A stretch of DNA of 64,000 bases, from the NCBI GenBank assembly GCA_023957775.1, contig JAMLGR010000014.1, positions 1 through 64,000 of the forward strand, read 5' to 3'. Source of the DNA: Fimbriimonadaceae bacterium (GTDB lineage Bacteria > Armatimonadota > Fimbriimonadia > Fimbriimonadales > Fimbriimonadaceae). Positions 1-64,000 of the stretch are shown here, piece by piece; position 1 is the first letter of the stretch; each line of letters begins with the position of its first letter. A model generated the notes under the pieces. The model was not told where the DNA came from and searched no databases. It worked only from the letters and a program-made list of their open reading frames with translations. The translations under genes and the position numbers were made by a program.

Positions 1-29
1 GGGGCCAGCCATCGGCGCGGCGGGGGAGT

Positions 30-209
30 CTCACGCAGAGAACGCTAAGGGCGCAAAGGGGTAGGGAGGGCTCACGCGGAGGCGCTGAGGCGCGGGGGGG
101 AGTTTCACGCAGAGGCGCAGAGGCGCGGCGGGGGCGTTTCACGCAAGGGACGCAATGGGCGCTATGGGGGCGTTTCACGCAAAGAACGCAATGGGCGCAA
201 AGGGGGGGG
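30..209. repeat. Five ~33-bp direct repeats (family A)
   Basis: Five imperfect copies begin near 30, 71, 104, 138 and 173. Each starts with a TCTCACGC or TTTCACGC block and continues as two or three near-repeats of the form GACGCAAAG or GGCGCAATG before a run of G. The same family recurs at 6856-6977 and 11591-11680. There are no spacers of constant unique sequence, so this is not a CRISPR array. Confidence 0.85.
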
Positions 210-213
210 CATC

Positions 214-342
214 GCCCCAAGGCCCAAGGCCCAAGGCCCAAGGCCCATGGACGAAGGCCCAAGGACCAACCGGGCCCAAGGCCCAAGGCCCAAGGCCCAA
301 GGCCCAAGGCCCAAGGCCGAAGGCCCAAGACCCAAGGGCCGG
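214..342. repeat. Heptamer array, unit GGCCCAA
   Basis: About 18 consecutive, slightly degenerate copies of GGCCCAA run up to the promoter of glyA. Variants include GGCCCAT, GGACCAA and GGCCGAA. The array ends two or three bases before the proposed glyA -10 element. Related arrays lie at 6895-7003 and, in inverse orientation, at 47612-47657. Confidence 0.9.
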
Positions 343-344
343 GT

Positions 345-350
345 CATAAT
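345..350 (+). promoter_or_regulatory. -10 element of glyA, leaderless type
   Basis: CATAAT ends five bases before the glyA ATG. This places the expected transcription start at or within one base of the start codon. No Shine-Dalgarno sequence lies between them. Confidence 0.55.
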
Positions 351-355
351 CGGAC

Positions 356-1627
356 ATGGCCACTTTGTCGCCCTCCGTCGCTACGCACCGTGTCCCTCTC
401 GCCGAATCCGACCCTGCGGTGTACGCGCTGGTTCGGAAGGAGGAAGTGCGGCAGGAGCACCACTTGGAGCTCATCGCGAGCGAGAACATCGCGAGCATAG
501 CCGTTCGGCAGGCGATGGCGTCCGTGTTGACGGACAAGTACGCCGAAGGCTATCCGGGCAAGCGCTATTACGGCGGGTGCGACGTGGTCGACGAGGTCGA
601 GGAGTTGGCGATCGCGCGCGCGCAGGAGCTGTTCGGCGCCGAGCACGTGAACGTGCAGCCGCACAGCGGCGCGCAGGCGAATATGGCCGCGTACTTCGCG
701 GTGCTCCAGCCTGGCGACACGCTGATGGCGATGAACCTCGCGCACGGCGGGCACCTGACCCATGGCAGCCCCGTGAACTTCAGCGGCAAGTTCTACAACA
801 TCGTCCCTTACGGGGTTCGGGAGAGCGACGAGCGGATCGACTACGACGAGCTGCGCCGATTGGCCCGCGAGCACAAACCGAAGATGATCGTCAGTGGGGC
901 GACCGCCTACTCGCGGGAGTTCGACTTCGCCGAGTTCCGCAAGATCGCCGACGAGGTGGGCGCGCTGCATATGACCGACATGGCGCACTACAGCGGGCTC
1001 ATCGCCGCGGGTGAGTACCCCTCGCCCGTTCCACACGCGGACATCGTGACCACCACGACGCACAAGAGCCTGCGCGGTCCGCGCGGCGGAATGATCCTCT
1101 GCAAGGAGGATTACGCCAAGGAGATCGACAAGGCGGTGTTTCCGAACGTCCAGGGCGGGCCGCTCATGCACGTCATCGCCGCCAAGGCCGTGTGCTTCGG
1201 CGAGGCGCTGCGCCCGTCGTTCAAGACGTACCAGCGGCAGATCCGGCTCAACGCCGCCGAACTGGCTGCGGCGATGGCGCGCGAAGGCTTCCGTATTGTC
1301 AGCGGGGGGACCGACTCGCACCTCATGCTCGTGGATTTGAGGCCCTTTGGGGTGACCGGCAAGATCGCCCAGTCCGTGCTGGACCGGGTGAACATCACCA
1401 CGAACAAGAACTCCATCCCCTTCGACCCCGAGAAGCCGTTCGTGACGAGCGGCATCCGCCTGGGCACGCCCGCAGTGACGTCCCGAGGCATGAAGGAGGA
1501 GGAGATGATCGTGATCGCCTCGCTCATCGCCAGGGCGCTCAGGGGCCACGAGGACGAGGGCGTGCTCGAACTGGTTCAGCAAGACGTCAAACGCCTAGCC
1601 GAGTCTTTCCCCGTTCACGACGTCTGA
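356..1627 (+). CDS. glyA: Serine hydroxymethyltransferase
   Basis: This 423-residue protein is a full-length GlyA, the cytosolic PLP enzyme that converts serine and tetrahydrofolate to glycine and 5,10-methylene-THF. The N-terminal region has the family signature [10 protein letters not shown], followed by [11 protein letters not shown] and the HSGAQAN loop. The PLP-binding lysine lies in [14 protein letters not shown] around residue 235, and the C-terminal part has NKNSIPFD and [10 protein letters not shown]. It starts directly after a CATAAT -10 element and has no visible Shine-Dalgarno site, so a leaderless transcript is likely. A long heptamer array abuts the promoter. The gene downstream is on the opposite strand. 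The assignment is secure. Confidence 0.97.
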
Positions 1628-1646
1628 TCTCGTTCGTCGCTGGGGG

Positions 1647-1976
1647 TCACGAAGCGTTGAGAAAGGCGAGCGCCTGTTCGCGGGTTGTTCGGACCTCGGC
1701 GACGGATTTCGGCTTTCGGGCGATGCTGGCTTGCTTCGTGAGGATCAGATCGCGGATCTGCATTCCCCGCATCGTCACCGTTGCTCCGACGGGGAACATC
1801 ACGGCGAGCGGAGTGGCGGCCGCAAGGTCCTCGATCACGGCGGTGAACAGGCTGCGCCCGCGCCGGACTCGGAGAACGGGGACCGTACAAGCGATCCCTC
1901 GCCGGCGCGCAGGGCGTCGGGCGTAGCCGTCCACGACAAACTCACCGAGATCTGGGAACTCATGCTGCAGCGCCAT
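1647..1976 (-). CDS. Hypothetical protein, about 109 aa
   Basis: This reading frame lies between the 3' ends of glyA and dnaK and could be the last gene of a dnaK transcript (gap 106 bases). The predicted protein begins MALQHEFPDLGEFVVDGYAR. It contains a hydrophobic stretch LAVMFPVGATVTM, then RGMQIRDLILTKQASIARKPK and ends with an Ala/Leu-rich helix. I do not recognise the family. No Shine-Dalgarno or convincing -10 supports the chosen ATG, so the start is uncertain. The composition fits a small soluble alpha/beta protein rather than random antisense, but that is a weak argument. Confidence 0.45.
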   Translation of the reverse strand: MALQHEFPDLGEFVVDGYARRPARRRGIACTVPVLRVRRGRSLFTAVIEDLAAATPLAVMFPVGATVTMRGMQIRDLILTKQASIARKPKSVAEVRTTREQALAFLNAS

Positions 1977-2082
1977 GCGTGGGATGGACGAGCGCAAGAC
2001 TCGGGCCAAAGTGGGAAGGTGCGGGCGTGGCACCCGATGGGCACACCGCAGCCCGCTCCACCCGTTGTCACTCCCAGAGGGC

Positions 2083-4014
<1,932 letters not shown>

Positions 4015-4055
4015 TTACCTTACCTTATCGGCTTGTTGCGATAGGTATGAAGACA

Positions 4056-4076
4056 CTTGAGTCTATTACACTCAAC
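4056..4076 (-). promoter_or_regulatory. HAIR-type operator (HspR site) upstream of dnaK
   Basis: The + strand reads CTTGAGT, seven bases, ACTCAAC. The HspR-associated inverted repeat known from actinobacterial dnaK operons is CTTGAGT-N7-ACTCAAG, so 13 of 14 defined positions match with the exact spacing. The site lies about 60-80 bases before the dnaK ATG. On the minus strand its TTGAGT half could serve as a -35 element, with TACCTAT-like sequence downstream. HspR binding is inferred; no hspR gene is in the window. Confidence 0.75.
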
Positions 4077-4104
4077 GCCAGATGGCCGCAAAGGGTTCCC
4101 GGGG

Positions 4105-4575
4105 TCAGGGTTGGCCCGCAACCCAGAGCGCTTCGTACGTTTCGGGGTCCTCGCAGAGTTCGTGGGCGACGGGACCGTCGAAGATCGCCTCCCAGCGTTC
4201 TTCCAGTTCGGCGTCGTCGCGAACGATGCGGTCGTAGCTTTCCGAGTAGAAGGGTGGGAAGGTCTCCCCCGAGCGTTTGGCGATGGCCTTGCCGGCTTTG
4301 GATTTGGCGCGTTCCACGATCGCGGCGAGTTCGTAGGGGCGGCCGTGTTTGTCTTCGCGAACGGTGAAGAGCAGTTCGGTCGTTTCCGGCAGCACGCCGA
4401 CGATGAGCAGATCCCACTTGTCCCCTTCGGGTTTGAGGAGTTCGCGCAGGAGGAGCAGGCGTTCCGCGGACTCGAGGGCGCGGCGGTGGCGAAAAGTGAC
4501 GTAGTAGCGGACGTCGTCCGCGCGCCAGTGGGGCAGCCGCCCCCTCCAGATGCTGAAGTTCTTGAATGGATCCAT
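4105..4575 (-). CDS. RAYT-like protein lacking the HUH histidines
   Basis: The 156-residue protein aligns by eye along its whole length with REP-associated tyrosine transposases (Y1/IS200-like superfamily). It has RGRLPHW near residue 12, YYVTFR at about 24-29, a beta-strand DLLIVGVLPETTELLFTV where the family has a MPNHVHLL-type strand, a helix AAIVERAKSKAGKAIAKR, and the C-terminal block SESYDRIVRDDAELEERW followed by GPVAHELCEDPETY. The catalytic tyrosine of ESYDR is kept. The two metal-binding histidines of the HUH motif are replaced (LPETTELL in place of MPNHVHLL), so single-strand cleavage activity is unlikely. A domesticated nucleic-acid-binding protein or a decaying copy are both possible. 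A heptamer array sits directly before its start. Confidence 0.65.
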   Translation of the reverse strand: MDPFKNFSIWRGRLPHWRADDVRYYVTFRHRRALESAERLLLLRELLKPEGDKWDLLIVGVLPETTELLFTVREDKHGRPYELAAIVERAKSKAGKAIAKRSGETFPPFYSESYDRIVRDDAELEERWEAIFDGPVAHELCEDPETYEALWVAGQP

Positions 4576-4650
4576 ATGGGAATCGGGAAACGGGAAACGG
4601 GAAACGGGAATCGGGAGTCGGGAGTCGGGAATCGGGATCGGGATCGGGTT
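4576..4650. repeat. Heptamer array, unit CGGGAAT
   Basis: About ten heptamers of the form CGGGAAT, CGGGAAA or CGGGAGT fill the gap between the RAYT-like gene and the P-II gene. The last units shrink to CGGGAT hexamers. A perfect nine-copy array of the same unit lies at 39495-39557. Confidence 0.9.
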
Positions 4651-4651
4651 C

Positions 4652-4993
4652 CTAAGACAGCGCGGCGTCGCCTCGTTCTCCGGTCCGGATTCTTACGGCA
4701 TCCATCACTTCGCTGACGAAGATCTTGCCATCGCCGATTTCTCCCGTTTGGGCGGCCCGGACGATGCTCTCGAGCGCGGTCTCGAGCTCCTCGTCGCGCA
4801 CGACGACCACGATCTTCATCTTGGGGAGCAGATTCACCGCGTAGGTGCTTCCCCGGTATTTGTCGGTGCGCCCGAACTGGCGGCCGTAGCCGCGCACCTG
4901 CTCGCAGCTCATCCCGGCGATCCCGGCATCCTCAAGCTCCTGCTTGACCGCCTCGAGACGGTTGACGCGGACGAAGGCCTCGACGCGTTTCAT
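4652..4993 (-). CDS. glnB: P-II family signal transduction protein
   Basis: This 113-residue protein matches the full P-II fold, a trimeric cytosolic sensor of ATP/ADP and 2-oxoglutarate. The T-loop has YRGSTY with Tyr51 at the canonical uridylylation position. The B-loop TGEIGDGKIFV and the C-loop RIRTGERG are intact. Gln39 of GRQ, a 2-oxoglutarate/Mg contact in the family, is present. Its ATG overlaps the stop codon of hslV by four bases (ATGA), so the two are translationally coupled. Neither amtB nor glnA is adjacent, which is unusual for glnB/glnK. The stop codon is followed after one base by a heptamer array. Confidence 0.93.
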   Translation of the reverse strand: MKRVEAFVRVNRLEAVKQELEDAGIAGMSCEQVRGYGRQFGRTDKYRGSTYAVNLLPKMKIVVVVRDEELETALESIVRAAQTGEIGDGKIFVSEVMDAVRIRTGERGDAALS

Positions 4994-5520
4994 AGCACCT
5001 CCACGGTCAACGAGTCATTGGTGAACACGCAGATCTCCGAGGCGATGGCGAGCGCCTCGCGCGCGATGGCCTCGGCATCCAGGTCGCTGTGCCGCAGCAT
5101 CGCCCGGGCCGCCGCGACCCCGTAGGCGCCGCCCGAGCCGATGCCGGCCACGCCGTCGTCGGGTTCGATGACGTTGCCATCGCCGCCGACGATGAGCATG
5201 CCCTCCCGGTCGGCGACGATCATCAGGGCGTTGAGCTGGCGCAGGATCTTGTCGGTGCGCCACTCCTTTGCGAACTCGACCGCGGCGCGTTTCAGGTTGC
5301 CTCCGAACGACTCGAGCTTGGCCTCGAAGCGGTCCTGCAGGGCCTGGGCGTCGGCGACGGAGCCGGCGAAGCCGCACAGCACGTTGCCCGAAGCGAGGCG
5401 CCGCACCTTCTTCGCGCGGTGTTTGAGGACGATGTTTTCGCCGAACGTAACCTGGCCGTCTCCGGCCAGCGCGGTTCGGCCGTCCCTGCGAATTCCAACC
5501 ACGGTGGTGGAGCGAATCAT
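4990..5520 (-). CDS. hslV: ATP-dependent protease subunit HslV
   Basis: The 176-residue protein is the proteolytic beta-type subunit of the HslUV (ClpYQ) protease. After a four-residue propeptide MIRS it reads TTVVGIRRDG, so the catalytic Thr would be residue 5 and would be exposed by autoprocessing, as in Thermotoga and Bacillus homologues. Further signatures are AGDGQVTFG, KKVRRL, CGFAGSVADA, WRTDKILR and GIGSGGAYG. I rejected a longer in-frame start because the homologous region begins at this ATG and a TACACT -10 element ends six bases before it. The ATPase partner hslU is not in the window. It shares a coupled operon with glnB. Confidence 0.95.
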   Translation of the reverse strand: MIRSTTVVGIRRDGRTALAGDGQVTFGENIVLKHRAKKVRRLASGNVLCGFAGSVADAQALQDRFEAKLESFGGNLKRAAVEFAKEWRTDKILRQLNALMIVADREGMLIVGGDGNVIEPDDGVAGIGSGGAYGVAAARAMLRHSDLDAEAIAREALAIASEICVFTNDSLTVEVL

Positions 5521-5526
5521 GCGCGA

Positions 5527-5532
5527 AGTGTA
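5527..5532 (-). promoter_or_regulatory. -10 element of hslV, leaderless type
   Basis: TACACT on the minus strand ends exactly six bases before the hslV ATG, which makes the A of ATG the expected first transcribed base. Confidence 0.5.
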
Positions 5533-5591
5533 CTGTCCGCCGGCAGCGGTTGGCATCATGGGACCCTGCTGGCTCGTCCTTGGAAGAAGGG

Positions 5592-6851
5592 ATGGGTTCC
5601 AACACGTTCGGATGGAAGGCTGCGGCCGTGGGTGCGCCGTTGCTTCTGGTCGCCGCGGCGTTGCTCTCGTGGAGCGGTTCGGTGGCGATCCGTGCCGAAT
5701 GGATGCTGCTTGGCGGAGCCGCCGTGCTCGCGCTCGCCACTTCTCTGATCTTCCGGGAGTGGCGTCAGGTCGAGTTGGATCGCCGCGAGGATGCGTGGCG
5801 GCTCGAGCTCTTGGAGTTGGAGTCCACGCGCCAGCGGGAGGCCGTGGATGCACTCGCGGACGGGCTCGAGGTGGCGATTCTGATCTGCGGGGCCAAAACG
5901 CAGATCCTCTACGCGAACCGCCGCGCTCGGGAGCTGTTCGGCTTTGACGATCCGCGAGGGCGCCCCATCGTGGCGGTCACCCTCTCGTACGAGTTGGAGA
6001 AGCTCGTGCTTGGCGCCGAGGAGACGGGCGAACCCCAGTCGGCCGAGCTCACGTTCTCCTATCCCGAAGCGAGGGTGGCCCGGGTCAAGGCGTGGCTCGC
6101 GCCCGACGGCCGCGCGCTGGTGACGATCATCGACCTTACGGCGCTTCGGCACTTGGAGCGCGTTCGGCAGGACTTCGTGGCCAACGTGTCCCACGAGCTG
6201 AGGACTCCGCTCAGCGTCATCCGGGCGATGGCCGAGACCCTTCTCGAGGACCCCGAGGCCGACGAGGCGCTCCACGAAACGTATTTGGCGAAGATCGTAG
6301 GGGAGGTCGACCGCCTGTCGCTGATCGCGAACGACCTGCTGATCCTCGGCGCCGCGGAGTCCAACCCCGTCCGCAAGCAGGCGTGCGACGTGGCGGACGT
6401 GTTCCGGACGTCGCTCGGCCAACTGGAGCGCAAAGCGCGCGAGAAGGGACTCGAAGTCGCCTACAAGGGGCCGGACCATTGCGTGATCCCCGCGAACGCT
6501 ACGCAGATCTCCCAGGTTGCGACCAACCTCATCGACAACGCGATCAACTACACGTCGCAGGGATCGGTGACCGTTGCGTTGCAGCGTCGGGAGAAGGACG
6601 TGCTGATCACGGTTGCGGACACGGGCATCGGCATCGCCTCCGAGCACCTCCCCCGGCTCTGGGAGCGGTTCTACCGGATCGACAAGGCCCGTTCCCGGTC
6701 CACCGGAGGCACCGGACTCGGCCTGAGCATCGTCAAGCACATCGTCGAAGTGCACGGGGGCACGGTCTCCGTCCGTTCCGCGCTCAACGAGGGCTCGACC
6801 TTCGAAGTCACGTTGCCGGTTGGGGACGAGGAAGCCACCCCCGAGGTGTAG
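5592..6851 (+). CDS. PhoR-type sensor histidine kinase
   Basis: The 419-residue protein has two N-terminal membrane helices (about 11-28 and 36-54), a short coiled linker, a PAS-like domain (about 88-180), a HisKA domain with His201 in NVSHELRTPLSVI, and a HATPase domain with N box NLIDNAINYTSQG, G1 box DTGIGI, WERFYR and G2 [14 protein letters not shown]. This is the layout of PhoR/ResE-like kinases. No response regulator gene is adjacent, so it is an orphan here. I chose the ATG at 5592 because GGAAGAAGGG precedes it immediately; a TTG at 5550 is an in-frame alternative. It diverges from hslV. Confidence 0.9.
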   Translation: MGSNTFGWKAAAVGAPLLLVAAALLSWSGSVAIRAEWMLLGGAAVLALATSLIFREWRQVELDRREDAWRLELLELESTRQREAVDALADGLEVAILICGAKTQILYANRRARELFGFDDPRGRPIVAVTLSYELEKLVLGAEETGEPQSAELTFSYPEARVARVKAWLAPDGRALVTIIDLTALRHLERVRQDFVANVSHELRTPLSVIRAMAETLLEDPEADEALHETYLAKIVGEVDRLSLIANDLLILGAAESNPVRKQACDVADVFRTSLGQLERKAREKGLEVAYKGPDHCVIPANATQISQVATNLIDNAINYTSQGSVTVALQRREKDVLITVADTGIGIASEHLPRLWERFYRIDKARSRSTGGTGLGLSIVKHIVEVHGGTVSVRSALNEGSTFEVTLPVGDEEATPEV

Positions 6852-6855
6852 AAGG

Positions 6856-7003
6856 TCTCACGCAAAGGACGCAAAGGGCGCAATGGGGGAGTCTCGAAGG
6901 CCCAAGGCCTAAGGCCAACGTAGTCTCACGCAAAGGACGCAAAGGGCGCAATGGGGGAGTCTCGAAGGCCCAAGGCCCAAGGCCCAAGGCCTAAGGACTA
7001 AGG
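6856..7003. repeat. Duplicated composite of family A repeat plus GGCCCAA heptamers
   Basis: A block of about 54 bases is present twice without mismatch, beginning at 6856 and at 6924. Each copy consists of one family A unit (TCTCACGC onward) followed by GAGTCTCGAA and a short run of AAGGCCC heptamers. The two units are thus duplicated as one piece. The last heptamers run into the stop codon of the convergent GHL10 gene at 6991-6993. Confidence 0.88.
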
Positions 7004-8451
7004 ACGACTCTCGGCCCCTCGTTACCACACCGGTCGATGATCGAAACGGCCACGCTCGTCGCGCCGGGGCTGAAGCCGGTCGTTGCCGAGCCTTCGCATC
7101 CCACCACGTGGCTAAGCGTCCACTTGCCGCCCTGCTTCTGATAGACCGCGGCGAAGAGGGCGTCTTTGTCTTTGGTTCGAATCTCCAATGTTCGCGCCTT
7201 CCCGGCACGCACCGCTCGAACCGTCGGCGTAGCGGGCGCTTTGCCGTCGAGCCAAGGCGAGGGAGGGATCAACGCGGCGTCGCGGTACGGGCCGGCCATG
7301 AGCGCGGCGGCCACCCCCTTGTCGGGGTTCATCAGCGCCTTCATGCTGAAGTGGACGTTGCCCCCGCGGTTGGGCAGTGCGCGTCGCGTGGCGGCCACTT
7401 GGTCGAGGATCTCCTGAACCGGCCATTTCGCGCTCGTCAGGATCTGGCTGGTGAAGTTGCCGGGCCACAGGTTCCGCTTCTTGACGTTCTGGCTCTTCCA
7501 CCAATCGAGCAGGACGGTGTAGCTCTGCGGCTTCTGGTCGATCGGCCAGTACAGTTGCGGAGTGTAGTAGTCGCACCACCCTTCGACCAGCCACTTGCGC
7601 GCGTCGGCGTAGAGCGCGTCGTACTGGTCGATGCCCGCCTGGATCCCCTGGGGCACCCCTGGGCGATAGATGCCGAACGGGCTGATCCCGAACTTGACCC
7701 AGGGCTTCGCGCCCTTGATCGCGGTGTAGAGTCGGTGGATGAACCCGTCGACGTTGGCTCGCCGCCAGTCACCCAGCGCCAGCTTCCCGCCTCCCGCCTG
7801 ATACTTCGCGTAGCTGGAGGCGTCGGGGAACGGGAGGTCCCTCTTCTTCTCGGGATCGCTCGGGTCCTTGACGGGGTAAGGGTAGAAGTAGTCGTCGATG
7901 TGGACCCCGTCGAGGTCGTACCGCTTCACCACGTCCAACATCACCGCGATCGAGTGGTCTTGCACCCGTTTCTCGCCCGGGTCGAGCCAGAGATAGCCGC
8001 CGTACGCCTTGGCGAGGTCCGTGGTTTGGGAGATGTGCGTGGGCGCGGGTTTGCCCTTGGCGGCCGGGTGCCAGGCCCGGTAGGGGTTGAACCAGGCGTG
8101 AAGCTCGAGTCCGCGCTTGTGCGCCTCTTCGACGGCGAACTTCAGGGGATCCCAGTTGGGCGAAGGCGGCCTTCCTTGGGCGCCCGTCAGGAACTCGGAC
8201 CAGGGCTCCAGCTTGCTCGGATAGAGGGCGTCGGCAGCGGGGCGCACCTGGAGGATGAGGGCGTTGAGCTTGATCTTCTGGGCTTGATCGAGAATCGCGA
8301 CCAGCTCCGCCTTGGCTTGCTCGGTGGAGAGGTCCCTCTTGGAGGGCCAGTCGATGTTGTCCACCGTCGCGACCCACGCGGCGCGGAACTCGCGCGGCGC
8401 CAGGGGCGGCAGGTCGGGCGGGACGAGGGCGATCGAAAGCAACGCGAGCAT
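6991..8451 (-). CDS. GHL10-family glycosyl hydrolase-like protein
   Basis: The 486-residue protein matches the GHL10 (formerly DUF187) family of secreted TIM-barrel hydrolases. After a short hydrophobic leader (MLALLSIALVPP) it has EFRAAWVATVDNIDWPSK, KLNALILQVRPAADALYPS, ELHAWFNPYRAWHP, DGVHIDDYFYPYP and YYTPQLYWPI, all typical of the family. The last ~90 residues form a beta-rich module. Family members probably cleave cell-wall or surface glycans, but the substrate is not determined by sequence. A TATCCT element ends six bases before the ATG. The stop codon lies within a heptamer array. It diverges from galE. Confidence 0.9.
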   Translation of the reverse strand: MLALLSIALVPPDLPPLAPREFRAAWVATVDNIDWPSKRDLSTEQAKAELVAILDQAQKIKLNALILQVRPAADALYPSKLEPWSEFLTGAQGRPPSPNWDPLKFAVEEAHKRGLELHAWFNPYRAWHPAAKGKPAPTHISQTTDLAKAYGGYLWLDPGEKRVQDHSIAVMLDVVKRYDLDGVHIDDYFYPYPVKDPSDPEKKRDLPFPDASSYAKYQAGGGKLALGDWRRANVDGFIHRLYTAIKGAKPWVKFGISPFGIYRPGVPQGIQAGIDQYDALYADARKWLVEGWCDYYTPQLYWPIDQKPQSYTVLLDWWKSQNVKKRNLWPGNFTSQILTSAKWPVQEILDQVAATRRALPNRGGNVHFSMKALMNPDKGVAAALMAGPYRDAALIPPSPWLDGKAPATPTVRAVRAGKARTLEIRTKDKDALFAAVYQKQGGKWTLSHVVGCEGSATTGFSPGATSVAVSIIDRCGNEGPRVVLSP

Positions 8452-8457
8452 GCCCCA

Positions 8458-8463
8458 AGGATA
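8458..8463 (-). promoter_or_regulatory. -10 element of the GHL10 gene, leaderless type
   Basis: TATCCT on the minus strand ends six bases before the ATG at 8451. The identical hexamer and spacing occur at galE (8522) and gpmA (48259). Confidence 0.5.
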
Positions 8464-8521
8464 CCGATGCCTTCGCGTGCGGGCGCAAATGCGGGCGGGA
8501 CCCGTCCCCTCGCGAGATCGG

Positions 8522-8527
8522 TATCCT
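8522..8527 (+). promoter_or_regulatory. -10 element of galE, leaderless type
   Basis: TATCCT ends six bases before the galE ATG, with CCCAGA as spacer and no Shine-Dalgarno sequence. Confidence 0.55.
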
Positions 8528-8533
8528 CCCAGA

Positions 8534-9517
8534 ATGATTCTCGTGGTTGGGGGGGCGGGCTACATCGGTTCGCACATGTGCCGGGTGCTGCGCGAGGCTG
8601 GGGAGCCGCATCTCGTTTTCGACAACTTCGAGCAGGGCCACCGGGAGGCGCTCCACGGCAGCCCGGCATTCGACGGCGATCTGCGCCGGCCCGAGGATGT
8701 GGCCCGCGTGTTCGCCGAACACCCGATCGATGTCGTCATGCACTTTGCGGCCTACATCTCCGTAGGGGAGAGCGTGAGGGAGCCAGGCAAGTACTGGCGC
8801 AACAACACCGCGGGCGTGCTCAACCTATTGGACGCGATGCGGGAGGCCGACGTGTCCAAGCTCGTATTCTCCTCGACGGCCGCGATCTTCGGCGAGCCGG
8901 AGTATGTGCCGATCGACGAGGACCACCCCAAGTGTCCGACGAGCCCCTACGGCCAGAGCAAGCTTGCCGTCGAACGCATGCTGGCGGACTTCGACACGGC
9001 GCACGGCTTGCGCAGCGTGTGCCTGCGCTACTTCAACGCCGCCGGAGCCTCGCCGGAGGGGGAGTTGGGCGAGGACCACACGCCCGAGGAGCACCTGATT
9101 CCCCTTGCGATTCTCGCCGCGCTGGGACGGCGCGCGGGGCTGAAGATCTTCGGCACCGACTACCCGACCCCGGACGGCACGTGCGTGCGCGACTACATCC
9201 ACATCCTCGACCTGGCGGAGGCCCATCTGCTGGCGGTGCGCCACCTGCGTGCGGGCGGCGAGTCCCGTCGTTACAACCTCGGGAACGGGGTTGGGTTTTC
9301 GGTTCGCGAGGTGATCGACACGGTTGAGAGGGTGTCGGGTCGGCCCGTACCCCGCGAGGATGCCGCCAGGCGCCCGGGCGACCCGGCAACGCTGGTCGCC
9401 GCGAGCGACCGGATTCGGGAGGATTGGGGTTGGAAACCGACCTACCCGGACTTGGAGACGATCGTGCGCCACGCGTGGGCGTGGTTCGAGGCGCATCCCC
9501 AGGGGTACCGGAGCTAA
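8534..9517 (+). CDS. galE: UDP-glucose 4-epimerase
   Basis: The 327-residue cytosolic protein is an extended short-chain dehydrogenase that interconverts UDP-glucose and UDP-galactose. The NAD site is GGAGYIGSH at residues 6-14. The catalytic SSTAA and YGQSK (Tyr-x-x-x-Lys) follow, then RYFNAAGA, DYIHILDLA and YNLGNGVGFSV, all GalE-specific. The length is usual for the family. The ATG at 8534 is preferred over longer in-frame starts because the Rossmann fold begins there and a TATCCT element lies six bases upstream. Confidence 0.97.
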   Translation: MILVVGGAGYIGSHMCRVLREAGEPHLVFDNFEQGHREALHGSPAFDGDLRRPEDVARVFAEHPIDVVMHFAAYISVGESVREPGKYWRNNTAGVLNLLDAMREADVSKLVFSSTAAIFGEPEYVPIDEDHPKCPTSPYGQSKLAVERMLADFDTAHGLRSVCLRYFNAAGASPEGELGEDHTPEEHLIPLAILAALGRRAGLKIFGTDYPTPDGTCVRDYIHILDLAEAHLLAVRHLRAGGESRRYNLGNGVGFSVREVIDTVERVSGRPVPREDAARRPGDPATLVAASDRIREDWGWKPTYPDLETIVRHAWAWFEAHPQGYRS

Positions 9518-9542
9518 GTCTCTGCTGGTGGTGGGGGGCCTT

Positions 9543-9568
9543 GCACGCCCTTCCAGCGGGCGTGGCAC
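9543..9568. repeat. REP-like palindrome, copy 1
   Basis: A 26-bp imperfect palindrome with arms CACGCCC and GGGCGTG around TTCCAGC. It is one base different in the loop from the copies at 18502 and 59851. It lies between galE and the ferritin-like gene, which converge. A second GC hairpin, GGGGGTGCCCCC, follows at about 9573-9584 and may help termination. Confidence 0.8.
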
Positions 9569-9661
9569 CCCCGGGGGTGCCCCCGGGACGGCCGGGTCCG
9601 GTCGCGGAGCGGCCCGCCCGGGTGCGGGAACACCCGAGCAGGGAGGGGAAGGGTCCCCCTG

Positions 9662-10165
9662 TCAGCGGGCCGCCATCGCTTCGCGGTTGATCTCTCCCAC
9701 CGCGATGTCGGTGAGGTGTTTGTCGGTCGCGCCCTCTTCGTCGAGGGTGGTCTGCAAGGTCCGCTGGATCTTCGAAAGGCCGAGGTGCTTGGCGTAGGTG
9801 CGGACGCATCCGTACCCCGCCATCTCGTAGTGCTCGACCCTTTGCGCCGCGGCGATCAAGCCTGCGTCCTTGACGTCGGGGTCGGCCTTTTCGGCGATCA
9901 TTTCGCTGCCTTCCTTGATCAACCCCTCCATGGCCTTGCAGTGCTTGCCCTTGGGGTCCTCGCCCAACTCCTCGAACACCTCTTCGAGGCGCGACACGTG
10001 TTGTTTGGTCTGCTCAAGGTGGTCGCCGAAGGCCCTCTTCAGACGGTCGTTCGACGCGGCGTCCTTCATCTTGGGAAGGGCCTTGAGAATTTGGTGCTCG
10101 GCGTTGTACAGATCCCTCAACTCCTCGACGAACAACTCTTTCAGATTGGTGACTCGATCGGACAT
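9662..10165 (-). CDS. Ferritin-like DUF892 (YciE/YciF) protein
   Basis: The 167-residue protein belongs to the DUF892 family, four-helix ferritin-like proteins linked to stress response. It has LKELFVEELRDLYNAEHQIL at the start, with the E..DxxxAE metal-type pattern, then HLEQTKQHVSRLEEVFEELG, and in the second half AAAQRVEHYEMAGYG with the conserved Glu-His pair. The start has a strong GGAGGAG Shine-Dalgarno site five bases upstream, so this gene is translated from a normal leader. The biochemical role of the family is not established; iron binding is an inference from the fold. Confidence 0.92.
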   Translation of the reverse strand: MSDRVTNLKELFVEELRDLYNAEHQILKALPKMKDAASNDRLKRAFGDHLEQTKQHVSRLEEVFEELGEDPKGKHCKAMEGLIKEGSEMIAEKADPDVKDAGLIAAAQRVEHYEMAGYGCVRTYAKHLGLSKIQRTLQTTLDEEGATDKHLTDIAVGEINREAMAAR

Positions 10166-10281
10166 AGTGACTCCTCCATGAAGTTTCGGAGGGCTCTCGG
10201 GCGGGATTGCCCGAAGGGCTTGCCTCCTTGGTCCCATTATCGAGGAGGCGGCGTGGCGTTGCCATCAAGATTCCGCAAAGA

Positions 10282-10752
10282 TCAGCGATCGCCACGAAGC
10301 GCCCGTGCAAGGGGGTGGACCGCGCCGGCGTGGCGCGCGACCTCTCGATCGAAGCGTTGCCGGTCCACGAGGAAGAGCGGGATCCAAATCACGGGCCGGC
10401 GGCTCAGGTGGGCGAGGCGGAGGTAGGCGAATCCGGGTGCCAGCGTCATCTTGCGGATCGTAGCGAGATCGCCCCAAGCGAGGCGGTGGTAGCGGTTCCA
10501 GATGTCGTAGCCGCCGATCCCCTCTTCGTCCACATCGATCCGGTAGGTCCACGTCGCGTAGAACAGCGGAATCGCGCAGAAGGCCCACGCGCCCACGACG
10601 GCGACGGGGAGGTGCCACCACTCCCGGTTCGGATTGTCGATCGTCACCGCCATCACGGGAGCAAGCAACAAGAGGAACGCCGCCACCGTGCGGAACGGCA
10701 CCCAGAACGAGCTGGCGAACTGGGTGCCTCGGCGCGGCTTCGAATGCCTCAT
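10282..10752 (-). CDS. Small membrane protein, PH-like
   Basis: The 156-residue protein has a basic N-terminus, two membrane helices (about 16-36 and 48-68) and a soluble C-terminal part with short beta strands (TYRIDVDEEGIGGYDIWN, then LAWGDLATIRKMTL). This resembles the layout of bacterial PH-like (bPH) membrane proteins, but I cannot assign it firmly. A tryptophan in the LAWGDL position is common in that group. No Shine-Dalgarno or -10 supports the ATG, so the start is tentative. A REP-like palindrome lies upstream. Confidence 0.65.
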   Translation of the reverse strand: MRHSKPRRGTQFASSFWVPFRTVAAFLLLLAPVMAVTIDNPNREWWHLPVAVVGAWAFCAIPLFYATWTYRIDVDEEGIGGYDIWNRYHRLAWGDLATIRKMTLAPGFAYLRLAHLSRRPVIWIPLFLVDRQRFDREVARHAGAVHPLARALRGDR

Positions 10753-10800
10753 CCATCGGAAGGGACGGGCGGGCGGGCGCGAGGGTTGCCGGACAAAGGG

Positions 10801-10825
10801 GTGCCACGCCCGCTGGACGGGCGTG
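10801..10825. repeat. REP-like palindrome, copy 2
   Basis: A 25-bp palindrome identical to the copy at 59798 and the exact reverse complement of the one at 59851. Arms are CACGCCC and GGGCGTG around GCTGGAC. It lies between two minus-strand genes. Confidence 0.85.
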
Positions 10826-10899
10826 GGTTCGAGTTTGAAGCTGGAAAGTGTCGGCGCATCCGCCCTGCGGCGTGGGACGCGCGCGGCAGTCCCGAACGG

Positions 10900-11418
10900 T
10901 CAAGGTTTCCAGGCCGCGGTGCCGTGCAGGGTGATCACCCCGTCGCTGGCCTCGATGGACGTCAGCGTCACGTCCAAAGGCAGGTCGGCCGCGTCGAACA
11001 CGGGATTGACCTTGGCGAGGTTGGTCTCCACGAGGCCCCGAACGGGCGACGGGACACCGTCGGCGCTGGCGAGGTCGACCCAGATCTGCTTGCCGTCGAC
11101 GAGTCGGAGCGTGCAGACCACGCGCGCCCGAATCTCGACGATCACGCGCGCGCTCGCCTCGACCACCACCTTTCCGTCCTCGAGTTGAACGTCGAACCGT
11201 TGCAGGCCGCCCGGCGCCTTCTGCTCCAAGAAGGCGGCCACCGCGTCCGCGCTGATTTTCGCGACGAGCTCGGCGGGGGCCATCGAGACGGCAAAGGGCT
11301 CCGTTTCGATGCGCGTGGCGTCGGCCTGGAGCGTCAACTCCTCGATCGTGAGACCGACGGAGGTCTCCAGATCGGCAAACGTCGCGGCCCAGGCTCCGGC
11401 GCGGATGGATTCGGACAT
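10900..11418 (-). CDS. LmeA/DUF2993-like lipid-binding domain protein
   Basis: The 172-residue protein is made almost wholly of amphipathic beta strands with the pattern of DUF2993/LmeA-like proteins: a helix around VAKISADAVAAFLEQKAPGG, then FDVQLEDGKVVVEASARV and TLRLVDGKQIWVDLAS, then NPVFDAADLPLDVTLTSIEA near the end. Members bind phospholipid-like ligands in the envelope, but this one has no visible signal peptide, so the location is unclear. A TAGGCT element ends six bases before the ATG. The assignment is moderate and rests on strand pattern, not on catalytic residues. Confidence 0.6.
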   Translation of the reverse strand: MSESIRAGAWAATFADLETSVGLTIEELTLQADATRIETEPFAVSMAPAELVAKISADAVAAFLEQKAPGGLQRFDVQLEDGKVVVEASARVIVEIRARVVCTLRLVDGKQIWVDLASADGVPSPVRGLVETNLAKVNPVFDAADLPLDVTLTSIEASDGVITLHGTAAWKP

Positions 11419-11424
11419 GGGCGG

Positions 11425-11430
11425 AGCCTA
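11425..11430 (-). promoter_or_regulatory. -10 element of the DUF2993-like gene, leaderless type
   Basis: TAGGCT on the minus strand ends six bases before the ATG at 11418. Confidence 0.45.
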
Positions 11431-11484
11431 CCTGCCTGCGGCGGGCGTGTCCCCCCTTCGGCCTGCAGGTACGCTTTCGAGCCT

Positions 11485-11569
11485 GGGCGAGTGGCGGAAC
11501 TGGTAGACGCGCTGGATTTAGGTTCCAGTGTCGCAAGACGTGAGGGTTCGAGTCCCTCCTTGCCCACCA
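11485..11569 (+). tRNA. tRNA-Leu (anticodon UAG)
   Basis: The 85-base gene folds as a class II tRNA. The acceptor strand GGGCGAG pairs with CTTGCCC, the anticodon arm CTGGA-TTTAGGT-TCCAG presents UAG, the long variable arm is TGTCGCAAGACGT, and the T arm is GAGGG-TTCGAGT-CCCTC. The CCA end is encoded. Confidence 0.96.
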
Positions 11570-11590
11570 CGGGGGTTTGCGGGGCGGGGT

Positions 11591-11680
11591 TTCACGCGCA
11601 CGCAAGGAACGCAAAGGGCGCACGGGTTTCACGCAGAGGCGCTGAGGGGTTTCACGCAAGGAACGCAAAGAGCGCACGGG
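11591..11680. repeat. Three family A direct repeats
   Basis: Copies begin at about 11591, 11628 and 11651 with TTTCACGC and continue with GGAACGCAAAGGGCGCA-type sequence. They lie between tRNA-Leu and the cutC promoter. Confidence 0.82.
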
Positions 11681-11709
11681 GATGGTGTCACCTTGGGCGT
11701 CGGTGGGTG

Positions 11710-11715
11710 TAGGGT
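11710..11715 (+). promoter_or_regulatory. -10 element of cutC, leaderless type
   Basis: TAGGGT ends six bases before the GTG start codon of cutC. Confidence 0.45.
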
Positions 11716-11721
11716 GTAACT

Positions 11722-12408
11722 GTGCTGCTCGAAGTGTGCTGTGGTTCGGTTGAGGAGGCGGTGGCGGCGGCAGGGGCGGGGGCGGACCGCCTCGAACTCT
11801 GCGCCGCGCTGCCCACGGGCGGGGTGACGCCTTCCATCGGGATGATCGAAGAGGTGCGGGCGCGCGTGAGCCTTCCGCTCGTGGCGATGGTGCGGCCCCG
11901 CGAGGGGGGGCCGTGCCCGCACGAAGCCGACTTCCGTGCCGCGGTGCGCGACGTTCGACGCTGCGTGGCCGCCGGGGCGGACGAGATCATCTGCGGCGTG
12001 CTGGACGCGGAGAGCCGCGTGGACCTTGCGCGAAACGCCGAGCTGGTATCGGCCGCGGAAGGCACGCCCGTGGCCTTTCACCGCGTGTTCGACATGGCGG
12101 CCGACCTCGACGAGGCGCTGGAGGCGCTGGTGGGACTCGGGTTTTGCCGGGTGCTGACGAGCGGCGGCGCCCCCAACGTGGACTTCGGTTTCGAAGCTCT
12201 GGTCCACCTGTTGGAGCGGGCCGCGGGCCGCATCGCGATCCTGCCGGGTGGCGGTGTCAGAGAGCACAACGCCCGACCCCTCCGGGAGGCGGGGTTCGAG
12301 GAGATTCACTTCTCCTTCCGGCGAGAGAAGGGAACAGGCTACGGCGGGGTCGCCGACACCGAACCGGACCCGGAGCGCATCCAAAGGATTCGCGCGGTGG
12401 TGGAGTAG
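11722..12408 (+). CDS. cutC: CutC family protein
   Basis: The 228-residue protein is a cytosolic TIM barrel of the CutC family, named for copper homeostasis in E. coli, although a direct copper role is disputed. It has EVCCGSVEEA at the N-terminus, DRLELCAALPTGGVTPS, VAMVRPREGG, GADEIICGVLD, AFHRVFDM, RVLTSGGAPN, ILPGGGV and EIHFSF, covering the whole family pattern. The GTG start is supported by the conserved N-terminus and the upstream TAGGGT. It converges on the alcohol dehydrogenase gene, with a short heptamer array between the two stop codons. Confidence 0.93.
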   Translation: MLLEVCCGSVEEAVAAAGAGADRLELCAALPTGGVTPSIGMIEEVRARVSLPLVAMVRPREGGPCPHEADFRAAVRDVRRCVAAGADEIICGVLDAESRVDLARNAELVSAAEGTPVAFHRVFDMAADLDEALEALVGLGFCRVLTSGGAPNVDFGFEALVHLLERAAGRIAILPGGGVREHNARPLREAGFEEIHFSFRREKGTGYGGVADTEPDPERIQRIRAVVE

Positions 12409-12422
12409 ACGGGGAGTGGCAA

Positions 12423-12456
12423 GGACCACAAACCACAAACCCCAAACCACGAACCT
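12423..12456. repeat. Heptamer array, unit ACCACAA
   Basis: Five degenerate heptamers (ACCACAA, ACCACAA, ACCCCAA, ACCACGA, ACCTACA) fill the space between the convergent stop codons of cutC and the dehydrogenase gene. The unit resembles the reverse complement of the GTTTGGG and GTGTGGG units at 57423-57550. Confidence 0.75.
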
Positions 12457-13567
12457 ACAAGACGATCACCGACCGAATCACATTGCCGGTCTCCATCTCG
12501 TGGAACGCGTCCTCCACGTCCTCGAGCGCGATCGTCCGCGTGACCATGGCGTCGAGCTGGAGTTCGCCTCGCAGATAGAGGTCGGCCAGGAGGGGGAAGT
12601 CGTGCGAGGGGAGGGCGTCCCCGCAGTGGCACACGTGCAGGGCGGCCTTGTTCCAGTACACCCCGACCGAGAAATCCCCGAGGTTGAGGTTCAGCGCGTC
12701 GTCCTCTGCCGGGAACCCGATCGTGGTTGCCGTCCCGCCATAGGAGAGCATCTTCACGCACTGCTCGGTGCACGCCGGGATCCCCGTGGCCTCGAACGCG
12801 TACTCGACCCCGCCGTCCCAGCCGTCGTCGGTGAGTTTGCGGACCTCGGCGACAGGGTCGCATTCGGATGCGTCCACCGTGTGCGTCGCGCCAAAATCGC
12901 GCGCCCACTGGAGCTTCACCGGGTTCACGTCGATGCCGATGATCTGCCGGGCGTGCTGCAGTTTGGCTCCCTGGATCACGCTCAGGCCCACCCCGCCGCA
13001 GCCGACCACGGCCACGCGCGCGCCGGCGAACACGGGCGAGGTGTTCATCGCCGCGCCAACGCCGGTGATCACGCCGCACGCGAGAAGGCACGCTTTGTCC
13101 AGCGGCATCGCGGCGGGCATCTTGATGGCGGCTTTGGAGTGGACGACCGTGTGCGTGGAGAACGTCCCGCAACGGAGCACCTGCGAGCAGACCGCTCCGT
13201 CGGCCTTGCGCTTGATCCGGGGCTGGGGCCTCAGAGCGGCGTAGCAGTGCCTTGGGTCGCCACGCAGGCACGCCGGGCACTTCTCGCACGGCGCGCGGTA
13301 GGCGAGCACCACGGGATCGCCGGGCGCGAGCGACGTCACGCCATCGCCGACCATGTCCACATATCCGGCGCCTTCGTGGCCGAGCACGATGGGAAACGCC
13401 ATCCCGCTGCCGTTCAGGTTCTTCACCGTGAGGTCGGTGTGGCAGACCCCGCTGGCGACCAGTTTGACCCGGACCTCGCCCGGCCCGGGATCGTCGACCA
13501 CGATCTCCCGCACCACCGCCGGTTCGCCCGGCGCCTCCAACATCGACGCACGTCCTTCGATTGCCAT
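12455..13567 (-). CDS. Zinc-dependent alcohol dehydrogenase, class III-like
   Basis: The 370-residue protein is a medium-chain dehydrogenase. Catalytic zinc ligands are seen in GVCHTDL (Cys), GHEGAG (His) and CGVITG (Cys). The structural zinc loop has four cysteines in CEKCPACLRGDPRHC. The NAD-binding fold is VAVVGCGGVGLSVIQ, followed by IIGIDVNPVKL. It is closest in pattern to class III and mycothiol- or glutathione-dependent formaldehyde dehydrogenases, but the cofactor thiol cannot be deduced. I chose the ATG at 13567 over one at 13591 because TACCAT ends six bases before it. Cytosolic. Confidence 0.9.
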   Translation of the reverse strand: MAIEGRASMLEAPGEPAVVREIVVDDPGPGEVRVKLVASGVCHTDLTVKNLNGSGMAFPIVLGHEGAGYVDMVGDGVTSLAPGDPVVLAYRAPCEKCPACLRGDPRHCYAALRPQPRIKRKADGAVCSQVLRCGTFSTHTVVHSKAAIKMPAAMPLDKACLLACGVITGVGAAMNTSPVFAGARVAVVGCGGVGLSVIQGAKLQHARQIIGIDVNPVKLQWARDFGATHTVDASECDPVAEVRKLTDDGWDGGVEYAFEATGIPACTEQCVKMLSYGGTATTIGFPAEDDALNLNLGDFSVGVYWNKAALHVCHCGDALPSHDFPLLADLYLRGELQLDAMVTRTIALEDVEDAFHEMETGNVIRSVIVL

Positions 13568-13573
13568 CTGACC

Positions 13574-13579
13574 ATGGTA
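13574..13579 (-). promoter_or_regulatory. -10 element of the alcohol dehydrogenase gene, leaderless type
   Basis: TACCAT on the minus strand ends six bases before the ATG at 13567 and decides between two candidate starts. Confidence 0.45.
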
Positions 13580-13604
13580 GCGGACAGCCACGCGCCACGG
13601 GAAG

Positions 13605-15809
13605 TCATAGGCGTGAAACGGCCCAAATCAGATGCACGACGTCGTCCTTGAAGAGGTCGTCGTGCCCCCCACCCATCGCCGGCGATCCCTCGTAGATCAT
13701 GCGGCTGGCGTCGAGGTTCAACAGCCAGGGCCGGGGTTGGGCGCCCGTCTCCGAGAGCCAGCCGCGAAGGTCGGGCGGATGCACGAGGCTCGCCAGCCGC
13801 CCCCCTTGGCCCAGCGTGGGAGGGCGGCGAGGCGGATCGCCCACACGGTGAAGGCCCACATATCCGGAGGCCATCCGCGCGTGGTTGGCAAACGGGTAGT
13901 AGAAGCCGTTGGCGAAGTCGTACGCCGAGTACACGCAGGCGATGGCGCCGCCCACCGCACGACGGGCGGGCTCCGCGCGGAAGAACGAGTCGGTCCCCGT
14001 GGCGGACTGGATCAGCGTCAGGGAGTGCACGGGTTGGGAGCCGGGGTTCTCGACGGCTAGGCGTTGGGTTGCGTTCTGCATGACGAGCCCGCCAAAACTG
14101 TGGCCCACGAGGTGAATCCGCGCCTCGTGCAACGCGTCGCACGATCGCGCCAACTGGCCGAGAAACGCCCCAGCCTGATCGCCGGCCAGCACGCCCTTGC
14201 GCTGCATTTCGAAGAATGCGAGTTGGTTCTCCAGCACGTTGGCGATCGCGTGGTAGCGGCTATCGGCGGGCAAGGCGGCCCGGAGCCAGCCCAAGGGCGT
14301 GCGCGCGATCCACGCGAGCGCGTCCCGAAGGTGCCAGGGCGGCGGCCGTCCCTTGCCCATCCGCTCGCGCGAGGGGCGGAGCGCGACGAGGACGACTACG
14401 AAGGCGACGGCCCAGAGCCAGGAGGAGACGGCCAACGGAGCCTCCCAAAGAGCCGCGGCGGCGATGATCGCGGTCAAGAACGGCAGGCTGCCCCGAAACA
14501 GGAAGGTGAGAAGCGAGATCGCGAGAAGAGGAAGCGCGCAGACGATCTGCAGCGGCAGCCAGGCGACGACCGCCGGCAGCGAACTGCCTTGGGACGCCTC
14601 GCCGCGGCGCAAGGCGGTGATGGCGGAGGCGCCGGCCAGGGTCAAGGCGGCCAGGGCGAGCACGGCCAGAACCTGGAGGTGCCACGGGCTTCCGGCGAAC
14701 TCCGACCAGCGCACGCCCAGCCACTCCCACACGCTCGCCGCGGCCGGCCGAAGCGGTCGTGCGATCGCGGAGATCCCGGGAAGGGAGACGAAGCCGCTCC
14801 AAGCCGTCTCCAGCGCGCCGATCCAACTTCGCCAATCCCGGCCCATGGCAAAGGTGGCCAGCGCGCCGAGGCCGACGGTCGCCACCAGGAACTTCACCGT
14901 CGCGGCGAGCGCGCCGCGGAGCCCGACGGTCGCGGCGGCGCGTTCGCCCTGATCTTCCAAGACCGAGCGCGCGTCGGCCTCGAAGTAGCACGTCCACGCG
15001 AGAGAGACCTTTTCGGGCAGCGACGCGTTGGCCCCGGCCTTGACCTCGTAGCGGACGGCGAGGGCGTCGGTAAGCCGCCGCGCGTTTGCGTCCAGTTCGG
15101 GGTCCAGAGACGGCACATCGGGCGCGGACACCTGGGCGAACAGCGCGAACAGGTCCTCGAAGTCGTTGAGAAAGTCGCTCTCACCGGTGCCGGGGCAGCA
15201 GTCGAATGCCTCGCGCGCGAGCGCCAGGAAGCTGGCCTTGGAGCGGCGCCCCGCGGGGTCGAACCAGCCGTCTTCACCGGTGTCCGAGTGCCAGTGGAAC
15301 GCGAGAAACAGCGGCGAGAACGGCCGGCTTCCGGTGTTGAGCACCCCTCTGCGGAACAGGGCGCTCATGCGGCTGAGAAGCCGATCGTAGGCGGCGACGC
15401 CGGCAAAGAGGTTGCGGTGCCAGCCGTGGCTCAGCACGAACACGTCGGTGAAGGGCTCGTTCCCCGCAAAGGTCTTGATGTTCTGAATGACCTCGAGCCG
15501 GTCCTGGTCGTCTCCCACTTCGAGCAGAGGCACCAGGAAGTAAGGGCGCATCTCCCGTAGGTCCAAGGCGGTGTCGGGCCTGAGTTCGAACGTGGGTTTG
15601 AAGCCCACCCGTTTGGCCTTCTCCCGAGTGGGTGCGTCGATGACGCCCGTTTCCGGAAGCCCCTCGGCCCGCTGGAACGCCAGGGTCGCACCCCTCGTCA
15701 GCGGCCCCCACTCCCCGTCGAGGGGACCCGGATCGACGGCAGCCTCCTTCAGAAACTGCTGCCACTTCCTCACCGAGGGAGACGGACTTGAGGGAACGTC
15801 GGGGGGCAC
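13605..15809 (-). CDS. Peptidoglycan-binding/membrane/alpha-beta hydrolase fusion
   Basis: The 734-residue protein has an N-terminal PG_binding_1-type repeat (about 12-68: VRKWQQFLKEAAVDPGPLDG, then GATLAFQRAEGLPETG), a region beginning DVFVLSHGWHRN that looks like the first part of an alpha/beta hydrolase, a central insert with at least four membrane helices (about 290-490), and a C-terminal hydrolase part with the nucleophile elbow GHSFGG (HLVGHSFGGLVMQ). The acid and His of the triad are not certain; ASGYVGLHRVG and GGGHDDLFKDDVVH are candidates for the His region. The substrate is unknown; a wall-bound esterase or lipase is the best guess. The GTG start follows TAAACT by six bases. Confidence 0.75.
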   Translation of the reverse strand: MPPDVPSSPSPSVRKWQQFLKEAAVDPGPLDGEWGPLTRGATLAFQRAEGLPETGVIDAPTREKAKRVGFKPTFELRPDTALDLREMRPYFLVPLLEVGDDQDRLEVIQNIKTFAGNEPFTDVFVLSHGWHRNLFAGVAAYDRLLSRMSALFRRGVLNTGSRPFSPLFLAFHWHSDTGEDGWFDPAGRRSKASFLALAREAFDCCPGTGESDFLNDFEDLFALFAQVSAPDVPSLDPELDANARRLTDALAVRYEVKAGANASLPEKVSLAWTCYFEADARSVLEDQGERAAATVGLRGALAATVKFLVATVGLGALATFAMGRDWRSWIGALETAWSGFVSLPGISAIARPLRPAAASVWEWLGVRWSEFAGSPWHLQVLAVLALAALTLAGASAITALRRGEASQGSSLPAVVAWLPLQIVCALPLLAISLLTFLFRGSLPFLTAIIAAAALWEAPLAVSSWLWAVAFVVVLVALRPSRERMGKGRPPPWHLRDALAWIARTPLGWLRAALPADSRYHAIANVLENQLAFFEMQRKGVLAGDQAGAFLGQLARSCDALHEARIHLVGHSFGGLVMQNATQRLAVENPGSQPVHSLTLIQSATGTDSFFRAEPARRAVGGAIACVYSAYDFANGFYYPFANHARMASGYVGLHRVGDPPRRPPTLGQGGRLASLVHPPDLRGWLSETGAQPRPWLLNLDASRMIYEGSPAMGGGHDDLFKDDVVHLIWAVSRL

Positions 15810-15815
15810 GATCCG

Positions 15816-15821
15816 AGTTTA
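15816..15821 (-). promoter_or_regulatory. -10 element of the membrane hydrolase gene, leaderless type
   Basis: TAAACT on the minus strand ends six bases before the GTG at 15809. Confidence 0.45.
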
Positions 15822-15897
15822 GGCGATCGGCGAGGCTGTGGCAAGGCTCCAGTTCCCGGCAAATTTGCCGATGCTCCTACCAGAGGACCTCCGCCCC

Positions 15898-17553
15898 ATG
15901 AGCTCGAACGAATCCCAACCCACTTGCCCCCGCCCCCCTTCCACCAACCTGCCTTGGACCGGCGAGCGCATGGTGCCGAACGCCTCGGACATCGCCACCG
16001 AGTTGTTCCACTGGCAGCGCTACCTCTATTTCCGCCCGTGGTACGACGGCCGGCACGTGGTGGACGCCGCCAGCGGCGAAGGGTATGGAGCGAACTACGC
16101 CAGTGCCTTCGCATCGGAGACCGTGGGATTGGACCTTTCGGGCGAGGCCGTCGCGCACGCGTCGAGCCGGTACCCGCACGTCCGCTTTGTCGAAGGCGAC
16201 GTGTGCGCGTTCGATTACAGCCTGGCCGAACTCGTCGTGAGTTTTGAAACGATCGAGCACCTGCCCGAGCCGGAGAAGTTCCTCGAGGCGCTGAAGGGCT
16301 GTCCGGGCAACGTGGTGATTTCGACGCCGAACCGAAACACGCACTCGCCGGGCCATAGCCTCCACGACGCACCGCTCAACCCCTTCCACACCGTCGAGTG
16401 GACGCCTTCGGAGTTCGCGGATCTGATCCGCTCGCACTTCCCCGATCGGCAAGTGCGATTCCTCTCGCAGGAGGGCCGATGGCCCGGACTGATTCGCGAG
16501 GGGCTGGACGAGGAGGCGATGTACACGATCGCCGTGATCGGGGACGGGGAATTGCCGAAGTGGCCCCGGTTGGGATTGGCAATGCCCGTACACGCCAACG
16601 CCAAAGCCGCCCACGACGCCGTGCTCGGCATCAGCCGGGTCTATCCGGGCGAGATCGAATTCGCGGTGGTGGCGAACGGAGCCGACGAGGGGAATCGGCT
16701 GATCCTGCGGGACCTGGCCAACACGTTCCCCCACATGATCCACCTCGTCGAGCTGGACCGCAACGAAGGGTTCGCCGGCGGGTGCAACGCTGGCCTCGAG
16801 TTCTTGTGGCAGGAGAGCTGGTTCGACTACTTCGGCGTGGTGAACGACGATGTGCTGCCAGCCACGGACTGCGTGTCCGAAATGGTGTGCGCGATGGTCG
16901 AGTTGGAGAAGCTCGGCTACCATCCCGGCCTCCTTGGCCCGACGAGCAACATCGTCGCCGGCGCGCAGCAGGTCGAGATCGGAGAGTTCGGCAACTATGC
17001 CCAGATGCTGGATTGCGCCGATGCGTACCACCGCGACCGGGTGAACTCGGCGAGCGCCACCCGCCAATTGCGAGGCCTGTTCCTCCTCATCCATCCCGAG
17101 TGCCTCAACGCCGTCGGCGGCTTCGACACGCGCTTTGGGCTTGGGAACATGGAGGACGACGACTTCAATCTGCGCGCCCATTACGCGGGCTTCACGCTGT
17201 GGATCGCCGACGGCGCCTTCCTGTACCACGAGGGTTCCAGCACGTTCCGCAAACTTGGACTCGACTACGAGGCGGGCATCGAGCGGAATCTCGACCTCCT
17301 CTTGGACAAGTGGGACGCGGAGAACCTGCTCGAACTGTGGGAACAGACGGAGAAGCCTGAGCGGGTCGCCGTTTACGAGCCGCTCCATCTGCGGCGCCCA
17401 TCGCCGAGCGGATTCTCGCTCCACTTGAACGGAGAAAACGTGGACCTGGTGCATCAGGCCAGCGACCTCGAGTTTGCGGTCTGGATCATGAGCAACTTGA
17501 AGGGCAAGCCCCGCACGTCGCGGAAGGCCCTGATCGAGCTCCTCTCGGCGTAA
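15898..17553 (+). CDS. Methyltransferase-glycosyltransferase (GT2) fusion
   Basis: The 551-residue protein joins two domains. Residues ~20-200 form a class I SAM methyltransferase (motif I VVDAASGEGYGANYA, then VGLDLSGEAV, VRFVEGDVCAF and SFETIEHLPEPEKFL). Residues ~220-510 form a GT-A glycosyltransferase of family 2 type: VVANGADEGN, LDRNEGFAGGCNAGLEFL, the DxD-like VVNDDVLP, FLLIHPECLNAVGGFDTRFG and GNMEDDDFNLRAHYAG. Such fusions occur in polysaccharide and glycan biosynthesis. A soluble cytosolic location is likely, since no membrane segment is seen. Earlier in-frame ATGs at 15838 and 15871 exist; 15898 is chosen because AGAGGAC precedes it and the residues before it look unstructured. Confidence 0.85.
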   Translation: MSSNESQPTCPRPPSTNLPWTGERMVPNASDIATELFHWQRYLYFRPWYDGRHVVDAASGEGYGANYASAFASETVGLDLSGEAVAHASSRYPHVRFVEGDVCAFDYSLAELVVSFETIEHLPEPEKFLEALKGCPGNVVISTPNRNTHSPGHSLHDAPLNPFHTVEWTPSEFADLIRSHFPDRQVRFLSQEGRWPGLIREGLDEEAMYTIAVIGDGELPKWPRLGLAMPVHANAKAAHDAVLGISRVYPGEIEFAVVANGADEGNRLILRDLANTFPHMIHLVELDRNEGFAGGCNAGLEFLWQESWFDYFGVVNDDVLPATDCVSEMVCAMVELEKLGYHPGLLGPTSNIVAGAQQVEIGEFGNYAQMLDCADAYHRDRVNSASATRQLRGLFLLIHPECLNAVGGFDTRFGLGNMEDDDFNLRAHYAGFTLWIADGAFLYHEGSSTFRKLGLDYEAGIERNLDLLLDKWDAENLLELWEQTEKPERVAVYEPLHLRRPSPSGFSLHLNGENVDLVHQASDLEFAVWIMSNLKGKPRTSRKALIELLSA

Positions 17554-17613
17554 CGGGGGCCGGAGGCGCGAGCCACCCCCCGGGACACGGGTGTGCGTCC
17601 CGCGCAATCCCAG

Positions 17614-18456
17614 CTACTCGTGCGTGAGCGGGTTGGGCGCCGCGGGCGTGCGCATCTCGATTCGCTCGCCCGACGCGTCGGGCACCAGAACCCCGCAGGG
17701 GCCGCCCGAAGCGCTCTCCTCGAGCGCCACCTCCGAGCCGTCCATGCGCAACACGGGGTGGTAGAAGGGCGCGACGCGCTCCGCATTGCCCGTGATGTAG
17801 TGCCCGATCAACGCCCGGCGGAACCGATCCGGGGACGTGTTCGGGAAACTCCCGTGAATCAACAACCCGTGGAAGAAGAGCACGTCGCCCGGTTGCATCC
17901 GCACGGGCACGGGCGCCATGCCGCCCGGCACCGGGACCGTGACGTCGGTGAAGCTCTGGGTCGTGTCGGCGCGTTCGGTGCACAGAAGGGGCAGGGTGTG
18001 GGAACCCGGCACGACCTGCAGGCACCCGTTCTCCTCGTCGCAAGGGTCGAGGGCCATCCACGCGGCCAGGCAAGTGCCGGGGGCGGCGCGAAGATACGTC
18101 TGGTCCTGGTGGAGGGCTTGGCCCCGGGCTCCGGCAGGTTTGAAGTAGAGCATCGTCTGCACGGCGTACGGCTCCTCGCCCGAGAGGCTGCGCAGCGCCG
18201 CGCCGATTTTGGGGTCCAGCACCCAATCGCGGCTGATGGCGTCCCACCGGTGCATGTGGATCATGCGGGGGTAGCGTTTGAGGGGATCGTTCCCGCCGAT
18301 GTCGACGCCGTCGTAGTCCCCCGGGTGCGAGCCCTCCTCCCGGAGAGCCATGAAGTGCTCGCGCAACGCGACGGCATCGCTTGGGGAGAACAGGTCGTGG
18401 AGGACGACGTAGCCCTCTGTCTCAAACTGCGTGCGCTCGGCCTCGGTCACGGGCAT
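17614..18456 (-). CDS. Phytanoyl-CoA dioxygenase (PhyH) family protein
   Basis: The 280-residue protein is an Fe(II)/2-oxoglutarate-dependent oxygenase of the PhyH family. The iron ligands are His and Asp of ALHQDQTY (about 116-118) and a distal His, probably in FFHGLLIHGSFPN. The 2-oxoglutarate-binding Arg follows in RFRRALIGHY. The N-terminal FETEGYVVLHDLFSP is typical. The substrate is unknown. Unlike many neighbours it has a short leader: CATAAT at 18474-18479 predicts a start at the GAGGTGG Shine-Dalgarno block just before the ATG. Cytosolic. Confidence 0.9.
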   Translation of the reverse strand: MPVTEAERTQFETEGYVVLHDLFSPSDAVALREHFMALREEGSHPGDYDGVDIGGNDPLKRYPRMIHMHRWDAISRDWVLDPKIGAALRSLSGEEPYAVQTMLYFKPAGARGQALHQDQTYLRAAPGTCLAAWMALDPCDEENGCLQVVPGSHTLPLLCTERADTTQSFTDVTVPVPGGMAPVPVRMQPGDVLFFHGLLIHGSFPNTSPDRFRRALIGHYITGNAERVAPFYHPVLRMDGSEVALEESASGGPCGVLVPDASGERIEMRTPAAPNPLTHE

Positions 18457-18460
18457 CGTT

Positions 18461-18479
18461 CCACCTCGTTTCCATTATG
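18461..18479 (-). promoter_or_regulatory. Promoter and ribosome site of the PhyH gene
   Basis: On the minus strand CATAAT (18479-18474) is followed by six bases and then GAGGTGG (18467-18461), four bases before the ATG. This is the leadered counterpart of the leaderless starts elsewhere in the window. Confidence 0.5.
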
Positions 18480-18501
18480 GATCGGTTTCGAAAGACGGTC
18501 A

Positions 18502-18527
18502 GCACGCCCGTCCAGCGGGCGTGGCAC
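18502..18527. repeat. REP-like palindrome, copy 3
   Basis: The same palindrome as at 59851, preceded by one extra G. It lies between the divergent PhyH and moeA genes, upstream of the moeA start. Confidence 0.85.
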
Positions 18528-18561
18528 GCGGGTTCTTGCCCGGGCCGGTCATGATGAGGGT

Positions 18562-19761
18562 ATGAGCGAACTGCTCTCGTACGAGGCGTTCCTGGATGCG
18601 GTGCGCCCGCACCTCGCCGTTCCGACCGGCGGCGAGGCCGCCGCGCTGGATCGCGCGGTGGGGCGCGTATTGAGCCAAGACGTTGTGGCGACCGAGGCCT
18701 ACCCGCGGTTCGACAACTCGGCCGTGGACGGCTACGCCGTTGGCCATGCGTCGGACGCGCGAGCCGGGAGCCGGCTGGCGGTGGCGGCAGCCGTGGCCGC
18801 CGGAGACGCTCCGCCCGAGGGGATCGCACGCGGAACCTGCGTGCGCATCCTGACGGGAGCGGCGGTTCCCCCTGGCACGTGGGGCATTGCGATGCAGGAG
18901 GACGTCGAGACCGTGGCGGACGCGGTCGTGCTGCGTGCCGAATGCGCCGAGGGGGCGCACGTGCGGCGGGCTGGCGACGACTACCATCCCGGAGCCGTCC
19001 TGCTGCGAGCGGGTTCCCGCGTAGGGCCGGGAGCCGTGGCGGTCCTTGCCGAGCAGGGGGTCGGGACGGTGGACGTGTGGCGGCGTCCACGAGTCGGCGT
19101 ACTGGCCACCGGAGCCGAACTCGTCGACGCCTCCCAGGAGCCTCCGCCGGGCTGTCTGCGCGACTCCAACGGGCCGATGTTGGCGGGATTGTCCCAGAGG
19201 TACGGGGGAGAGGTCCTCGGGGTGGAGCGCTGCGGGGATACGGAGCAGGCCACTTGCTCCGCGTTGGAGAGGCTTTGTGGCTCCAACGATCTTGTGATCA
19301 CCGCCGGGGGTGTTTCGGTGGGGGATCGGGATCATGTGCCGGCGGCGGTGGAGTCCCTGGGCGAGGTCGTTGCGCACGGGGTGAAGATCAAACCCGGTAA
19401 GCCGATGCTCTTCGGAAGGGTGGGCCCGTGCTCCGTTTTTGGGTTGCCCGGCAACCCGGCGAGCGCGTTTGTGGGCTTCCACCTGTTTGTGCGGGAGGCG
19501 CTGGCGGCGGCCTCGGGGTGTGCGAATCCACGACTGGAGTGGATGGAAATTCCCTTTCTCTCCGAGCGCGAGGCCCACGGTCGGGACGAGTTCGTCAGGT
19601 GCGTCTGGGGCTACCGTGGAGATCGCTGGGGGGCCTGGCCCGCGGGGGAGCAGGGTTCGTTCGGCGTCCGGTCGCTCGCCGAGGCCACATGCCTGGTACG
19701 GCTCGTCGCGGGCTCGACGGGCCGCTCGGGCCAATTGCGGCCCACCTTGGCCGTCGATTAA
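18562..19761 (+). CDS. moeA: Molybdopterin molybdenumtransferase MoeA
   Basis: The 399-residue protein inserts molybdate into adenylylated molybdopterin in molybdenum cofactor synthesis. MoeA signatures are RFDNSAVDGYAVGH, RILTGAAVPPG, VGVLATGAELVD, DSNGPMLAGL, the GGVSVGDRDHVP loop and KPGKPMLFG followed by FGLPGNPASAF. The length is usual. The start has both a GATGAGGG ribosome site and a CATGAT hexamer six bases away, so either initiation mode is possible. No other moa/moe genes are adjacent. Cytosolic. Confidence 0.96.
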   Translation: MSELLSYEAFLDAVRPHLAVPTGGEAAALDRAVGRVLSQDVVATEAYPRFDNSAVDGYAVGHASDARAGSRLAVAAAVAAGDAPPEGIARGTCVRILTGAAVPPGTWGIAMQEDVETVADAVVLRAECAEGAHVRRAGDDYHPGAVLLRAGSRVGPGAVAVLAEQGVGTVDVWRRPRVGVLATGAELVDASQEPPPGCLRDSNGPMLAGLSQRYGGEVLGVERCGDTEQATCSALERLCGSNDLVITAGGVSVGDRDHVPAAVESLGEVVAHGVKIKPGKPMLFGRVGPCSVFGLPGNPASAFVGFHLFVREALAAASGCANPRLEWMEIPFLSEREAHGRDEFVRCVWGYRGDRWGAWPAGEQGSFGVRSLAEATCLVRLVAGSTGRSGQLRPTLAVD

Positions 19762-19838
19762 GGGTTCCTGAGGTACCCGCCGATCCCTTCCGATAATCTG
19801 CTTGCCGGCCCGATTTCGCGTGGGCCGATGGGCTGTAT

Positions 19839-21860
19839 ATGGATAACCGTAGGAAAGCAGGCGCCGTGCGCGCCGTTGCCATAGGCGTCGGGCTTGCACT
19901 GACGGCCGTCGCTGGGGCGCAACAGGACGATTTGACGCAACTCAGCCTCTCGGATCTCATGCAGATCAAGGTGGTGTCCGCGTCGAAGCGCCCGCAGGGC
20001 CTTGCCGACGTGGCCGCCTCCGTCTTCGTGATCACCGGGGAGGATATCCGGCGGTCGGGTGTGCGTTCCATACCCGAGGCGTTGCGGCTGGCCCCCGGCG
20101 TGCAAGTGTCCCAGCAAGATGCGGGGACGTGGTACGTGGGCATCCGGGGATTCTCCGGACGGTTCTCCAACAAGCTGTTGGTTCTCGTGGACGGCCGAAG
20201 CGTCTACACTCCGCTCTTCTCCGGCGTGTTCTGGGACGCGGTCGATGTGCCCCTTGCCGACATCGATCGCATCGAGGTGATCCGTGGACCGGGCGGCGCG
20301 GTTTGGGGGGCGAATGCGGTCAATGGTGTGATCAACATCGTGACGAAGTGTGCCGCGGACACCCAAGGCGGACTCGCGGAGGCCGGGGCCGGGACCGAGG
20401 AGCATGCGTTTGGTTCGGTTCGTTATGGCGGCACGTTCGGGCGCGGCGGGCACTACCGGGTGTTCGCGCAGGCGACCGATCATGCGGCTTTGGACCGCTC
20501 AGACGGTTCCGCCGCCGACGATGCCTTCCGCTCGCAGCACATCGGATTTCGGGCGGACGACGCGTCCACGGAGAGGGACAACCTGACCGTCACGATGGGC
20601 GCGTTCGCGCGCCAGTGGTCGCAGGCAACGCTGAGCCCGGTTCTTGGGGCTCCGTACGGGACTCGAACCGTCTCCGATCAGTCCGCCCAACACTGGTACG
20701 GGCACCTGGACTGGGACCACGACAGCGGGCCGAACACGAAGACGGCCGTTCTTGGCAATTTTGAACACTTCGATCGGGACATGCCCGAGATCGCCACAAA
20801 GCGGACGACGTGGTCGCTCGATTTCCAGCAGTCCACGCTCGTCGATGCCGCGCAACGCTGGGTTTGGGGATTGGGATTCCGCCGGACCTCGGACCACACC
20901 GATGGGACGTTCCTCGTCGCGTTGGACCCGGCCAACCGCACCGAGGATCTCTGGAGCGGCTTTGTCAGCGACGAGGTCTCGCTCACGGACAAGACGCGGC
21001 TGACTCTTGGCGCCAAGCTGGAACGAAACGGCTACACGGGATGGGAGTTTCAGCCCAGCGTGAGGTTGCTTCACCAGCCGGATGCCGACCAGACCTGGTG
21101 GGCTTCCGTCAGTCGGGCCGTTCGAACACCGAGCCGCATCGATCAGGACGGGCGCATCAACTTTCGGGCGATGCCGGGCATGGGCGGGATGCCGACTCTG
21201 ATCGCGCTCTTCGGCGACGGGTCCTTCGACTCCGAGAAGTTGACCTCGCACGAGGTCGGGTGGCGCAAGAGGGTCTCCGACACGCTGACGCTCGACGTTT
21301 CCGGCTACTACAACATCTACTCCGATCTGCGCAGCTTCGAGCCCGGGGCCGGTTTCCTCGAAACGTCTCCACCGCCGGACCACGGCGTTGCGCCTTACAT
21401 CTTTGGCAACCAGATCAAGGGAACGACGCGCGGACTGGAGGTCGTCGCCCGCAGTCGCCCTACCTCCAGGTGGAATCTGCTCGCCGGTTTCGCGTGGTAC
21501 CACGAGGACTTGCGGCTGACGGAGAACTCGTTGGATCCGTTTGGCCCCGGTGTGGGGGACGGCAGGGGGGTCACCCCGAGCCGGCAGTTCCTGCTGGTCT
21601 CGCAGCTCGACCTCGGCGGCAGCTGGCAGCTCGACAGCAATCTCTTCTACGTGGATTCGATCCAGGAGCTTGCGGGACACGTCGATCCCTACTGGCGTTG
21701 GGACGTCCGCCTCGGCTGGAGCCCAAGCCCCGACCTCACTCTGGGCCTCGTCGTGCGGAACTTGCTGGACGACCGCCACGAGGAGACGAACTCGTCGTTT
21801 CTCACGCCGTCGTCGAGCATTCCGCGATCGGCCACGCTCCAGGCTTCATGGCGCTTCTAG
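19839..21860 (+). CDS. TonB-dependent outer-membrane receptor
   Basis: The 673-residue protein has a signal peptide (cleavage probably after VAGAQ, near residue 28), then LSLSDLMQIKVVSASKR, a TonB-box-like region, and the plug domain with SVFVITGEDIRRSG, PEALRLAPGVQV, YVGIRGFSGRFSNKLLVLVDG and RIEVIRGPGGAVWGANAVNGVINI. The remainder is a beta barrel of alternating polar and aromatic strands that ends in ATLQASWRF, a typical C-terminal Phe for outer-membrane insertion. The ligand is unknown. It is followed after seven bases by a YfiR-type gene and then a hybrid kinase, so it may serve as a sensor. A GATAAT sequence at 19795-19800 is a candidate -10. Confidence 0.93.
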   Translation: MDNRRKAGAVRAVAIGVGLALTAVAGAQQDDLTQLSLSDLMQIKVVSASKRPQGLADVAASVFVITGEDIRRSGVRSIPEALRLAPGVQVSQQDAGTWYVGIRGFSGRFSNKLLVLVDGRSVYTPLFSGVFWDAVDVPLADIDRIEVIRGPGGAVWGANAVNGVINIVTKCAADTQGGLAEAGAGTEEHAFGSVRYGGTFGRGGHYRVFAQATDHAALDRSDGSAADDAFRSQHIGFRADDASTERDNLTVTMGAFARQWSQATLSPVLGAPYGTRTVSDQSAQHWYGHLDWDHDSGPNTKTAVLGNFEHFDRDMPEIATKRTTWSLDFQQSTLVDAAQRWVWGLGFRRTSDHTDGTFLVALDPANRTEDLWSGFVSDEVSLTDKTRLTLGAKLERNGYTGWEFQPSVRLLHQPDADQTWWASVSRAVRTPSRIDQDGRINFRAMPGMGGMPTLIALFGDGSFDSEKLTSHEVGWRKRVSDTLTLDVSGYYNIYSDLRSFEPGAGFLETSPPPDHGVAPYIFGNQIKGTTRGLEVVARSRPTSRWNLLAGFAWYHEDLRLTENSLDPFGPGVGDGRGVTPSRQFLLVSQLDLGGSWQLDSNLFYVDSIQELAGHVDPYWRWDVRLGWSPSPDLTLGLVVRNLLDDRHEETNSSFLTPSSSIPRSATLQASWRF

Positions 21861-21867
21861 GGAACGA

Positions 21868-22445
21868 ATGACGATCCGGACACCAGGAGGGAGTCGTTTG
21901 CGGGGAGCGTTGAGACTGCTCGGCGTCGCGCTTCTCGTCGTCTCCGGTTCTCTGCGGGCGCAGCAGGTGAGCGAGTACCAGCTCAAGGCGGCGTTCCTGG
22001 TGAAGTTCACCGCGTTTGTCGTGTGGCCTCCCAAGTCGCTGCCGCCTCCCAAGGAGCCGTTCGTGATCGGCATCGTGGGCGCCGATCCCTTCGGACGGCT
22101 GCTTGACGACGCGGTCAAAGACAAGTCCGTCGAGGGACGGCCGATCGTGGTGAGGCGCTTCGCTTGGGGCCAATCCTTGGACGCGTGCCGCGTCGTCTTC
22201 ATGTCCGATTCCGAAGGACGCAAGGTCGCCCGCCTGTTGCTCGCGACCCAAGGCAAGCCCATTCTCACCGTGGGTGAGACCGAGAGGTTTGCCCAGCAGG
22301 GTGGGATGATCGGTTTGCGGGTGCTGAACAGCCGAGCGGCCATGGACGTCAACCTCGGCTCCGCCAGGGCCAACGGCTTGGCGATCCGATCCGGCCTGCT
22401 CCAGGTGGCCAACTCCGTGATCGACGGTTCGAGAGGTGGGTCGCG

Positions 22446-22449
<4 letters not shown>
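21868..22449 (+). CDS. YfiR family periplasmic protein (DUF4154)
   Basis: The 193-residue protein has a signal peptide (cleavage near LRAQQV, residue 30) and the YfiR pattern: [61 protein letters not shown] and [24 protein letters not shown]. In Pseudomonas YfiR is a periplasmic inhibitor of the membrane cyclase YfiN. Here the downstream partner is a membrane histidine kinase, overlapped by four bases (ATGA), so an analogous periplasmic control of the kinase is inferred. AGGGA precedes the ATG. Confidence 0.9.
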
Positions 22450-25163
<2,714 letters not shown>

Positions 25164-25250
25164 GCATTGTACGGGGCAACCCCTATTTGGATGAAACTTC
25201 GACCATCGGCCGGTCGTCATCAATGCCGAACGAGTGGAGGAATGCAATAC

Positions 25251-27050
25251 ATGGTGAAGCGGGCTGTTCGATTGGGTGGGGTGCTGCTGGCGCTCTTCAT
25301 TGCGACCCTTGGCGCGTGGGCAGACGGGTTCACGCAGGCGGATCTTGAGAAGATGGTGAGAGAGCTGGAGACGGTATTGCCGCCGGATCCCAAACTCCTC
25401 TATCCCATCAAATGCACCGTGGTGGAGAAGAACAACGTCAACGCCTACGCGACTGCGACCGAGGAGGGTGGAAAACTGCGCGCCACCATGGTCGTGTTCA
25501 GCGGGCTCGTCGATTTCGCGAAAGGCGATCTCAAGATGATTCGAGCGGTCGTGGCGCACGAGGTCAGCCACCTGTCTCGCGGCCACATCACGGGCCCCTC
25601 GCCCGCCGCGCGGGACGCCAGCAACCTCTGGACGCGCCAGCAGGAGTTCGATGCGGACATCACGGGCGCGGCGGCCCTCCAGCGGTTGGGCTATTCGAAG
25701 GACGACATGGTCCAGATGCTCCTGATGTTGGAGACCCTCAACGACCGGTCCGGAAGCTGGTGGGAGCAGATCAGCGCCGACCACGCGGATCCCAAGGCCC
25801 GAGCCGCGGAGATCTCGGACAACCCGACGGTGCTCAAGGCTCTGATGCAGTTCGATGTGGGTCTGGCCTTCATGGACAGTCGGCGCTGGGCCATGGCGGA
25901 GCGTTTCTTCGACGACGCGTATGCCCGCCAACCGAAGCTCGTCGAGGCGCTCGTGAATGGCGCCCAGTGCGAGCTCCAGCGCTACTACGAGTTCCTGCCG
26001 TTCGAAGTCCGGGAAAAGTGGCTGCGGCCCGATTTCGGCCCGATCTTGGCCAAACCGCAGCTCGGCTCCCGGGGAGACGTGGTCACCGACGGGGACCGCA
26101 AGCGGTACGCCGAGGCGCTGGCCAAGCTCGAAGAGGCTGTCTCCAAATCGGGGACGGTGCGGGCCAGGGAGCTTCTCGCCCTCGCCCAAGTGCTCGAACC
26201 CGACGGCAAGAAGGAGATCGTCCAGAAGGGGATCGACTCCATGAAGGCGATGACCCAGTCGTTGACGGACTCGAAAGAGGACCAGATCCTGCGGCTGCGG
26301 CTGGCCAACAACCTGTGCGTGGGATACCACCGGATCGACGACCTCAACGCCGGGTACGCCGCGTTGATGGACGCGCAGAGGAAGACGAAGTACTTCAACT
26401 ACGCGCTTGGCGAGAACCTCGGTCGCATCACGGTCAACAAGCGGTCCGAGTCGGACGAAGAGCTCGCGATGAACGTGATGTTCACGTGGTTGAAGAACGC
26501 TCAGAAGGTCGCTCCCTACTGGGAGGCCGTCCACAAGAACTATGTGGACGCGTGCGGGCGGCTAAGCCTGAAGCCCAATACGATCGAAGCGCGGCCGTTG
26601 ATGTTCTGCAAGGCCGTGACGCTCTACGTGGGAGGCCGCGAGTACGGCCTCTTCCGCCCCATCGAGGAGTACCGCGACGGCTTGGGAGATCCCGACGCAA
26701 CGATTCGCTTCAGCGACGTCTACACCGACCTGATGGAGATGCGCTGGAAGGCGGGCAACATCTCGATCTTCACCGAGCGGGGCAATGCGATGCGCCTGAC
26801 CACGTACGAATCGGGTTCGCGGCTGTTCCTGCAGCCGACGGATCGCGCCGTCTCCGGCGGGTTCAACATCACGGTGGGCATGAGCGAAACGGACCTCAAG
26901 AAGATCCTCGACCCCGAATCGGGCGTCAAGGTCAATCTCGCCAAAGGTGGCGATCTGGAGGAGTGGCGCTATTGGTCCGGGCTGAACTTGGGAATCCTTC
27001 TCGAGGACGGGCGGGTGAAGGGGTTGACGATCACCCCCGTGGACGAGTGA
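25251..27050 (+). CDS. M48-family secreted metalloprotease with TPR-like region
   Basis: The ~599-residue protein has a signal peptide (cleavage near GAWADG, residue 24), then an M48 protease domain with zinc motif HEVSH at 103-107 and the third ligand in RQQEFDAD (Glu132). This gluzincin type is found in BepA-like outer-membrane quality-control proteases. The following ~400 residues are mostly helical, TPR-like (MQFDVGLAFMDSRRWAMAERFF, then YARQPKLVEALVNGA). The C-terminal 150 residues form a beta-rich module. GGAGG precedes the start; an ATG at 25242 is an alternative. The 3' end overlaps the convergent caspase gene by 20 bases. Confidence 0.88.
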   Translation: MVKRAVRLGGVLLALFIATLGAWADGFTQADLEKMVRELETVLPPDPKLLYPIKCTVVEKNNVNAYATATEEGGKLRATMVVFSGLVDFAKGDLKMIRAVVAHEVSHLSRGHITGPSPAARDASNLWTRQQEFDADITGAAALQRLGYSKDDMVQMLLMLETLNDRSGSWWEQISADHADPKARAAEISDNPTVLKALMQFDVGLAFMDSRRWAMAERFFDDAYARQPKLVEALVNGAQCELQRYYEFLPFEVREKWLRPDFGPILAKPQLGSRGDVVTDGDRKRYAEALAKLEEAVSKSGTVRARELLALAQVLEPDGKKEIVQKGIDSMKAMTQSLTDSKEDQILRLRLANNLCVGYHRIDDLNAGYAALMDAQRKTKYFNYALGENLGRITVNKRSESDEELAMNVMFTWLKNAQKVAPYWEAVHKNYVDACGRLSLKPNTIEARPLMFCKAVTLYVGGREYGLFRPIEEYRDGLGDPDATIRFSDVYTDLMEMRWKAGNISIFTERGNAMRLTTYESGSRLFLQPTDRAVSGGFNITVGMSETDLKKILDPESGVKVNLAKGGDLEEWRYWSGLNLGILLEDGRVKGLTITPVDE

Positions 27051-30000
27051 TGCCCGCGCCCGCCTCGACGACCGGGGTCGTCGGGGCGGGTTTTGCGAGC
27101 CAGGTCGTGCGAACCCCTTTGTCGTCGAGGAGCACCAAGAGGAGGCCCCGTTCGCGGATCGGCCCGACCTCGGCGATGGTGGAGAGGGGAGGGATTTTCG
27201 CGAAGAGCTCTTGGCTCTTGCCCCCACTGCGGACCGTCGCGAGGAGATTGCCGTTGGCGTCCACGGTCCCCGAGATCGCGAACAGGGTCCCGTCGCCGGT
27301 TTCGAAGAGCCCGGAGGCCTTGCCTTGGGAGGTCGCGCTCAGCGTGAGCTTGCCCGTGCTGCGCTCCATGGCGTCGTCGACGGCGTCGACGTTCCATTCG
27401 ATCGATCCGGCGAACCGGCCCGCACCCGCACCGGTGTAGGCGAAATCCGCGATCAACGGGCTACCCAGCTGGGCGATCGACGCATCGTACGCCAGCGCAT
27501 CGACCTTCGCATCTTCGCCGGCCGCGCGCGCAAGGTCTCCAAGCTGGCGCATCGCCTCGAGGTGGACGAACGGGTAGCCCCACGAGCGCTCGGTGCGGGA
27601 CTCTTCGAGCAACGGGACGGCGTCCTCCTTCTTGCCGAGTTTGAGAAGTGCGAGCCCTTTCAAGGCGCGCGCGTAGCCCTCCACAGGCTCCGAGTCGGAA
27701 AGGGTTTTGAGGATCTCGTCCCGTTTGGGTCCATCGGCGTCGAGGTACGCGCGCAACAGGGTTTCGCCAAGGCCCTCTGCGCCCGGGTAGGGAGTGAACT
27801 TCGCGAGCAAGGCGCGGGCGCGGTCGGGCCGGCCCCGCATGGCGTGGGTGAAGGCGAGGTGACGGATCGCGTCGCTGGCGACCGGGCCCGCGGCGAGGGC
27901 CATGGTTTCCAGCTTTTCGCACGTCGCGTCATCGCCCGCGCCCGCGAACGCGATGACCAGCGTGCTGAGCGCGTCGGCGGGCACGGTGCCTGCGTCGATG
28001 AGCTTCCCGAACTGCTCGCGACAGGCCCGAGCGACCTGCATTTGCCGTTCCATCATCGCGCCCATCCGCACCAACGGCCACCAGCCGTACACGGTGGGCC
28101 CCAGGTCTTTGCGCACCTCGTCCAGCATGAGGAACGCGCCGTTGGCGAACATGGCATACGTTTCCGCCGGGACCTTCCCCTGGTCGAAGGCATCGCCCAG
28201 AAACGCATCGAAGAGCTCGACGAACTCGATGCGCAGCCCCACGGGATCCGGCGCGTACGACTCGGCTTCGGCATAGGCCTTGAGCAGGGCCTCGCTGCCC
28301 CCTTGCAGCGCGTCGGCGACGGAGGCGGCGAGGCGGGCCTTCCATGAGTACTTGAAGCGCTGGGCGATGGCGGCCGCCTCTTGGGCGACTTGGGCCGAAT
28401 CTGCGCCCAGCACGCGGAGCCCTTGAAGCATGGAATCGGCGTCGCGAACCGACTCGAAGGCCAACTTGACCTCTGCGACCGCCCCGGCGCGGTCCCCCTG
28501 GTCGCGCAGGATTTGGGCTTTTTTCACGTGCCAGATCGAGACGTGGGAGCCACCCGCCTCGATGCGCTGGTCCACGAGCTTGGCGAACTCGGCGCGGGCA
28601 CCCTGCGTTTCCAGGAGATTGGCCAGGAGGAGGGCTCCGATGTTGGCCGTCGGCTCCTCCTCGGGGTCTTCCGTGCGGTTGGCGACGCGGCCGAAGGCCT
28701 GGCGGGCGTCCTCGAGGCGGTTCTCCAGGACCGCCGCTTCGCCCGCGAAGTAGTCGCGGAACCGCGAGGGAAGTTCCTCGAGCTTCTGCACGTCGCGCAG
28801 GAACGCGATCTGGGCGTCCTTCTGGGCGTAGAGCTTCAAGACGCTCCACGCCACGTAGGCGCTGACCGAGTCGTGCCCGAGCGCGAACACGCGCTGGGCG
28901 GCCTTTGCTCGTTCGACGGGGTCGAAGGACGTGTCCGGATCGAAGCTGGCCGAGAGGCTTCCGAAGTAGGATGCGGGATCCTCCGTGCGGACCTGGCGGA
29001 ACCGTTTGGAGGCCTCGGCCTGGCGTTCGGTGAGGTAGAAGGTCAATCCGAGCATGTAGGTGCCGAAGGGGGATAGCCCTATCGACTCGGCGGCCCGGAG
29101 AATTTCGACGGCGTCTTCGGGGCGCCCGCCGTCGAGGAGCACGGACGCGTACTCGGTCATCGCGGCCACGAACGCGTCGGGATCGAGGGACTTCGCCTGT
29201 TCCCGAAAGGCGGCGACCGTCTCGGGATCGCCACTTTCGGGCGGATAGGCGGCAAGAAGCACGTCCTCGGTCGGACTGCTCCACACCGCCGGGACCTGGG
29301 CGTCGTCGCCGTAGTCGCGTTCGGTGTCGGCCTGCGTTTCGCTCTGGACGCGTTTGCCCACTTCGGAGGCCCAGAGGGCGCCGGACACCGGATTGCGCGC
29401 CTTCGGATCTTCCAAGACGCGAAGGAGGTGGTAGGCGAACACCCCGTGTTGGAGGCGCCCCTCCTCGTAGGAGCGTTGCCCGGGTGCCGTTCCCAGCATG
29501 ACGGCGATGTTGGCTTCGCGGCCGAGTCGTTGGAGCTCCTCGCCGAACGGATTCTCCTTGCCGCTCCGGCATGCGTCGGCGATGATCAGGACGTTCTTAA
29601 GCCCTCGTTTGACGAAGCGCTGGACGAGGGACGCCACGGGAACGCCGACGACTTTTGCGGAGGCTTTCCGGGCATCCGTAGGCAGCAGGAAATCGCCCTC
29701 GGGGAGACCGACGCCGTGGCCGGCGAAGAAGAAGACAAAGAGGTCGCCCTTGTCGAGCCTGGGGTCCGCCAGGAGGGTCTCCAGTTCGCCGATGATGTGC
29801 CCCGCGGTGGGGGTGTCTTTGGCTTCCCCGTCGTCGGTGAGGAGCCGCAGGGTGTCCGGTTCGAACCGAAAGCGCTGGACGAGCGTGTCCGCGACGGCGC
29901 GCGCGTCGTCGCACGCGTACTTGAGGGGGGCGTAATCCTCGTACCCTTCGGCGCCGATCACGATGGCCCAGCGCTTTCCCTGCACGAACGGGACCGTGGT

Positions 30001-30087
30001 CGACGCCGCAGGCGCCCGCTGGCCCCACACAAGCGGGACGAGGGCCAGGAGGAAAAGGGGAACGAGTCTGAGCCGCACGAAGTCCAT
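27031..30087 (-). CDS. Caspase-family (C14) protein with TPR repeats
   Basis: The 1018-residue protein has a signal peptide (MDFVRLRLVPLFLLALVPLV, cleavage near WGQRA), then a caspase-like domain (about 37-275). It has RWAIVIGAEGYEDY, the catalytic His124 in FFFAGHGVG and Cys173 in ADACRSG. About 600 residues of helical TPR-like repeats follow, with SPFGTYMLGLTFYLTERQAE among them. A beta-rich tail ends it (about 950-1018). Bacterial caspase homologues cleave after Arg or Lys; a role here is not known. The signal peptide suggests action outside the cytoplasm. The upstream in-frame extension runs towards the tRNA and was rejected. It overlaps the M48 gene tail-to-tail. Confidence 0.9.
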   Translation of the reverse strand: MDFVRLRLVPLFLLALVPLVWGQRAPAASTTVPFVQGKRWAIVIGAEGYEDYAPLKYACDDARAVADTLVQRFRFEPDTLRLLTDDGEAKDTPTAGHIIGELETLLADPRLDKGDLFVFFFAGHGVGLPEGDFLLPTDARKASAKVVGVPVASLVQRFVKRGLKNVLIIADACRSGKENPFGEELQRLGREANIAVMLGTAPGQRSYEEGRLQHGVFAYHLLRVLEDPKARNPVSGALWASEVGKRVQSETQADTERDYGDDAQVPAVWSSPTEDVLLAAYPPESGDPETVAAFREQAKSLDPDAFVAAMTEYASVLLDGGRPEDAVEILRAAESIGLSPFGTYMLGLTFYLTERQAEASKRFRQVRTEDPASYFGSLSASFDPDTSFDPVERAKAAQRVFALGHDSVSAYVAWSVLKLYAQKDAQIAFLRDVQKLEELPSRFRDYFAGEAAVLENRLEDARQAFGRVANRTEDPEEEPTANIGALLLANLLETQGARAEFAKLVDQRIEAGGSHVSIWHVKKAQILRDQGDRAGAVAEVKLAFESVRDADSMLQGLRVLGADSAQVAQEAAAIAQRFKYSWKARLAASVADALQGGSEALLKAYAEAESYAPDPVGLRIEFVELFDAFLGDAFDQGKVPAETYAMFANGAFLMLDEVRKDLGPTVYGWWPLVRMGAMMERQMQVARACREQFGKLIDAGTVPADALSTLVIAFAGAGDDATCEKLETMALAAGPVASDAIRHLAFTHAMRGRPDRARALLAKFTPYPGAEGLGETLLRAYLDADGPKRDEILKTLSDSEPVEGYARALKGLALLKLGKKEDAVPLLEESRTERSWGYPFVHLEAMRQLGDLARAAGEDAKVDALAYDASIAQLGSPLIADFAYTGAGAGRFAGSIEWNVDAVDDAMERSTGKLTLSATSQGKASGLFETGDGTLFAISGTVDANGNLLATVRSGGKSQELFAKIPPLSTIAEVGPIRERGLLLVLLDDKGVRTTWLAKPAPTTPVVEAGAGITRPRG

Positions 30088-30150
30088 GATAACCTTGGAA
30101 GGGGTCGTTTGCGGGCTCTCTTTGGCTGCGGGAGCCGTGCGGGAGGGATT

Positions 30151-30226
30151 TGGCGCGGACGAAGGGATTCGAACCCCCAACCCTCAGTTCCGAAGACTGA
30201 TGCTCTATCCGTTGAGCTACGTCCGC
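30151..30226 (-). tRNA. tRNA-Arg (anticodon UCG)
   Basis: The 76-base gene on the minus strand has acceptor GCGGACG pairing with CGTCCGC, a D arm with AGCTCAACGGATAGAGC, anticodon loop CTTCGGA (UCG), T arm GGGGG-TTCGAAT-CCCTT type and an encoded CCA. Confidence 0.96.
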
Positions 30227-30292
30227 CTGAAGAGCGAGTCTACCTAGGCGGGCTTGACCCAGCCCACCCTCGTGAGGGTACAAGGGCTGTCC

Positions 30293-30298
30293 GATAAT
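30293..30298 (+). promoter_or_regulatory. -10 element, near-leaderless
   Basis: GATAAT, preceded by TCC, ends nine bases before the ATG at 30308. The same TCCGATAAT block with nine-base spacing precedes the gene at 50071. Confidence 0.5.
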
Positions 30299-30307
30299 TC
30301 AATCGAA

Positions 30308-30616
30308 ATGGTCGAACTGCTGGAATGCCCGGTGTTGGGATTGGAGGACACGTTCCCCGAGAGCGTGCACGTCCTGCATCACCCTTCGACCGGCAAATAC
30401 GGTTGCTACTGCCACGAGGGCGTGCACGGCGTCGCGAGTTTCGAATCCAAGGGTGCGGCGATGCGGTTCAGCGAGCAGATCGATTTGACGGGGATCTGCA
30501 TCGTCGAGGTCAGCTTCGAGGATGCGCGCCAGATCGCCAAGGAGCGGCCGATGCCCGTGGTGGCTTTGATGCTCCTCGACCGACTGGATGCGCCCCTCAT
30601 CCACTACGTTCGCTAA
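30308..30616 (+). CDS. Hypothetical protein, 102 aa
   Basis: The predicted soluble protein begins MVELLECPVLGLEDTFPESV. It has two cysteines and several histidines in HVLHHPSTGKYGCYCHEGVHG, a possible metal-binding cluster. An alpha/beta segment follows (FSEQIDLTGICIVEVSFEDARQ is part of it). I do not recognise the family. The ATG at 30308 is preferred over an earlier in-frame start at 30254 because the GATAAT element lies nine bases before it and no coding-like sequence precedes it. It stands alone between tRNA-Arg and a PEP-CTERM gene. Confidence 0.6.
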   Translation: MVELLECPVLGLEDTFPESVHVLHHPSTGKYGCYCHEGVHGVASFESKGAAMRFSEQIDLTGICIVEVSFEDARQIAKERPMPVVALMLLDRLDAPLIHYVR

Positions 30617-30708
30617 CAGGCGGCGCATGTGCCGCAACCTTGCACGTGTCCTAAACTTCGATATCGAGGCGAGCGACGTTGCGATTTTTGCGAGGAATGC
30701 AAAAGGGG

Positions 30709-30739
30709 CCTTTCGTTTCTTGAAAGGACGTCGTATACT
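30709..30739 (+). promoter_or_regulatory. Inverted repeat and -10 upstream of the PEP-CTERM gene
   Basis: CCTTTC, seven bases and GAAAGG form a perfect inverted repeat at 30709-30727. TATACT follows at 30734-30739. The repeat covers the expected -35 region, so it could be an operator. The mRNA would have a leader of about 60 bases with GAGAGGAG before the ATG. Confidence 0.45.
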
Positions 30740-30804
30740 GTCTCTAGATCGGAGGTTGTTTCAGGGCGAGTGACCCTGGGCCACCTTTTGAGAGGAGAAT
30801 TGGG

Positions 30805-31407
30805 ATGCGAAGATTCGTTACGTTGGCCATCGGAGCGGTGCTCGTCGCGCCCGCTTCGGCATTTGTGTACTCGGCGGACGACGGCGTTGCGGAAGCGAAC
30901 TACGGCAACGCGAACGGCGGTTCGATGATGTGGCTCAACCACTTCACCGTCCAACCAGGCGGCACGGTCATCAACCAGGTTTTGGGTGCCTTCGGCAACG
31001 TCCCGAACGGGGCGGCCGTCACGGCGCACCTCTGGTCGGACCCGAACGGCGACGGCAATCCCATCGACGCGGTGTCGTTGGCTTCGGGCTCCTCGGTGAC
31101 GGCGAACGCGCTGACCAACACGTTCAACGCCTTCACGATCCCGACGATCGTGCGCCCGGTGGGCACCTCGTTCTTCGTCGGGTTCCGAATGTCGTTCGCT
31201 GCGGGGATGACTCCCGCCCGCGTGGACATGACGGTTCCGCACGGCCAGAGCTGGATGGTGGTGGGCAACAGCCCGAACAACCTCTCGGGCGCCGTCGCCT
31301 ACGACGGGAACTGGCTCATCCGAGCCAACGCGGTTCCCGAGCCGACGAGCGTGATCGCGCTTGCGGCAGGCGCCGCAGCGCTCCTTCGCCGACGCAGAAA
31401 AGCCTGA
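30805..31407 (+). CDS. PEP-CTERM sorted surface protein
   Basis: The 200-residue protein has a signal peptide (MRRFVTLAIGAVLVAPASAF) and a PEP-CTERM tail: VPEPTS, a hydrophobic helix VIALAAGAAALL and the basic end RRRRKA. This targets the exosortase (EpsH/XrtA-type) pathway for surface export. The middle is a beta-rich domain without a recognised fold. A Shine-Dalgarno site GAGAGGAG precedes the ATG. A strong terminator follows. No exosortase gene is in the window. Confidence 0.9.
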   Translation: MRRFVTLAIGAVLVAPASAFVYSADDGVAEANYGNANGGSMMWLNHFTVQPGGTVINQVLGAFGNVPNGAAVTAHLWSDPNGDGNPIDAVSLASGSSVTANALTNTFNAFTIPTIVRPVGTSFFVGFRMSFAAGMTPARVDMTVPHGQSWMVVGNSPNNLSGAVAYDGNWLIRANAVPEPTSVIALAAGAAALLRRRRKA

Positions 31408-31428
31408 ACCTCCACCGCTCAAGATCCT

Positions 31429-31469
31429 GAGCAGGCGTGCCATGGAATTGGCACTCCTGCTCTTTTTTT
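31429..31469 (+). terminator. Rho-independent terminator after the PEP-CTERM gene
   Basis: Arms GAGCAGGCGTGCC and GGCACTCCTGCTC pair with one mismatch around an eight-base loop and are followed by seven T. Confidence 0.9.
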
Positions 31470-31481
31470 GCCAAACAGGGG

Positions 31482-31539
31482 TTGACGTTCGGGTTCCATT
31501 CAGAGGTACCTTTTAGCAGTCACTCTCAATGAGTGCCAG
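31482..31539 (+). promoter_or_regulatory. Promoter and CIRCE operator of groESL-1
   Basis: TTGACG at 31482 and TACCTT at 31507 form a promoter with a 19-base spacer. Directly after it, TTAGCAGTC, nine bases and GAGTGCCAG (31513-31539) match the CIRCE consensus TTAGCACTC-N9-GAGTGCTAA at 15 of 18 positions with exact spacing. This predicts control by HrcA. No hrcA gene is in the window. Confidence 0.82.
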
Positions 31540-31565
31540 TCACACACATTTGGAGGATGGAACCT

Positions 31566-33525
<1,960 letters not shown>

Positions 33526-33536
33526 TCCGAGCCCCA

Positions 33537-33569
33537 AGCCCCCCGCGCCACGGCGCGGGGGGCTTTTTT
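33537..33569 (+). terminator. Rho-independent terminator of groESL-1
   Basis: A twelve-pair GC hairpin (AGCCCCCCGCGC with GCGCGGGGGGCT, loop CACG) is followed by six T. Confidence 0.95.
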
Positions 33570-33655
33570 GGTTTGTGGCGGGTGGGAGAGGTTGGCCGGA
33601 TCGAACCGATCGGACCGATTGATCGGGAAGAAGTGTCTTAAGTTTCATATGATAA

Positions 33656-33661
33656 TATAAT
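33656..33661 (+). promoter_or_regulatory. -10 element, leaderless type
   Basis: TATAAT, embedded in an AT-rich stretch GATAATATAATAAC, ends seven bases before the ATG at 33669. The AT content is far above the surrounding sequence. Confidence 0.6.
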
Positions 33662-33668
33662 AACTGTC

Positions 33669-34232
33669 ATGTCCCGTCCACTCATTCCCAAGCATGGCGG
33701 CTACCGGGACCTGAGGGCGTTTCAATGTGCCGAAGCGGTTTACGATGGCACGGTGGCCTTCTGCGCACGGTTCCTGGACAAGCGCTCACGCACGATCGAC
33801 CAGATGGTTCAGGCGGCGCGGAGCGGCCGTCAGAACATTGCGGAGGGAAGTCGCGCTTCGGGCACGTCCAAGAAGACTGAGTTGAAACTCGTCAGCGTTG
33901 CTCGCGCCAGCCTCGACGAGTTGCTCCTGGACTACGAAGACTTCTTGCGTCAACGTGGGTTGACCCTTTGGGGAAAGGACCACGTCAAGGCTATGTTCAT
34001 TCGGGGTTTGGGTAGACAGCAAAGTCCGGAAGTTCGACCCTACGAGCGCTACCGAACATACGTCGAGACGAAGTCGGCGGAGACTGCGGCCAACACCATG
34101 ATCTGCGTGATTCATCAGGCCAATTACCTGTTGGACCGTTTGCTCCGGCAGTTGGAGCAAGCCTTCGTGGACGAAGGGGGCTTTACCGAGAAGCTCTACC
34201 GGGCGCGCTTCGAGGCTCGCGATCGGCGTTAG
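33669..34232 (+). CDS. Four-helix-bundle protein (S23/suffix-domain family)
   Basis: The 187-residue protein is all helical and carries the pattern of four-helix bundle proteins once named for 23S rRNA intervening sequences: LRAFQCAEAVYDGTVAFCARF, RTIDQMVQAARSGRQNIAEG followed by SRASGTSKKTELKL, and SVARASLDELLLDYEDFLRQ. The rest resembles the longer form with an extra C-terminal helical part (TMICVIHQANYLLDRLLRQL). The function of the family is unknown, although RNA binding has been suggested. It is a single gene with a leaderless-type TATAAT promoter. Its stop codon overlaps the -10 of the next gene. Confidence 0.8.
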   Translation: MSRPLIPKHGGYRDLRAFQCAEAVYDGTVAFCARFLDKRSRTIDQMVQAARSGRQNIAEGSRASGTSKKTELKLVSVARASLDELLLDYEDFLRQRGLTLWGKDHVKAMFIRGLGRQQSPEVRPYERYRTYVETKSAETAANTMICVIHQANYLLDRLLRQLEQAFVDEGGFTEKLYRARFEARDRR

Positions 34233-34235
34233 AAT
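34230..34235 (+). promoter_or_regulatory. -10 element formed by the upstream stop codon
   Basis: TAGAAT, of which TAG is the stop codon of the four-helix gene, ends nine bases before the GTG at 34245. Confidence 0.4.
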
Positions 34236-34244
34236 GGGCTTGTC

Positions 34245-35372
34245 GTGAAACCTCTGGTTGCCGTCGTGATGCTTCTAACGATTCTGGGGTGCGCCAAGCA
34301 GGGACCCTCGAACCAGCGGGTGCTTCCGCCAAAGCCGGTGGCGAAAGTCAATGTTGAACCCGTCGAGACCTCCCAACTGCCTCGACCCGGATCGCCGACG
34401 GCCAACCCGAAGGAGTGGGAACTCGCGTTCGTACGGGACGACGACCTTTGGGTGGGTCGTGGCGATGGGTCGGGGACGACTCTCGTCGCCAAACAGGCAA
34501 ACAGCCCCACTTGGTCTTTCGACGGGAGGTGGCTGGCGTATCGCCAAGGTAGGACACTGCGCTTGATGGATACCCGAACCAACAAGACCACCACGCTGGC
34601 GGAGGGAGGCGAGGTGCTGGAGACAGGCCCTGCTGGGTGGGGGATCGACCGTGTGCAGATGACATTCGACCCGATCCAACCGAAGCTGGTTGTGGCGATG
34701 GGAGAGGGCTTGCGGGTGTTCGATCTCGACGGAGATCCGCAGTCTCCCCGGGACATTCTCGTGAATCTCAACTGGATCGAAGGGTGCCCGACGTGGTCGC
34801 CCTCGGGTTCGAAGCTCGCGTTCACCCGGAACGGCGACGTTTGGATTGCCCTCCGCAACGTCGAGCGCTGGCGTGCTGCCATCCGCGACGGAGGCGGGCT
34901 CCATGACGAGGGCGGGTACTCGGTGGACTACTACGACGACGCGCGCCGCTTGGTCGCGCTGGCCGTTTGGAATGATGGCGAGACGGGCGTCAGCGCAAGG
35001 ACACCCTTTTGGGTCGACGGTCTGGCTTGGACGGCAGACGAGAAGCGGCTGATCTTCCACTTTCAGCGTATGGGAGGCTCGGGCGTGTCCCAGGTTGGCA
35101 CCATCGACCTTGAGCCGGTTGAATCAGGCGATTGGGAGCTGCAAAGTGGATTTCGCACCAAGGTGACCTGGCTCACCGGGATTGGCGAGACGACCCTTTG
35201 GCCGCAGGTCTGCCCCGACGGCACCCGTCTCAGTGTGGTGCGAGACGGTGGGCTGGAGATCCTCCCGTGGGACGGTTCGGCACCGCAGAGCATCCTCGGC
35301 GACGTGTGGGACTACGCGTGGCGACCGTTCCAGCCCTCGAACGCCTCGATCTCTGTCAATGCGCCCAAGTAG
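34245..35372 (+). CDS. Lipoprotein with TolB/WD40-like beta propeller
   Basis: The 375-residue protein has a lipoprotein signal (VVMLLTILGC, Cys at residue 16) and a Pro-rich spacer. A beta-propeller of PD40/TolB-like blades follows, with motifs LAFVRDDDLWVG, SPTWSFDGRWLAYRQG, GCPTWSPSGSKLAFTRNGDVW, LAWTADEKRLIFHF and WPQVCPDGTRLSVVRDGG. It is probably anchored to a membrane facing the periplasm or surface. The role is unknown. The GTG start is supported by the lipobox position. It has no close operon partner; the next gene starts 110 bases later with its own ribosome site. Confidence 0.8.
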   Translation: MKPLVAVVMLLTILGCAKQGPSNQRVLPPKPVAKVNVEPVETSQLPRPGSPTANPKEWELAFVRDDDLWVGRGDGSGTTLVAKQANSPTWSFDGRWLAYRQGRTLRLMDTRTNKTTTLAEGGEVLETGPAGWGIDRVQMTFDPIQPKLVVAMGEGLRVFDLDGDPQSPRDILVNLNWIEGCPTWSPSGSKLAFTRNGDVWIALRNVERWRAAIRDGGGLHDEGGYSVDYYDDARRLVALAVWNDGETGVSARTPFWVDGLAWTADEKRLIFHFQRMGGSGVSQVGTIDLEPVESGDWELQSGFRTKVTWLTGIGETTLWPQVCPDGTRLSVVRDGGLEILPWDGSAPQSILGDVWDYAWRPFQPSNASISVNAPK

Positions 35373-35482
35373 AGTTCGATGGCGAGACTTCGAGGTTCAA
35401 CCAGCAAATCTACCGTACCGGGTTCCGCATATATGTACTAAGATGGCATTTGAGAAGTTGTCTACCCGAGGGGGGAGTTGCC

Positions 35483-36325
35483 ATGTATTTGAAAGGAAGA
35501 CTCCGAGGAGTTGTGCTCCTTGTCTGCGTTAGCTTCGCGGCTGTGTCCCAAGCGGCATTCGACTTGTGGGCGATCGACTACGATTCAGGGGACCTGTACG
35601 CGTTCGATCCAGGAAACGTCGTTGGCGGCGTCGTCACGAACGACATCGTCGGGTCGACCGGGGTGACGGGCTGGGCGTGCCTCGAGTACAACCGGAGCGA
35701 CCGATTCCTGTACGGATTCACGACCGGGAGCACAGCGGCCCTCTACAGGATCGATCCGCAAAACGCTCGGGCGACCCAAATCGGAGCACTGAATGTGGGC
35801 TTCGTGTTCGAGGGTTCGCTCGTTTTCGCCCCCGACGGTACGGCCTATGGAACCAATGCCGGCACCGCTCAAGCGCCGAGCTTCTTCACCGTCAACCTGA
35901 CGACGGGGGCGGGCACGATGGTGAGCACGATCGGCGGCTTGGCCCACGACGTGAACGGGACCGCATGGAGGCCGGACGGCAAGATCGCCGGCATCGATCG
36001 GGTCACCAATAACCTCCTGATCTACAACCCCGCCAACGGCTTTATCTCGGACCAGCTTGGCGTGACGCCCGTACTGGGCGAGGTCGGTGGGATGGCCGTG
36101 CTCCGAGGCCAGGCCTATCTGTCGACGAGCGGGCCCGGAGGGGTGTTTCCAGCGGACAACAAGTTGTACAAGTTGAATCTCGAGACCGGAGCTACGGTCG
36201 AGGTGGGCACGCTCGCGGCGTTGGGCGGTACGGGCTTCAGTGGGTTGGCCGCCGTGCCGGAACCGGCGACGATTCTGTTCCTGGTCGGAGGATTGGCCGG
36301 GCTTGCCGCACGGAAGAGGAGGTAG
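35483..36325 (+). CDS. PEP-CTERM protein with beta-propeller domain
   Basis: The 280-residue protein has a signal peptide (about 1-24, ending VSQAAF), a domain of repeated propeller-like strands (LWAIDYDSGDLYAFDPG, then LYRIDPQNARATQIG and GTAWRPDGKIAGIDR) and a PEP-CTERM tail (VPEPATILFLVGGLAGLAAR followed by KRR). Export and sorting by an exosortase is expected. GAGGGGGGAG is the ribosome site, seven bases before the ATG. It is followed after six bases by the BNR-repeat gene, so the two are cotranscribed. Confidence 0.9.
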   Translation: MYLKGRLRGVVLLVCVSFAAVSQAAFDLWAIDYDSGDLYAFDPGNVVGGVVTNDIVGSTGVTGWACLEYNRSDRFLYGFTTGSTAALYRIDPQNARATQIGALNVGFVFEGSLVFAPDGTAYGTNAGTAQAPSFFTVNLTTGAGTMVSTIGGLAHDVNGTAWRPDGKIAGIDRVTNNLLIYNPANGFISDQLGVTPVLGEVGGMAVLRGQAYLSTSGPGGVFPADNKLYKLNLETGATVEVGTLAALGGTGFSGLAAVPEPATILFLVGGLAGLAARKRR

Positions 36326-36331
36326 GAAGAG

Positions 36332-38884
36332 ATGAAGAGACCTACAGGGATTGTTGCGATCGTGGCCGCGATCGCTGTGGGCGCGTTCGCGGTCGTTCGC
36401 GTGCTGACGCCGAGGGCCGCGGAGGGCGCGTTCGGAGAAAGCCGAGTTGCCATTCCCACCAAGGCCGAGCCGGATGCCGGTTTCTTGGACGCCTACGAAG
36501 AGTACATCAAGCTGCGTGCCTACCCTCGCGAGGACGTCGACTGGATCGGCTTCCAGAATGCGGCGATCGAGCGTGACGCGCTGATGGATCACGCCATTAC
36601 GGATGCTCCCGTTTGGAAGTATGTCGGTCCGACCGAGTTGGGGAGTTCGGGCGGGATGTGGTTTGGGCCGTCGCCCGTGTCCGGGCGCGTGTCGGCAATC
36701 GCCTTCGAACCTGGGATTTTGAATCTCCCGAAGGTCTATGCCGCATCGCCGAGCGGGGGGGTATGGCGGGATCAATACCCCTACGATCGTTGGGTCCCGT
36801 TGTCCGACGAATGGCCCTTCCTTGGTGTGAGTTCGATCGCGATCCATCCAACGAATCCCCAGCTCATTCTTGTAGGGACGGGTGACTTCGACGGTGGGAA
36901 TCCGCTCGGAGCCCGCGGCATCCGACGGACTGTGGACGGCGGAACGACTTGGACGGAGATTTTGAGCCCTCCGGCGGCGGGCATCTGCATCAGTGCGATT
37001 GCGTTCGACCCTGACAATCCGAACATCGTGATCGCGACGGCCGGTCGGGGCCAGCAGGGTCTGGCTGGAAATGGAAGGATCTATCGCTCGACGGATGCGG
37101 GGAGGACGTGGGCGGCCGTTGGAGGGACGCCCGCGGCGATTTGGAGCAGCGTCGTGATGGGTGCGCTCAGCAAGACCACGGGCGTTCGCTTGTATTACGC
37201 CACCGCAACCTCACCGACAGGGATGGTCTGGCGATCGGCGGATCAGGGTCAGACGTGGCAACAGCTCCCGGTGCCGCTCATGAACGCGGCTTACGACGCG
37301 GTGGAGGCTGCGACCTCCCCCACGGACCCGGGAGTGGTCTACGTCCTGGCGGGCAGAAGACCGCAGAACGCGGCGAACGTCGGTGTTTGGCGGAGCCTGA
37401 CGGGGGGTGCCGTCGCCAGTTCTTGGAAGAGCGTTTCAGCCAACGTCAACTCATTCCCCCACCACGACCAGGGGACCGACTTCTACAACTGGGATCAGGT
37501 CTTCTACGATGCGCACATCGCGTGCTCGACCTACAAAACGAACAACGCGGATGTCGACGTTCTCTACGTTGGTTTGATCGACCTCGTGGCTTCGGTGAAC
37601 GCCAATACGGCCGATCCTACGGCGGTGCGCTGGAAGAGCGTCGGTATGACGTACTCCTCCAACACCCCCGGCCTGCACAACGACCAACACTCGATCGCAT
37701 TCCAGCCCAACCATCCCAATACCGCTCTCGTTGGGTGTGACGGAGGGCTGTACTGGATGCAGTTCGATCCCACAAACGTGCGATGGACCTTTCGGCAGTT
37801 TCTGAACGGCCACCTGGGCATCTCGGAAGTCTATACGGCGGCGTTCTTCGGAGGGAATGGCAGGAATCCAAACGCGGCCACGCAAATTCTTGCCGGCGTG
37901 CAGGACAACGAGCACTACCGTATTGATTCGAATGGCGAGTGGCCGAACGCGGTGCAGAGTGGGGACGGCCATGGAACGGGCATTATCCCGGTTCAAACCG
38001 GCGTGCGTCCCAACGTGGTTGGTCCGGGCATGATCCAGTACGCGTCGGGCTACACCAGCACGACGTCGGGACGGAAGATCAAGTACCTCACGATGCAACG
38101 GACCGCCGATGCCTGGGCCCATCAGGCCAGCGTCAGGCCGTTTTTCAACGTCGGAGGAGCGGGGGGCAATCAGGCAAACAACGAGGCGTCCCTCTTCTTC
38201 CCGCCGATCGCGATCAACCCGACCGCCGACGAGGTGTTCACGGGGTCGGTGTTCCTCTATCGGCGCACCGCGAACGCAGCTTGGGTGCGAACGGGTCTTG
38301 ACAACGCCGACCGGAACCCGATCACCGCGCAGCCGATCACGGCGATTGCCGTGGCACCGTCCAGGCCCGCCACCGTCTACGTGGGCGCTATGGACGGCTC
38401 GGTCTTCGTATCGCGCATGTCCGGCAAGGGTGGGTCGTGGACGCAAATCGATGGGGGCACCTTCCCCCGCCCGATCACAAGCATCGCGGTGCATCCAACG
38501 CAACCGAACACGATCTTCGTGACGCTAGGCGGAAACACGGGGCAACCGCGACGCGTGTACACCTGCGCCGACACGTCGATCCGACGCATCCGTTGGACGA
38601 GCGTTTCGGGCACCGGTCCCAACGCAACGCTTCCTGATGTCCACACGACCGTGATCACGCTGGATCCCGACGCGCCGTCGAGGATCTTCTATGTGGGGAC
38701 AGACATTGGGTTCTTCTATACCAAGGACGCCGGGCGGACTTGGAAGGACGGGAACACCAATCTGGGGTTGCCCAAGGTCGCGGTGAACTCCATCTCGGTC
38801 GTTGGCAACCACGCCAACGCGACGATCTACGTGGCCACGTACGGGCGTGGTCTGTGGCAGGCACGGTATGGGGACCTTCCATGA
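36332..38884 (+). CDS. Secreted BNR/sortilin-type beta-propeller protein
   Basis: The 850-residue protein has an N-terminal hydrophobic segment (IVAIVAAIAVGAFAVVRV) as a signal or anchor and a large propeller with many Asp-box (BNR) motifs: RRTVDGGTTWTEI, YRSTDAGRTWAAVGG, WRSADQGQTWQQLP and YTKDAGRTWKDG. Linking strands have the IAIHPTNPQLILVGTGD pattern of sortilin- and exo-alpha-sialidase-like proteins. No sialidase catalytic residues can be assigned, so a binding role is as likely as hydrolysis. GGAAGAG precedes the ATG, and it follows the PEP-CTERM gene by six bases. Confidence 0.85.
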   Translation: MKRPTGIVAIVAAIAVGAFAVVRVLTPRAAEGAFGESRVAIPTKAEPDAGFLDAYEEYIKLRAYPREDVDWIGFQNAAIERDALMDHAITDAPVWKYVGPTELGSSGGMWFGPSPVSGRVSAIAFEPGILNLPKVYAASPSGGVWRDQYPYDRWVPLSDEWPFLGVSSIAIHPTNPQLILVGTGDFDGGNPLGARGIRRTVDGGTTWTEILSPPAAGICISAIAFDPDNPNIVIATAGRGQQGLAGNGRIYRSTDAGRTWAAVGGTPAAIWSSVVMGALSKTTGVRLYYATATSPTGMVWRSADQGQTWQQLPVPLMNAAYDAVEAATSPTDPGVVYVLAGRRPQNAANVGVWRSLTGGAVASSWKSVSANVNSFPHHDQGTDFYNWDQVFYDAHIACSTYKTNNADVDVLYVGLIDLVASVNANTADPTAVRWKSVGMTYSSNTPGLHNDQHSIAFQPNHPNTALVGCDGGLYWMQFDPTNVRWTFRQFLNGHLGISEVYTAAFFGGNGRNPNAATQILAGVQDNEHYRIDSNGEWPNAVQSGDGHGTGIIPVQTGVRPNVVGPGMIQYASGYTSTTSGRKIKYLTMQRTADAWAHQASVRPFFNVGGAGGNQANNEASLFFPPIAINPTADEVFTGSVFLYRRTANAAWVRTGLDNADRNPITAQPITAIAVAPSRPATVYVGAMDGSVFVSRMSGKGGSWTQIDGGTFPRPITSIAVHPTQPNTIFVTLGGNTGQPRRVYTCADTSIRRIRWTSVSGTGPNATLPDVHTTVITLDPDAPSRIFYVGTDIGFFYTKDAGRTWKDGNTNLGLPKVAVNSISVVGNHANATIYVATYGRGLWQARYGDLP

Positions 38885-38999
38885 GGCGCCCGCGGCCCGC
38901 CCCAAAAGTTGTGGACACGCGGGCCGAATGGCCTCGGTAGGCTAGCGCGCGGGAAGAGAATGCGGTAGCTTCTACTTTCCCATAGGAGGAAGCAAGCGA

Positions 39000-39491
39000 A
39001 TGAGTATCACAGCACAAGGCGTCGACGCCCGAGCGTATCTGAGCGGATGGCTCCAGGGCCTCACCGGCATGTATTCGGCCGACATCATGGCGATCCCGGA
39101 CGACCAGTGGGAGGCCACGCACGGTGGATGCACCAAGTCGGCGCGGGACCTCACGGCGGACGCGATCGGAATGCTCGGCTGGACGACCGAAGCGCTGAAG
39201 GGCAACGTCGTCGAACTTCAGGAGTCGTATGTGAACGAGCAGCTCAAGGGCGCCTGCGCGACGAAGGGGGGTGCGTGCGAGAAGTTGGCGGCCGCCTCGC
39301 AAGCGTTTGCCGCGGCCCTCAATTCGGCGAGCGACGAGGCTCTCAACGCGATGGTGACCCCGCCGTGGAAGATGGACGCTCCGCTCTTCCTGATCGCCCA
39401 GATCGCGGTCAGCCACCTCTGGTACCACGACGGCCAGCTCAACTACATCCAGTGCCTCCTGGGCGACGACCAGGTCCACTGGATGCATTAG
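39000..39491 (+). CDS. DinB-like four-helix protein
   Basis: The 163-residue protein shows the DinB/DfsB-like four-helix pattern: ARAYLSGWLQGLTGMYSADI, ARDLTADAIGMLGWTTEAL, and AQIAVSHLWYHDGQLNYIQ near the end, with two histidines (SHLWYHDGQ) at the usual metal positions. The first metal His of the family is not obvious. The function of these proteins is mostly unknown (thiol- or metal-dependent transferases in some). AGGAGG lies ten bases before the ATG. A perfect nine-unit heptamer array follows the stop codon after three bases. Confidence 0.75.
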   Translation: MSITAQGVDARAYLSGWLQGLTGMYSADIMAIPDDQWEATHGGCTKSARDLTADAIGMLGWTTEALKGNVVELQESYVNEQLKGACATKGGACEKLAAASQAFAAALNSASDEALNAMVTPPWKMDAPLFLIAQIAVSHLWYHDGQLNYIQCLLGDDQVHWMH

Positions 39492-39494
39492 GGA

Positions 39495-39557
39495 CGGGAA
39501 TCGGGAATCGGGAATCGGGAATCGGGAATCGGGAATCGGGAATCGGGAATCGGGAAT
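39495..39557. repeat. Perfect nine-copy heptamer array CGGGAAT
   Basis: Nine uninterrupted copies of CGGGAAT without mismatch. The perfection suggests recent expansion or active slippage, compared with the degenerate array of the same unit at 4576-4650. Confidence 0.97.
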
Positions 39558-39601
39558 CGCTCTTGAGTGCTCCATCGTCCTAACCCTCACGGAGGTGGAC
39601 G

Positions 39602-40147
39602 ATGGAGTTTCTCTCTGCATTGTGGATACCGATCGTCGTTTCGGCGGTCTTCGTTTGGATCGCCAGCTTCTTGACCCATATGGTGTTTCCGCACCACAAG
39701 AAGGAGTGGGTCGGGCTACCGGATGAGGCCAAGTTCAACGCGGCGCTCGAAGGGGTTCCTCCCGGACAGTACATGTTCCCATTCGGGACCATGGAGGATC
39801 AGAAGAACCCCGAGTTCCAGGCCAAGATGAAGGCGGGCCCTTGCGGCACGCTGACGATCTGGTCGGGTCCGGTGAACATGGGGCGGAACCTCGTGCTCAC
39901 CCTTCTTTACTACATGGTGGTCGGCCTCTTTGCCGCTTACGTGGCGTGGCATGGGCTCGGGGAGGGGGAGCACCCCTATCTGCTGGTGTTTCGCATCACG
40001 GGTGCCGTTGCGTTTGCGGCGCACGGTTTGGGTTGGATGTCGCACGCCATCTGGTACGGCTGGAAGGGATTCTGGGCGGATCTGGCCGACGGTCTGCTGT
40101 ACGCCCTCATCACCGGAGGCACCTTCGGCTGGCTCTGGCCGCACTGA
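39602..40147 (+). CDS. Conserved membrane protein, 181 aa
   Basis: The protein has an N-terminal membrane helix (LWIPIVVSAVFVWIASFLTH), a soluble stretch with GLPDEAKFNAALEGVPPGQY and MFP, and three more helices in the second half (LVLTLLYYMVVGLFAAYVAW, LVFRITGAVAFAAHGLG and LADGLLYALITGGTFGWLW). Two histidines in HMVFPHHKKEW and SHAIWYGWKG could bind metal. I know similar unnamed proteins from several phyla but no function. GGAGGTGG precedes the ATG. The gene is convergent with the dienelactone hydrolase gene. Confidence 0.75.
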   Translation: MEFLSALWIPIVVSAVFVWIASFLTHMVFPHHKKEWVGLPDEAKFNAALEGVPPGQYMFPFGTMEDQKNPEFQAKMKAGPCGTLTIWSGPVNMGRNLVLTLLYYMVVGLFAAYVAWHGLGEGEHPYLLVFRITGAVAFAAHGLGWMSHAIWYGWKGFWADLADGLLYALITGGTFGWLWPH

Positions 40148-40185
40148 GCACGCCGGGCCAGGCTCTTCCTCGTCTGGCTGAAGAA

Positions 40186-40233
40186 CGACCTCAAAAAGGT
40201 CGCCCGGGGTCAAGTTGTAGCGAGACCCCGGGC
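40186..40233. terminator. Tandem hairpins between convergent genes
   Basis: CGACCT and AGGTCG pair around a five-base loop (40186-40202), followed by GCCCGGGGTC and GACCCCGGGC around a twelve-base loop (40202-40233). No T tract follows, so the role as terminator is uncertain. The rest of the gap to 40319 shows nothing further. Confidence 0.4.
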
Positions 40234-40319
40234 TCAGAGGGCGTCCCGGCGCACCGGGAGCAGGGGGCTGAAATGGGACCGCGCGCCTCTTTCAGCATCC
40301 TGCGAGGAGGTTCCCTGGG

Positions 40320-41114
40320 TTACAGCTTCTTCAAAATGGCCAACATCCGGAGCCACGCCTTGTTGCGCCCCTCTTTGTTGGCGGCTTGCGCGTCGGGTTG
40401 TTCGCCGCTCCGCATGAAACCGTGTCCCGCGCCCTCGTAGACGACGGGTTCGTACGTCTTGCCGGCGGCCTTCATCAATCGCTCGCTCTCGGGAATGGTC
40501 GAGCTGACGCGGTTGTCGTTTCCGCCATAGAATCCATAGACGGGACACTGGATTTTGGCGAGCAGGGCGGGGTCGGTCGGCCCCGTGCCGTAGAACGGAA
40601 GCGCCGCGGAGAGATCCTTGCGCGCCGTCGCAAAGAGAAACGTCTGTGTCCCGCCCCAACAGAACCCCGCCACCGCGAGTTTGCCGTTTGCCGAGGGGAG
40701 TCTCTTTCCGTAGTCGCAGGCGGCGTTGAGATCGCCGATCACCTGCTGGGAGGGGAGGCCGCTGATCGCTTCACGAATCTTTCCGACGTCGGGAAAGGAG
40801 TCGGACCTGCCGCCGTTCGGACCCATGCCCGACAACAGGTCGGGGGCGATGGCGATGTAGCCGTACTCGGCCAGTCGGTCGGCGACGGACATGACCCAGT
40901 CGGACATTCCCATGATCTCGTGGATGACGATCACGACGGGGGCCTTCTCCTTGCGCTCCGGATAGACGACGAAGCACTTCACCTTGCGCGGACCGTTGTC
41001 GACGGACACCCACTCCTGGTGGCGGGGCGACGCGTCGACGCGCTCCTTGGCCCAATCCTGGGCGAAACCGGACGCGGCGACGAGCAGGGCGGCGGTCAAG
41101 GCAAGCAGTCTCAT
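40320..41114 (-). CDS. Dienelactone hydrolase family protein, exported
   Basis: The 264-residue protein has a signal peptide (MRLLALTAALLVAASGFAQ) and a dienelactone-hydrolase-type alpha/beta fold. The triad is Cys in AGFCWGG, Asp in GGNDNRV and His in GAGHGF. The early IHEIMGMSDWV and APDLLSG are typical. The substrate is not predicted. TAGAAT ends six bases before the ATG. The next minus-strand gene upstream ends 25 bases before the start, so this promoter lies in the gap between the two. Confidence 0.9.
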   Translation of the reverse strand: MRLLALTAALLVAASGFAQDWAKERVDASPRHQEWVSVDNGPRKVKCFVVYPERKEKAPVVIVIHEIMGMSDWVMSVADRLAEYGYIAIAPDLLSGMGPNGGRSDSFPDVGKIREAISGLPSQQVIGDLNAACDYGKRLPSANGKLAVAGFCWGGTQTFLFATARKDLSAALPFYGTGPTDPALLAKIQCPVYGFYGGNDNRVSSTIPESERLMKAAGKTYEPVVYEGAGHGFMRSGEQPDAQAANKEGRNKAWLRMLAILKKL

Positions 41115-41120
41115 ATCCCC

Positions 41121-41126
41121 ATTCTA
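41121..41126 (-). promoter_or_regulatory. -10 element of the dienelactone hydrolase gene, leaderless type
   Basis: TAGAAT on the minus strand ends six bases before the ATG at 41114. Confidence 0.5.
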
Positions 41127-41139
41127 CGAGATCGTCCCT

Positions 41140-41574
41140 TCAGGGGAGAAGCGCGGGTGGTGGCTCCGTAGTGATCACGACCAGCTTCTCGATCCCGTTC
41201 CAGACGACCTTGGCGCCGAGCGCCTCGCTGATGAAGCGCAGCGGGATCAGGGTGCTGCCCTCGATGATCTGGGGAGCGACGTCGAGGATGACGGGCACAT
41301 CGTTGCGCAGGGCGGTCGTCTCTCCGATGCGCATCCAGATGTGGCGGCCTTCCTTCTCGGCGGTCACAACCTTCTTCTCGTCGTCCCAAGTCACGGTGGC
41401 GCCAAGCTGTTCGAACACGCTCCGTACCGGAACGAGCACGCGTCCGTCCCGGATTTGGGGTGGCGTGCCGTCGTAGGTGCCGGGGACTCCGTTCACCTCG
41501 ACGCGAACGATCTGGCCCTGGCCCATCGGGAGGGCGACCACCGCGGCCACGACGCAAGTCAGCAACGTGTTCAT
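41140..41574 (-). CDS. Copper amine oxidase N-terminal (stalk) domain protein
   Basis: The 144-residue protein has a signal peptide (MNTLLTCVVAAVVALPMGQG) and then one stalk domain with paired repeats: VNGVPGTYDGTPPQIRDGRV, LVPVRSVFEQLGATVTWDDE, then VILDVAPQIIEGSTLIPLRF and ISEALGAKVVWNGIE. This domain usually attaches catalytic partners to the cell surface, but here it stands alone. A secreted wall-associated role is inferred. AATAAT ends seven bases before the ATG at 41574; longer in-frame starts run into the divergent protease gene and were rejected. Confidence 0.85.
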   Translation of the reverse strand: MNTLLTCVVAAVVALPMGQGQIVRVEVNGVPGTYDGTPPQIRDGRVLVPVRSVFEQLGATVTWDDEKKVVTAEKEGRHIWMRIGETTALRNDVPVILDVAPQIIEGSTLIPLRFISEALGAKVVWNGIEKLVVITTEPPPALLP

Positions 41575-41581
41575 CGATTCG

Positions 41582-41587
41582 ATTATT
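41582..41587 (-). promoter_or_regulatory. -10 element of the stalk-domain gene, leaderless type
   Basis: AATAAT on the minus strand ends seven bases before the ATG at 41574. Confidence 0.45.
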
Positions 41588-41641
41588 CCCGACTTTGCCA
41601 CAATGGGGACGGACGCGCGGCCAATCGCGCTGGAGGATTGA

Positions 41642-42481
41642 ATGCGTTGGAAGGGACGGCGCGAGAGCGGCAACATCGAGGATCGCCGCGGGGCGAGGAC
41701 GACGGCGGTCGGCGGGGGAATCGGGGTGGTGGTCCTCCTCCTGATCGCCTGGGCGCTCGGCGGGGACCCGGTGCAATTGCTGTCGCAGTTGAGCGAGGGC
41801 GGCGTGCAACAGGGCCAGAGCGCACCCGACCCGGCGGAGGAGCCGCTGCGGGAGTTCGTCGCGGTGACCCTGGCGGATACGGAGCAGGTTTGGAACGAGT
41901 TGCTCCCCCAACAGGCGGGTGTCGCGTACCGCGAGCCCAAGCTGGTGCTCTTCACGGACCGGGTTCAGAGCGCGTGCGGGTTGGCGGGGGCGGCGGTCGG
42001 TCCGTTCTACTGTCCCGAAGATGAAGATGTGTACCTCGACCTCGGATTCTTCGAGACGCTTTCCAAGCGTTTGGGCGCCAAGGGGGATTTTGCCAGGGCG
42101 TACGTGGTCGCCCACGAGGTGGGCCACCATGTGCAGAAGATATTGGGCACGATGGAACGGGTCGACGCCCAAAGACGGCGATTGAGCGAGCGCGAAGCCA
42201 ATGCTCTGACGGTCCGCCTCGAACTGCAGGCGGACTTCTACGCGGGCGTGTGGGCCCATCACGCCCGGTCGGTCGCGGGGCTGGACGAAGCCGACATCCG
42301 CGAAGCGATCGAAGCCGCGGGAGCGATCGGAGACGACACGCTTCAGATGAAGGCTCGCGGGGAGGTGGTGCCCGACGCGTTCACGCACGGCACCAGCGCG
42401 CAGCGCACCCGCTGGTTTCTCCGAGGATGGGAGACCGGTCGGTTGTCCGAAGGCGACACGTTTGCGGCGCGGTCGCTCTAG
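41642..42481 (+). CDS. YpfJ-type neutral zinc metallopeptidase
   Basis: The 279-residue protein matches the YpfJ family (zinc_peptidase, PF04228). A basic N-terminus MRWKGRRESGNIEDRRG is followed by one membrane helix (TAVGGGIGVVVLLLIAWALG). The catalytic domain has VQSACGLAGAAVGPFYCPED, DVYLDLGFF, the zinc motif VVAHEVGHHVQ, and ELQADFYAGVWAHHA with the third ligand. It ends GTSAQRTRWFLRGWETG. It is probably membrane-anchored with the protease outside. GGAGG lies five bases before the ATG. It is divergent from the stalk-domain gene. Confidence 0.95.
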   Translation: MRWKGRRESGNIEDRRGARTTAVGGGIGVVVLLLIAWALGGDPVQLLSQLSEGGVQQGQSAPDPAEEPLREFVAVTLADTEQVWNELLPQQAGVAYREPKLVLFTDRVQSACGLAGAAVGPFYCPEDEDVYLDLGFFETLSKRLGAKGDFARAYVVAHEVGHHVQKILGTMERVDAQRRRLSEREANALTVRLELQADFYAGVWAHHARSVAGLDEADIREAIEAAGAIGDDTLQMKARGEVVPDAFTHGTSAQRTRWFLRGWETGRLSEGDTFAARSL

Positions 42482-42615
42482 GTTTTGTTCGAACCCGCAA
42501 TTTTGCGGGGGTCAGGCCGCGGCAAAATCGGATACGGTGGACAGGCGGCACCTAGCCGCGCGGGGTGGCCTGTTCCCCCGTTCGAGCGGGCGAAAGAAAG
42601 CGCGAGGGGGGTGGT

Positions 42616-42660
42616 GCAAGCCGCCCCCGGCTTTCGGCGGGCGGGCAGTTTTCGTTTTTT
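42616..42660 (+). terminator. Likely terminator of the YpfJ gene
   Basis: A GC-rich hairpin with arms near CCGCCCCCG and CGGCGGGCGG is followed by TTTTCGTTTTTTT. Confidence 0.7.
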
Positions 42661-42804
42661 TGCGAATTCCCGCGAATTTCGTGAGCAATACGGACGGTTG
42701 AGCCCGTCCTTCAATTGCCGTGCCCTGCGGTGCATCTTGAGCTTCGTGGGGTTATAATGCGGTCATCGTGTCGCGCACGTCTTCGACGCTACGGTCGAAC
42801 CTGT

Positions 42805-42833
42805 TTGACATGATGGAGTTGGGCACTTATACT
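42805..42833 (+). promoter_or_regulatory. Near-consensus sigma-70 promoter
   Basis: TTGACA and TATACT are separated by exactly 17 bases. The expected start is near 42840, with GAGAGG at 42839-42844 before a GTG at 42855. This promoter lies inside the longest reading frame of the next gene and argues for a shorter protein. Confidence 0.65.
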
Positions 42834-42854
42834 CGGGCGAGAGGTGTGTTGATC

Positions 42855-45800
42855 GTGTTTGGAAAGACTAAGCACCGCGGGTGTCGCGGATTGCTCTCAG
42901 GGTTCATGGTGATGGGGCTGCTGGCCCTATCGGGATCGGGTTGGGCGGGCGGCGGCCAGAAGCTGTCTGCGAAGCCAGTCGATCGCGTCACCCAGGAGCA
43001 GATGCAGAAGCGCCTGCGCGTCTCGGCGCAGCAGTTCAGGGAGAACAAGGGCCAGTGGGATTCCCGCGCCCGGTTCCTCTTGCAGGCAAAAGGCGTGGAC
43101 GTGTGGGTGACCGATTCCGGTCTGGTGTTCGATCACTATCGAAGCACCGAGAAGGACGGCGCCCACGGGCGGAAAGGCAACGTCGTGGGCCTCGAGTTCC
43201 TTGGAGCGGCTCTCCATCCCGCCGTCGAGGGCGAAGGCCCCGGCCGCATGGTCTGGAGCTACGCCAACGAGAACGGGAAGGTCAACGGCGTGCGCGGTTT
43301 CGAAGAGACGACGACGCGCTCCCTCTATCCCGGGATCGATCTTCGCACCTATGTCGAGAACGGCTCGCCCCGTTACGATCTCATCGTTGCACCCGGAGCC
43401 GACCCGAGCTCCATCAAGATGGCGATTCGCGGAGCCCAATCCGTCGACGTGAACCAGAAGGCCGAACTGGAAATCGGTACGAGCCTTGGGACGGTCAAGC
43501 ACGGAAGCCTCGTTGCGTACCAGATGGTGAACGGCCACCGCTCCCCGGTCCCCGTCCGCTTCGACCTCTCTGCGGACGGCACGGTCGGATTTGCGCTCGG
43601 CTCCTACGACCCGGCGAAGGCTGTGGTCATCGACCCCCTCGTTTACGGTTCGTACTACGGCGGCGACGACGGGTTCGACATCGTGCGTTCGGTCGTGGCC
43701 GACGAGGATGGCGGCGTGTACCTGACCGGTTCCACGCAAGCGTCCATGTTCCCCGCGATCTACGGCCCCTACGGATTCGCCATTGCCGGCGGATGGGACA
43801 TGTTCGTCACGAAGTTCCAGGGAGACGCGTATACGCACGACTACTCGGCGCTCGTCGGCGGATCTGCCGACGACATCGGCTCGTTCATCGATGTCGATCC
43901 GTTCGGCAACGTGTGGGTGGTGGGAACGACTGCCTCGGGCAACTTCCCCGGACACAACCGCAACGTTCAGTACCTGTCCCTGACGACGGGGCCTCCTCCT
44001 TCGAGCGGAACCTTCACCCTTCGGTTGTTGGGCCACACCACCTCGATGTTGCCTTACAACGCGAGCGCCACCCAGGTGAAGAACGCGCTCAACGCGCTCC
44101 CGGGAATCTCCGGGGTGCAGGCGACCTCGGTCCAGAACCTGCCGAACGGCACGATCCGGATCGTGCTCCCCTTCCCCGGCACGATCACCGTCCAGAATGC
44201 CGGGATCGCTCCCAGCGCCTATGGGATCACGCAACAACCGGGGACCGTTCCGTTCCTCATGCGGTTTGCCAACAGTCTGATCACGGTGTTGGACCCTCTG
44301 CCGACCACGCTGCTGATGTGGGGTGGCGACAGCGGAAACGGCCTTGAGACGCCCTCCGGCTTCAAGATTGTGCCGAACGACAACCCCGCTCCGACCGATC
44401 CGGTCGAGTTTGTGATCGTTGGCAACACGACGGCGGCCAACCCGTTGCCTGAGAACGGCGGTTCTGTTCCGCTCTCGCAGGATGGCTACATCCTTCGCTA
44501 TACGTTCGACGGGACATCGTTCACGCAGACCGACGGCCGGTACATCAGCGGCAACAATTCGGCGAACGTGATCACGGGTCTTGCCGTCGACCGTTCGGGT
44601 CAGGCCTACGTGGCGGGCACGGTGGGTTACAACTCCAACGTGGACACCTCGGTGTTTGCGGCGTTCGCGACGACGGGCAACGTGTTCCCCGGAGGCCGCC
44701 TCCTGCGCCTCAACGACGCGTTCATCCGGAAGTACGACCGCAGCGGAACCATCCTCTATTCGGCGCTCATCGGAGGCAACGGAAGAGATTCCGGCGCGGG
44801 CGTCGCCATCGACGCGGCGGGCAACGCCTACGTCACCGGCATCGCCTCCTCGTTCAACTTCCCGAGAACTCCGGGAGTTTACGGCGAGAATTTCGGTCCC
44901 GGCGCCCTCGTGTTCTGCACGAAGGTGAACCTCGACGCGTCGCAGATCGTTTACTCGACGCACCTGCGGACCACCCCGCCGGTGAGTGTCAGCGGCATCG
45001 CCGTCGACAACTCCGGCAATGCGTACATTTCGGGCATCGCCAGCTTTACGCTGACGTTCCCGGTCCCAGCGGGAGATCCCAACGAACCGACGAGCGCAAG
45101 CTTCGGTGCCGTGCCGACGACGACGGATGGCCTGCGAACGACCTACACGTCGCCGCAGCCGCCCGAGTTGCCGACGGACGACGGGTTCCTGTTGGTGCTC
45201 AACGCCAACGCCTCCAACCTGCTCTACGGGACGTACATCGGCGACAACCTCGACGAGTTTGTCTACGCGCCGTACACGGACCGCTTGGGCGACGTGTGGG
45301 TGTTCGGCTACTCGGACTCGTTCCGTCTCTATCAGCGCGTTTCGAGCACGGGCACGATCAAGCAGTACGTCTCAACCGGTCAGTTGGCCAACGAGTTCCT
45401 GTCGGAGTTCGCCTTCAAGCGAACCGGCGACGCCTTCGGGACCACGGCCATTCCGGGCGTTCTGTACGGCCTTCGCGAGTCGCCGTTCACGGCACCCGCG
45501 ACCATCACGACTCAGAACCGCCGAGACGGCTTCCTCATCAAGCTGAGGCTCGGCCTGCCTACGATCGGCAGCCTCGTGCTGACACCCAACTCGGTGGCGG
45601 GCGGCCTCGGCGCCTCGTCCACCGGTACGGTGAACCTCACGCTTCCGGCTCCGGCGGGCGGCATCGACGTCGTGCTCACGCTCGACAATGAGGCGGCAAC
45701 CTTCTCCGGTTCTGGATTCCAGGACACGATGGTGCTCACGATCCCAGGGGGCCAGCAGTCGGCCAACTTCGACGTGTTCACCGAAGCCGTGACCCAGACG

Positions 45801-47309
45801 ACCAACGTCAACATCAGGGCCACGCTGGAAGGCAACTTCGTCAACCGAGTCCTGACCGTGCAGCCGTGGCTGACGCAGGTCACGGTCAGCCCGAACTCGA
45901 TCGTCGGCGGCAATCAGGTCACAGGTAGAGTCCGACTCTTCCAGCCGGCCATCACCGACATCACGGTGGACCTCTCCACAGACAACTCGAGTCTCCTGAG
46001 CTTCCCGAACGGAGCGACGGTCATCGTTCCCGCCGGGCAGGACACCGCGACCTTCCTGGTCGATACGGAGGGTGTTGGCGCCCAAACGGTGGCTAACGTG
46101 ACGGCGACCCTGTTGGGAGTTGGCAAGAGCCAGCCGGTGACCGTGTTGCCGGCCAATCTGGTCAACGTCACCTTCAATCCCACCCGGGTTACCGGAGGCA
46201 CGGCGGCGACGGGAACGGTCACCCTCGACGGAAAGACCGGTACCGCGTTCGACGTCGATCTGACGATCGATGCGGGAACTGCGGGCTACCAGATCATTCC
46301 GACGACGATCACCTTCAACCCGGGCGACACCTCGAAGAGCTTCACCGTCCAGACGGTGTACGAGCCGGTCGACACCCAACGCAAGATCACCGCGACGCGA
46401 CCGCAGCAGGGCGGCTACTCGGCCCAGAGCCGGGTCGGCACGCTCTTCATCGACGCGTCCGAACTCATCGCGTTCACCATCGACAAGACGCAGGTCAACG
46501 TCGGGGAGAACGCGACCGGAACGGTCAGCCTCAGCAAGGCGGCCGGTACCGGAGGGGCGGTGGTCAACCTCTCGGCGAGCAACAGCCTGGTCACCGTGCC
46601 GGCGACCGTGACGATCCCCGCGGGTTCGACCACGGGCACCTTCACGATCACGACGACCACGGGTGCCGTTCTGGGCGACCAGACGGTGGACATCACGGCC
46701 TCGCGCGGCCCGGTTTCGATCGTTCGGACCCTGACCGTGTTGAGTTCCACGCTCGGTCTGTCGCTCAACCCGACGTCGGTGGTGGGCGGCGACAGTTCGA
46801 CCGGAACGGTGTCGCTCGGTGCGGCCGTTTCGAGCGATGTGATCGTGAGCCTGAGCAGCAACAACGGAGCTGCCACCGTCCCTGCGACGGTGACTATCCC
46901 GACCGGGGCTTCGTCTGCGACCTTCACGGTCAATACGTCGATCGTCTCGTCCAACGTGAACGCGGACATTACGGCCACCGCCGGAGCCTTGAGCTCGACT
47001 GCGACGCTCCAGATTCGTGCGGTCGGCGTGGTCGGCATCTCGTTCACGCCGCCGAAGGTGCGCGGTGGATCCACCTCGATCTGCCGCGTCACGCTGGACT
47101 CGCCGGCGCCGGCCGGCGGAGTCGTGGTGAGCCTCAGCCAGTCCAACCCGCTCGTGGCGACGATTCCCTCGTCGATCACGATCCCGGCGGGTGCGACCTA
47201 CCTGGAGTTCACCGTCCAAACGCGGCGCGTTTCGCGGACCCTGGCCACCCTGGTGACCGCGACGCGAGGCACCACGAGCGTCTCCGCGATCCTCACCGCC
47301 ACGCGGTAG
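42855..47309 (+). CDS. Secreted SBBP beta-propeller protein with Ig-like repeats
   Basis: The ~1484-residue protein has a signal peptide (GLLSGFMVMGLLALSGSGWA after basic residues). An N-terminal domain with ENKGQWDSRARFLLQAKG and YPGIDLRTYVENGSPRYDL is of the kind that precedes SBBP repeats. SBBP-type propeller blades follow (SVVADEDGGVYLTGSTQ, GLAVDRSGQAYVAGTVG, VAIDAAGNAYVTGIAS). The last ~570 residues hold about six Ig-like repeats of ~85 residues with the pattern LNPTSVVGGDSSTGTVSL, VTIPTGASSATFTV. It is probably a large surface or matrix protein. No sorting tail is seen. A GTG at 42768 behind TATAAT would add 29 residues, but these do not fit a signal peptide. Confidence 0.85.
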   Translation: MFGKTKHRGCRGLLSGFMVMGLLALSGSGWAGGGQKLSAKPVDRVTQEQMQKRLRVSAQQFRENKGQWDSRARFLLQAKGVDVWVTDSGLVFDHYRSTEKDGAHGRKGNVVGLEFLGAALHPAVEGEGPGRMVWSYANENGKVNGVRGFEETTTRSLYPGIDLRTYVENGSPRYDLIVAPGADPSSIKMAIRGAQSVDVNQKAELEIGTSLGTVKHGSLVAYQMVNGHRSPVPVRFDLSADGTVGFALGSYDPAKAVVIDPLVYGSYYGGDDGFDIVRSVVADEDGGVYLTGSTQASMFPAIYGPYGFAIAGGWDMFVTKFQGDAYTHDYSALVGGSADDIGSFIDVDPFGNVWVVGTTASGNFPGHNRNVQYLSLTTGPPPSSGTFTLRLLGHTTSMLPYNASATQVKNALNALPGISGVQATSVQNLPNGTIRIVLPFPGTITVQNAGIAPSAYGITQQPGTVPFLMRFANSLITVLDPLPTTLLMWGGDSGNGLETPSGFKIVPNDNPAPTDPVEFVIVGNTTAANPLPENGGSVPLSQDGYILRYTFDGTSFTQTDGRYISGNNSANVITGLAVDRSGQAYVAGTVGYNSNVDTSVFAAFATTGNVFPGGRLLRLNDAFIRKYDRSGTILYSALIGGNGRDSGAGVAIDAAGNAYVTGIASSFNFPRTPGVYGENFGPGALVFCTKVNLDASQIVYSTHLRTTPPVSVSGIAVDNSGNAYISGIASFTLTFPVPAGDPNEPTSASFGAVPTTTDGLRTTYTSPQPPELPTDDGFLLVLNANASNLLYGTYIGDNLDEFVYAPYTDRLGDVWVFGYSDSFRLYQRVSSTGTIKQYVSTGQLANEFLSEFAFKRTGDAFGTTAIPGVLYGLRESPFTAPATITTQNRRDGFLIKLRLGLPTIGSLVLTPNSVAGGLGASSTGTVNLTLPAPAGGIDVVLTLDNEAATFSGSGFQDTMVLTIPGGQQSANFDVFTEAVTQTTNVNIRATLEGNFVNRVLTVQPWLTQVTVSPNSIVGGNQVTGRVRLFQPAITDITVDLSTDNSSLLSFPNGATVIVPAGQDTATFLVDTEGVGAQTVANVTATLLGVGKSQPVTVLPANLVNVTFNPTRVTGGTAATGTVTLDGKTGTAFDVDLTIDAGTAGYQIIPTTITFNPGDTSKSFTVQTVYEPVDTQRKITATRPQQGGYSAQSRVGTLFIDASELIAFTIDKTQVNVGENATGTVSLSKAAGTGGAVVNLSASNSLVTVPATVTIPAGSTTGTFTITTTTGAVLGDQTVDITASRGPVSIVRTLTVLSSTLGLSLNPTSVVGGDSSTGTVSLGAAVSSDVIVSLSSNNGAATVPATVTIPTGASSATFTVNTSIVSSNVNADITATAGALSSTATLQIRAVGVVGISFTPPKVRGGSTSICRVTLDSPAPAGGVVVSLSQSNPLVATIPSSITIPAGATYLEFTVQTRRVSRTLATLVTATRGTTSVSAILTATR

Positions 47310-47327
47310 GGAACCGGAGAACAAGCG

Positions 47328-47362
47328 AAAGGGCCGATGACCAGATTGGTCGTCGGCCCTTT
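47328..47362. terminator. Bidirectional-looking terminator hairpin
   Basis: AAAGGGCCGA pairs perfectly with TCGGCCCTTT, extended by GACCA and TGGTC in the loop region. It follows the repeat-protein gene by 18 bases. Confidence 0.75.
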
Positions 47363-47415
47363 GCGTTTGACCGAGGTCCCACTGCGGATTCGCGTCCCTC
47401 GGGTAAAACGGTCCC

Positions 47416-47610
47416 GTGAAGCTCGGAGAAGGGTTCCTGCTCGGGATGATCGTCGGTACGGCGACCGGCGTGCTGCTCACACGCGCGCACCGCGTGTGGG
47501 AAGAGGATGCCGAATCGCTCTCCGAAAGGCTCACGGATTACGTGGGCGAACTCGAAGAGCGGATCTCCGTGTTGGAAGACCGGACGGTGAAGGCAACGAA
47601 ACGGCCCTGA
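47416..47610 (+). CDS. Small YtxH-like membrane protein, 64 aa
   Basis: The protein has one glycine-rich N-terminal membrane helix (GFLLGMIVGTATGVLLTRAH) followed by an acidic coiled-coil segment (EEDAESLSERLTDYVGELEE, RISVLEDR). This is the layout of YtxH/DUF-type small membrane proteins. A similar start is seen at 63884. The GTG start follows TAAAAC by six bases; there is no Shine-Dalgarno site. A heptamer array begins right after the stop codon. Confidence 0.7.
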   Translation: MKLGEGFLLGMIVGTATGVLLTRAHRVWEEDAESLSERLTDYVGELEERISVLEDRTVKATKRP

Positions 47611-47611
47611 T

Positions 47612-47657
47612 TGGTTGTTGGGCCTTGGGCCTTGGGTCTTGGTCCTTTGTCCTTGGG
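47612..47657. repeat. Heptamer array, unit TTGGGCC
   Basis: About six units (TTGGGCC, TTGGGCC, TTGGGTC, TTGGTCC, TTTGTCC, TTGGGGG) fill the gap between convergent stop codons. The unit is the reverse complement of the GGCCCAA heptamer at 214-342. Confidence 0.85.
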
Positions 47658-47659
47658 GG

Positions 47660-48247
47660 TTAGCGGGGGTGGCCGTTCTCGTCCAGATCGTAGATGCGCG
47701 GCGCGCCTGTGGCGAGCTCGAGGCCGACCACTTCGTCTCCGGTGAGGTTGTCCAGCTTCATCACGATCGATCGGTTCGAGTTGCCGTGGGCCACGACCAA
47801 CACGTTCTTTCCCTGCCGAATATCGCCCAGGATGCACCGCTCGAAGAAGGGCAGGGTGCGTGCGGCGGTGTCCTTGAGCGACTCGCCCCCCGGAGGCGGC
47901 GTGTCGTAGCTTCGACGCCACAGTTTGACCTGCTCGGGGCCGTACTGCGCGCGAAGCTCGTCCTTGTTCAACCCTTGGAGATCGCCGTAAAACCGCTCGT
48001 TGAGGGCTTGGTCTCGGATGATCGGCAGTTTGACCCCCAACTCCTCCAAGAGGATCTCCAGCGTCCGCTGGGCCCGGGTAAGCGCGCTCGTGTAGGCAAC
48101 ATCGAACGCGATCTCCCGGATCGCGCTTGCGGCCGCCCTGGCCTCCTCCTCGCCCGCAGCCGTCAGGGGAACGTCGACCCAACCGGTGAATCGATTCTCG
48201 AGGTTCCAAAGAGACTGGCCGTGGCGGATGAGAACGAGCTTGGGCAT
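47660..48247 (-). CDS. gpmA: 2,3-bisphosphoglycerate-dependent phosphoglycerate mutase
   Basis: The 195-residue protein is a dPGM of the histidine phosphatase superfamily, interconverting 2- and 3-phosphoglycerate in glycolysis. It has [20 protein letters not shown] with the phospho-His, [40 protein letters not shown] and [11 protein letters not shown] with the second His. The protein is shorter than the ~250-residue E. coli enzyme because it lacks the C-terminal part, as in many dPGMs. TATCCT ends six bases before the ATG. Cytosolic. Confidence 0.95.
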
Positions 48248-48253
48248 GCCCGA

Positions 48254-48259
48254 AGGATA
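48254..48259 (-). promoter_or_regulatory. -10 element of gpmA, leaderless type
   Basis: TATCCT on the minus strand ends six bases before the ATG at 48247, as at galE and the GHL10 gene. Confidence 0.5.
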
Positions 48260-48267
48260 CTCCAGGG

Positions 48268-48699
48268 CTACTCCAGAAGGAACAGGATGAGATCGGTCTC
48301 GGGATACGCGTCGTAACCCTCGGCTTGGGCCAGACCGCGCAGTTGCCCGCGATGGTACGTGCCGTGGTTGACCACGTGCATCGCCATCTGAGCCAGCGTG
48401 AACGTGGCATCGCCACGACGCAGCGGGACCTGGAACTCCGCATCCAAGTCTTCGGCCTCCACGAACGCCTTCCACGCGTTGGTCGTCTCCGCGAACAGCA
48501 CTTCGAGACCGATGTCGACCCGCGCCTGCACGATTTCGACGCCACACGCCCCCAACCACCAGCGCTGCGTCCCCAAGATGTGTTCGACCACCTTCTGGGC
48601 GCGTCCCATGTCTTGGAATCCTCCCAGGGCCCGAATCCACTGGCGGTTCGCCCAGAGGTCGTAGTCGAATCCTCGGCGAAGGAACTGCGACAACTCCAT
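48268..48699 (-). CDS. DinB family protein
   Basis: The 143-residue protein is a DinB-like four-helix bundle. The metal-site histidines are in [12 protein letters not shown] (first helix pair) and in [13 protein letters not shown] (two further His). [12 protein letters not shown] at the N-terminus is the common opening. The function is unknown; the fold is shared with thiol-dependent transferases. Its ATG overlaps the stop codon of the dihydroorotase-like gene by one base (TGATG), so the two are translationally coupled. Confidence 0.9.
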
Positions 48700-50030
48700 C
48701 AGACCATCCTCCCAAACCGTACCGGGACGCCGCTCGGATTCCCGAACAGCTCGCCGTCGCGCACCGCGACGGCCCCTCGCACCACCGTGTGGACGGGCCA
48801 CCCGCGGAGTCGCTCGCCCAAATAGGGGCTCCAGCCGCAGCGCGACGCGATCCACGACTGCTCGAGCACCCGCTCCGCCTCGAGGTCCACCACCGTCAAA
48901 TCGGCGTCCATGCCCTCCGCAAGGGCGCCCTTGCCCTCGATGGCGAAGAGTCGGACGGGCCCTTCGCTCACAGCCCTGACGAACTGCCCGAGGCCGAGAA
49001 CCCCCTGGCTGACCAGGGTGAGCATGACCGGCACGAGCGTTTGCACCCCGGGCATGCCGCTTGGGCTGAGGGGATACGGACGGGCCTTCTCCTCGACCAG
49101 ATGGGGCGCATGGTCGGTGCCCACGGTGTCGAACACGCCTGCGGCCAAGGCGGCCCTCAGCGCCGCCTGGTGCGTGGCGTCGCGCAGCGGCGGGTTCTGC
49201 TGCGCCCGCGTTCCAAGGCGCGTGTAGCAGTCCGGAGCCGCGAAGAACAGGTGCTGCGGGCAAACCTCGGCGCTGACGGGCAGGCCGCGGCGCTTGGCCT
49301 CGACGATCAGAGGGATCTCCTCCGCGGTGCTGACGTGCAGGATGTGGACGGGACGCCGCGTCTCCTCGCACATGCGGATCAAGCGCTCGGTTGCCAGCCG
49401 CGCACACTCGGAGTCGCGAATGAGCGGGTGTTGCTCGACCTTCGGATGCGCAAAGGCGGCGATCCGCTCCCTCAGGCGCGGCTCGTCCTCGGAGTGGACG
49501 GCGATTCGGCGGGTCCCCGACTTCAGCACGCGCAACACGTCGGGGTCCTCGCTCACGAGCAGGTCGCCGGTCGAACTGCCCATGAACAGCTTCACGCCGC
49601 ACGCTCCGGGAAGCGTTTCCAACTCGGCCAGGGCCTCGATGTTCTCGAGGGTCGCCCCGATGTAGAAGGCGTGATCGGTCCACGCCCTGCCCCGCGCCCG
49701 CGAGAGTTTGTCTTCGAGAGCCTCGCGGCTGACCGTCGGAGGAGTGGTGTTCGGCATCTCGAAAAGGGTGGTGACGCCCCCAAGCACCGCCGCGCGCGTT
49801 CCCGACGCGAGGTTCTCCTTTTGTTCCAGCCCCGGCTCCCGCATGTGCGTGTGGGAGTCGATCACACCCGGCAACACGGTCAGATGGGTGGCGTCGAGCA
49901 CTTCCGCGGCCGAGGCGTCGTCCAGGGCGCCCACGGCGGCGATCCGGCCTTCGGCGATGCCGATGTCGCCTTCGAACGTTCCGTTCGCCGTCGCCAGGGT
50001 GCCGCCGCGTACCAGGAGATCGAACTGCAC
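48699..50030 (-). CDS. pyrC: Dihydroorotase-type cyclic amidohydrolase
   Basis: The 443-residue protein is a class I dihydroorotase by pattern: [50 protein letters not shown] with the carboxylated Lys, [26 protein letters not shown] and [12 protein letters not shown]. Such enzymes close N-carbamoylaspartate to dihydroorotate in pyrimidine synthesis. Related allantoinases and dihydropyrimidinases are possible, but the REPG and MPNT motifs favour dihydroorotase. The start is a GTG at 50030 with CAGAAT six bases upstream. It is coupled to a DinB gene. Other pyr genes are not adjacent. Confidence 0.9.
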
Positions 50031-50036
50031 GCTTCG

Positions 50037-50042
50037 ATTCTG
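50037..50042 (-). promoter_or_regulatory. -10 element of the dihydroorotase gene, leaderless type
   Basis: CAGAAT on the minus strand ends six bases before the GTG at 50030. The divergent -10 at 50056-50061 is only 14 bases away, so the two promoters are back to back. Confidence 0.4.
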
Positions 50043-50055
50043 GCACGCCCCTTCC

Positions 50056-50061
50056 GATAAT
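50056..50061 (+). promoter_or_regulatory. -10 element, near-leaderless
   Basis: GATAAT within TTCCGATAATTC ends nine bases before the ATG at 50071, the same block and spacing as at 30293. Confidence 0.5.
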
Positions 50062-50070
50062 TCCCTTGAG

Positions 50071-50871
50071 ATGCTCTTGTCCTTTGCGGCCGCCTTCGCG
50101 GTCCTGCGTCCCATCGCGTTCCCTCCAAGCCCCATCCCGCACGAGGTGAGGCGGGGCGCGGCCCTGTACATGGCGGGGAAGGGGATCGATCGGACACGGG
50201 AGGAGGACCGGGCCATCCTCGGCGTGTGGTTCGACGGCCGCATCAAGCGCGACGTGGAAGAGGCGCTTTGGGTCTCGCCTTCGTTCGTCTCACGATGGCT
50301 CGGGTACCTCGAAGCCAAGGAGAAGTGGTTTCCCGGCGAGATCCAGTTGCGGTGGGACGCCGTGCGGACCCTGTTCGACGGGCGGATCGTGCTGGTCGTT
50401 CACCTCTCCGCCTATCCGAAGTGGGTGGATCCGGACTACGGCTTGACAGGCAAGGGTGACCCTGCGGAGGTCGATGACGTGCGTTTCTTGGTGACCGCGG
50501 GCGGCGACCTACCGGAAGCAGGCGCCTTTGGATCGCCCTACCGTGCGGAAATCCAATGGGCGCACCCTCGCCCGCAACCTACGTTGACCGAGCCCCATGC
50601 GGCCCTCCTCCTGCGCGAGCAGGCCCGCTCGGCGGGTCCGCTCGAGCGTAGGGACTGGGTCGATGCGATGCCGTTCCTCCAGGCGATGGTCCCCGAGTTT
50701 CGGCAACCCTCGGGGCTGCAGGGAATTCGGTTGGGTGGATTTCACTCCGCCTGGTACCTGCTGGATCTTCCCGCGTCGGAGGCGGTGCGCCGGTCGCGAT
50801 CGTTCGCCGTGCGCGTGTTCAGCCCACGCAAGGAGCGTGTCGCCCGCTTCGAACTGATGAGCGGTCGCTAG
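50071..50871 (+). CDS. Hypothetical exported protein, 266 aa
   Basis: The protein has a short hydrophobic N-terminus (MLLSFAAAFAVLRPIAF) that may be a signal peptide, then a mixed alpha/beta domain with ILGVWFDGRIKRDVEEALWV, LRWDAVRTLFDGRIVLVVHL and a region with VDDVRFLVTAGGD. It is rich in Arg and Trp. I do not recognise the family. The start is chosen from the GATAAT element and not from an earlier in-frame extension. Its TAG stop overlaps the stop of the convergent C1 peptidase gene in a four-base CTAG. Confidence 0.7.
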   Translation: MLLSFAAAFAVLRPIAFPPSPIPHEVRRGAALYMAGKGIDRTREEDRAILGVWFDGRIKRDVEEALWVSPSFVSRWLGYLEAKEKWFPGEIQLRWDAVRTLFDGRIVLVVHLSAYPKWVDPDYGLTGKGDPAEVDDVRFLVTAGGDLPEAGAFGSPYRAEIQWAHPRPQPTLTEPHAALLLREQARSAGPLERRDWVDAMPFLQAMVPEFRQPSGLQGIRLGGFHSAWYLLDLPASEAVRRSRSFAVRVFSPRKERVARFELMSGR

Positions 50872-52226
50872 GCCAGCGACCCCATCGGATCCCACGGATC
50901 CAGTTCGATGGGTTCCTGCTCGAGCACGGCCCTCACCTCGTCGGACACGTGGCGCTGATCGACGACGACCTCGTACATGTACTCGTCGAACCACCGGTCG
51001 GTCATCTGAAGGTAGCCCTTGTCGCCGCACTTGTCGCCCCACGAGTTCTCGACCCGCCACTTCAGCGGCCGTCCCGCCTCGTCGAGGTCGACCCCGGTGA
51101 ACACCATGGCGTGCGTCATCTGCGATTGGCCGTAGCTGAGCCGTCCCGCCTTGTCGATCGTCGGCGTCACGCCGTAGAGCAGCGCCGTGTCGTGGATCTC
51201 AAGGTCCATCACGCCGAGGTCGCGGTCGAGATGCTTGCCCACATCGTTGCCGAACCACACGGGCTCGCCGTCGACGAGCTGGGCGATCGCCGCCCGCTTC
51301 ATCACGGGCATCTCGACGTTCACGTAGGCGATGGGATCGCCTCCGACGACGTTGCCCAGATACTGGACCGTGTAGAGGCGGTTGAACGGGTGCTGAGGCC
51401 TCGGATCGTGGATGAGGCAGATCTTCTGATCGAGATCCGCGTGCAGGTGGCGCTCGTAGAACTCCTGCGGTGTGATTTCGCCATCGCGCACGAACGCGCG
51501 GTCTTTGTCCCGCCACTGCCAATGGAAGCGTGTCGGGGGCTCTCCCAGGTGCACCGCGAGCATCCGGTACACGTCCTTCATCGCCGCGTTCTTCGTGGCG
51601 CGCAGAGCGTCCTCGGAACTCCCTTCCGAAGCCATGCGGCGCAATCTCCACGCGGCGTCCCGAAGCACGTGGGTGACTTGAAACACCATGGGACCGGTCG
51701 CGCTGCTGCTGTCGGTTTCGGGCATCACGGTCTTGGGAACCACTCCGTACTTCTTCACGAGGCTCACGAACATGTGCCACTGCCCCCCGTCTTGAATGGG
51801 CGAAGCCAGCAGCCAACTGAGGAGGCGACTGCCCTCCGGCTCCTCGAGGGTGCCCAAGATGGACTCGAGGAAGAAGTTCGCCTTTTCAAACTTGTCCCAG
51901 AACGTCAGGTAGCTCTGGCTGAGCTCGAACTCATCGCCCACGTTCATGTTCGATCGGGCTTGGGCTCGGAGCGTGTTGAGCGCGGCGAACAGCCAGCACC
52001 GGCCGCTCTGGTTCTGGGAGGTGCTCGCGCCCTCCTTGAGGTGATGGCTGAACGAGTGGTCGACGAGGACGACCCGGCTGCGGTTCAGGGCCGCCTTGGC
52101 GAGGGGCGTCGTGCATAGGGCGTTCATCGCCTGACGGTTGCGGGGATCGCTGGCAAAGGCCGTGCGGCACTCTGCGAGCATGTGGGCATCGAGTTCAACC
52201 GAGCGGGCGGCGGGAGTAGTGGCCAT
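50868..52226 (-). CDS. C1B aminopeptidase (PepC/bleomycin hydrolase type)
   Basis: The ~452-residue protein is a papain-like cysteine aminopeptidase of the C1B group, usually a cytosolic hexamer. Catalytic residues lie in NQSGRCWLFAALN (Gln and Cys), QMTHAMVFTGV (His) and VENSWGDKCGDKGY (Asn). Other family blocks are FELSQSYLTFWDKFEKANFF, DGGQWHMFVSLVKKYGVVPK and MPETDSSSATG. The C-terminal residues that gate the active site end in DPWDPMGSLA. An ATG at 52247 is an equally possible start. A terminator hairpin of the upstream small gene lies before it. Confidence 0.93.
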   Translation of the reverse strand: MATTPAARSVELDAHMLAECRTAFASDPRNRQAMNALCTTPLAKAALNRSRVVLVDHSFSHHLKEGASTSQNQSGRCWLFAALNTLRAQARSNMNVGDEFELSQSYLTFWDKFEKANFFLESILGTLEEPEGSRLLSWLLASPIQDGGQWHMFVSLVKKYGVVPKTVMPETDSSSATGPMVFQVTHVLRDAAWRLRRMASEGSSEDALRATKNAAMKDVYRMLAVHLGEPPTRFHWQWRDKDRAFVRDGEITPQEFYERHLHADLDQKICLIHDPRPQHPFNRLYTVQYLGNVVGGDPIAYVNVEMPVMKRAAIAQLVDGEPVWFGNDVGKHLDRDLGVMDLEIHDTALLYGVTPTIDKAGRLSYGQSQMTHAMVFTGVDLDEAGRPLKWRVENSWGDKCGDKGYLQMTDRWFDEYMYEVVVDQRHVSDEVRAVLEQEPIELDPWDPMGSLA

Positions 52227-52261
52227 GCCGATTGGTTTGACGCGCATCCGACGGAGTCCTG

Positions 52262-52305
52262 CCATGAAGGAAAAGGGCCGACCCCACAGCAGCGTGGAGC
52301 CGGCC
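52262..52305 (-). terminator. Minus-strand terminator after the 30-residue gene
   Basis: On the minus strand GGCCGGCTCCAC pairs with GTGGGGTCGGCC with two G-U wobbles and is followed by CTTTTCCTT. It fits an RNA read in the direction of the small gene at 52420. Confidence 0.7.
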
Positions 52306-52327
52306 GGCACAGGAGGATGGCGCGGGT

Positions 52328-52420
52328 TTACAGCTCTTCGGACGTGGAGTCCTTCAACAGACCCCAAGCGCCCGCAACCGACGCAAGACCCACAGCCACG
52401 ATGGCGAGACTAAAGAGCAT
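52328..52420 (-). CDS. Small membrane peptide, 30 aa
   Basis: The gene encodes one membrane helix (LFSLAIVAVGLASVAGAWGL) and a short acidic tail (DSTSEEL). GGGAGAG lies three to nine bases before the ATG, one of the best ribosome sites in the window, and a terminator lies after the stop codon. A start, stop, ribosome site and terminator in one orientation support a real gene. The function is unknown. A structural small membrane protein or a toxin-type peptide are possible. Confidence 0.6.
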   Translation of the reverse strand: MLFSLAIVAVGLASVAGAWGLLKDSTSEEL

Positions 52421-52565
52421 TCTTCTCTCCCAGATTTGGTGCCACCCAAGGGAGATTTCGGTCGAATGCGGCGCGCCGTTCCCGTGCCTTCTACCGGCAC
52501 CGGACGAATCCGGCATCCTTGCTGACCGCAAGCCTACCGACGGTGGTCTTACGGGCGCGGGGGTC

Positions 52566-52571
52566 CATAAT
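52566..52571 (+). promoter_or_regulatory. -10 element of metH, leaderless type
   Basis: CATAAT ends six bases before the ATG at 52578. A homologue-like opening (WDGAMGTQIQ) begins 17 residues later, in line with this start. Confidence 0.5.
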
Positions 52572-52577
52572 GGTCTT

Positions 52578-54533
52578 ATGAAGTTGGAATCCGCCCTGCT
52601 GGACGTCCTCGCCGAGCGCGTCTTGGTGTGGGACGGTGCCATGGGCACGCAGATCCAGGCTGCCGGACTGGTGGAGGCAGACTTCGTGCTTCGGGAGGGT
52701 CAAGCTGCCGGTCCGGAGTCCACGGCAGCGTGCGCGCGTTTGGGGGGCCGCACCTTGGAGGGCTGCAACGAACTGCTCTCGCTCACGCGCCCGGACGCGA
52801 TCGAGGCGATCCATGCCCGCTACTTCGAGGCGGGGGCCGACCTCGTGGAGACCAACACGTTCGGCGCGACTTCCATCGTGCTCGCCGAGTACGAGATCGC
52901 CGAGTTGGAGTACGAGTTGGCACTCGCCTCGGCACGGATCGCCGCTCGGACGGCCCAACGCTATTCGACCCCCGCGAAACCTCGCTTCGTCGTGGGGGCT
53001 CTCGGGCCCGGCACCAAGCTCGTCAGCTTGGGCCAAACGAGTTGGGCCGAGTTGGAGCACACCTACGGCCGTGCTTTCCTGGGATTGCTCGAAGGCGGCG
53101 CAGACGCGCTGATGCTGGAGACGCTGCAGGACCTCCTGATGGTCAAGGCGGGCATCGTCGCGGCGGAGAGGGCGATGGCCGAGTCGGGGCGACGGGTGCC
53201 GCTGTTCGTGCAGGTCACCATGGAGCAGACGGGCACGATGCTCATGGGCACCGAGATCGGGGCGGCTCTCAACATGCTCGAGGCGTTTCCCTCCGTCAGC
53301 GCGATCGGCATCAACTGCGCGACGGGGCCGGTCGAGATGGCGCCCCACGTGCGCTTCCTCGGGAACAACAGCACCCGCCCCTTGAGCATCCAGCCCAACG
53401 CGGGTCTCCCGCAGATGAAGGCGGGTCAGGCCGTGTACAAGCTGACTCCGGAGGAGTTGGCTTCGCACCACGACCGATTCGTCCGGGACCACGGGGCGGC
53501 GCTTTGCGGCGGCTGCTGCGGCACGACGCCAGAGCACATCCGCGCCGTGGCCGGGGAGGTCGGCGGTCGGGCGCATTCCGCGGATTGCCACTGGCTCCGC
53601 GTTCTGGGCGTCTTTCCAGGTTTCGATTTCGAGATCCGTGGCGAGGAGCAGGAGGCGGCGTTCGCCCTCGTGGGGTGTTCGAGCCTCTACCAGTTCCAAC
53701 CGTATCGGCAGGACACGAGCTTCCTCATTGTCGGCGAGAAGACCAACGCCAACGGAAGCAAAGCGTTCCGCGAGATGCTGGCCGCGGAGAACTGGGAGGG
53801 GCTCACGGAGCTGGCGCGCGAACTCGAGGGCGAGGGGTCGCACGTGCTGGACGTCTGTACCGCGTATGTGGGCCGCGACGAGGAGCGGGACATGCGGACG
53901 CTGCTTTCGCACTACAACCGCCAGGTCACGGTTCCCCTGATGATCGACTCGACCGAGGTCAACGTGATCGAGGCGTCGCTGCAGCACCTTGCCGGCAAGC
54001 CCATCGTGAACTCGGTGAACTACGAAGACGGGGGCGAACGGCTGGAACGGGTGTTGGCGCTGTGTCGCCGTTACGGAGCGGCCGTCGTCGCCCTGACGAT
54101 CGACGAGGAGGGCATGGCCAAGACCGTGGAGCGCAAGGTCGCCGTGGCCGAGCGGATTCTCGCCCGGACGCGCGGGCACGGGATCGCGGACCACGACGTT
54201 TTCATGGATTGCCTCACGTTCACGCTCGGTTCGGGCGACGAGGAGTTCCGCGAAGCGGGGAAGGCGACGATCGAGGCCATTGCCGAGTTGCGAAAGCGGC
54301 ACCCGAACGCCAACACGATCCTCGGGGTGAGCAACATCAGCTTCGGCTTGCGGCCGGCCGCGCGCCAAGTTCTGAACTCGGCGTTCCTGCACTACGCCCT
54401 CGAGGCGGGGCTCACAAGCGCGATCGTGCACTTCTCGAAGATCCAACCCGAGAACAAGATCGAGCCCGAGGTGTGGAAGATCGCCACGGACCTTGTTTAC
54501 GATCGACGGGAATACGCCGAAGTCGCGGGGTAG
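52578..54533 (+). CDS. metH: Methionine synthase, homocysteine and folate modules only
   Basis: The 651-residue protein has the first two modules of cobalamin-dependent methionine synthase. Residues 1-~325 bind homocysteine with zinc cysteines in GINCATG and CGGCCGTTP and include VWDGAMGTQIQ and VETNTFGAT. Residues ~355-650 form the methyl-THF (pterin) module with SFLIVGEKTNANGSKAFREM, LDVCTAYVGRDE, IDSTEVNVIEA, NSVNYEDG and LGVSNISFGL. The protein stops at YDRREYAEVAG where full MetH would continue into the B12-binding module (~1200 residues in total). No continuation exists in other frames, so this is a split or truncated form. Cytosolic. Confidence 0.9.
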   Translation: MKLESALLDVLAERVLVWDGAMGTQIQAAGLVEADFVLREGQAAGPESTAACARLGGRTLEGCNELLSLTRPDAIEAIHARYFEAGADLVETNTFGATSIVLAEYEIAELEYELALASARIAARTAQRYSTPAKPRFVVGALGPGTKLVSLGQTSWAELEHTYGRAFLGLLEGGADALMLETLQDLLMVKAGIVAAERAMAESGRRVPLFVQVTMEQTGTMLMGTEIGAALNMLEAFPSVSAIGINCATGPVEMAPHVRFLGNNSTRPLSIQPNAGLPQMKAGQAVYKLTPEELASHHDRFVRDHGAALCGGCCGTTPEHIRAVAGEVGGRAHSADCHWLRVLGVFPGFDFEIRGEEQEAAFALVGCSSLYQFQPYRQDTSFLIVGEKTNANGSKAFREMLAAENWEGLTELARELEGEGSHVLDVCTAYVGRDEERDMRTLLSHYNRQVTVPLMIDSTEVNVIEASLQHLAGKPIVNSVNYEDGGERLERVLALCRRYGAAVVALTIDEEGMAKTVERKVAVAERILARTRGHGIADHDVFMDCLTFTLGSGDEEFREAGKATIEAIAELRKRHPNANTILGVSNISFGLRPAARQVLNSAFLHYALEAGLTSAIVHFSKIQPENKIEPEVWKIATDLVYDRREYAEVAG

Positions 54534-54536
54534 CAT
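54531..54536 (+). promoter_or_regulatory. -10 element formed by the metH stop codon
   Basis: TAGCAT, whose TAG is the metH stop codon, ends six bases before the ATG of the FKBP gene. Confidence 0.45.
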
Positions 54537-54542
54537 CCACCC

Positions 54543-55247
54543 ATGCTGATTTTCGGCCTTGCTCTAGCCGCCCTGTCGATTGCGGGCGTGCCCCAAGATC
54601 CGCCCGCGGCCGTCCTCGGCGACGAGGTGACCGTCGGGTTCAAAGCCACTTCCGGCGAAACCGTTGTGGACTCGACGGAGGAGCGGCCGCCGCTCGTCCT
54701 CGAACTGGGCAAGCGCGATCTGATCCAGGGGTACGTCCAACTGCCCATGCCATCGCTCGACAAGGGCATCGTCGGCATGCACGTCGGCGACTCGCGGACC
54801 ATCGAGGTTCCCGGCTCCGAACTGTTTCCAGGGCTGCAGGTGGGCGGGCTGAAGTCGGACGCGCCGATGAAGTTCGAAGTCAAGTTGCTCTACCTTCAGA
54901 AGCCAGGCGCGACTCCCGCCATCGCGATCGAGGAGTTGGCGCCCGGCGAGGGGCCCGAGGCAAAGGCCGGCGATTCGGTGGAGGTCCACTACCGGGGCAC
55001 GTTCCTCAACGGTGTGGGATTTGACAACTCGTACGACCGGGGCCAGCCGTTCACGGTGAAGCTCGGGGGCGGCCAGGTGATCAAGGGGTTCGACCAGGGG
55101 TTGGTCGGCATGAAGACGGGTGGCAAGCGGCGCGTGACGATCCCGTACCAGCTCGCCTACGGCGCGCAGGGAAGGGGCGGGGGCATGCCCCCGAAGAGCA
55201 CCCTCGTGTTCGAGTTGGAAGTGATGTCGATCAAGTCGGGCCAGTAA
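54543..55247 (+). CDS. Tandem FKBP-type peptidyl-prolyl isomerase
   Basis: The 234-residue protein has an N-terminal hydrophobic leader (MLIFGLALAALSIAGVPQ), a first degenerate FKBP-like domain (about 25-115: LVLELGKRDLIQGYVQLP and GIVGMHVGDSRTIEVPG) and a canonical second FKBP domain (about 125-232: DSVEVHYRGTFLNG, FTVKLGGGQVIKGFDQGLVG, RRVTIPYQLAYGAQG and PPKSTLVFELEVM). It probably folds exported proteins in the periplasm. The leader is short, so a cytosolic location cannot be excluded. Its start overlaps a -10 built on the metH stop codon. It converges on rpsT with a three-base gap. Confidence 0.9.
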   Translation: MLIFGLALAALSIAGVPQDPPAAVLGDEVTVGFKATSGETVVDSTEERPPLVLELGKRDLIQGYVQLPMPSLDKGIVGMHVGDSRTIEVPGSELFPGLQVGGLKSDAPMKFEVKLLYLQKPGATPAIAIEELAPGEGPEAKAGDSVEVHYRGTFLNGVGFDNSYDRGQPFTVKLGGGQVIKGFDQGLVGMKTGGKRRVTIPYQLAYGAQGRGGGMPPKSTLVFELEVMSIKSGQ

Positions 55248-55250
55248 CGG

Positions 55251-55520
55251 CTACTTCTTGAGCGCCGCGTTGGCGGCCTTGGCGACGCGCGACTTGCGTC
55301 GTGCGGCGGCGTTCTTGTGGATGATGCCGCGCTGAACGGCCTTGTCCAACGACTTGATCGCCACGACCAGCGCCTGGGCGGTCGCCTCGGAATCACCGGC
55401 GGCCGCAGCGACCTTGGTCTTCTTGATGTGCGTCTTCAGCGCGCTGCGCACGCCTTGGTTCACGAGGCGCTTGCGCTCGCTGCGCTTGATGTCTTTCTTG
55501 CTCGACTTGATGTTTGCCAT
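55251..55520 (-). CDS. rpsT: Small ribosomal subunit protein bS20
   Basis: The 89-residue, highly basic protein begins MANIKSSKKDIKRSERKRL and has NQGVRSALKTHIKK and GIIHKNAAARRKSRVAKAAN, the standard bS20 signature. It binds 16S rRNA in early assembly. The start is the family start, although no good ribosome site is seen. It lies 27 bases downstream of the 606-residue gene on the same strand, so the two may be cotranscribed. Confidence 0.98.
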   Translation of the reverse strand: MANIKSSKKDIKRSERKRLVNQGVRSALKTHIKKTKVAAAAGDSEATAQALVVAIKSLDKAVQRGIIHKNAAARRKSRVAKAANAALKK

Positions 55521-55547
55521 AAGATTCCAATCCGGGAGGATACCCGA

Positions 55548-57368
55548 CTACTTCTTCACCACGAACTTGCGCTTCGTCTTGTCGAAGCCCTGGTCGTACT
55601 TCTTCGCGTCGTAGTGCCACACCGGCGATCCAGAGCGCTGATAGAAGCAAAGGTAGCTGCTGAGGAGGGAGGCCACGAGGCGGCGGGACGTGCGTCGCAC
55701 CACGTTGACCTCGGCGAGGATGGTTAGGAAGTCCGCGCCCTTGGGCCAGTGGCCCATGACCTCGACCAGGACGTCGAGGGTGCTCATGCCGTCGGCTCGG
55801 GTCTGGATCTCGCGAAGCTCTTCCATTCTCTGGGAGCTGATGTAGACGACGGGGTCGGTCTGCTCGAGCCAGGCGAACTCCAACACATTGGGTTTGGCGG
55901 TCTTCGTCAGGCTGAAGACGGCGCCGCTCTCCACCGGCTGCTCGTACCACCAGTCGATCAGGTTGTAGATCAGCCGCGCTTCGTTGTTCATCCACGCCTG
56001 GAGCTCCCGGCCTTCCGGATCGATGAGAATCAGCTCTTGGATGGTGGGTTCGGTGTCGAGCCAGTTCGTGGGGATCTGGCACATAGGGAATGTGCCCAGT
56101 TCGCGGTGGATCGACTTCAGCACGAGCCGAAGTTGCTCCGGCATCGTCTTGGGCGCGGGTTGGATCTCCTCGTCGAGGACGTCCGTGGCCAACGGGTGGG
56201 AAAGCAGTTTGCGCAGCGAACTGGAGAGTCCGTCGTCGGTCAGTTCCACGTCGATGCGTTCGCCCTCTTCGTCGGTGAACTCCGTTTGCACGAACTGGAA
56301 CGGCTCGGGCACCGAGTAGATGAAGTCGGGAGCGGTGTTCGGTTTTCGGAACCGGTCCGCACCGACCCACCACACTTCCGGTTCGCCCTGGAGCGCCGCC
56401 ATCACGTTCGCCATGTCGTCGGGGAACGTCTTGGTGCCCGGCGTGATCTCGTACATCTCCTCGAGCAGCGACGTCGCGGTCAGCGTCGCATCGCTGGCGA
56501 CGATCTTCTTGACCATGGTCTCCACGTCGGTGAGTTTGACCTCGATGGGGGCGGCATCCTCGACCTCGATGGTCGGGGCGATCTTGTCGGCGAGTTTCAC
56601 CGTGGCGGACACCCATTTCTTCGTTTCCGCCTCGGGGTAGATCTTGCCGTCGGCGGCGAAGATATAGCCTGGCACCGAGAGCAGTTCCGCGAAGAACTTG
56701 CGCGCGTCGAAAACGAGCGTCGTGCGGGGGTCTTGGCTGTCGATCTCGCTCCACGCGACGGCTCCAATGGCCTTGGCACGCATCGGCGCGGCCTTCTCCA
56801 GGGCCGTTGCGGCCGCGCCCGGCTTGCGCCAAGCGATGCCCTTGAGGAGTTTCTTGGCCTCCTCGAACTCTTCGACGGACAAGTCGTTGAGGGCAAGGGC
56901 GCGCTCGATGGTTTCGTCGCTGGCGAGGAAGCCCCACGACGCCAGGGCGACGTCGCCCGTCTTCGTCGCGACGAACAGGGGGCTGACGTCGACCAACCGC
57001 GTCAGCGGCGCCTCGATGGACTCGGGCTCCACGTCTCGGACGAGTGCGACCTCTTGAATCAGGAGGGGGAGCGGCATCGGTCCGCCAAAGCGCTCCACGA
57101 CGAGGTGGACGGCCGCCGCGAACGGGCGTCCGGCTCCCTCGACTCGGGCTGCGGGAATCCACCGCCGCTCGAAGTAGACAAATCGGCCGGGATTCGAGGC
57201 TAGCATCGACCGAACGGTCGTGAGGTTGATTCCGTGCGGTTTGAGTTTATCGGCGAGTTCGCCCAGCTTGAGCGCAGACTCCATCTCGGTGAGTTTTTCG
57301 AGGATGAGACGGTCCACGTAAGAGCGGGCGAACAGTTCTTCGGGCTTGAAGTCGATGGTCTTTGCCAA
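55548..57368 (-). CDS. Unknown protein with repeated winged-helix-like segments, about 606 aa
   Basis: I do not recognise this protein. It has three segments that look like winged-helix modules: about 18-75 (ILEKLTEMESALKLGELADK, then VRSMLASNPGRFVYFERRWI), about 85-150 (LPLLIQEVALVRDV, SPLFVATKTGDVALASWGF) and about 275-340 (LLEEMYEITPGTKTFPDDMA, PEVWWVGADRFRKP). The second half is acidic with many Trp and ends in a Lys-rich tail (TKRKFVVKK). A nucleic-acid-related role is a guess from these folds. The start is a TTG at 57368 with GAGGA upstream; no Met lies nearer, and the frame upstream runs into a heptamer array. Confidence 0.7.
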   Translation of the reverse strand: MAKTIDFKPEELFARSYVDRLILEKLTEMESALKLGELADKLKPHGINLTTVRSMLASNPGRFVYFERRWIPAARVEGAGRPFAAAVHLVVERFGGPMPLPLLIQEVALVRDVEPESIEAPLTRLVDVSPLFVATKTGDVALASWGFLASDETIERALALNDLSVEEFEEAKKLLKGIAWRKPGAAATALEKAAPMRAKAIGAVAWSEIDSQDPRTTLVFDARKFFAELLSVPGYIFAADGKIYPEAETKKWVSATVKLADKIAPTIEVEDAAPIEVKLTDVETMVKKIVASDATLTATSLLEEMYEITPGTKTFPDDMANVMAALQGEPEVWWVGADRFRKPNTAPDFIYSVPEPFQFVQTEFTDEEGERIDVELTDDGLSSSLRKLLSHPLATDVLDEEIQPAPKTMPEQLRLVLKSIHRELGTFPMCQIPTNWLDTEPTIQELILIDPEGRELQAWMNNEARLIYNLIDWWYEQPVESGAVFSLTKTAKPNVLEFAWLEQTDPVVYISSQRMEELREIQTRADGMSTLDVLVEVMGHWPKGADFLTILAEVNVVRRTSRRLVASLLSSYLCFYQRSGSPVWHYDAKKYDQGFDKTKRKFVVKK

Positions 57369-57422
57369 GGGTAGGGTCCTCGCATCGAAAACGGGCTCGA
57401 CGCAAACGGGGATTATACCTTG

Positions 57423-57550
57423 TGTGGGTGTGCGGTGTGGGGTTTGGGGTGTGCGGTGTGGGGTTTGGGGTGTGCGGTGTGGGGTGTGGGGTTTGGGGTG
57501 TGCGGTGTGGGGTGTGGGGTTTGGGGTGTGCGGTGTGGGGTTTGGGGCGT
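57423..57550. repeat. Heptamer array, units GTGTGGG, GTTTGGG and GTGTGCG
   Basis: About 17 heptamers alternate in a higher-order order, roughly GTGTGCG-GTGTGGG-GTTTGGG repeated, with some doubled GTGTGGG units. The array occupies the gap between the divergent 606-residue gene and the prepilin-type gene, close to both starts. Confidence 0.92.
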
Positions 57551-57575
57551 GGCAACCTTCGGGGGTTGGCTTGCG

Positions 57576-57581
57576 TTTAAT
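57576..57581 (+). promoter_or_regulatory. -10 element of the prepilin-type gene
   Basis: TTTAAT ends nine bases before the ATG at 57591, just after the heptamer array. Confidence 0.4.
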
Positions 57582-57590
57582 GGAGTGTCC

Positions 57591-58271
57591 ATGAAGAACC
57601 ACTCGCGCCGGGGATTCACGTTGATCGAGCTGATGGTCGTCGTCGCGATCATCGCTTTGCTTGCCGCGCTGCTGTTTCCCGTCTTTGCCCGCGCCAAGGC
57701 CGCGGCCAAGCAGGCGACCTGCATCTCCAACCTCAAGCAGATCGGTTCGTCGATCCTGCTCTACATGGCCGACTACGACGACGTGTTTCCACACGCTCTC
57801 GACGCTTCGGACAAGTACGCGCCCGACATTTGGGCGCACGAGCCGGAGTTTTACGCGCGCATTCCGTACATGCCCTTGCTCAGCGAAGCCCTGCAGCCCT
57901 ATCTGAAGAACCAAGGCGTGTTCCACTGCCCTTCCGATACGGGAACCCAGGTGCTGGACAACCACTTCGGCGAGCGTTTCGAATCCGCGCCTTCGATGTT
58001 CGCGACCTTCGGCTCCAGCTACTTCTTCCGCACGGAGATCGCTTTCCGCGCCTTCACCCAGACCCGGTTCCAGCTCCCCGCCGACGTGAACGTCCTGTTC
58101 GACGGGGCCGGCCACTGGCACGGTTCGGCTCGAGCGATCACGATGGAGGACGATTTCGGCACCATGTTCGAGCTGCTGGGCAAATACCGCTACAACACGC
58201 TCTTTGGGGATATGCACGCCAAGTCGCTGACACGCGACGGACTGGACCGCGCCTGGAACGTCGCCCTGTGA
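57591..58271 (+). CDS. Prepilin-type N-methylation domain protein
   Basis: The 226-residue protein has a type IV prepilin signal ([20 protein letters not shown], cleaved after the Gly before Phe) and the long hydrophobic helix. The region with [20 protein letters not shown] and a C-terminal HWHGSAR and GDMHAKSL pattern is typical of the planctomycete and armatimonad DUF1559-like secreted pseudopilins. The protein is likely assembled at or exported through the inner membrane. It is the first gene of a three-gene operon with four-base overlaps, an odd context for a pilin-like protein. Confidence 0.88.
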
Positions 58272-59419
58272 TCGTTCGACCGTACGGCGTGGTGATCGAC
58301 GGGGATCTCGAGCTGGGTTTGGAGCTCGAGGTCGAGGAGGGGCGGATCGTCGCGTTGCGCCCCCACACCGGGATTCCCGAACCCTACGTCGTCTCGCCGG
58401 CGTTCGTCAACGCCCACTCGCATTTCGAGTACCTCGGGCTGGAGGGCCGGGTGACCGGGGACGACTACTGGTCTTGGATCCGCGAACTCACCCGGATGAA
58501 GGCGGATCAGAACCCGGACGACGTGCGGGCGGATGCCCTCCGCGCCGGCGCGCTGAACCGGGCGACGGGCGTGGCCTGGGTGGCCGAGCATTCGGACCGG
58601 CCGGGCTCGGGCGAGGCGATGGCCGCGACGGGACTCGACGGGGTGATCTTCCAAGAGGTGATCACGCTTCGGGAGTACGCCGACCCCGGCCAGAAGCTCG
58701 AGCAGGTGTTGGAGCGGGCCGCGCGGAATCGCGAAGCGTTCGGGGGGCCCGTCTATGCGAACCCCCACGCGCACCACACCGTGGCGCCGGAGCCGCTGCG
58801 CGCCTTGGGCGGGAGTGGCCATCCCTTGAGTATCCACGTGGCCGAAACCGAGCACGAATCGCAGTTCACGCGCTACGGGGAAGGCCCGATCGCGGATTTC
58901 TACCGCCTCGCGAACCTGCCGGTCCGGCCGAGTGGGATGAGCGTGGTCGGGACGTTGGCGCTGCTGGGTTGCGTGCGGAAGGGCGTCCAGTTCGTCCACT
59001 GCTGCGCGATCGAGGACGGAGATCTGGAGCTGATGGCCGAGGGCGGCGTGACGGTGGCGCACTGTCCCCGGTCGAATCGGCGCCTCGAGTGTCCCGCGGC
59101 GCCGGTCCGGGAGATGCTCGACGCGGGCATTCCGGTGGGGTTGGGCTTGGACTCGGCGGCGAGCAGCGGCCCGATCGACATGTTCGCGGAGATGCGCGAG
59201 GCGTTGGCGACGTCGCACGCGCGGGGACGTCCGGTGAGCCCGCAGGAGGTTTGGCGCATGGCCACCGAGAGGGGGCGCGAGAGCGTTCCGGTACCGGGCG
59301 AGCCGTGGCGCATCGAACCCTGTTCGGCAGTGCCCCTGATCGCGATCCAGGTTCCGGGTGCGTCGAGCGTCGCCGACCTCATCGCCCACGGGGCGCCGGA
59401 GCAGGTGGCTTGGCTGTGA
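58268..59419 (+). CDS. Metal-dependent amidohydrolase (deaminase type)
   Basis: The 383-residue protein is a TIM-barrel amidohydrolase. Metal ligands are [11 protein letters not shown] (two His), [10 protein letters not shown] (His), FVHCCAIED (His) and [11 protein letters not shown] (Asp). [20 protein letters not shown] and [18 protein letters not shown] resemble the SsnA/aminodeoxyfutalosine deaminase group, but the substrate is not certain. The GTG start overlaps the preceding stop codon (GTGA), as does the next gene's start, so translation is coupled. Cytosolic. Confidence 0.85.
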
Positions 59420-59724
59420 CCCTCGACGCGCTCTGGGCGATCGTGCGCTCGATTCCAGAGGGGAAGTGCGCCTCGTACGGGGAGGTGGGTGCCGCCCTCT
59501 TCGAACCTGCGACGGGATTCCAGGTGGGAAGGTGGATGGCCCGCTGCCCGGACGACGTGCCGTGGTGGCGTGTCGTCTCGAAGCAGGGCCGGTTTCCCAT
59601 CACCCGCCGACACCCTTCGCTTGGCTTCCAGCAGAGGGAACTGCTCGAACGGGAAGGGGTGACGTTTGCGGGAGACGCCGTCGACATGGCCGCGTCCGGC
59701 TGGATCCCCCCGCCGCAACGTTAG
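59416..59724 (+). CDS. Alkyltransferase-like (ATL) DNA-binding protein
   Basis: The 102-residue protein is a stand-alone MGMT DNA-binding domain: LDALWAIVRSIPEGKCASYG, VGRWMARCPDDVPWWRVVSK and QGRFPITRRHPSLGFQQREL. The alkyl-accepting Cys of the PCHRV motif is Trp here (VPWWRVV). This marks the ATL group, which bind O6-alkylguanine without repair and flag it for nucleotide excision repair. The GTG start overlaps the upstream stop (GTGA). It is the third gene of the prepilin/amidohydrolase operon. Confidence 0.9.
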   Translation: MTLDALWAIVRSIPEGKCASYGEVGAALFEPATGFQVGRWMARCPDDVPWWRVVSKQGRFPITRRHPSLGFQQRELLEREGVTFAGDAVDMAASGWIPPPQR

Positions 59725-59797
59725 CTGGGGGGCTGCACGATGCCGATGGGAGTCCGGCGATTCAGAGACAGTCGCAAACTGCAGTGAAGGGCTCCGG

Positions 59798-59822
59798 GTG
59801 CCACGCCCGCTGGACGGGCGTG
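59798..59822. repeat. REP-like palindrome, copy 4
   Basis: A 25-bp palindrome identical to the copy at 10801. It is the exact reverse complement of copy 5, 28 bases downstream, so the two form a pair like a bacterial interspersed mosaic element. Confidence 0.92.
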
Positions 59823-59850
59823 CGGGGGCTTTCAGCTACAACCTTGAACT

Positions 59851-59875
59851 CACGCCCGTCCAGCGGGCGTGGCAC
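59851..59875. repeat. REP-like palindrome, copy 5
   Basis: The exact reverse complement of copy 4. The arms CACGCCC and GGGCGTG flank GTCCAGC. The transcript of the pair could form one long 25-bp stem. Confidence 0.92.
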
Positions 59876-60037
59876 CCAGGGTTTTGCGACAGTCCCTTCA
59901 TCGACGCTTTCGGTGCGTCCGGCCAGGCCGCCGTGCATGCGGGGCGCCAAACGGCCCGGTTCGCCGATGAATCCGCGCACTCCCAGAGCCTCGGCGTTCC
60001 AACTTGTGCTTGAACCGGGGGGGGGGCGTCACTCGCG

Positions 60038-61615
60038 TCAGAACCCTTGGGCGCAACCGTCCTTGCGGGAGTCGCTGGCCGCACAGTAGGCGTCGTCGAG
60101 CCGCATGATCGCCTGGGCGCCGCCGAAGAGACCGGGCGGCTGGTGGCGCACGACGCGGTGGCCGCGCGCCTCGAGCTCCCGGGCGGTTGATTCGGGAAAT
60201 CCGGCTTCAAGCCATAGGTCGGAGCCCGCGACCTGCCACCGCGCCGCATCGGATGCCTCCTGCGGGTCTTGACCCGCCCCAAGGATCCGCTCGACCATCT
60301 GCACGTGGCCTTGCGCCTGCATCGGCCCGCCCATCACTCCGAAGGCGAGCAGCGGCTGTCCGTTCCGCGTGGCAAACCCCGGAATGATCGTGTGGAAGGG
60401 GCGCTTGGACGGTGCCGGCTCGTTCGGGTGTCCGGGTTCGAGGCGGAATCCACAGGCTCGGTTCTGCATCGCGATCCCCGTCCCCGGGACCACGACTCCC
60501 GATCCGAACCCCTGGTAGTTCGATTGGATGAACGAGACCATCATCCCCTCGTCGTCGGCCGCACAGAGAAGGACCGTTCCCGGGTCGGCCGGCAGCGTCG
60601 GCCGCGGGTCGGCCGCGTTCGTGGGGTCGATGGAGGCGGCCCAGGCGGCGAGCGCCCTCTCCTCGAGCATCGCGGCGGGGTCGATGCGCATCGATTGGGG
60701 ATCGGCCAGGTGCTCGGCGATCAGGGCGAGGCCCACCTTGGTGGCTTCGATCTGCAGGTGGACCCAGTCGGCGGAGTCCCGTGCGGCGGCGCCGCCGAGA
60801 CGATCGAGGATGCCCAGGGCGACCAGGGCGGCGAGACCCTGCCCGTTGGGCGGAATCTCGTGGACCTCGCAGCCACGGTACTCCACGGACAGGGGGGCGA
60901 CCCACACCGAGCGATGGTTCGCGAGATCCTCGAGGGACCAGGCGGTCCCGTGCGATCGGGCGTCCTCGACGATCCGGTTCGCCATTTCGCCGCGGTAGAA
61001 GGCCTCGCCCTCCGTTTCCGCGATGAGCGCCAGGGTTTCCGCGTGGTCGGGCAATCGAACGATCTCCCCTGCTTGGGGAGGGCGCCCCTCGGGCAGGAAC
61101 GTGTCCCGCCAGGGCCCGAACTCGCCAAACACGGCGGCGGACCGCGCCCAGCCCGCGGCGATGACCGGGGACACGGGAAATCCGTCTTCCGCGTAACGAA
61201 TCGCCGCGTCGAAGAGTTCGGAGAACGGCATCCGCCCGAACCGTGCCGAGAGGTCGACCCATGTGGCCACCGCGCCCGGAACCGTCACCGAATCCCAACC
61301 GCGCGCGGGCATCTCCGTCAGGCCGTCGACGCGCGAGGGGTCCCACTGCGCCGGCAACCGTCCGCTGCCGTTGAGGCCCTGGAGTGTGCCGCCGCTCCAA
61401 ACCAACGCAAACGCGTCGGAACCGATGCCATTTCCGGTCGGCTCCACGACCGTGAGCGCGATGGCCGTCGCCAACGCGGCATCGACCGCATTTCCGCCGC
61501 GTCGCAACGCCTCCACGCCCGCCGCCGCCGCCAGGGGCTGGCTCGTCGCGACGACGTTGCGTGCGTAAAGGGGCATCCGTCGAGCCGGGGCGGTCTCGGG
61601 GGCAGGGTGAACCAT
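60038..61615 (-). CDS. ggt: Gamma-glutamyltransferase
   Basis: The 525-residue protein is a Ggt-type N-terminal nucleophile hydrolase that cleaves gamma-glutamyl bonds of glutathione or similar amides. It has VVATSQPLAAAAGVEALRRG, GNAVDAALATAIALTVVEPT, and GNGIGSDAFALVW. The processing site is DPGTVLLCAADDEG with the catalytic Thr of the small subunit. SFIQSNYQGFGSG and GFATRNGQPLLAFGVMGGPM follow. There is no clear signal peptide, so a cytosolic location is possible. TAGCGT ends six bases before the ATG. It is divergent from groESL-2. Confidence 0.93.
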   Translation of the reverse strand: MVHPAPETAPARRMPLYARNVVATSQPLAAAAGVEALRRGGNAVDAALATAIALTVVEPTGNGIGSDAFALVWSGGTLQGLNGSGRLPAQWDPSRVDGLTEMPARGWDSVTVPGAVATWVDLSARFGRMPFSELFDAAIRYAEDGFPVSPVIAAGWARSAAVFGEFGPWRDTFLPEGRPPQAGEIVRLPDHAETLALIAETEGEAFYRGEMANRIVEDARSHGTAWSLEDLANHRSVWVAPLSVEYRGCEVHEIPPNGQGLAALVALGILDRLGGAAARDSADWVHLQIEATKVGLALIAEHLADPQSMRIDPAAMLEERALAAWAASIDPTNAADPRPTLPADPGTVLLCAADDEGMMVSFIQSNYQGFGSGVVVPGTGIAMQNRACGFRLEPGHPNEPAPSKRPFHTIIPGFATRNGQPLLAFGVMGGPMQAQGHVQMVERILGAGQDPQEASDAARWQVAGSDLWLEAGFPESTARELEARGHRVVRHQPPGLFGGAQAIMRLDDAYCAASDSRKDGCAQGF

Positions 61616-61621
61616 ATCGGA

Positions 61622-61627
61622 ACGCTA
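61622..61627 (-). promoter_or_regulatory. -10 element of ggt, leaderless type
   Basis: TAGCGT on the minus strand ends six bases before the ATG at 61615. Confidence 0.4.
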
Positions 61628-61649
61628 CCCGCACGGAACGCTCCAAGGG

Positions 61650-61683
61650 TTGCGATTTAGCACTCTCGGCGGTAAACTGCCAA
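61650..61683 (+). promoter_or_regulatory. Promoter and CIRCE operator of groESL-2
   Basis: TTGCGA at 61650-61655 and TAAACT at 61673-61678 are 17 bases apart. Within them TTAGCACTC, nine bases and AACTGCCAA (61657-61683) match CIRCE: the left arm is perfect and the right arm matches at six of nine positions. An HrcA-type repressor would block the promoter directly. Confidence 0.75.
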
Positions 61684-61750
61684 TCGTGAGCGAAGGGCTC
61701 GACCGAGGCCCCGCTCAAACGAGTTCACACAAGGAGACAGCGAACACGAG

Positions 61751-63713
<1,963 letters not shown>

Positions 63714-63722
63714 GGTGGACTC

Positions 63723-63762
63723 GGGGCGCGCCGCCGGCACTCGTCGGCGGCGCGCCCCTTTT
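63723..63762 (+). terminator. Rho-independent terminator of groESL-2
   Basis: A fourteen-pair GC hairpin (GGGGCGCGCCGCCG with CGGCGGCGCGCCCC, eight-base loop) is followed by TTTT. Confidence 0.95.
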
Positions 63763-63883
63763 GCTTGGGGGACGTTCGCTTGCGGCCCTTCCCGGCGTAG
63801 AAGAAGAGTAGGCGGCGCGCACAACGGGCTGGATTGCCTGTTCGATTGGCGCCCAGAACCGGAACCCAGTTGGAGGGACAACG

Positions 63884-64000
63884 ATGAAAGAACCTAATGG
63901 AAAGAAACGCGGCGGTGGACTTGGATTCATCGCGGGCCTCGCGACCGGCGTCGCCGCAGTGTTGCTCTACGCCGCGGGCAAGGAACGCAAGCTGGGCGAC
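63884..64000 (+). CDS. YtxH-like small membrane protein (partial)
   Basis: The reading frame runs off the window. The 39 visible residues begin MKEPNGKKRGGGLGFIAGLA and continue through a glycine-rich membrane helix (GLATGVAAVLLYA) to GKERKLGD. This is the N-terminal pattern of YtxH-type proteins, as at 47416. GGAGGG lies seven bases before the ATG, so it is a leadered gene after the groESL-2 terminator. Confidence 0.7.
   Translation, partial: MKEPNGKKRGGGLGFIAGLATGVAAVLLYAAGKERKLGD

Follow-up and report, generated by a model that had tools for sequence, protein, structure and literature searches.

Here, we describe a gene in a 64,000-nucleotide stretch of DNA (the window) whose product derives from a REP-associated tyrosine transposase (RAYT), has lost its catalytic residues, and has become a core protein of one bacterial family. 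The gene is single copy, its orthologues form one clade confined to one family, and they are under purifying selection; these are the marks of a domesticated transposase gene. We consider it probable that the protein, as a domesticated and nuclease-dead RAYT, acts as a small noncatalytic regulator that binds nucleic acid.

4105–4575, minus strand: RAYT-derived, predicted catalytically dead core protein of 156 amino acids (open reading frame, NCBIfam profile, orthologues, model, and alignment)

The minus-strand reading frame runs from ATG to stop with no frameshifts. The NCBIfam profile NF047646 (REP_Tyr_transpos) matched residues 26 to 148 of the 156-amino-acid protein (E = 6.5e-6) as well as 53 of 64 orthologues, which bears out the resemblance to RAYTs proposed in the original prediction. 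The score of 26 bits lies below the curated cutoff of 80; the protein is a remote, full-length relative of RAYTs and TnpA-REP and not a member of the NF047646 family. A Pfam search with the protein gave nothing significant, and a PDB search with the single sequence returned noise only. When the PDB was searched with a profile, the best match was 4ER8 (E = 0.042), the structure of Escherichia coli TnpA-REP with a bound REP hairpin.

The same structure was the closest to an AlphaFold model built from 64 orthologues (mean pLDDT, 88.7; below 50 for residues 1 to 17), with a Foldseek E value of 1.2e-6, a VIA Z score of 14.0, and a root mean square deviation of 2.8 Å over 130 residues. The next-best structure was IS608 TnpA (Z, 10.8). 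The comparison with TnpA-REP had been proposed as a check on the original prediction, and on this model, the protein has the Y1 HUH fold. Similarity to Thg1 and ribosomal protein S6 (Z, 6 to 9) was read as a common fold arrangement and not as kinship.

An orthologue was found in 80 of the 85 genomes of the host family, covering 32 of 32 genera. The five genomes without a match are all 68 to 89% complete, and the gene is present as a single copy in all 70 genomes that are at least 90% complete. It has been kept in two genomes of 1.5 Mb (G059 and G060). Other matches within the family scored far lower, and those examined were HUH-bearing RAYTs. When 291 genomes of the phylum were searched with a profile, all matches outside the family were weaker, the strongest examined again being HUH-bearing RAYTs; no orthologue was found in sister families, and the viral contigs, plasmids, and phages searched gave zero matches. 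A scan of wider genome contigs for exact peptide patterns, which says little on other phyla, found one relative with 69% identity. In a tree whose comparison set comprised RAYTs of this phylum and E. coli only, the orthologues formed one clade apart from 26 HUH-bearing RAYTs and TnpA-REP (support, 100/98). The orthologues are under strong purifying selection, with dN/dS values of 0.02 to 0.19 (NG86; orthologue pairs with measurable dS) and open frames at all loci examined, spanning 32 genera. A search of relatives had also been suggested at the outset; it found purifying selection, zero frameshifts, and a nonrandom substitution at the HUH site.

In TnpA-REP, the metal ligands are the two histidines of the HuH motif and N119, and the nucleophile is the tyrosine of the Y---NP motif (PMC6006769). 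The equivalent positions were located by aligning 76 orthologues with 26 RAYTs (mostly from elsewhere in the phylum and some from the host family) and with TnpA-REP of E. coli; the TnpA-REP sequence used agrees with that of the PDB chain from residue 18 to residue 134.

4372–4389, minus strand: former HUH motif, residues 63 to 68 (P-E-T-T-E-L), from the alignment
4174–4188, minus strand: former Y---NP catalytic helix, residues 130 to 134 (AIFDG), from the alignment

As originally predicted, LPETTE has replaced the MPNHVH-type motif and both metal ligands are gone; no orthologue has HxH (0/76). Single histidines occur at the first position in one orthologue and at the second in one (L044 and L078), and both together in none. 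The catalytic tyrosine and the asparagine ligand are lost besides (0/76 each): Y115 of E. coli TnpA-REP aligns with A130, and N119 aligns with G134. The HUH-bearing RAYTs used for comparison keep the first histidine (26/26), the second histidine (25/26), the tyrosine (26/26), and the asparagine (26/26). By the alignment, the orthologues have lost the residues at all four catalytic positions, and the protein should not manage the nicking and strand transfer performed by RAYTs. The old HUH site is not drifting freely. It reads x-[TS]-[ED], with T or S in the middle in all 76 orthologues and E or D at the second-histidine position in 69 of 76; the first-histidine position is variable, with 12 residue types.

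4216–4242, minus strand: ESYDRIVRD block, residues 112 to 120, strand beta4, from the alignment
4507–4566, minus strand: N-terminal segment, residues 4 to 23 (FKNFSIWRGRLPHWRADDVR), candidate binding interface, from entropy and the model

The ESYDRIVRD block had been taken for the tyrosine block of a RAYT. The block is indeed present, but its tyrosine is not the catalytic one, whose place is taken by A130. It aligns with residues 97 to 105 of E. coli TnpA-REP, which include the guide-contact positions 100 and 104, and E112, I117, and R119 are invariant. Among the TnpA-REP residues that contact the GTAG guide are Q95, D100, and R104 (PMC8266576; position 100 is Glu in the PDB chain sequence). 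Their equivalents are Y110, D115 (75/76 orthologues), and R119 (76/76).

Residues 4 to 23 are the most conserved stretch of the orthologues, although the N-terminal 17 residues have low confidence in the monomer model. By column entropy, in a comparison influenced by the smaller size and greater divergence of the RAYT sample, residues 4 to 22 stand at 0.70 in the orthologues versus 1.94 in HUH-bearing RAYTs; by mean column entropy, the HUH strand (1.61 versus 1.12) and the tyrosine helix (2.11 versus 1.98) are relaxed, and strand beta1 (0.89 versus 1.48), helix alpha3 (1.31 versus 1.89), and the loop/beta4 region (0.83 versus 1.65) are tightened. The tightened regions coincide in part with the REP DNA contact regions reported for E. 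coli TnpA-REP, namely, beta1, the surroundings of beta4, and alpha3 (PMC8266576). Residues L14-P15-H16-W17, K91, E112, D115, R116, I117, and R119 are common to orthologues and RAYTs, and N6, F7, W10, G12, R18, A19, H30, E82, E88, and E104 are conserved in the orthologues only. Constraint has thus moved away from catalytic elements and toward putative contact elements (strand 1, the ESYDRI(I/V)RD block, and the N-terminal LPHWRAD segment), a pattern with which retained binding of a hairpin or other nucleic acid would plausibly fit.

Since the catalytic residues are lost and the gene is universally retained under strong purifying selection, a function other than DNA cutting is indicated. We propose that the gene descends from a single capture of a TnpA-REP derivative at the stem of the host family (most probably Fimbriimonadaceae, Armatimonadota), followed by loss of both histidines, the tyrosine nucleophile, and the asparagine ligand and by retention as a catalytically dead, single-copy core gene. 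Strand 1, helix alpha3, and strand beta4 of the inherited fold, together with the hyperconserved N-terminal arm, would recognize a conserved target, presumably a single-stranded or hairpin nucleic acid. In full, in this scheme an HUH/Y1 transposase turned once and early into a universal, dead, nucleic-acid-binding core regulator whose conserved target is a hairpin or single strand and which may be linked to P-II signaling; we hold it with moderate confidence. Several features argue against nucleic-acid binding. The stem-contact residue K82 of TnpA-REP aligns with E88, which is Glu in 74 of 76 orthologues, and Q95 has become Y110. Compared with RAYTs, the alpha3 region has no extra positive charge and is a little less basic (net charge, +2.3 versus +3.4). 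In addition, no candidate target emerged: the gene flanks of ten groups of orthologues were aligned, and among the alignments listed neither a conserved hairpin nor any conservation outside coding sequence was found; no hairpin family was common to four sampled host-family genomes (200 kb each).

The neighboring genes, named from sequence, may point to another role.

4652–4993, minus strand: P-II signaling protein (GlnB-like) gene, upstream
4990–5853 (predicted start), minus strand: hslV-like protease gene, upstream of glnB
2083–3996, minus strand: dnaK, downstream

The minus-strand order is hslV, glnB (P-II), the 156-amino-acid gene, and dnaK. Of the 76 loci, 41 (16 of 32 genera) have a glnB homologue upstream on the strand of the orthologue, and 20 (about 14 genera, including the most divergent lineage) have dnaK nearby; both counts are lower bounds, as flanks of 1.5 to 4 kb were available and 29 loci had only 1.5 kb. 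In many of the loci with glnB, the glnB stop abuts or overlaps the start of the RAYT-like gene. In sister families, glnB is found in another setting. The Y1 fold may accordingly have been reused as a protein-interaction module, such as a partner or effector of P-II, without any binding of nucleic acid, an alternative that we regard as doubtful. It would suit the frequent glnB linkage, the Glu at the stem-contact lysine position, and an N-terminus that is the most conserved segment and yet unstructured in the monomer model, as a docking motif would be. However, the other 35 loci have no glnB homologue within their flanks, so linkage is not obligatory, and the beta4 positions that correspond to guide contacts are invariant. 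An inverted repeat, CTTGAGT-N7-ACTCAAC, occurs at 4056–4076, upstream of dnaK. It is one base off the HspR (HAIR) consensus, and with such a repeat in the gap, dnaK is presumably under separate control.

A second alternative, which we consider improbable, is a new enzyme, in which x-[TS]-[ED] at the old HUH site would form an active site with H16, H30, E82, or E112. The replacement of the HUH motif is nonrandom, and the polar residues H30, E82, E88, and E104 are conserved solely in this family. Against this, the first-histidine position is free to vary, and no enzyme family in Pfam or NCBIfam was matched.

A role tied to REP sequences has to be weighed against the following palindromes.

59796–59877, no strand: inverted REP doublet (REPIN-like), from a 173-copy species-specific REP family (palindrome search)

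The five REP-like palindromes originally reported for the window are real: CACGCCC-N7-GGGCGTG occurs in exact copies at 9544, 10805, 18503, 59802, and 59851. With up to two mismatches allowed, six palindromes were found, a number reached in 0 of 100 shuffles. The doublet is inverted, with 27-nucleotide arms that are 100% complementary, and the REP copies listed are preceded by GGGTGC or AGGTGC. By pattern searches, on which the genome-wide counts rest, the REP/REPIN family GGGTGCCACGCCCG-N5-CGGGCGTG has 173 perfect palindromes in the source genome, a species-specific expansion, versus 0 for a reversed control pattern; the other 84 genomes of the host family have 0 to 1 copy each of the window palindrome.

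The REP family is genuine, and the source genome holds one RAYT over the family cutoff. Both facts would agree with a REP-binding role in which the protein masks these REP/REPIN palindromes or regulates them, a reading that we consider very unlikely. Binding of this REP family can hardly be what has kept the protein, because the REP family occurs in one genome and the protein occurs in 80 of 85. The proposed connection between the protein and the window REPs is likewise not supported, as nearly all of the genomes with 0 to 1 copy carry the protein. Two genomes without a RAYT match at an E value of 1e-10 (G046 and G064) both keep the orthologue, and no repeated hairpin family was found in 200 kb of each. 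The sole RAYT of the source genome over the NF047646 cutoff (L088; G000:C5:75141–75533) has NHYH at the HUH site. Although no REPs above chance were found within 4 kb of it, it is the likelier owner of the source-genome REPs than the 156-amino-acid protein.

The weakest alternative, that of a decaying transposase or pseudogene, would fit the loss of catalytic residues taken alone and has almost no probability left, being ruled out by the selection and distribution data: the frames are open over 32 genera, the gene is single copy, dN/dS is far below 1, and invariant residues exist outside the active site. The original preference for domestication over decay is thereby upheld.

Accounts of RAYTs treat them as domesticated transposases whose HUH/Tyr core is intact. 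RAYT domestication itself is already known. The protein shares with TnpA-REP of E. coli (PDB 4ER8), a class 2 Y1 HuH enzyme, the Y1 fold described above, and with the RAYTs of the phylum the segments LPHW and ES(Y/F)D(R/H)I(I/V)R. It differs from them in the absence of the HUH motif, catalytic tyrosine, and asparagine ligand and in a new conserved N-terminus; moreover, RAYTs are patchy in distribution, whereas this gene is universal in one family and is not associated with a REP family common to its genomes. The TnpA proteins of IS200/IS605 elements (IS608 and ISDra2) also have the Y1 fold (Z, 9 to 11). In contrast to these, the gene has no transposon, encodes no HUH motif or catalytic tyrosine, and is found solely on the chromosomes of one family.

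A conceptual likeness exists with TldR proteins, which originated from a transposon nuclease and lost nuclease activity. In both cases, a transposon-encoded nuclease would have lost catalysis and become a regulator, although TldR proteins have a guide RNA and defined targets, and the fold and mechanism of the 156-amino-acid protein are unrelated to theirs. TldRs are described as TnpB-derived RNA-guided transcription factors (PMC13418256). If the proposed reading is correct, the family would be the Y1 counterpart of nuclease-dead TnpB.

The main phylogenomic survey of RAYTs kept 722 of 924 sequences and set aside those without the motifs as probably nonfunctional (PMC6006769). Our literature search, which did not cover Bertels et al. 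2017, found no published conserved HUH-less RAYT family. The present family shows that a RAYT derivative may lack the HUH motif and yet be a strongly selected core gene. As a clean system, it could reveal what hosts gain from RAYTs other than the movement of REPs, and cross-linking in a cultured organism could identify the target of this small protein.

Other repeats were observed in the window. Six tandem arrays of 7-base units lie at 216–337, 4578–4648 (between glnB and the 156-amino-acid gene), 6965–6996, 39495–39559, 47618–47657, and 57421–57552, and their units differ (CCCAAGG, GGGAATC, CGGGAAT, TTGGGCC, and TGTGGGG). Dispersed repeats of the CACGCAAAGGACGCAAAGGGCGCAATGG type, some of them in tandem, occur at 32–203, 6855–6984, and 11599–11680. 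Positions 31939–33447 and 62145–63653, 30,206 bases apart, are 73 to 76% identical and represent a diverged duplication.
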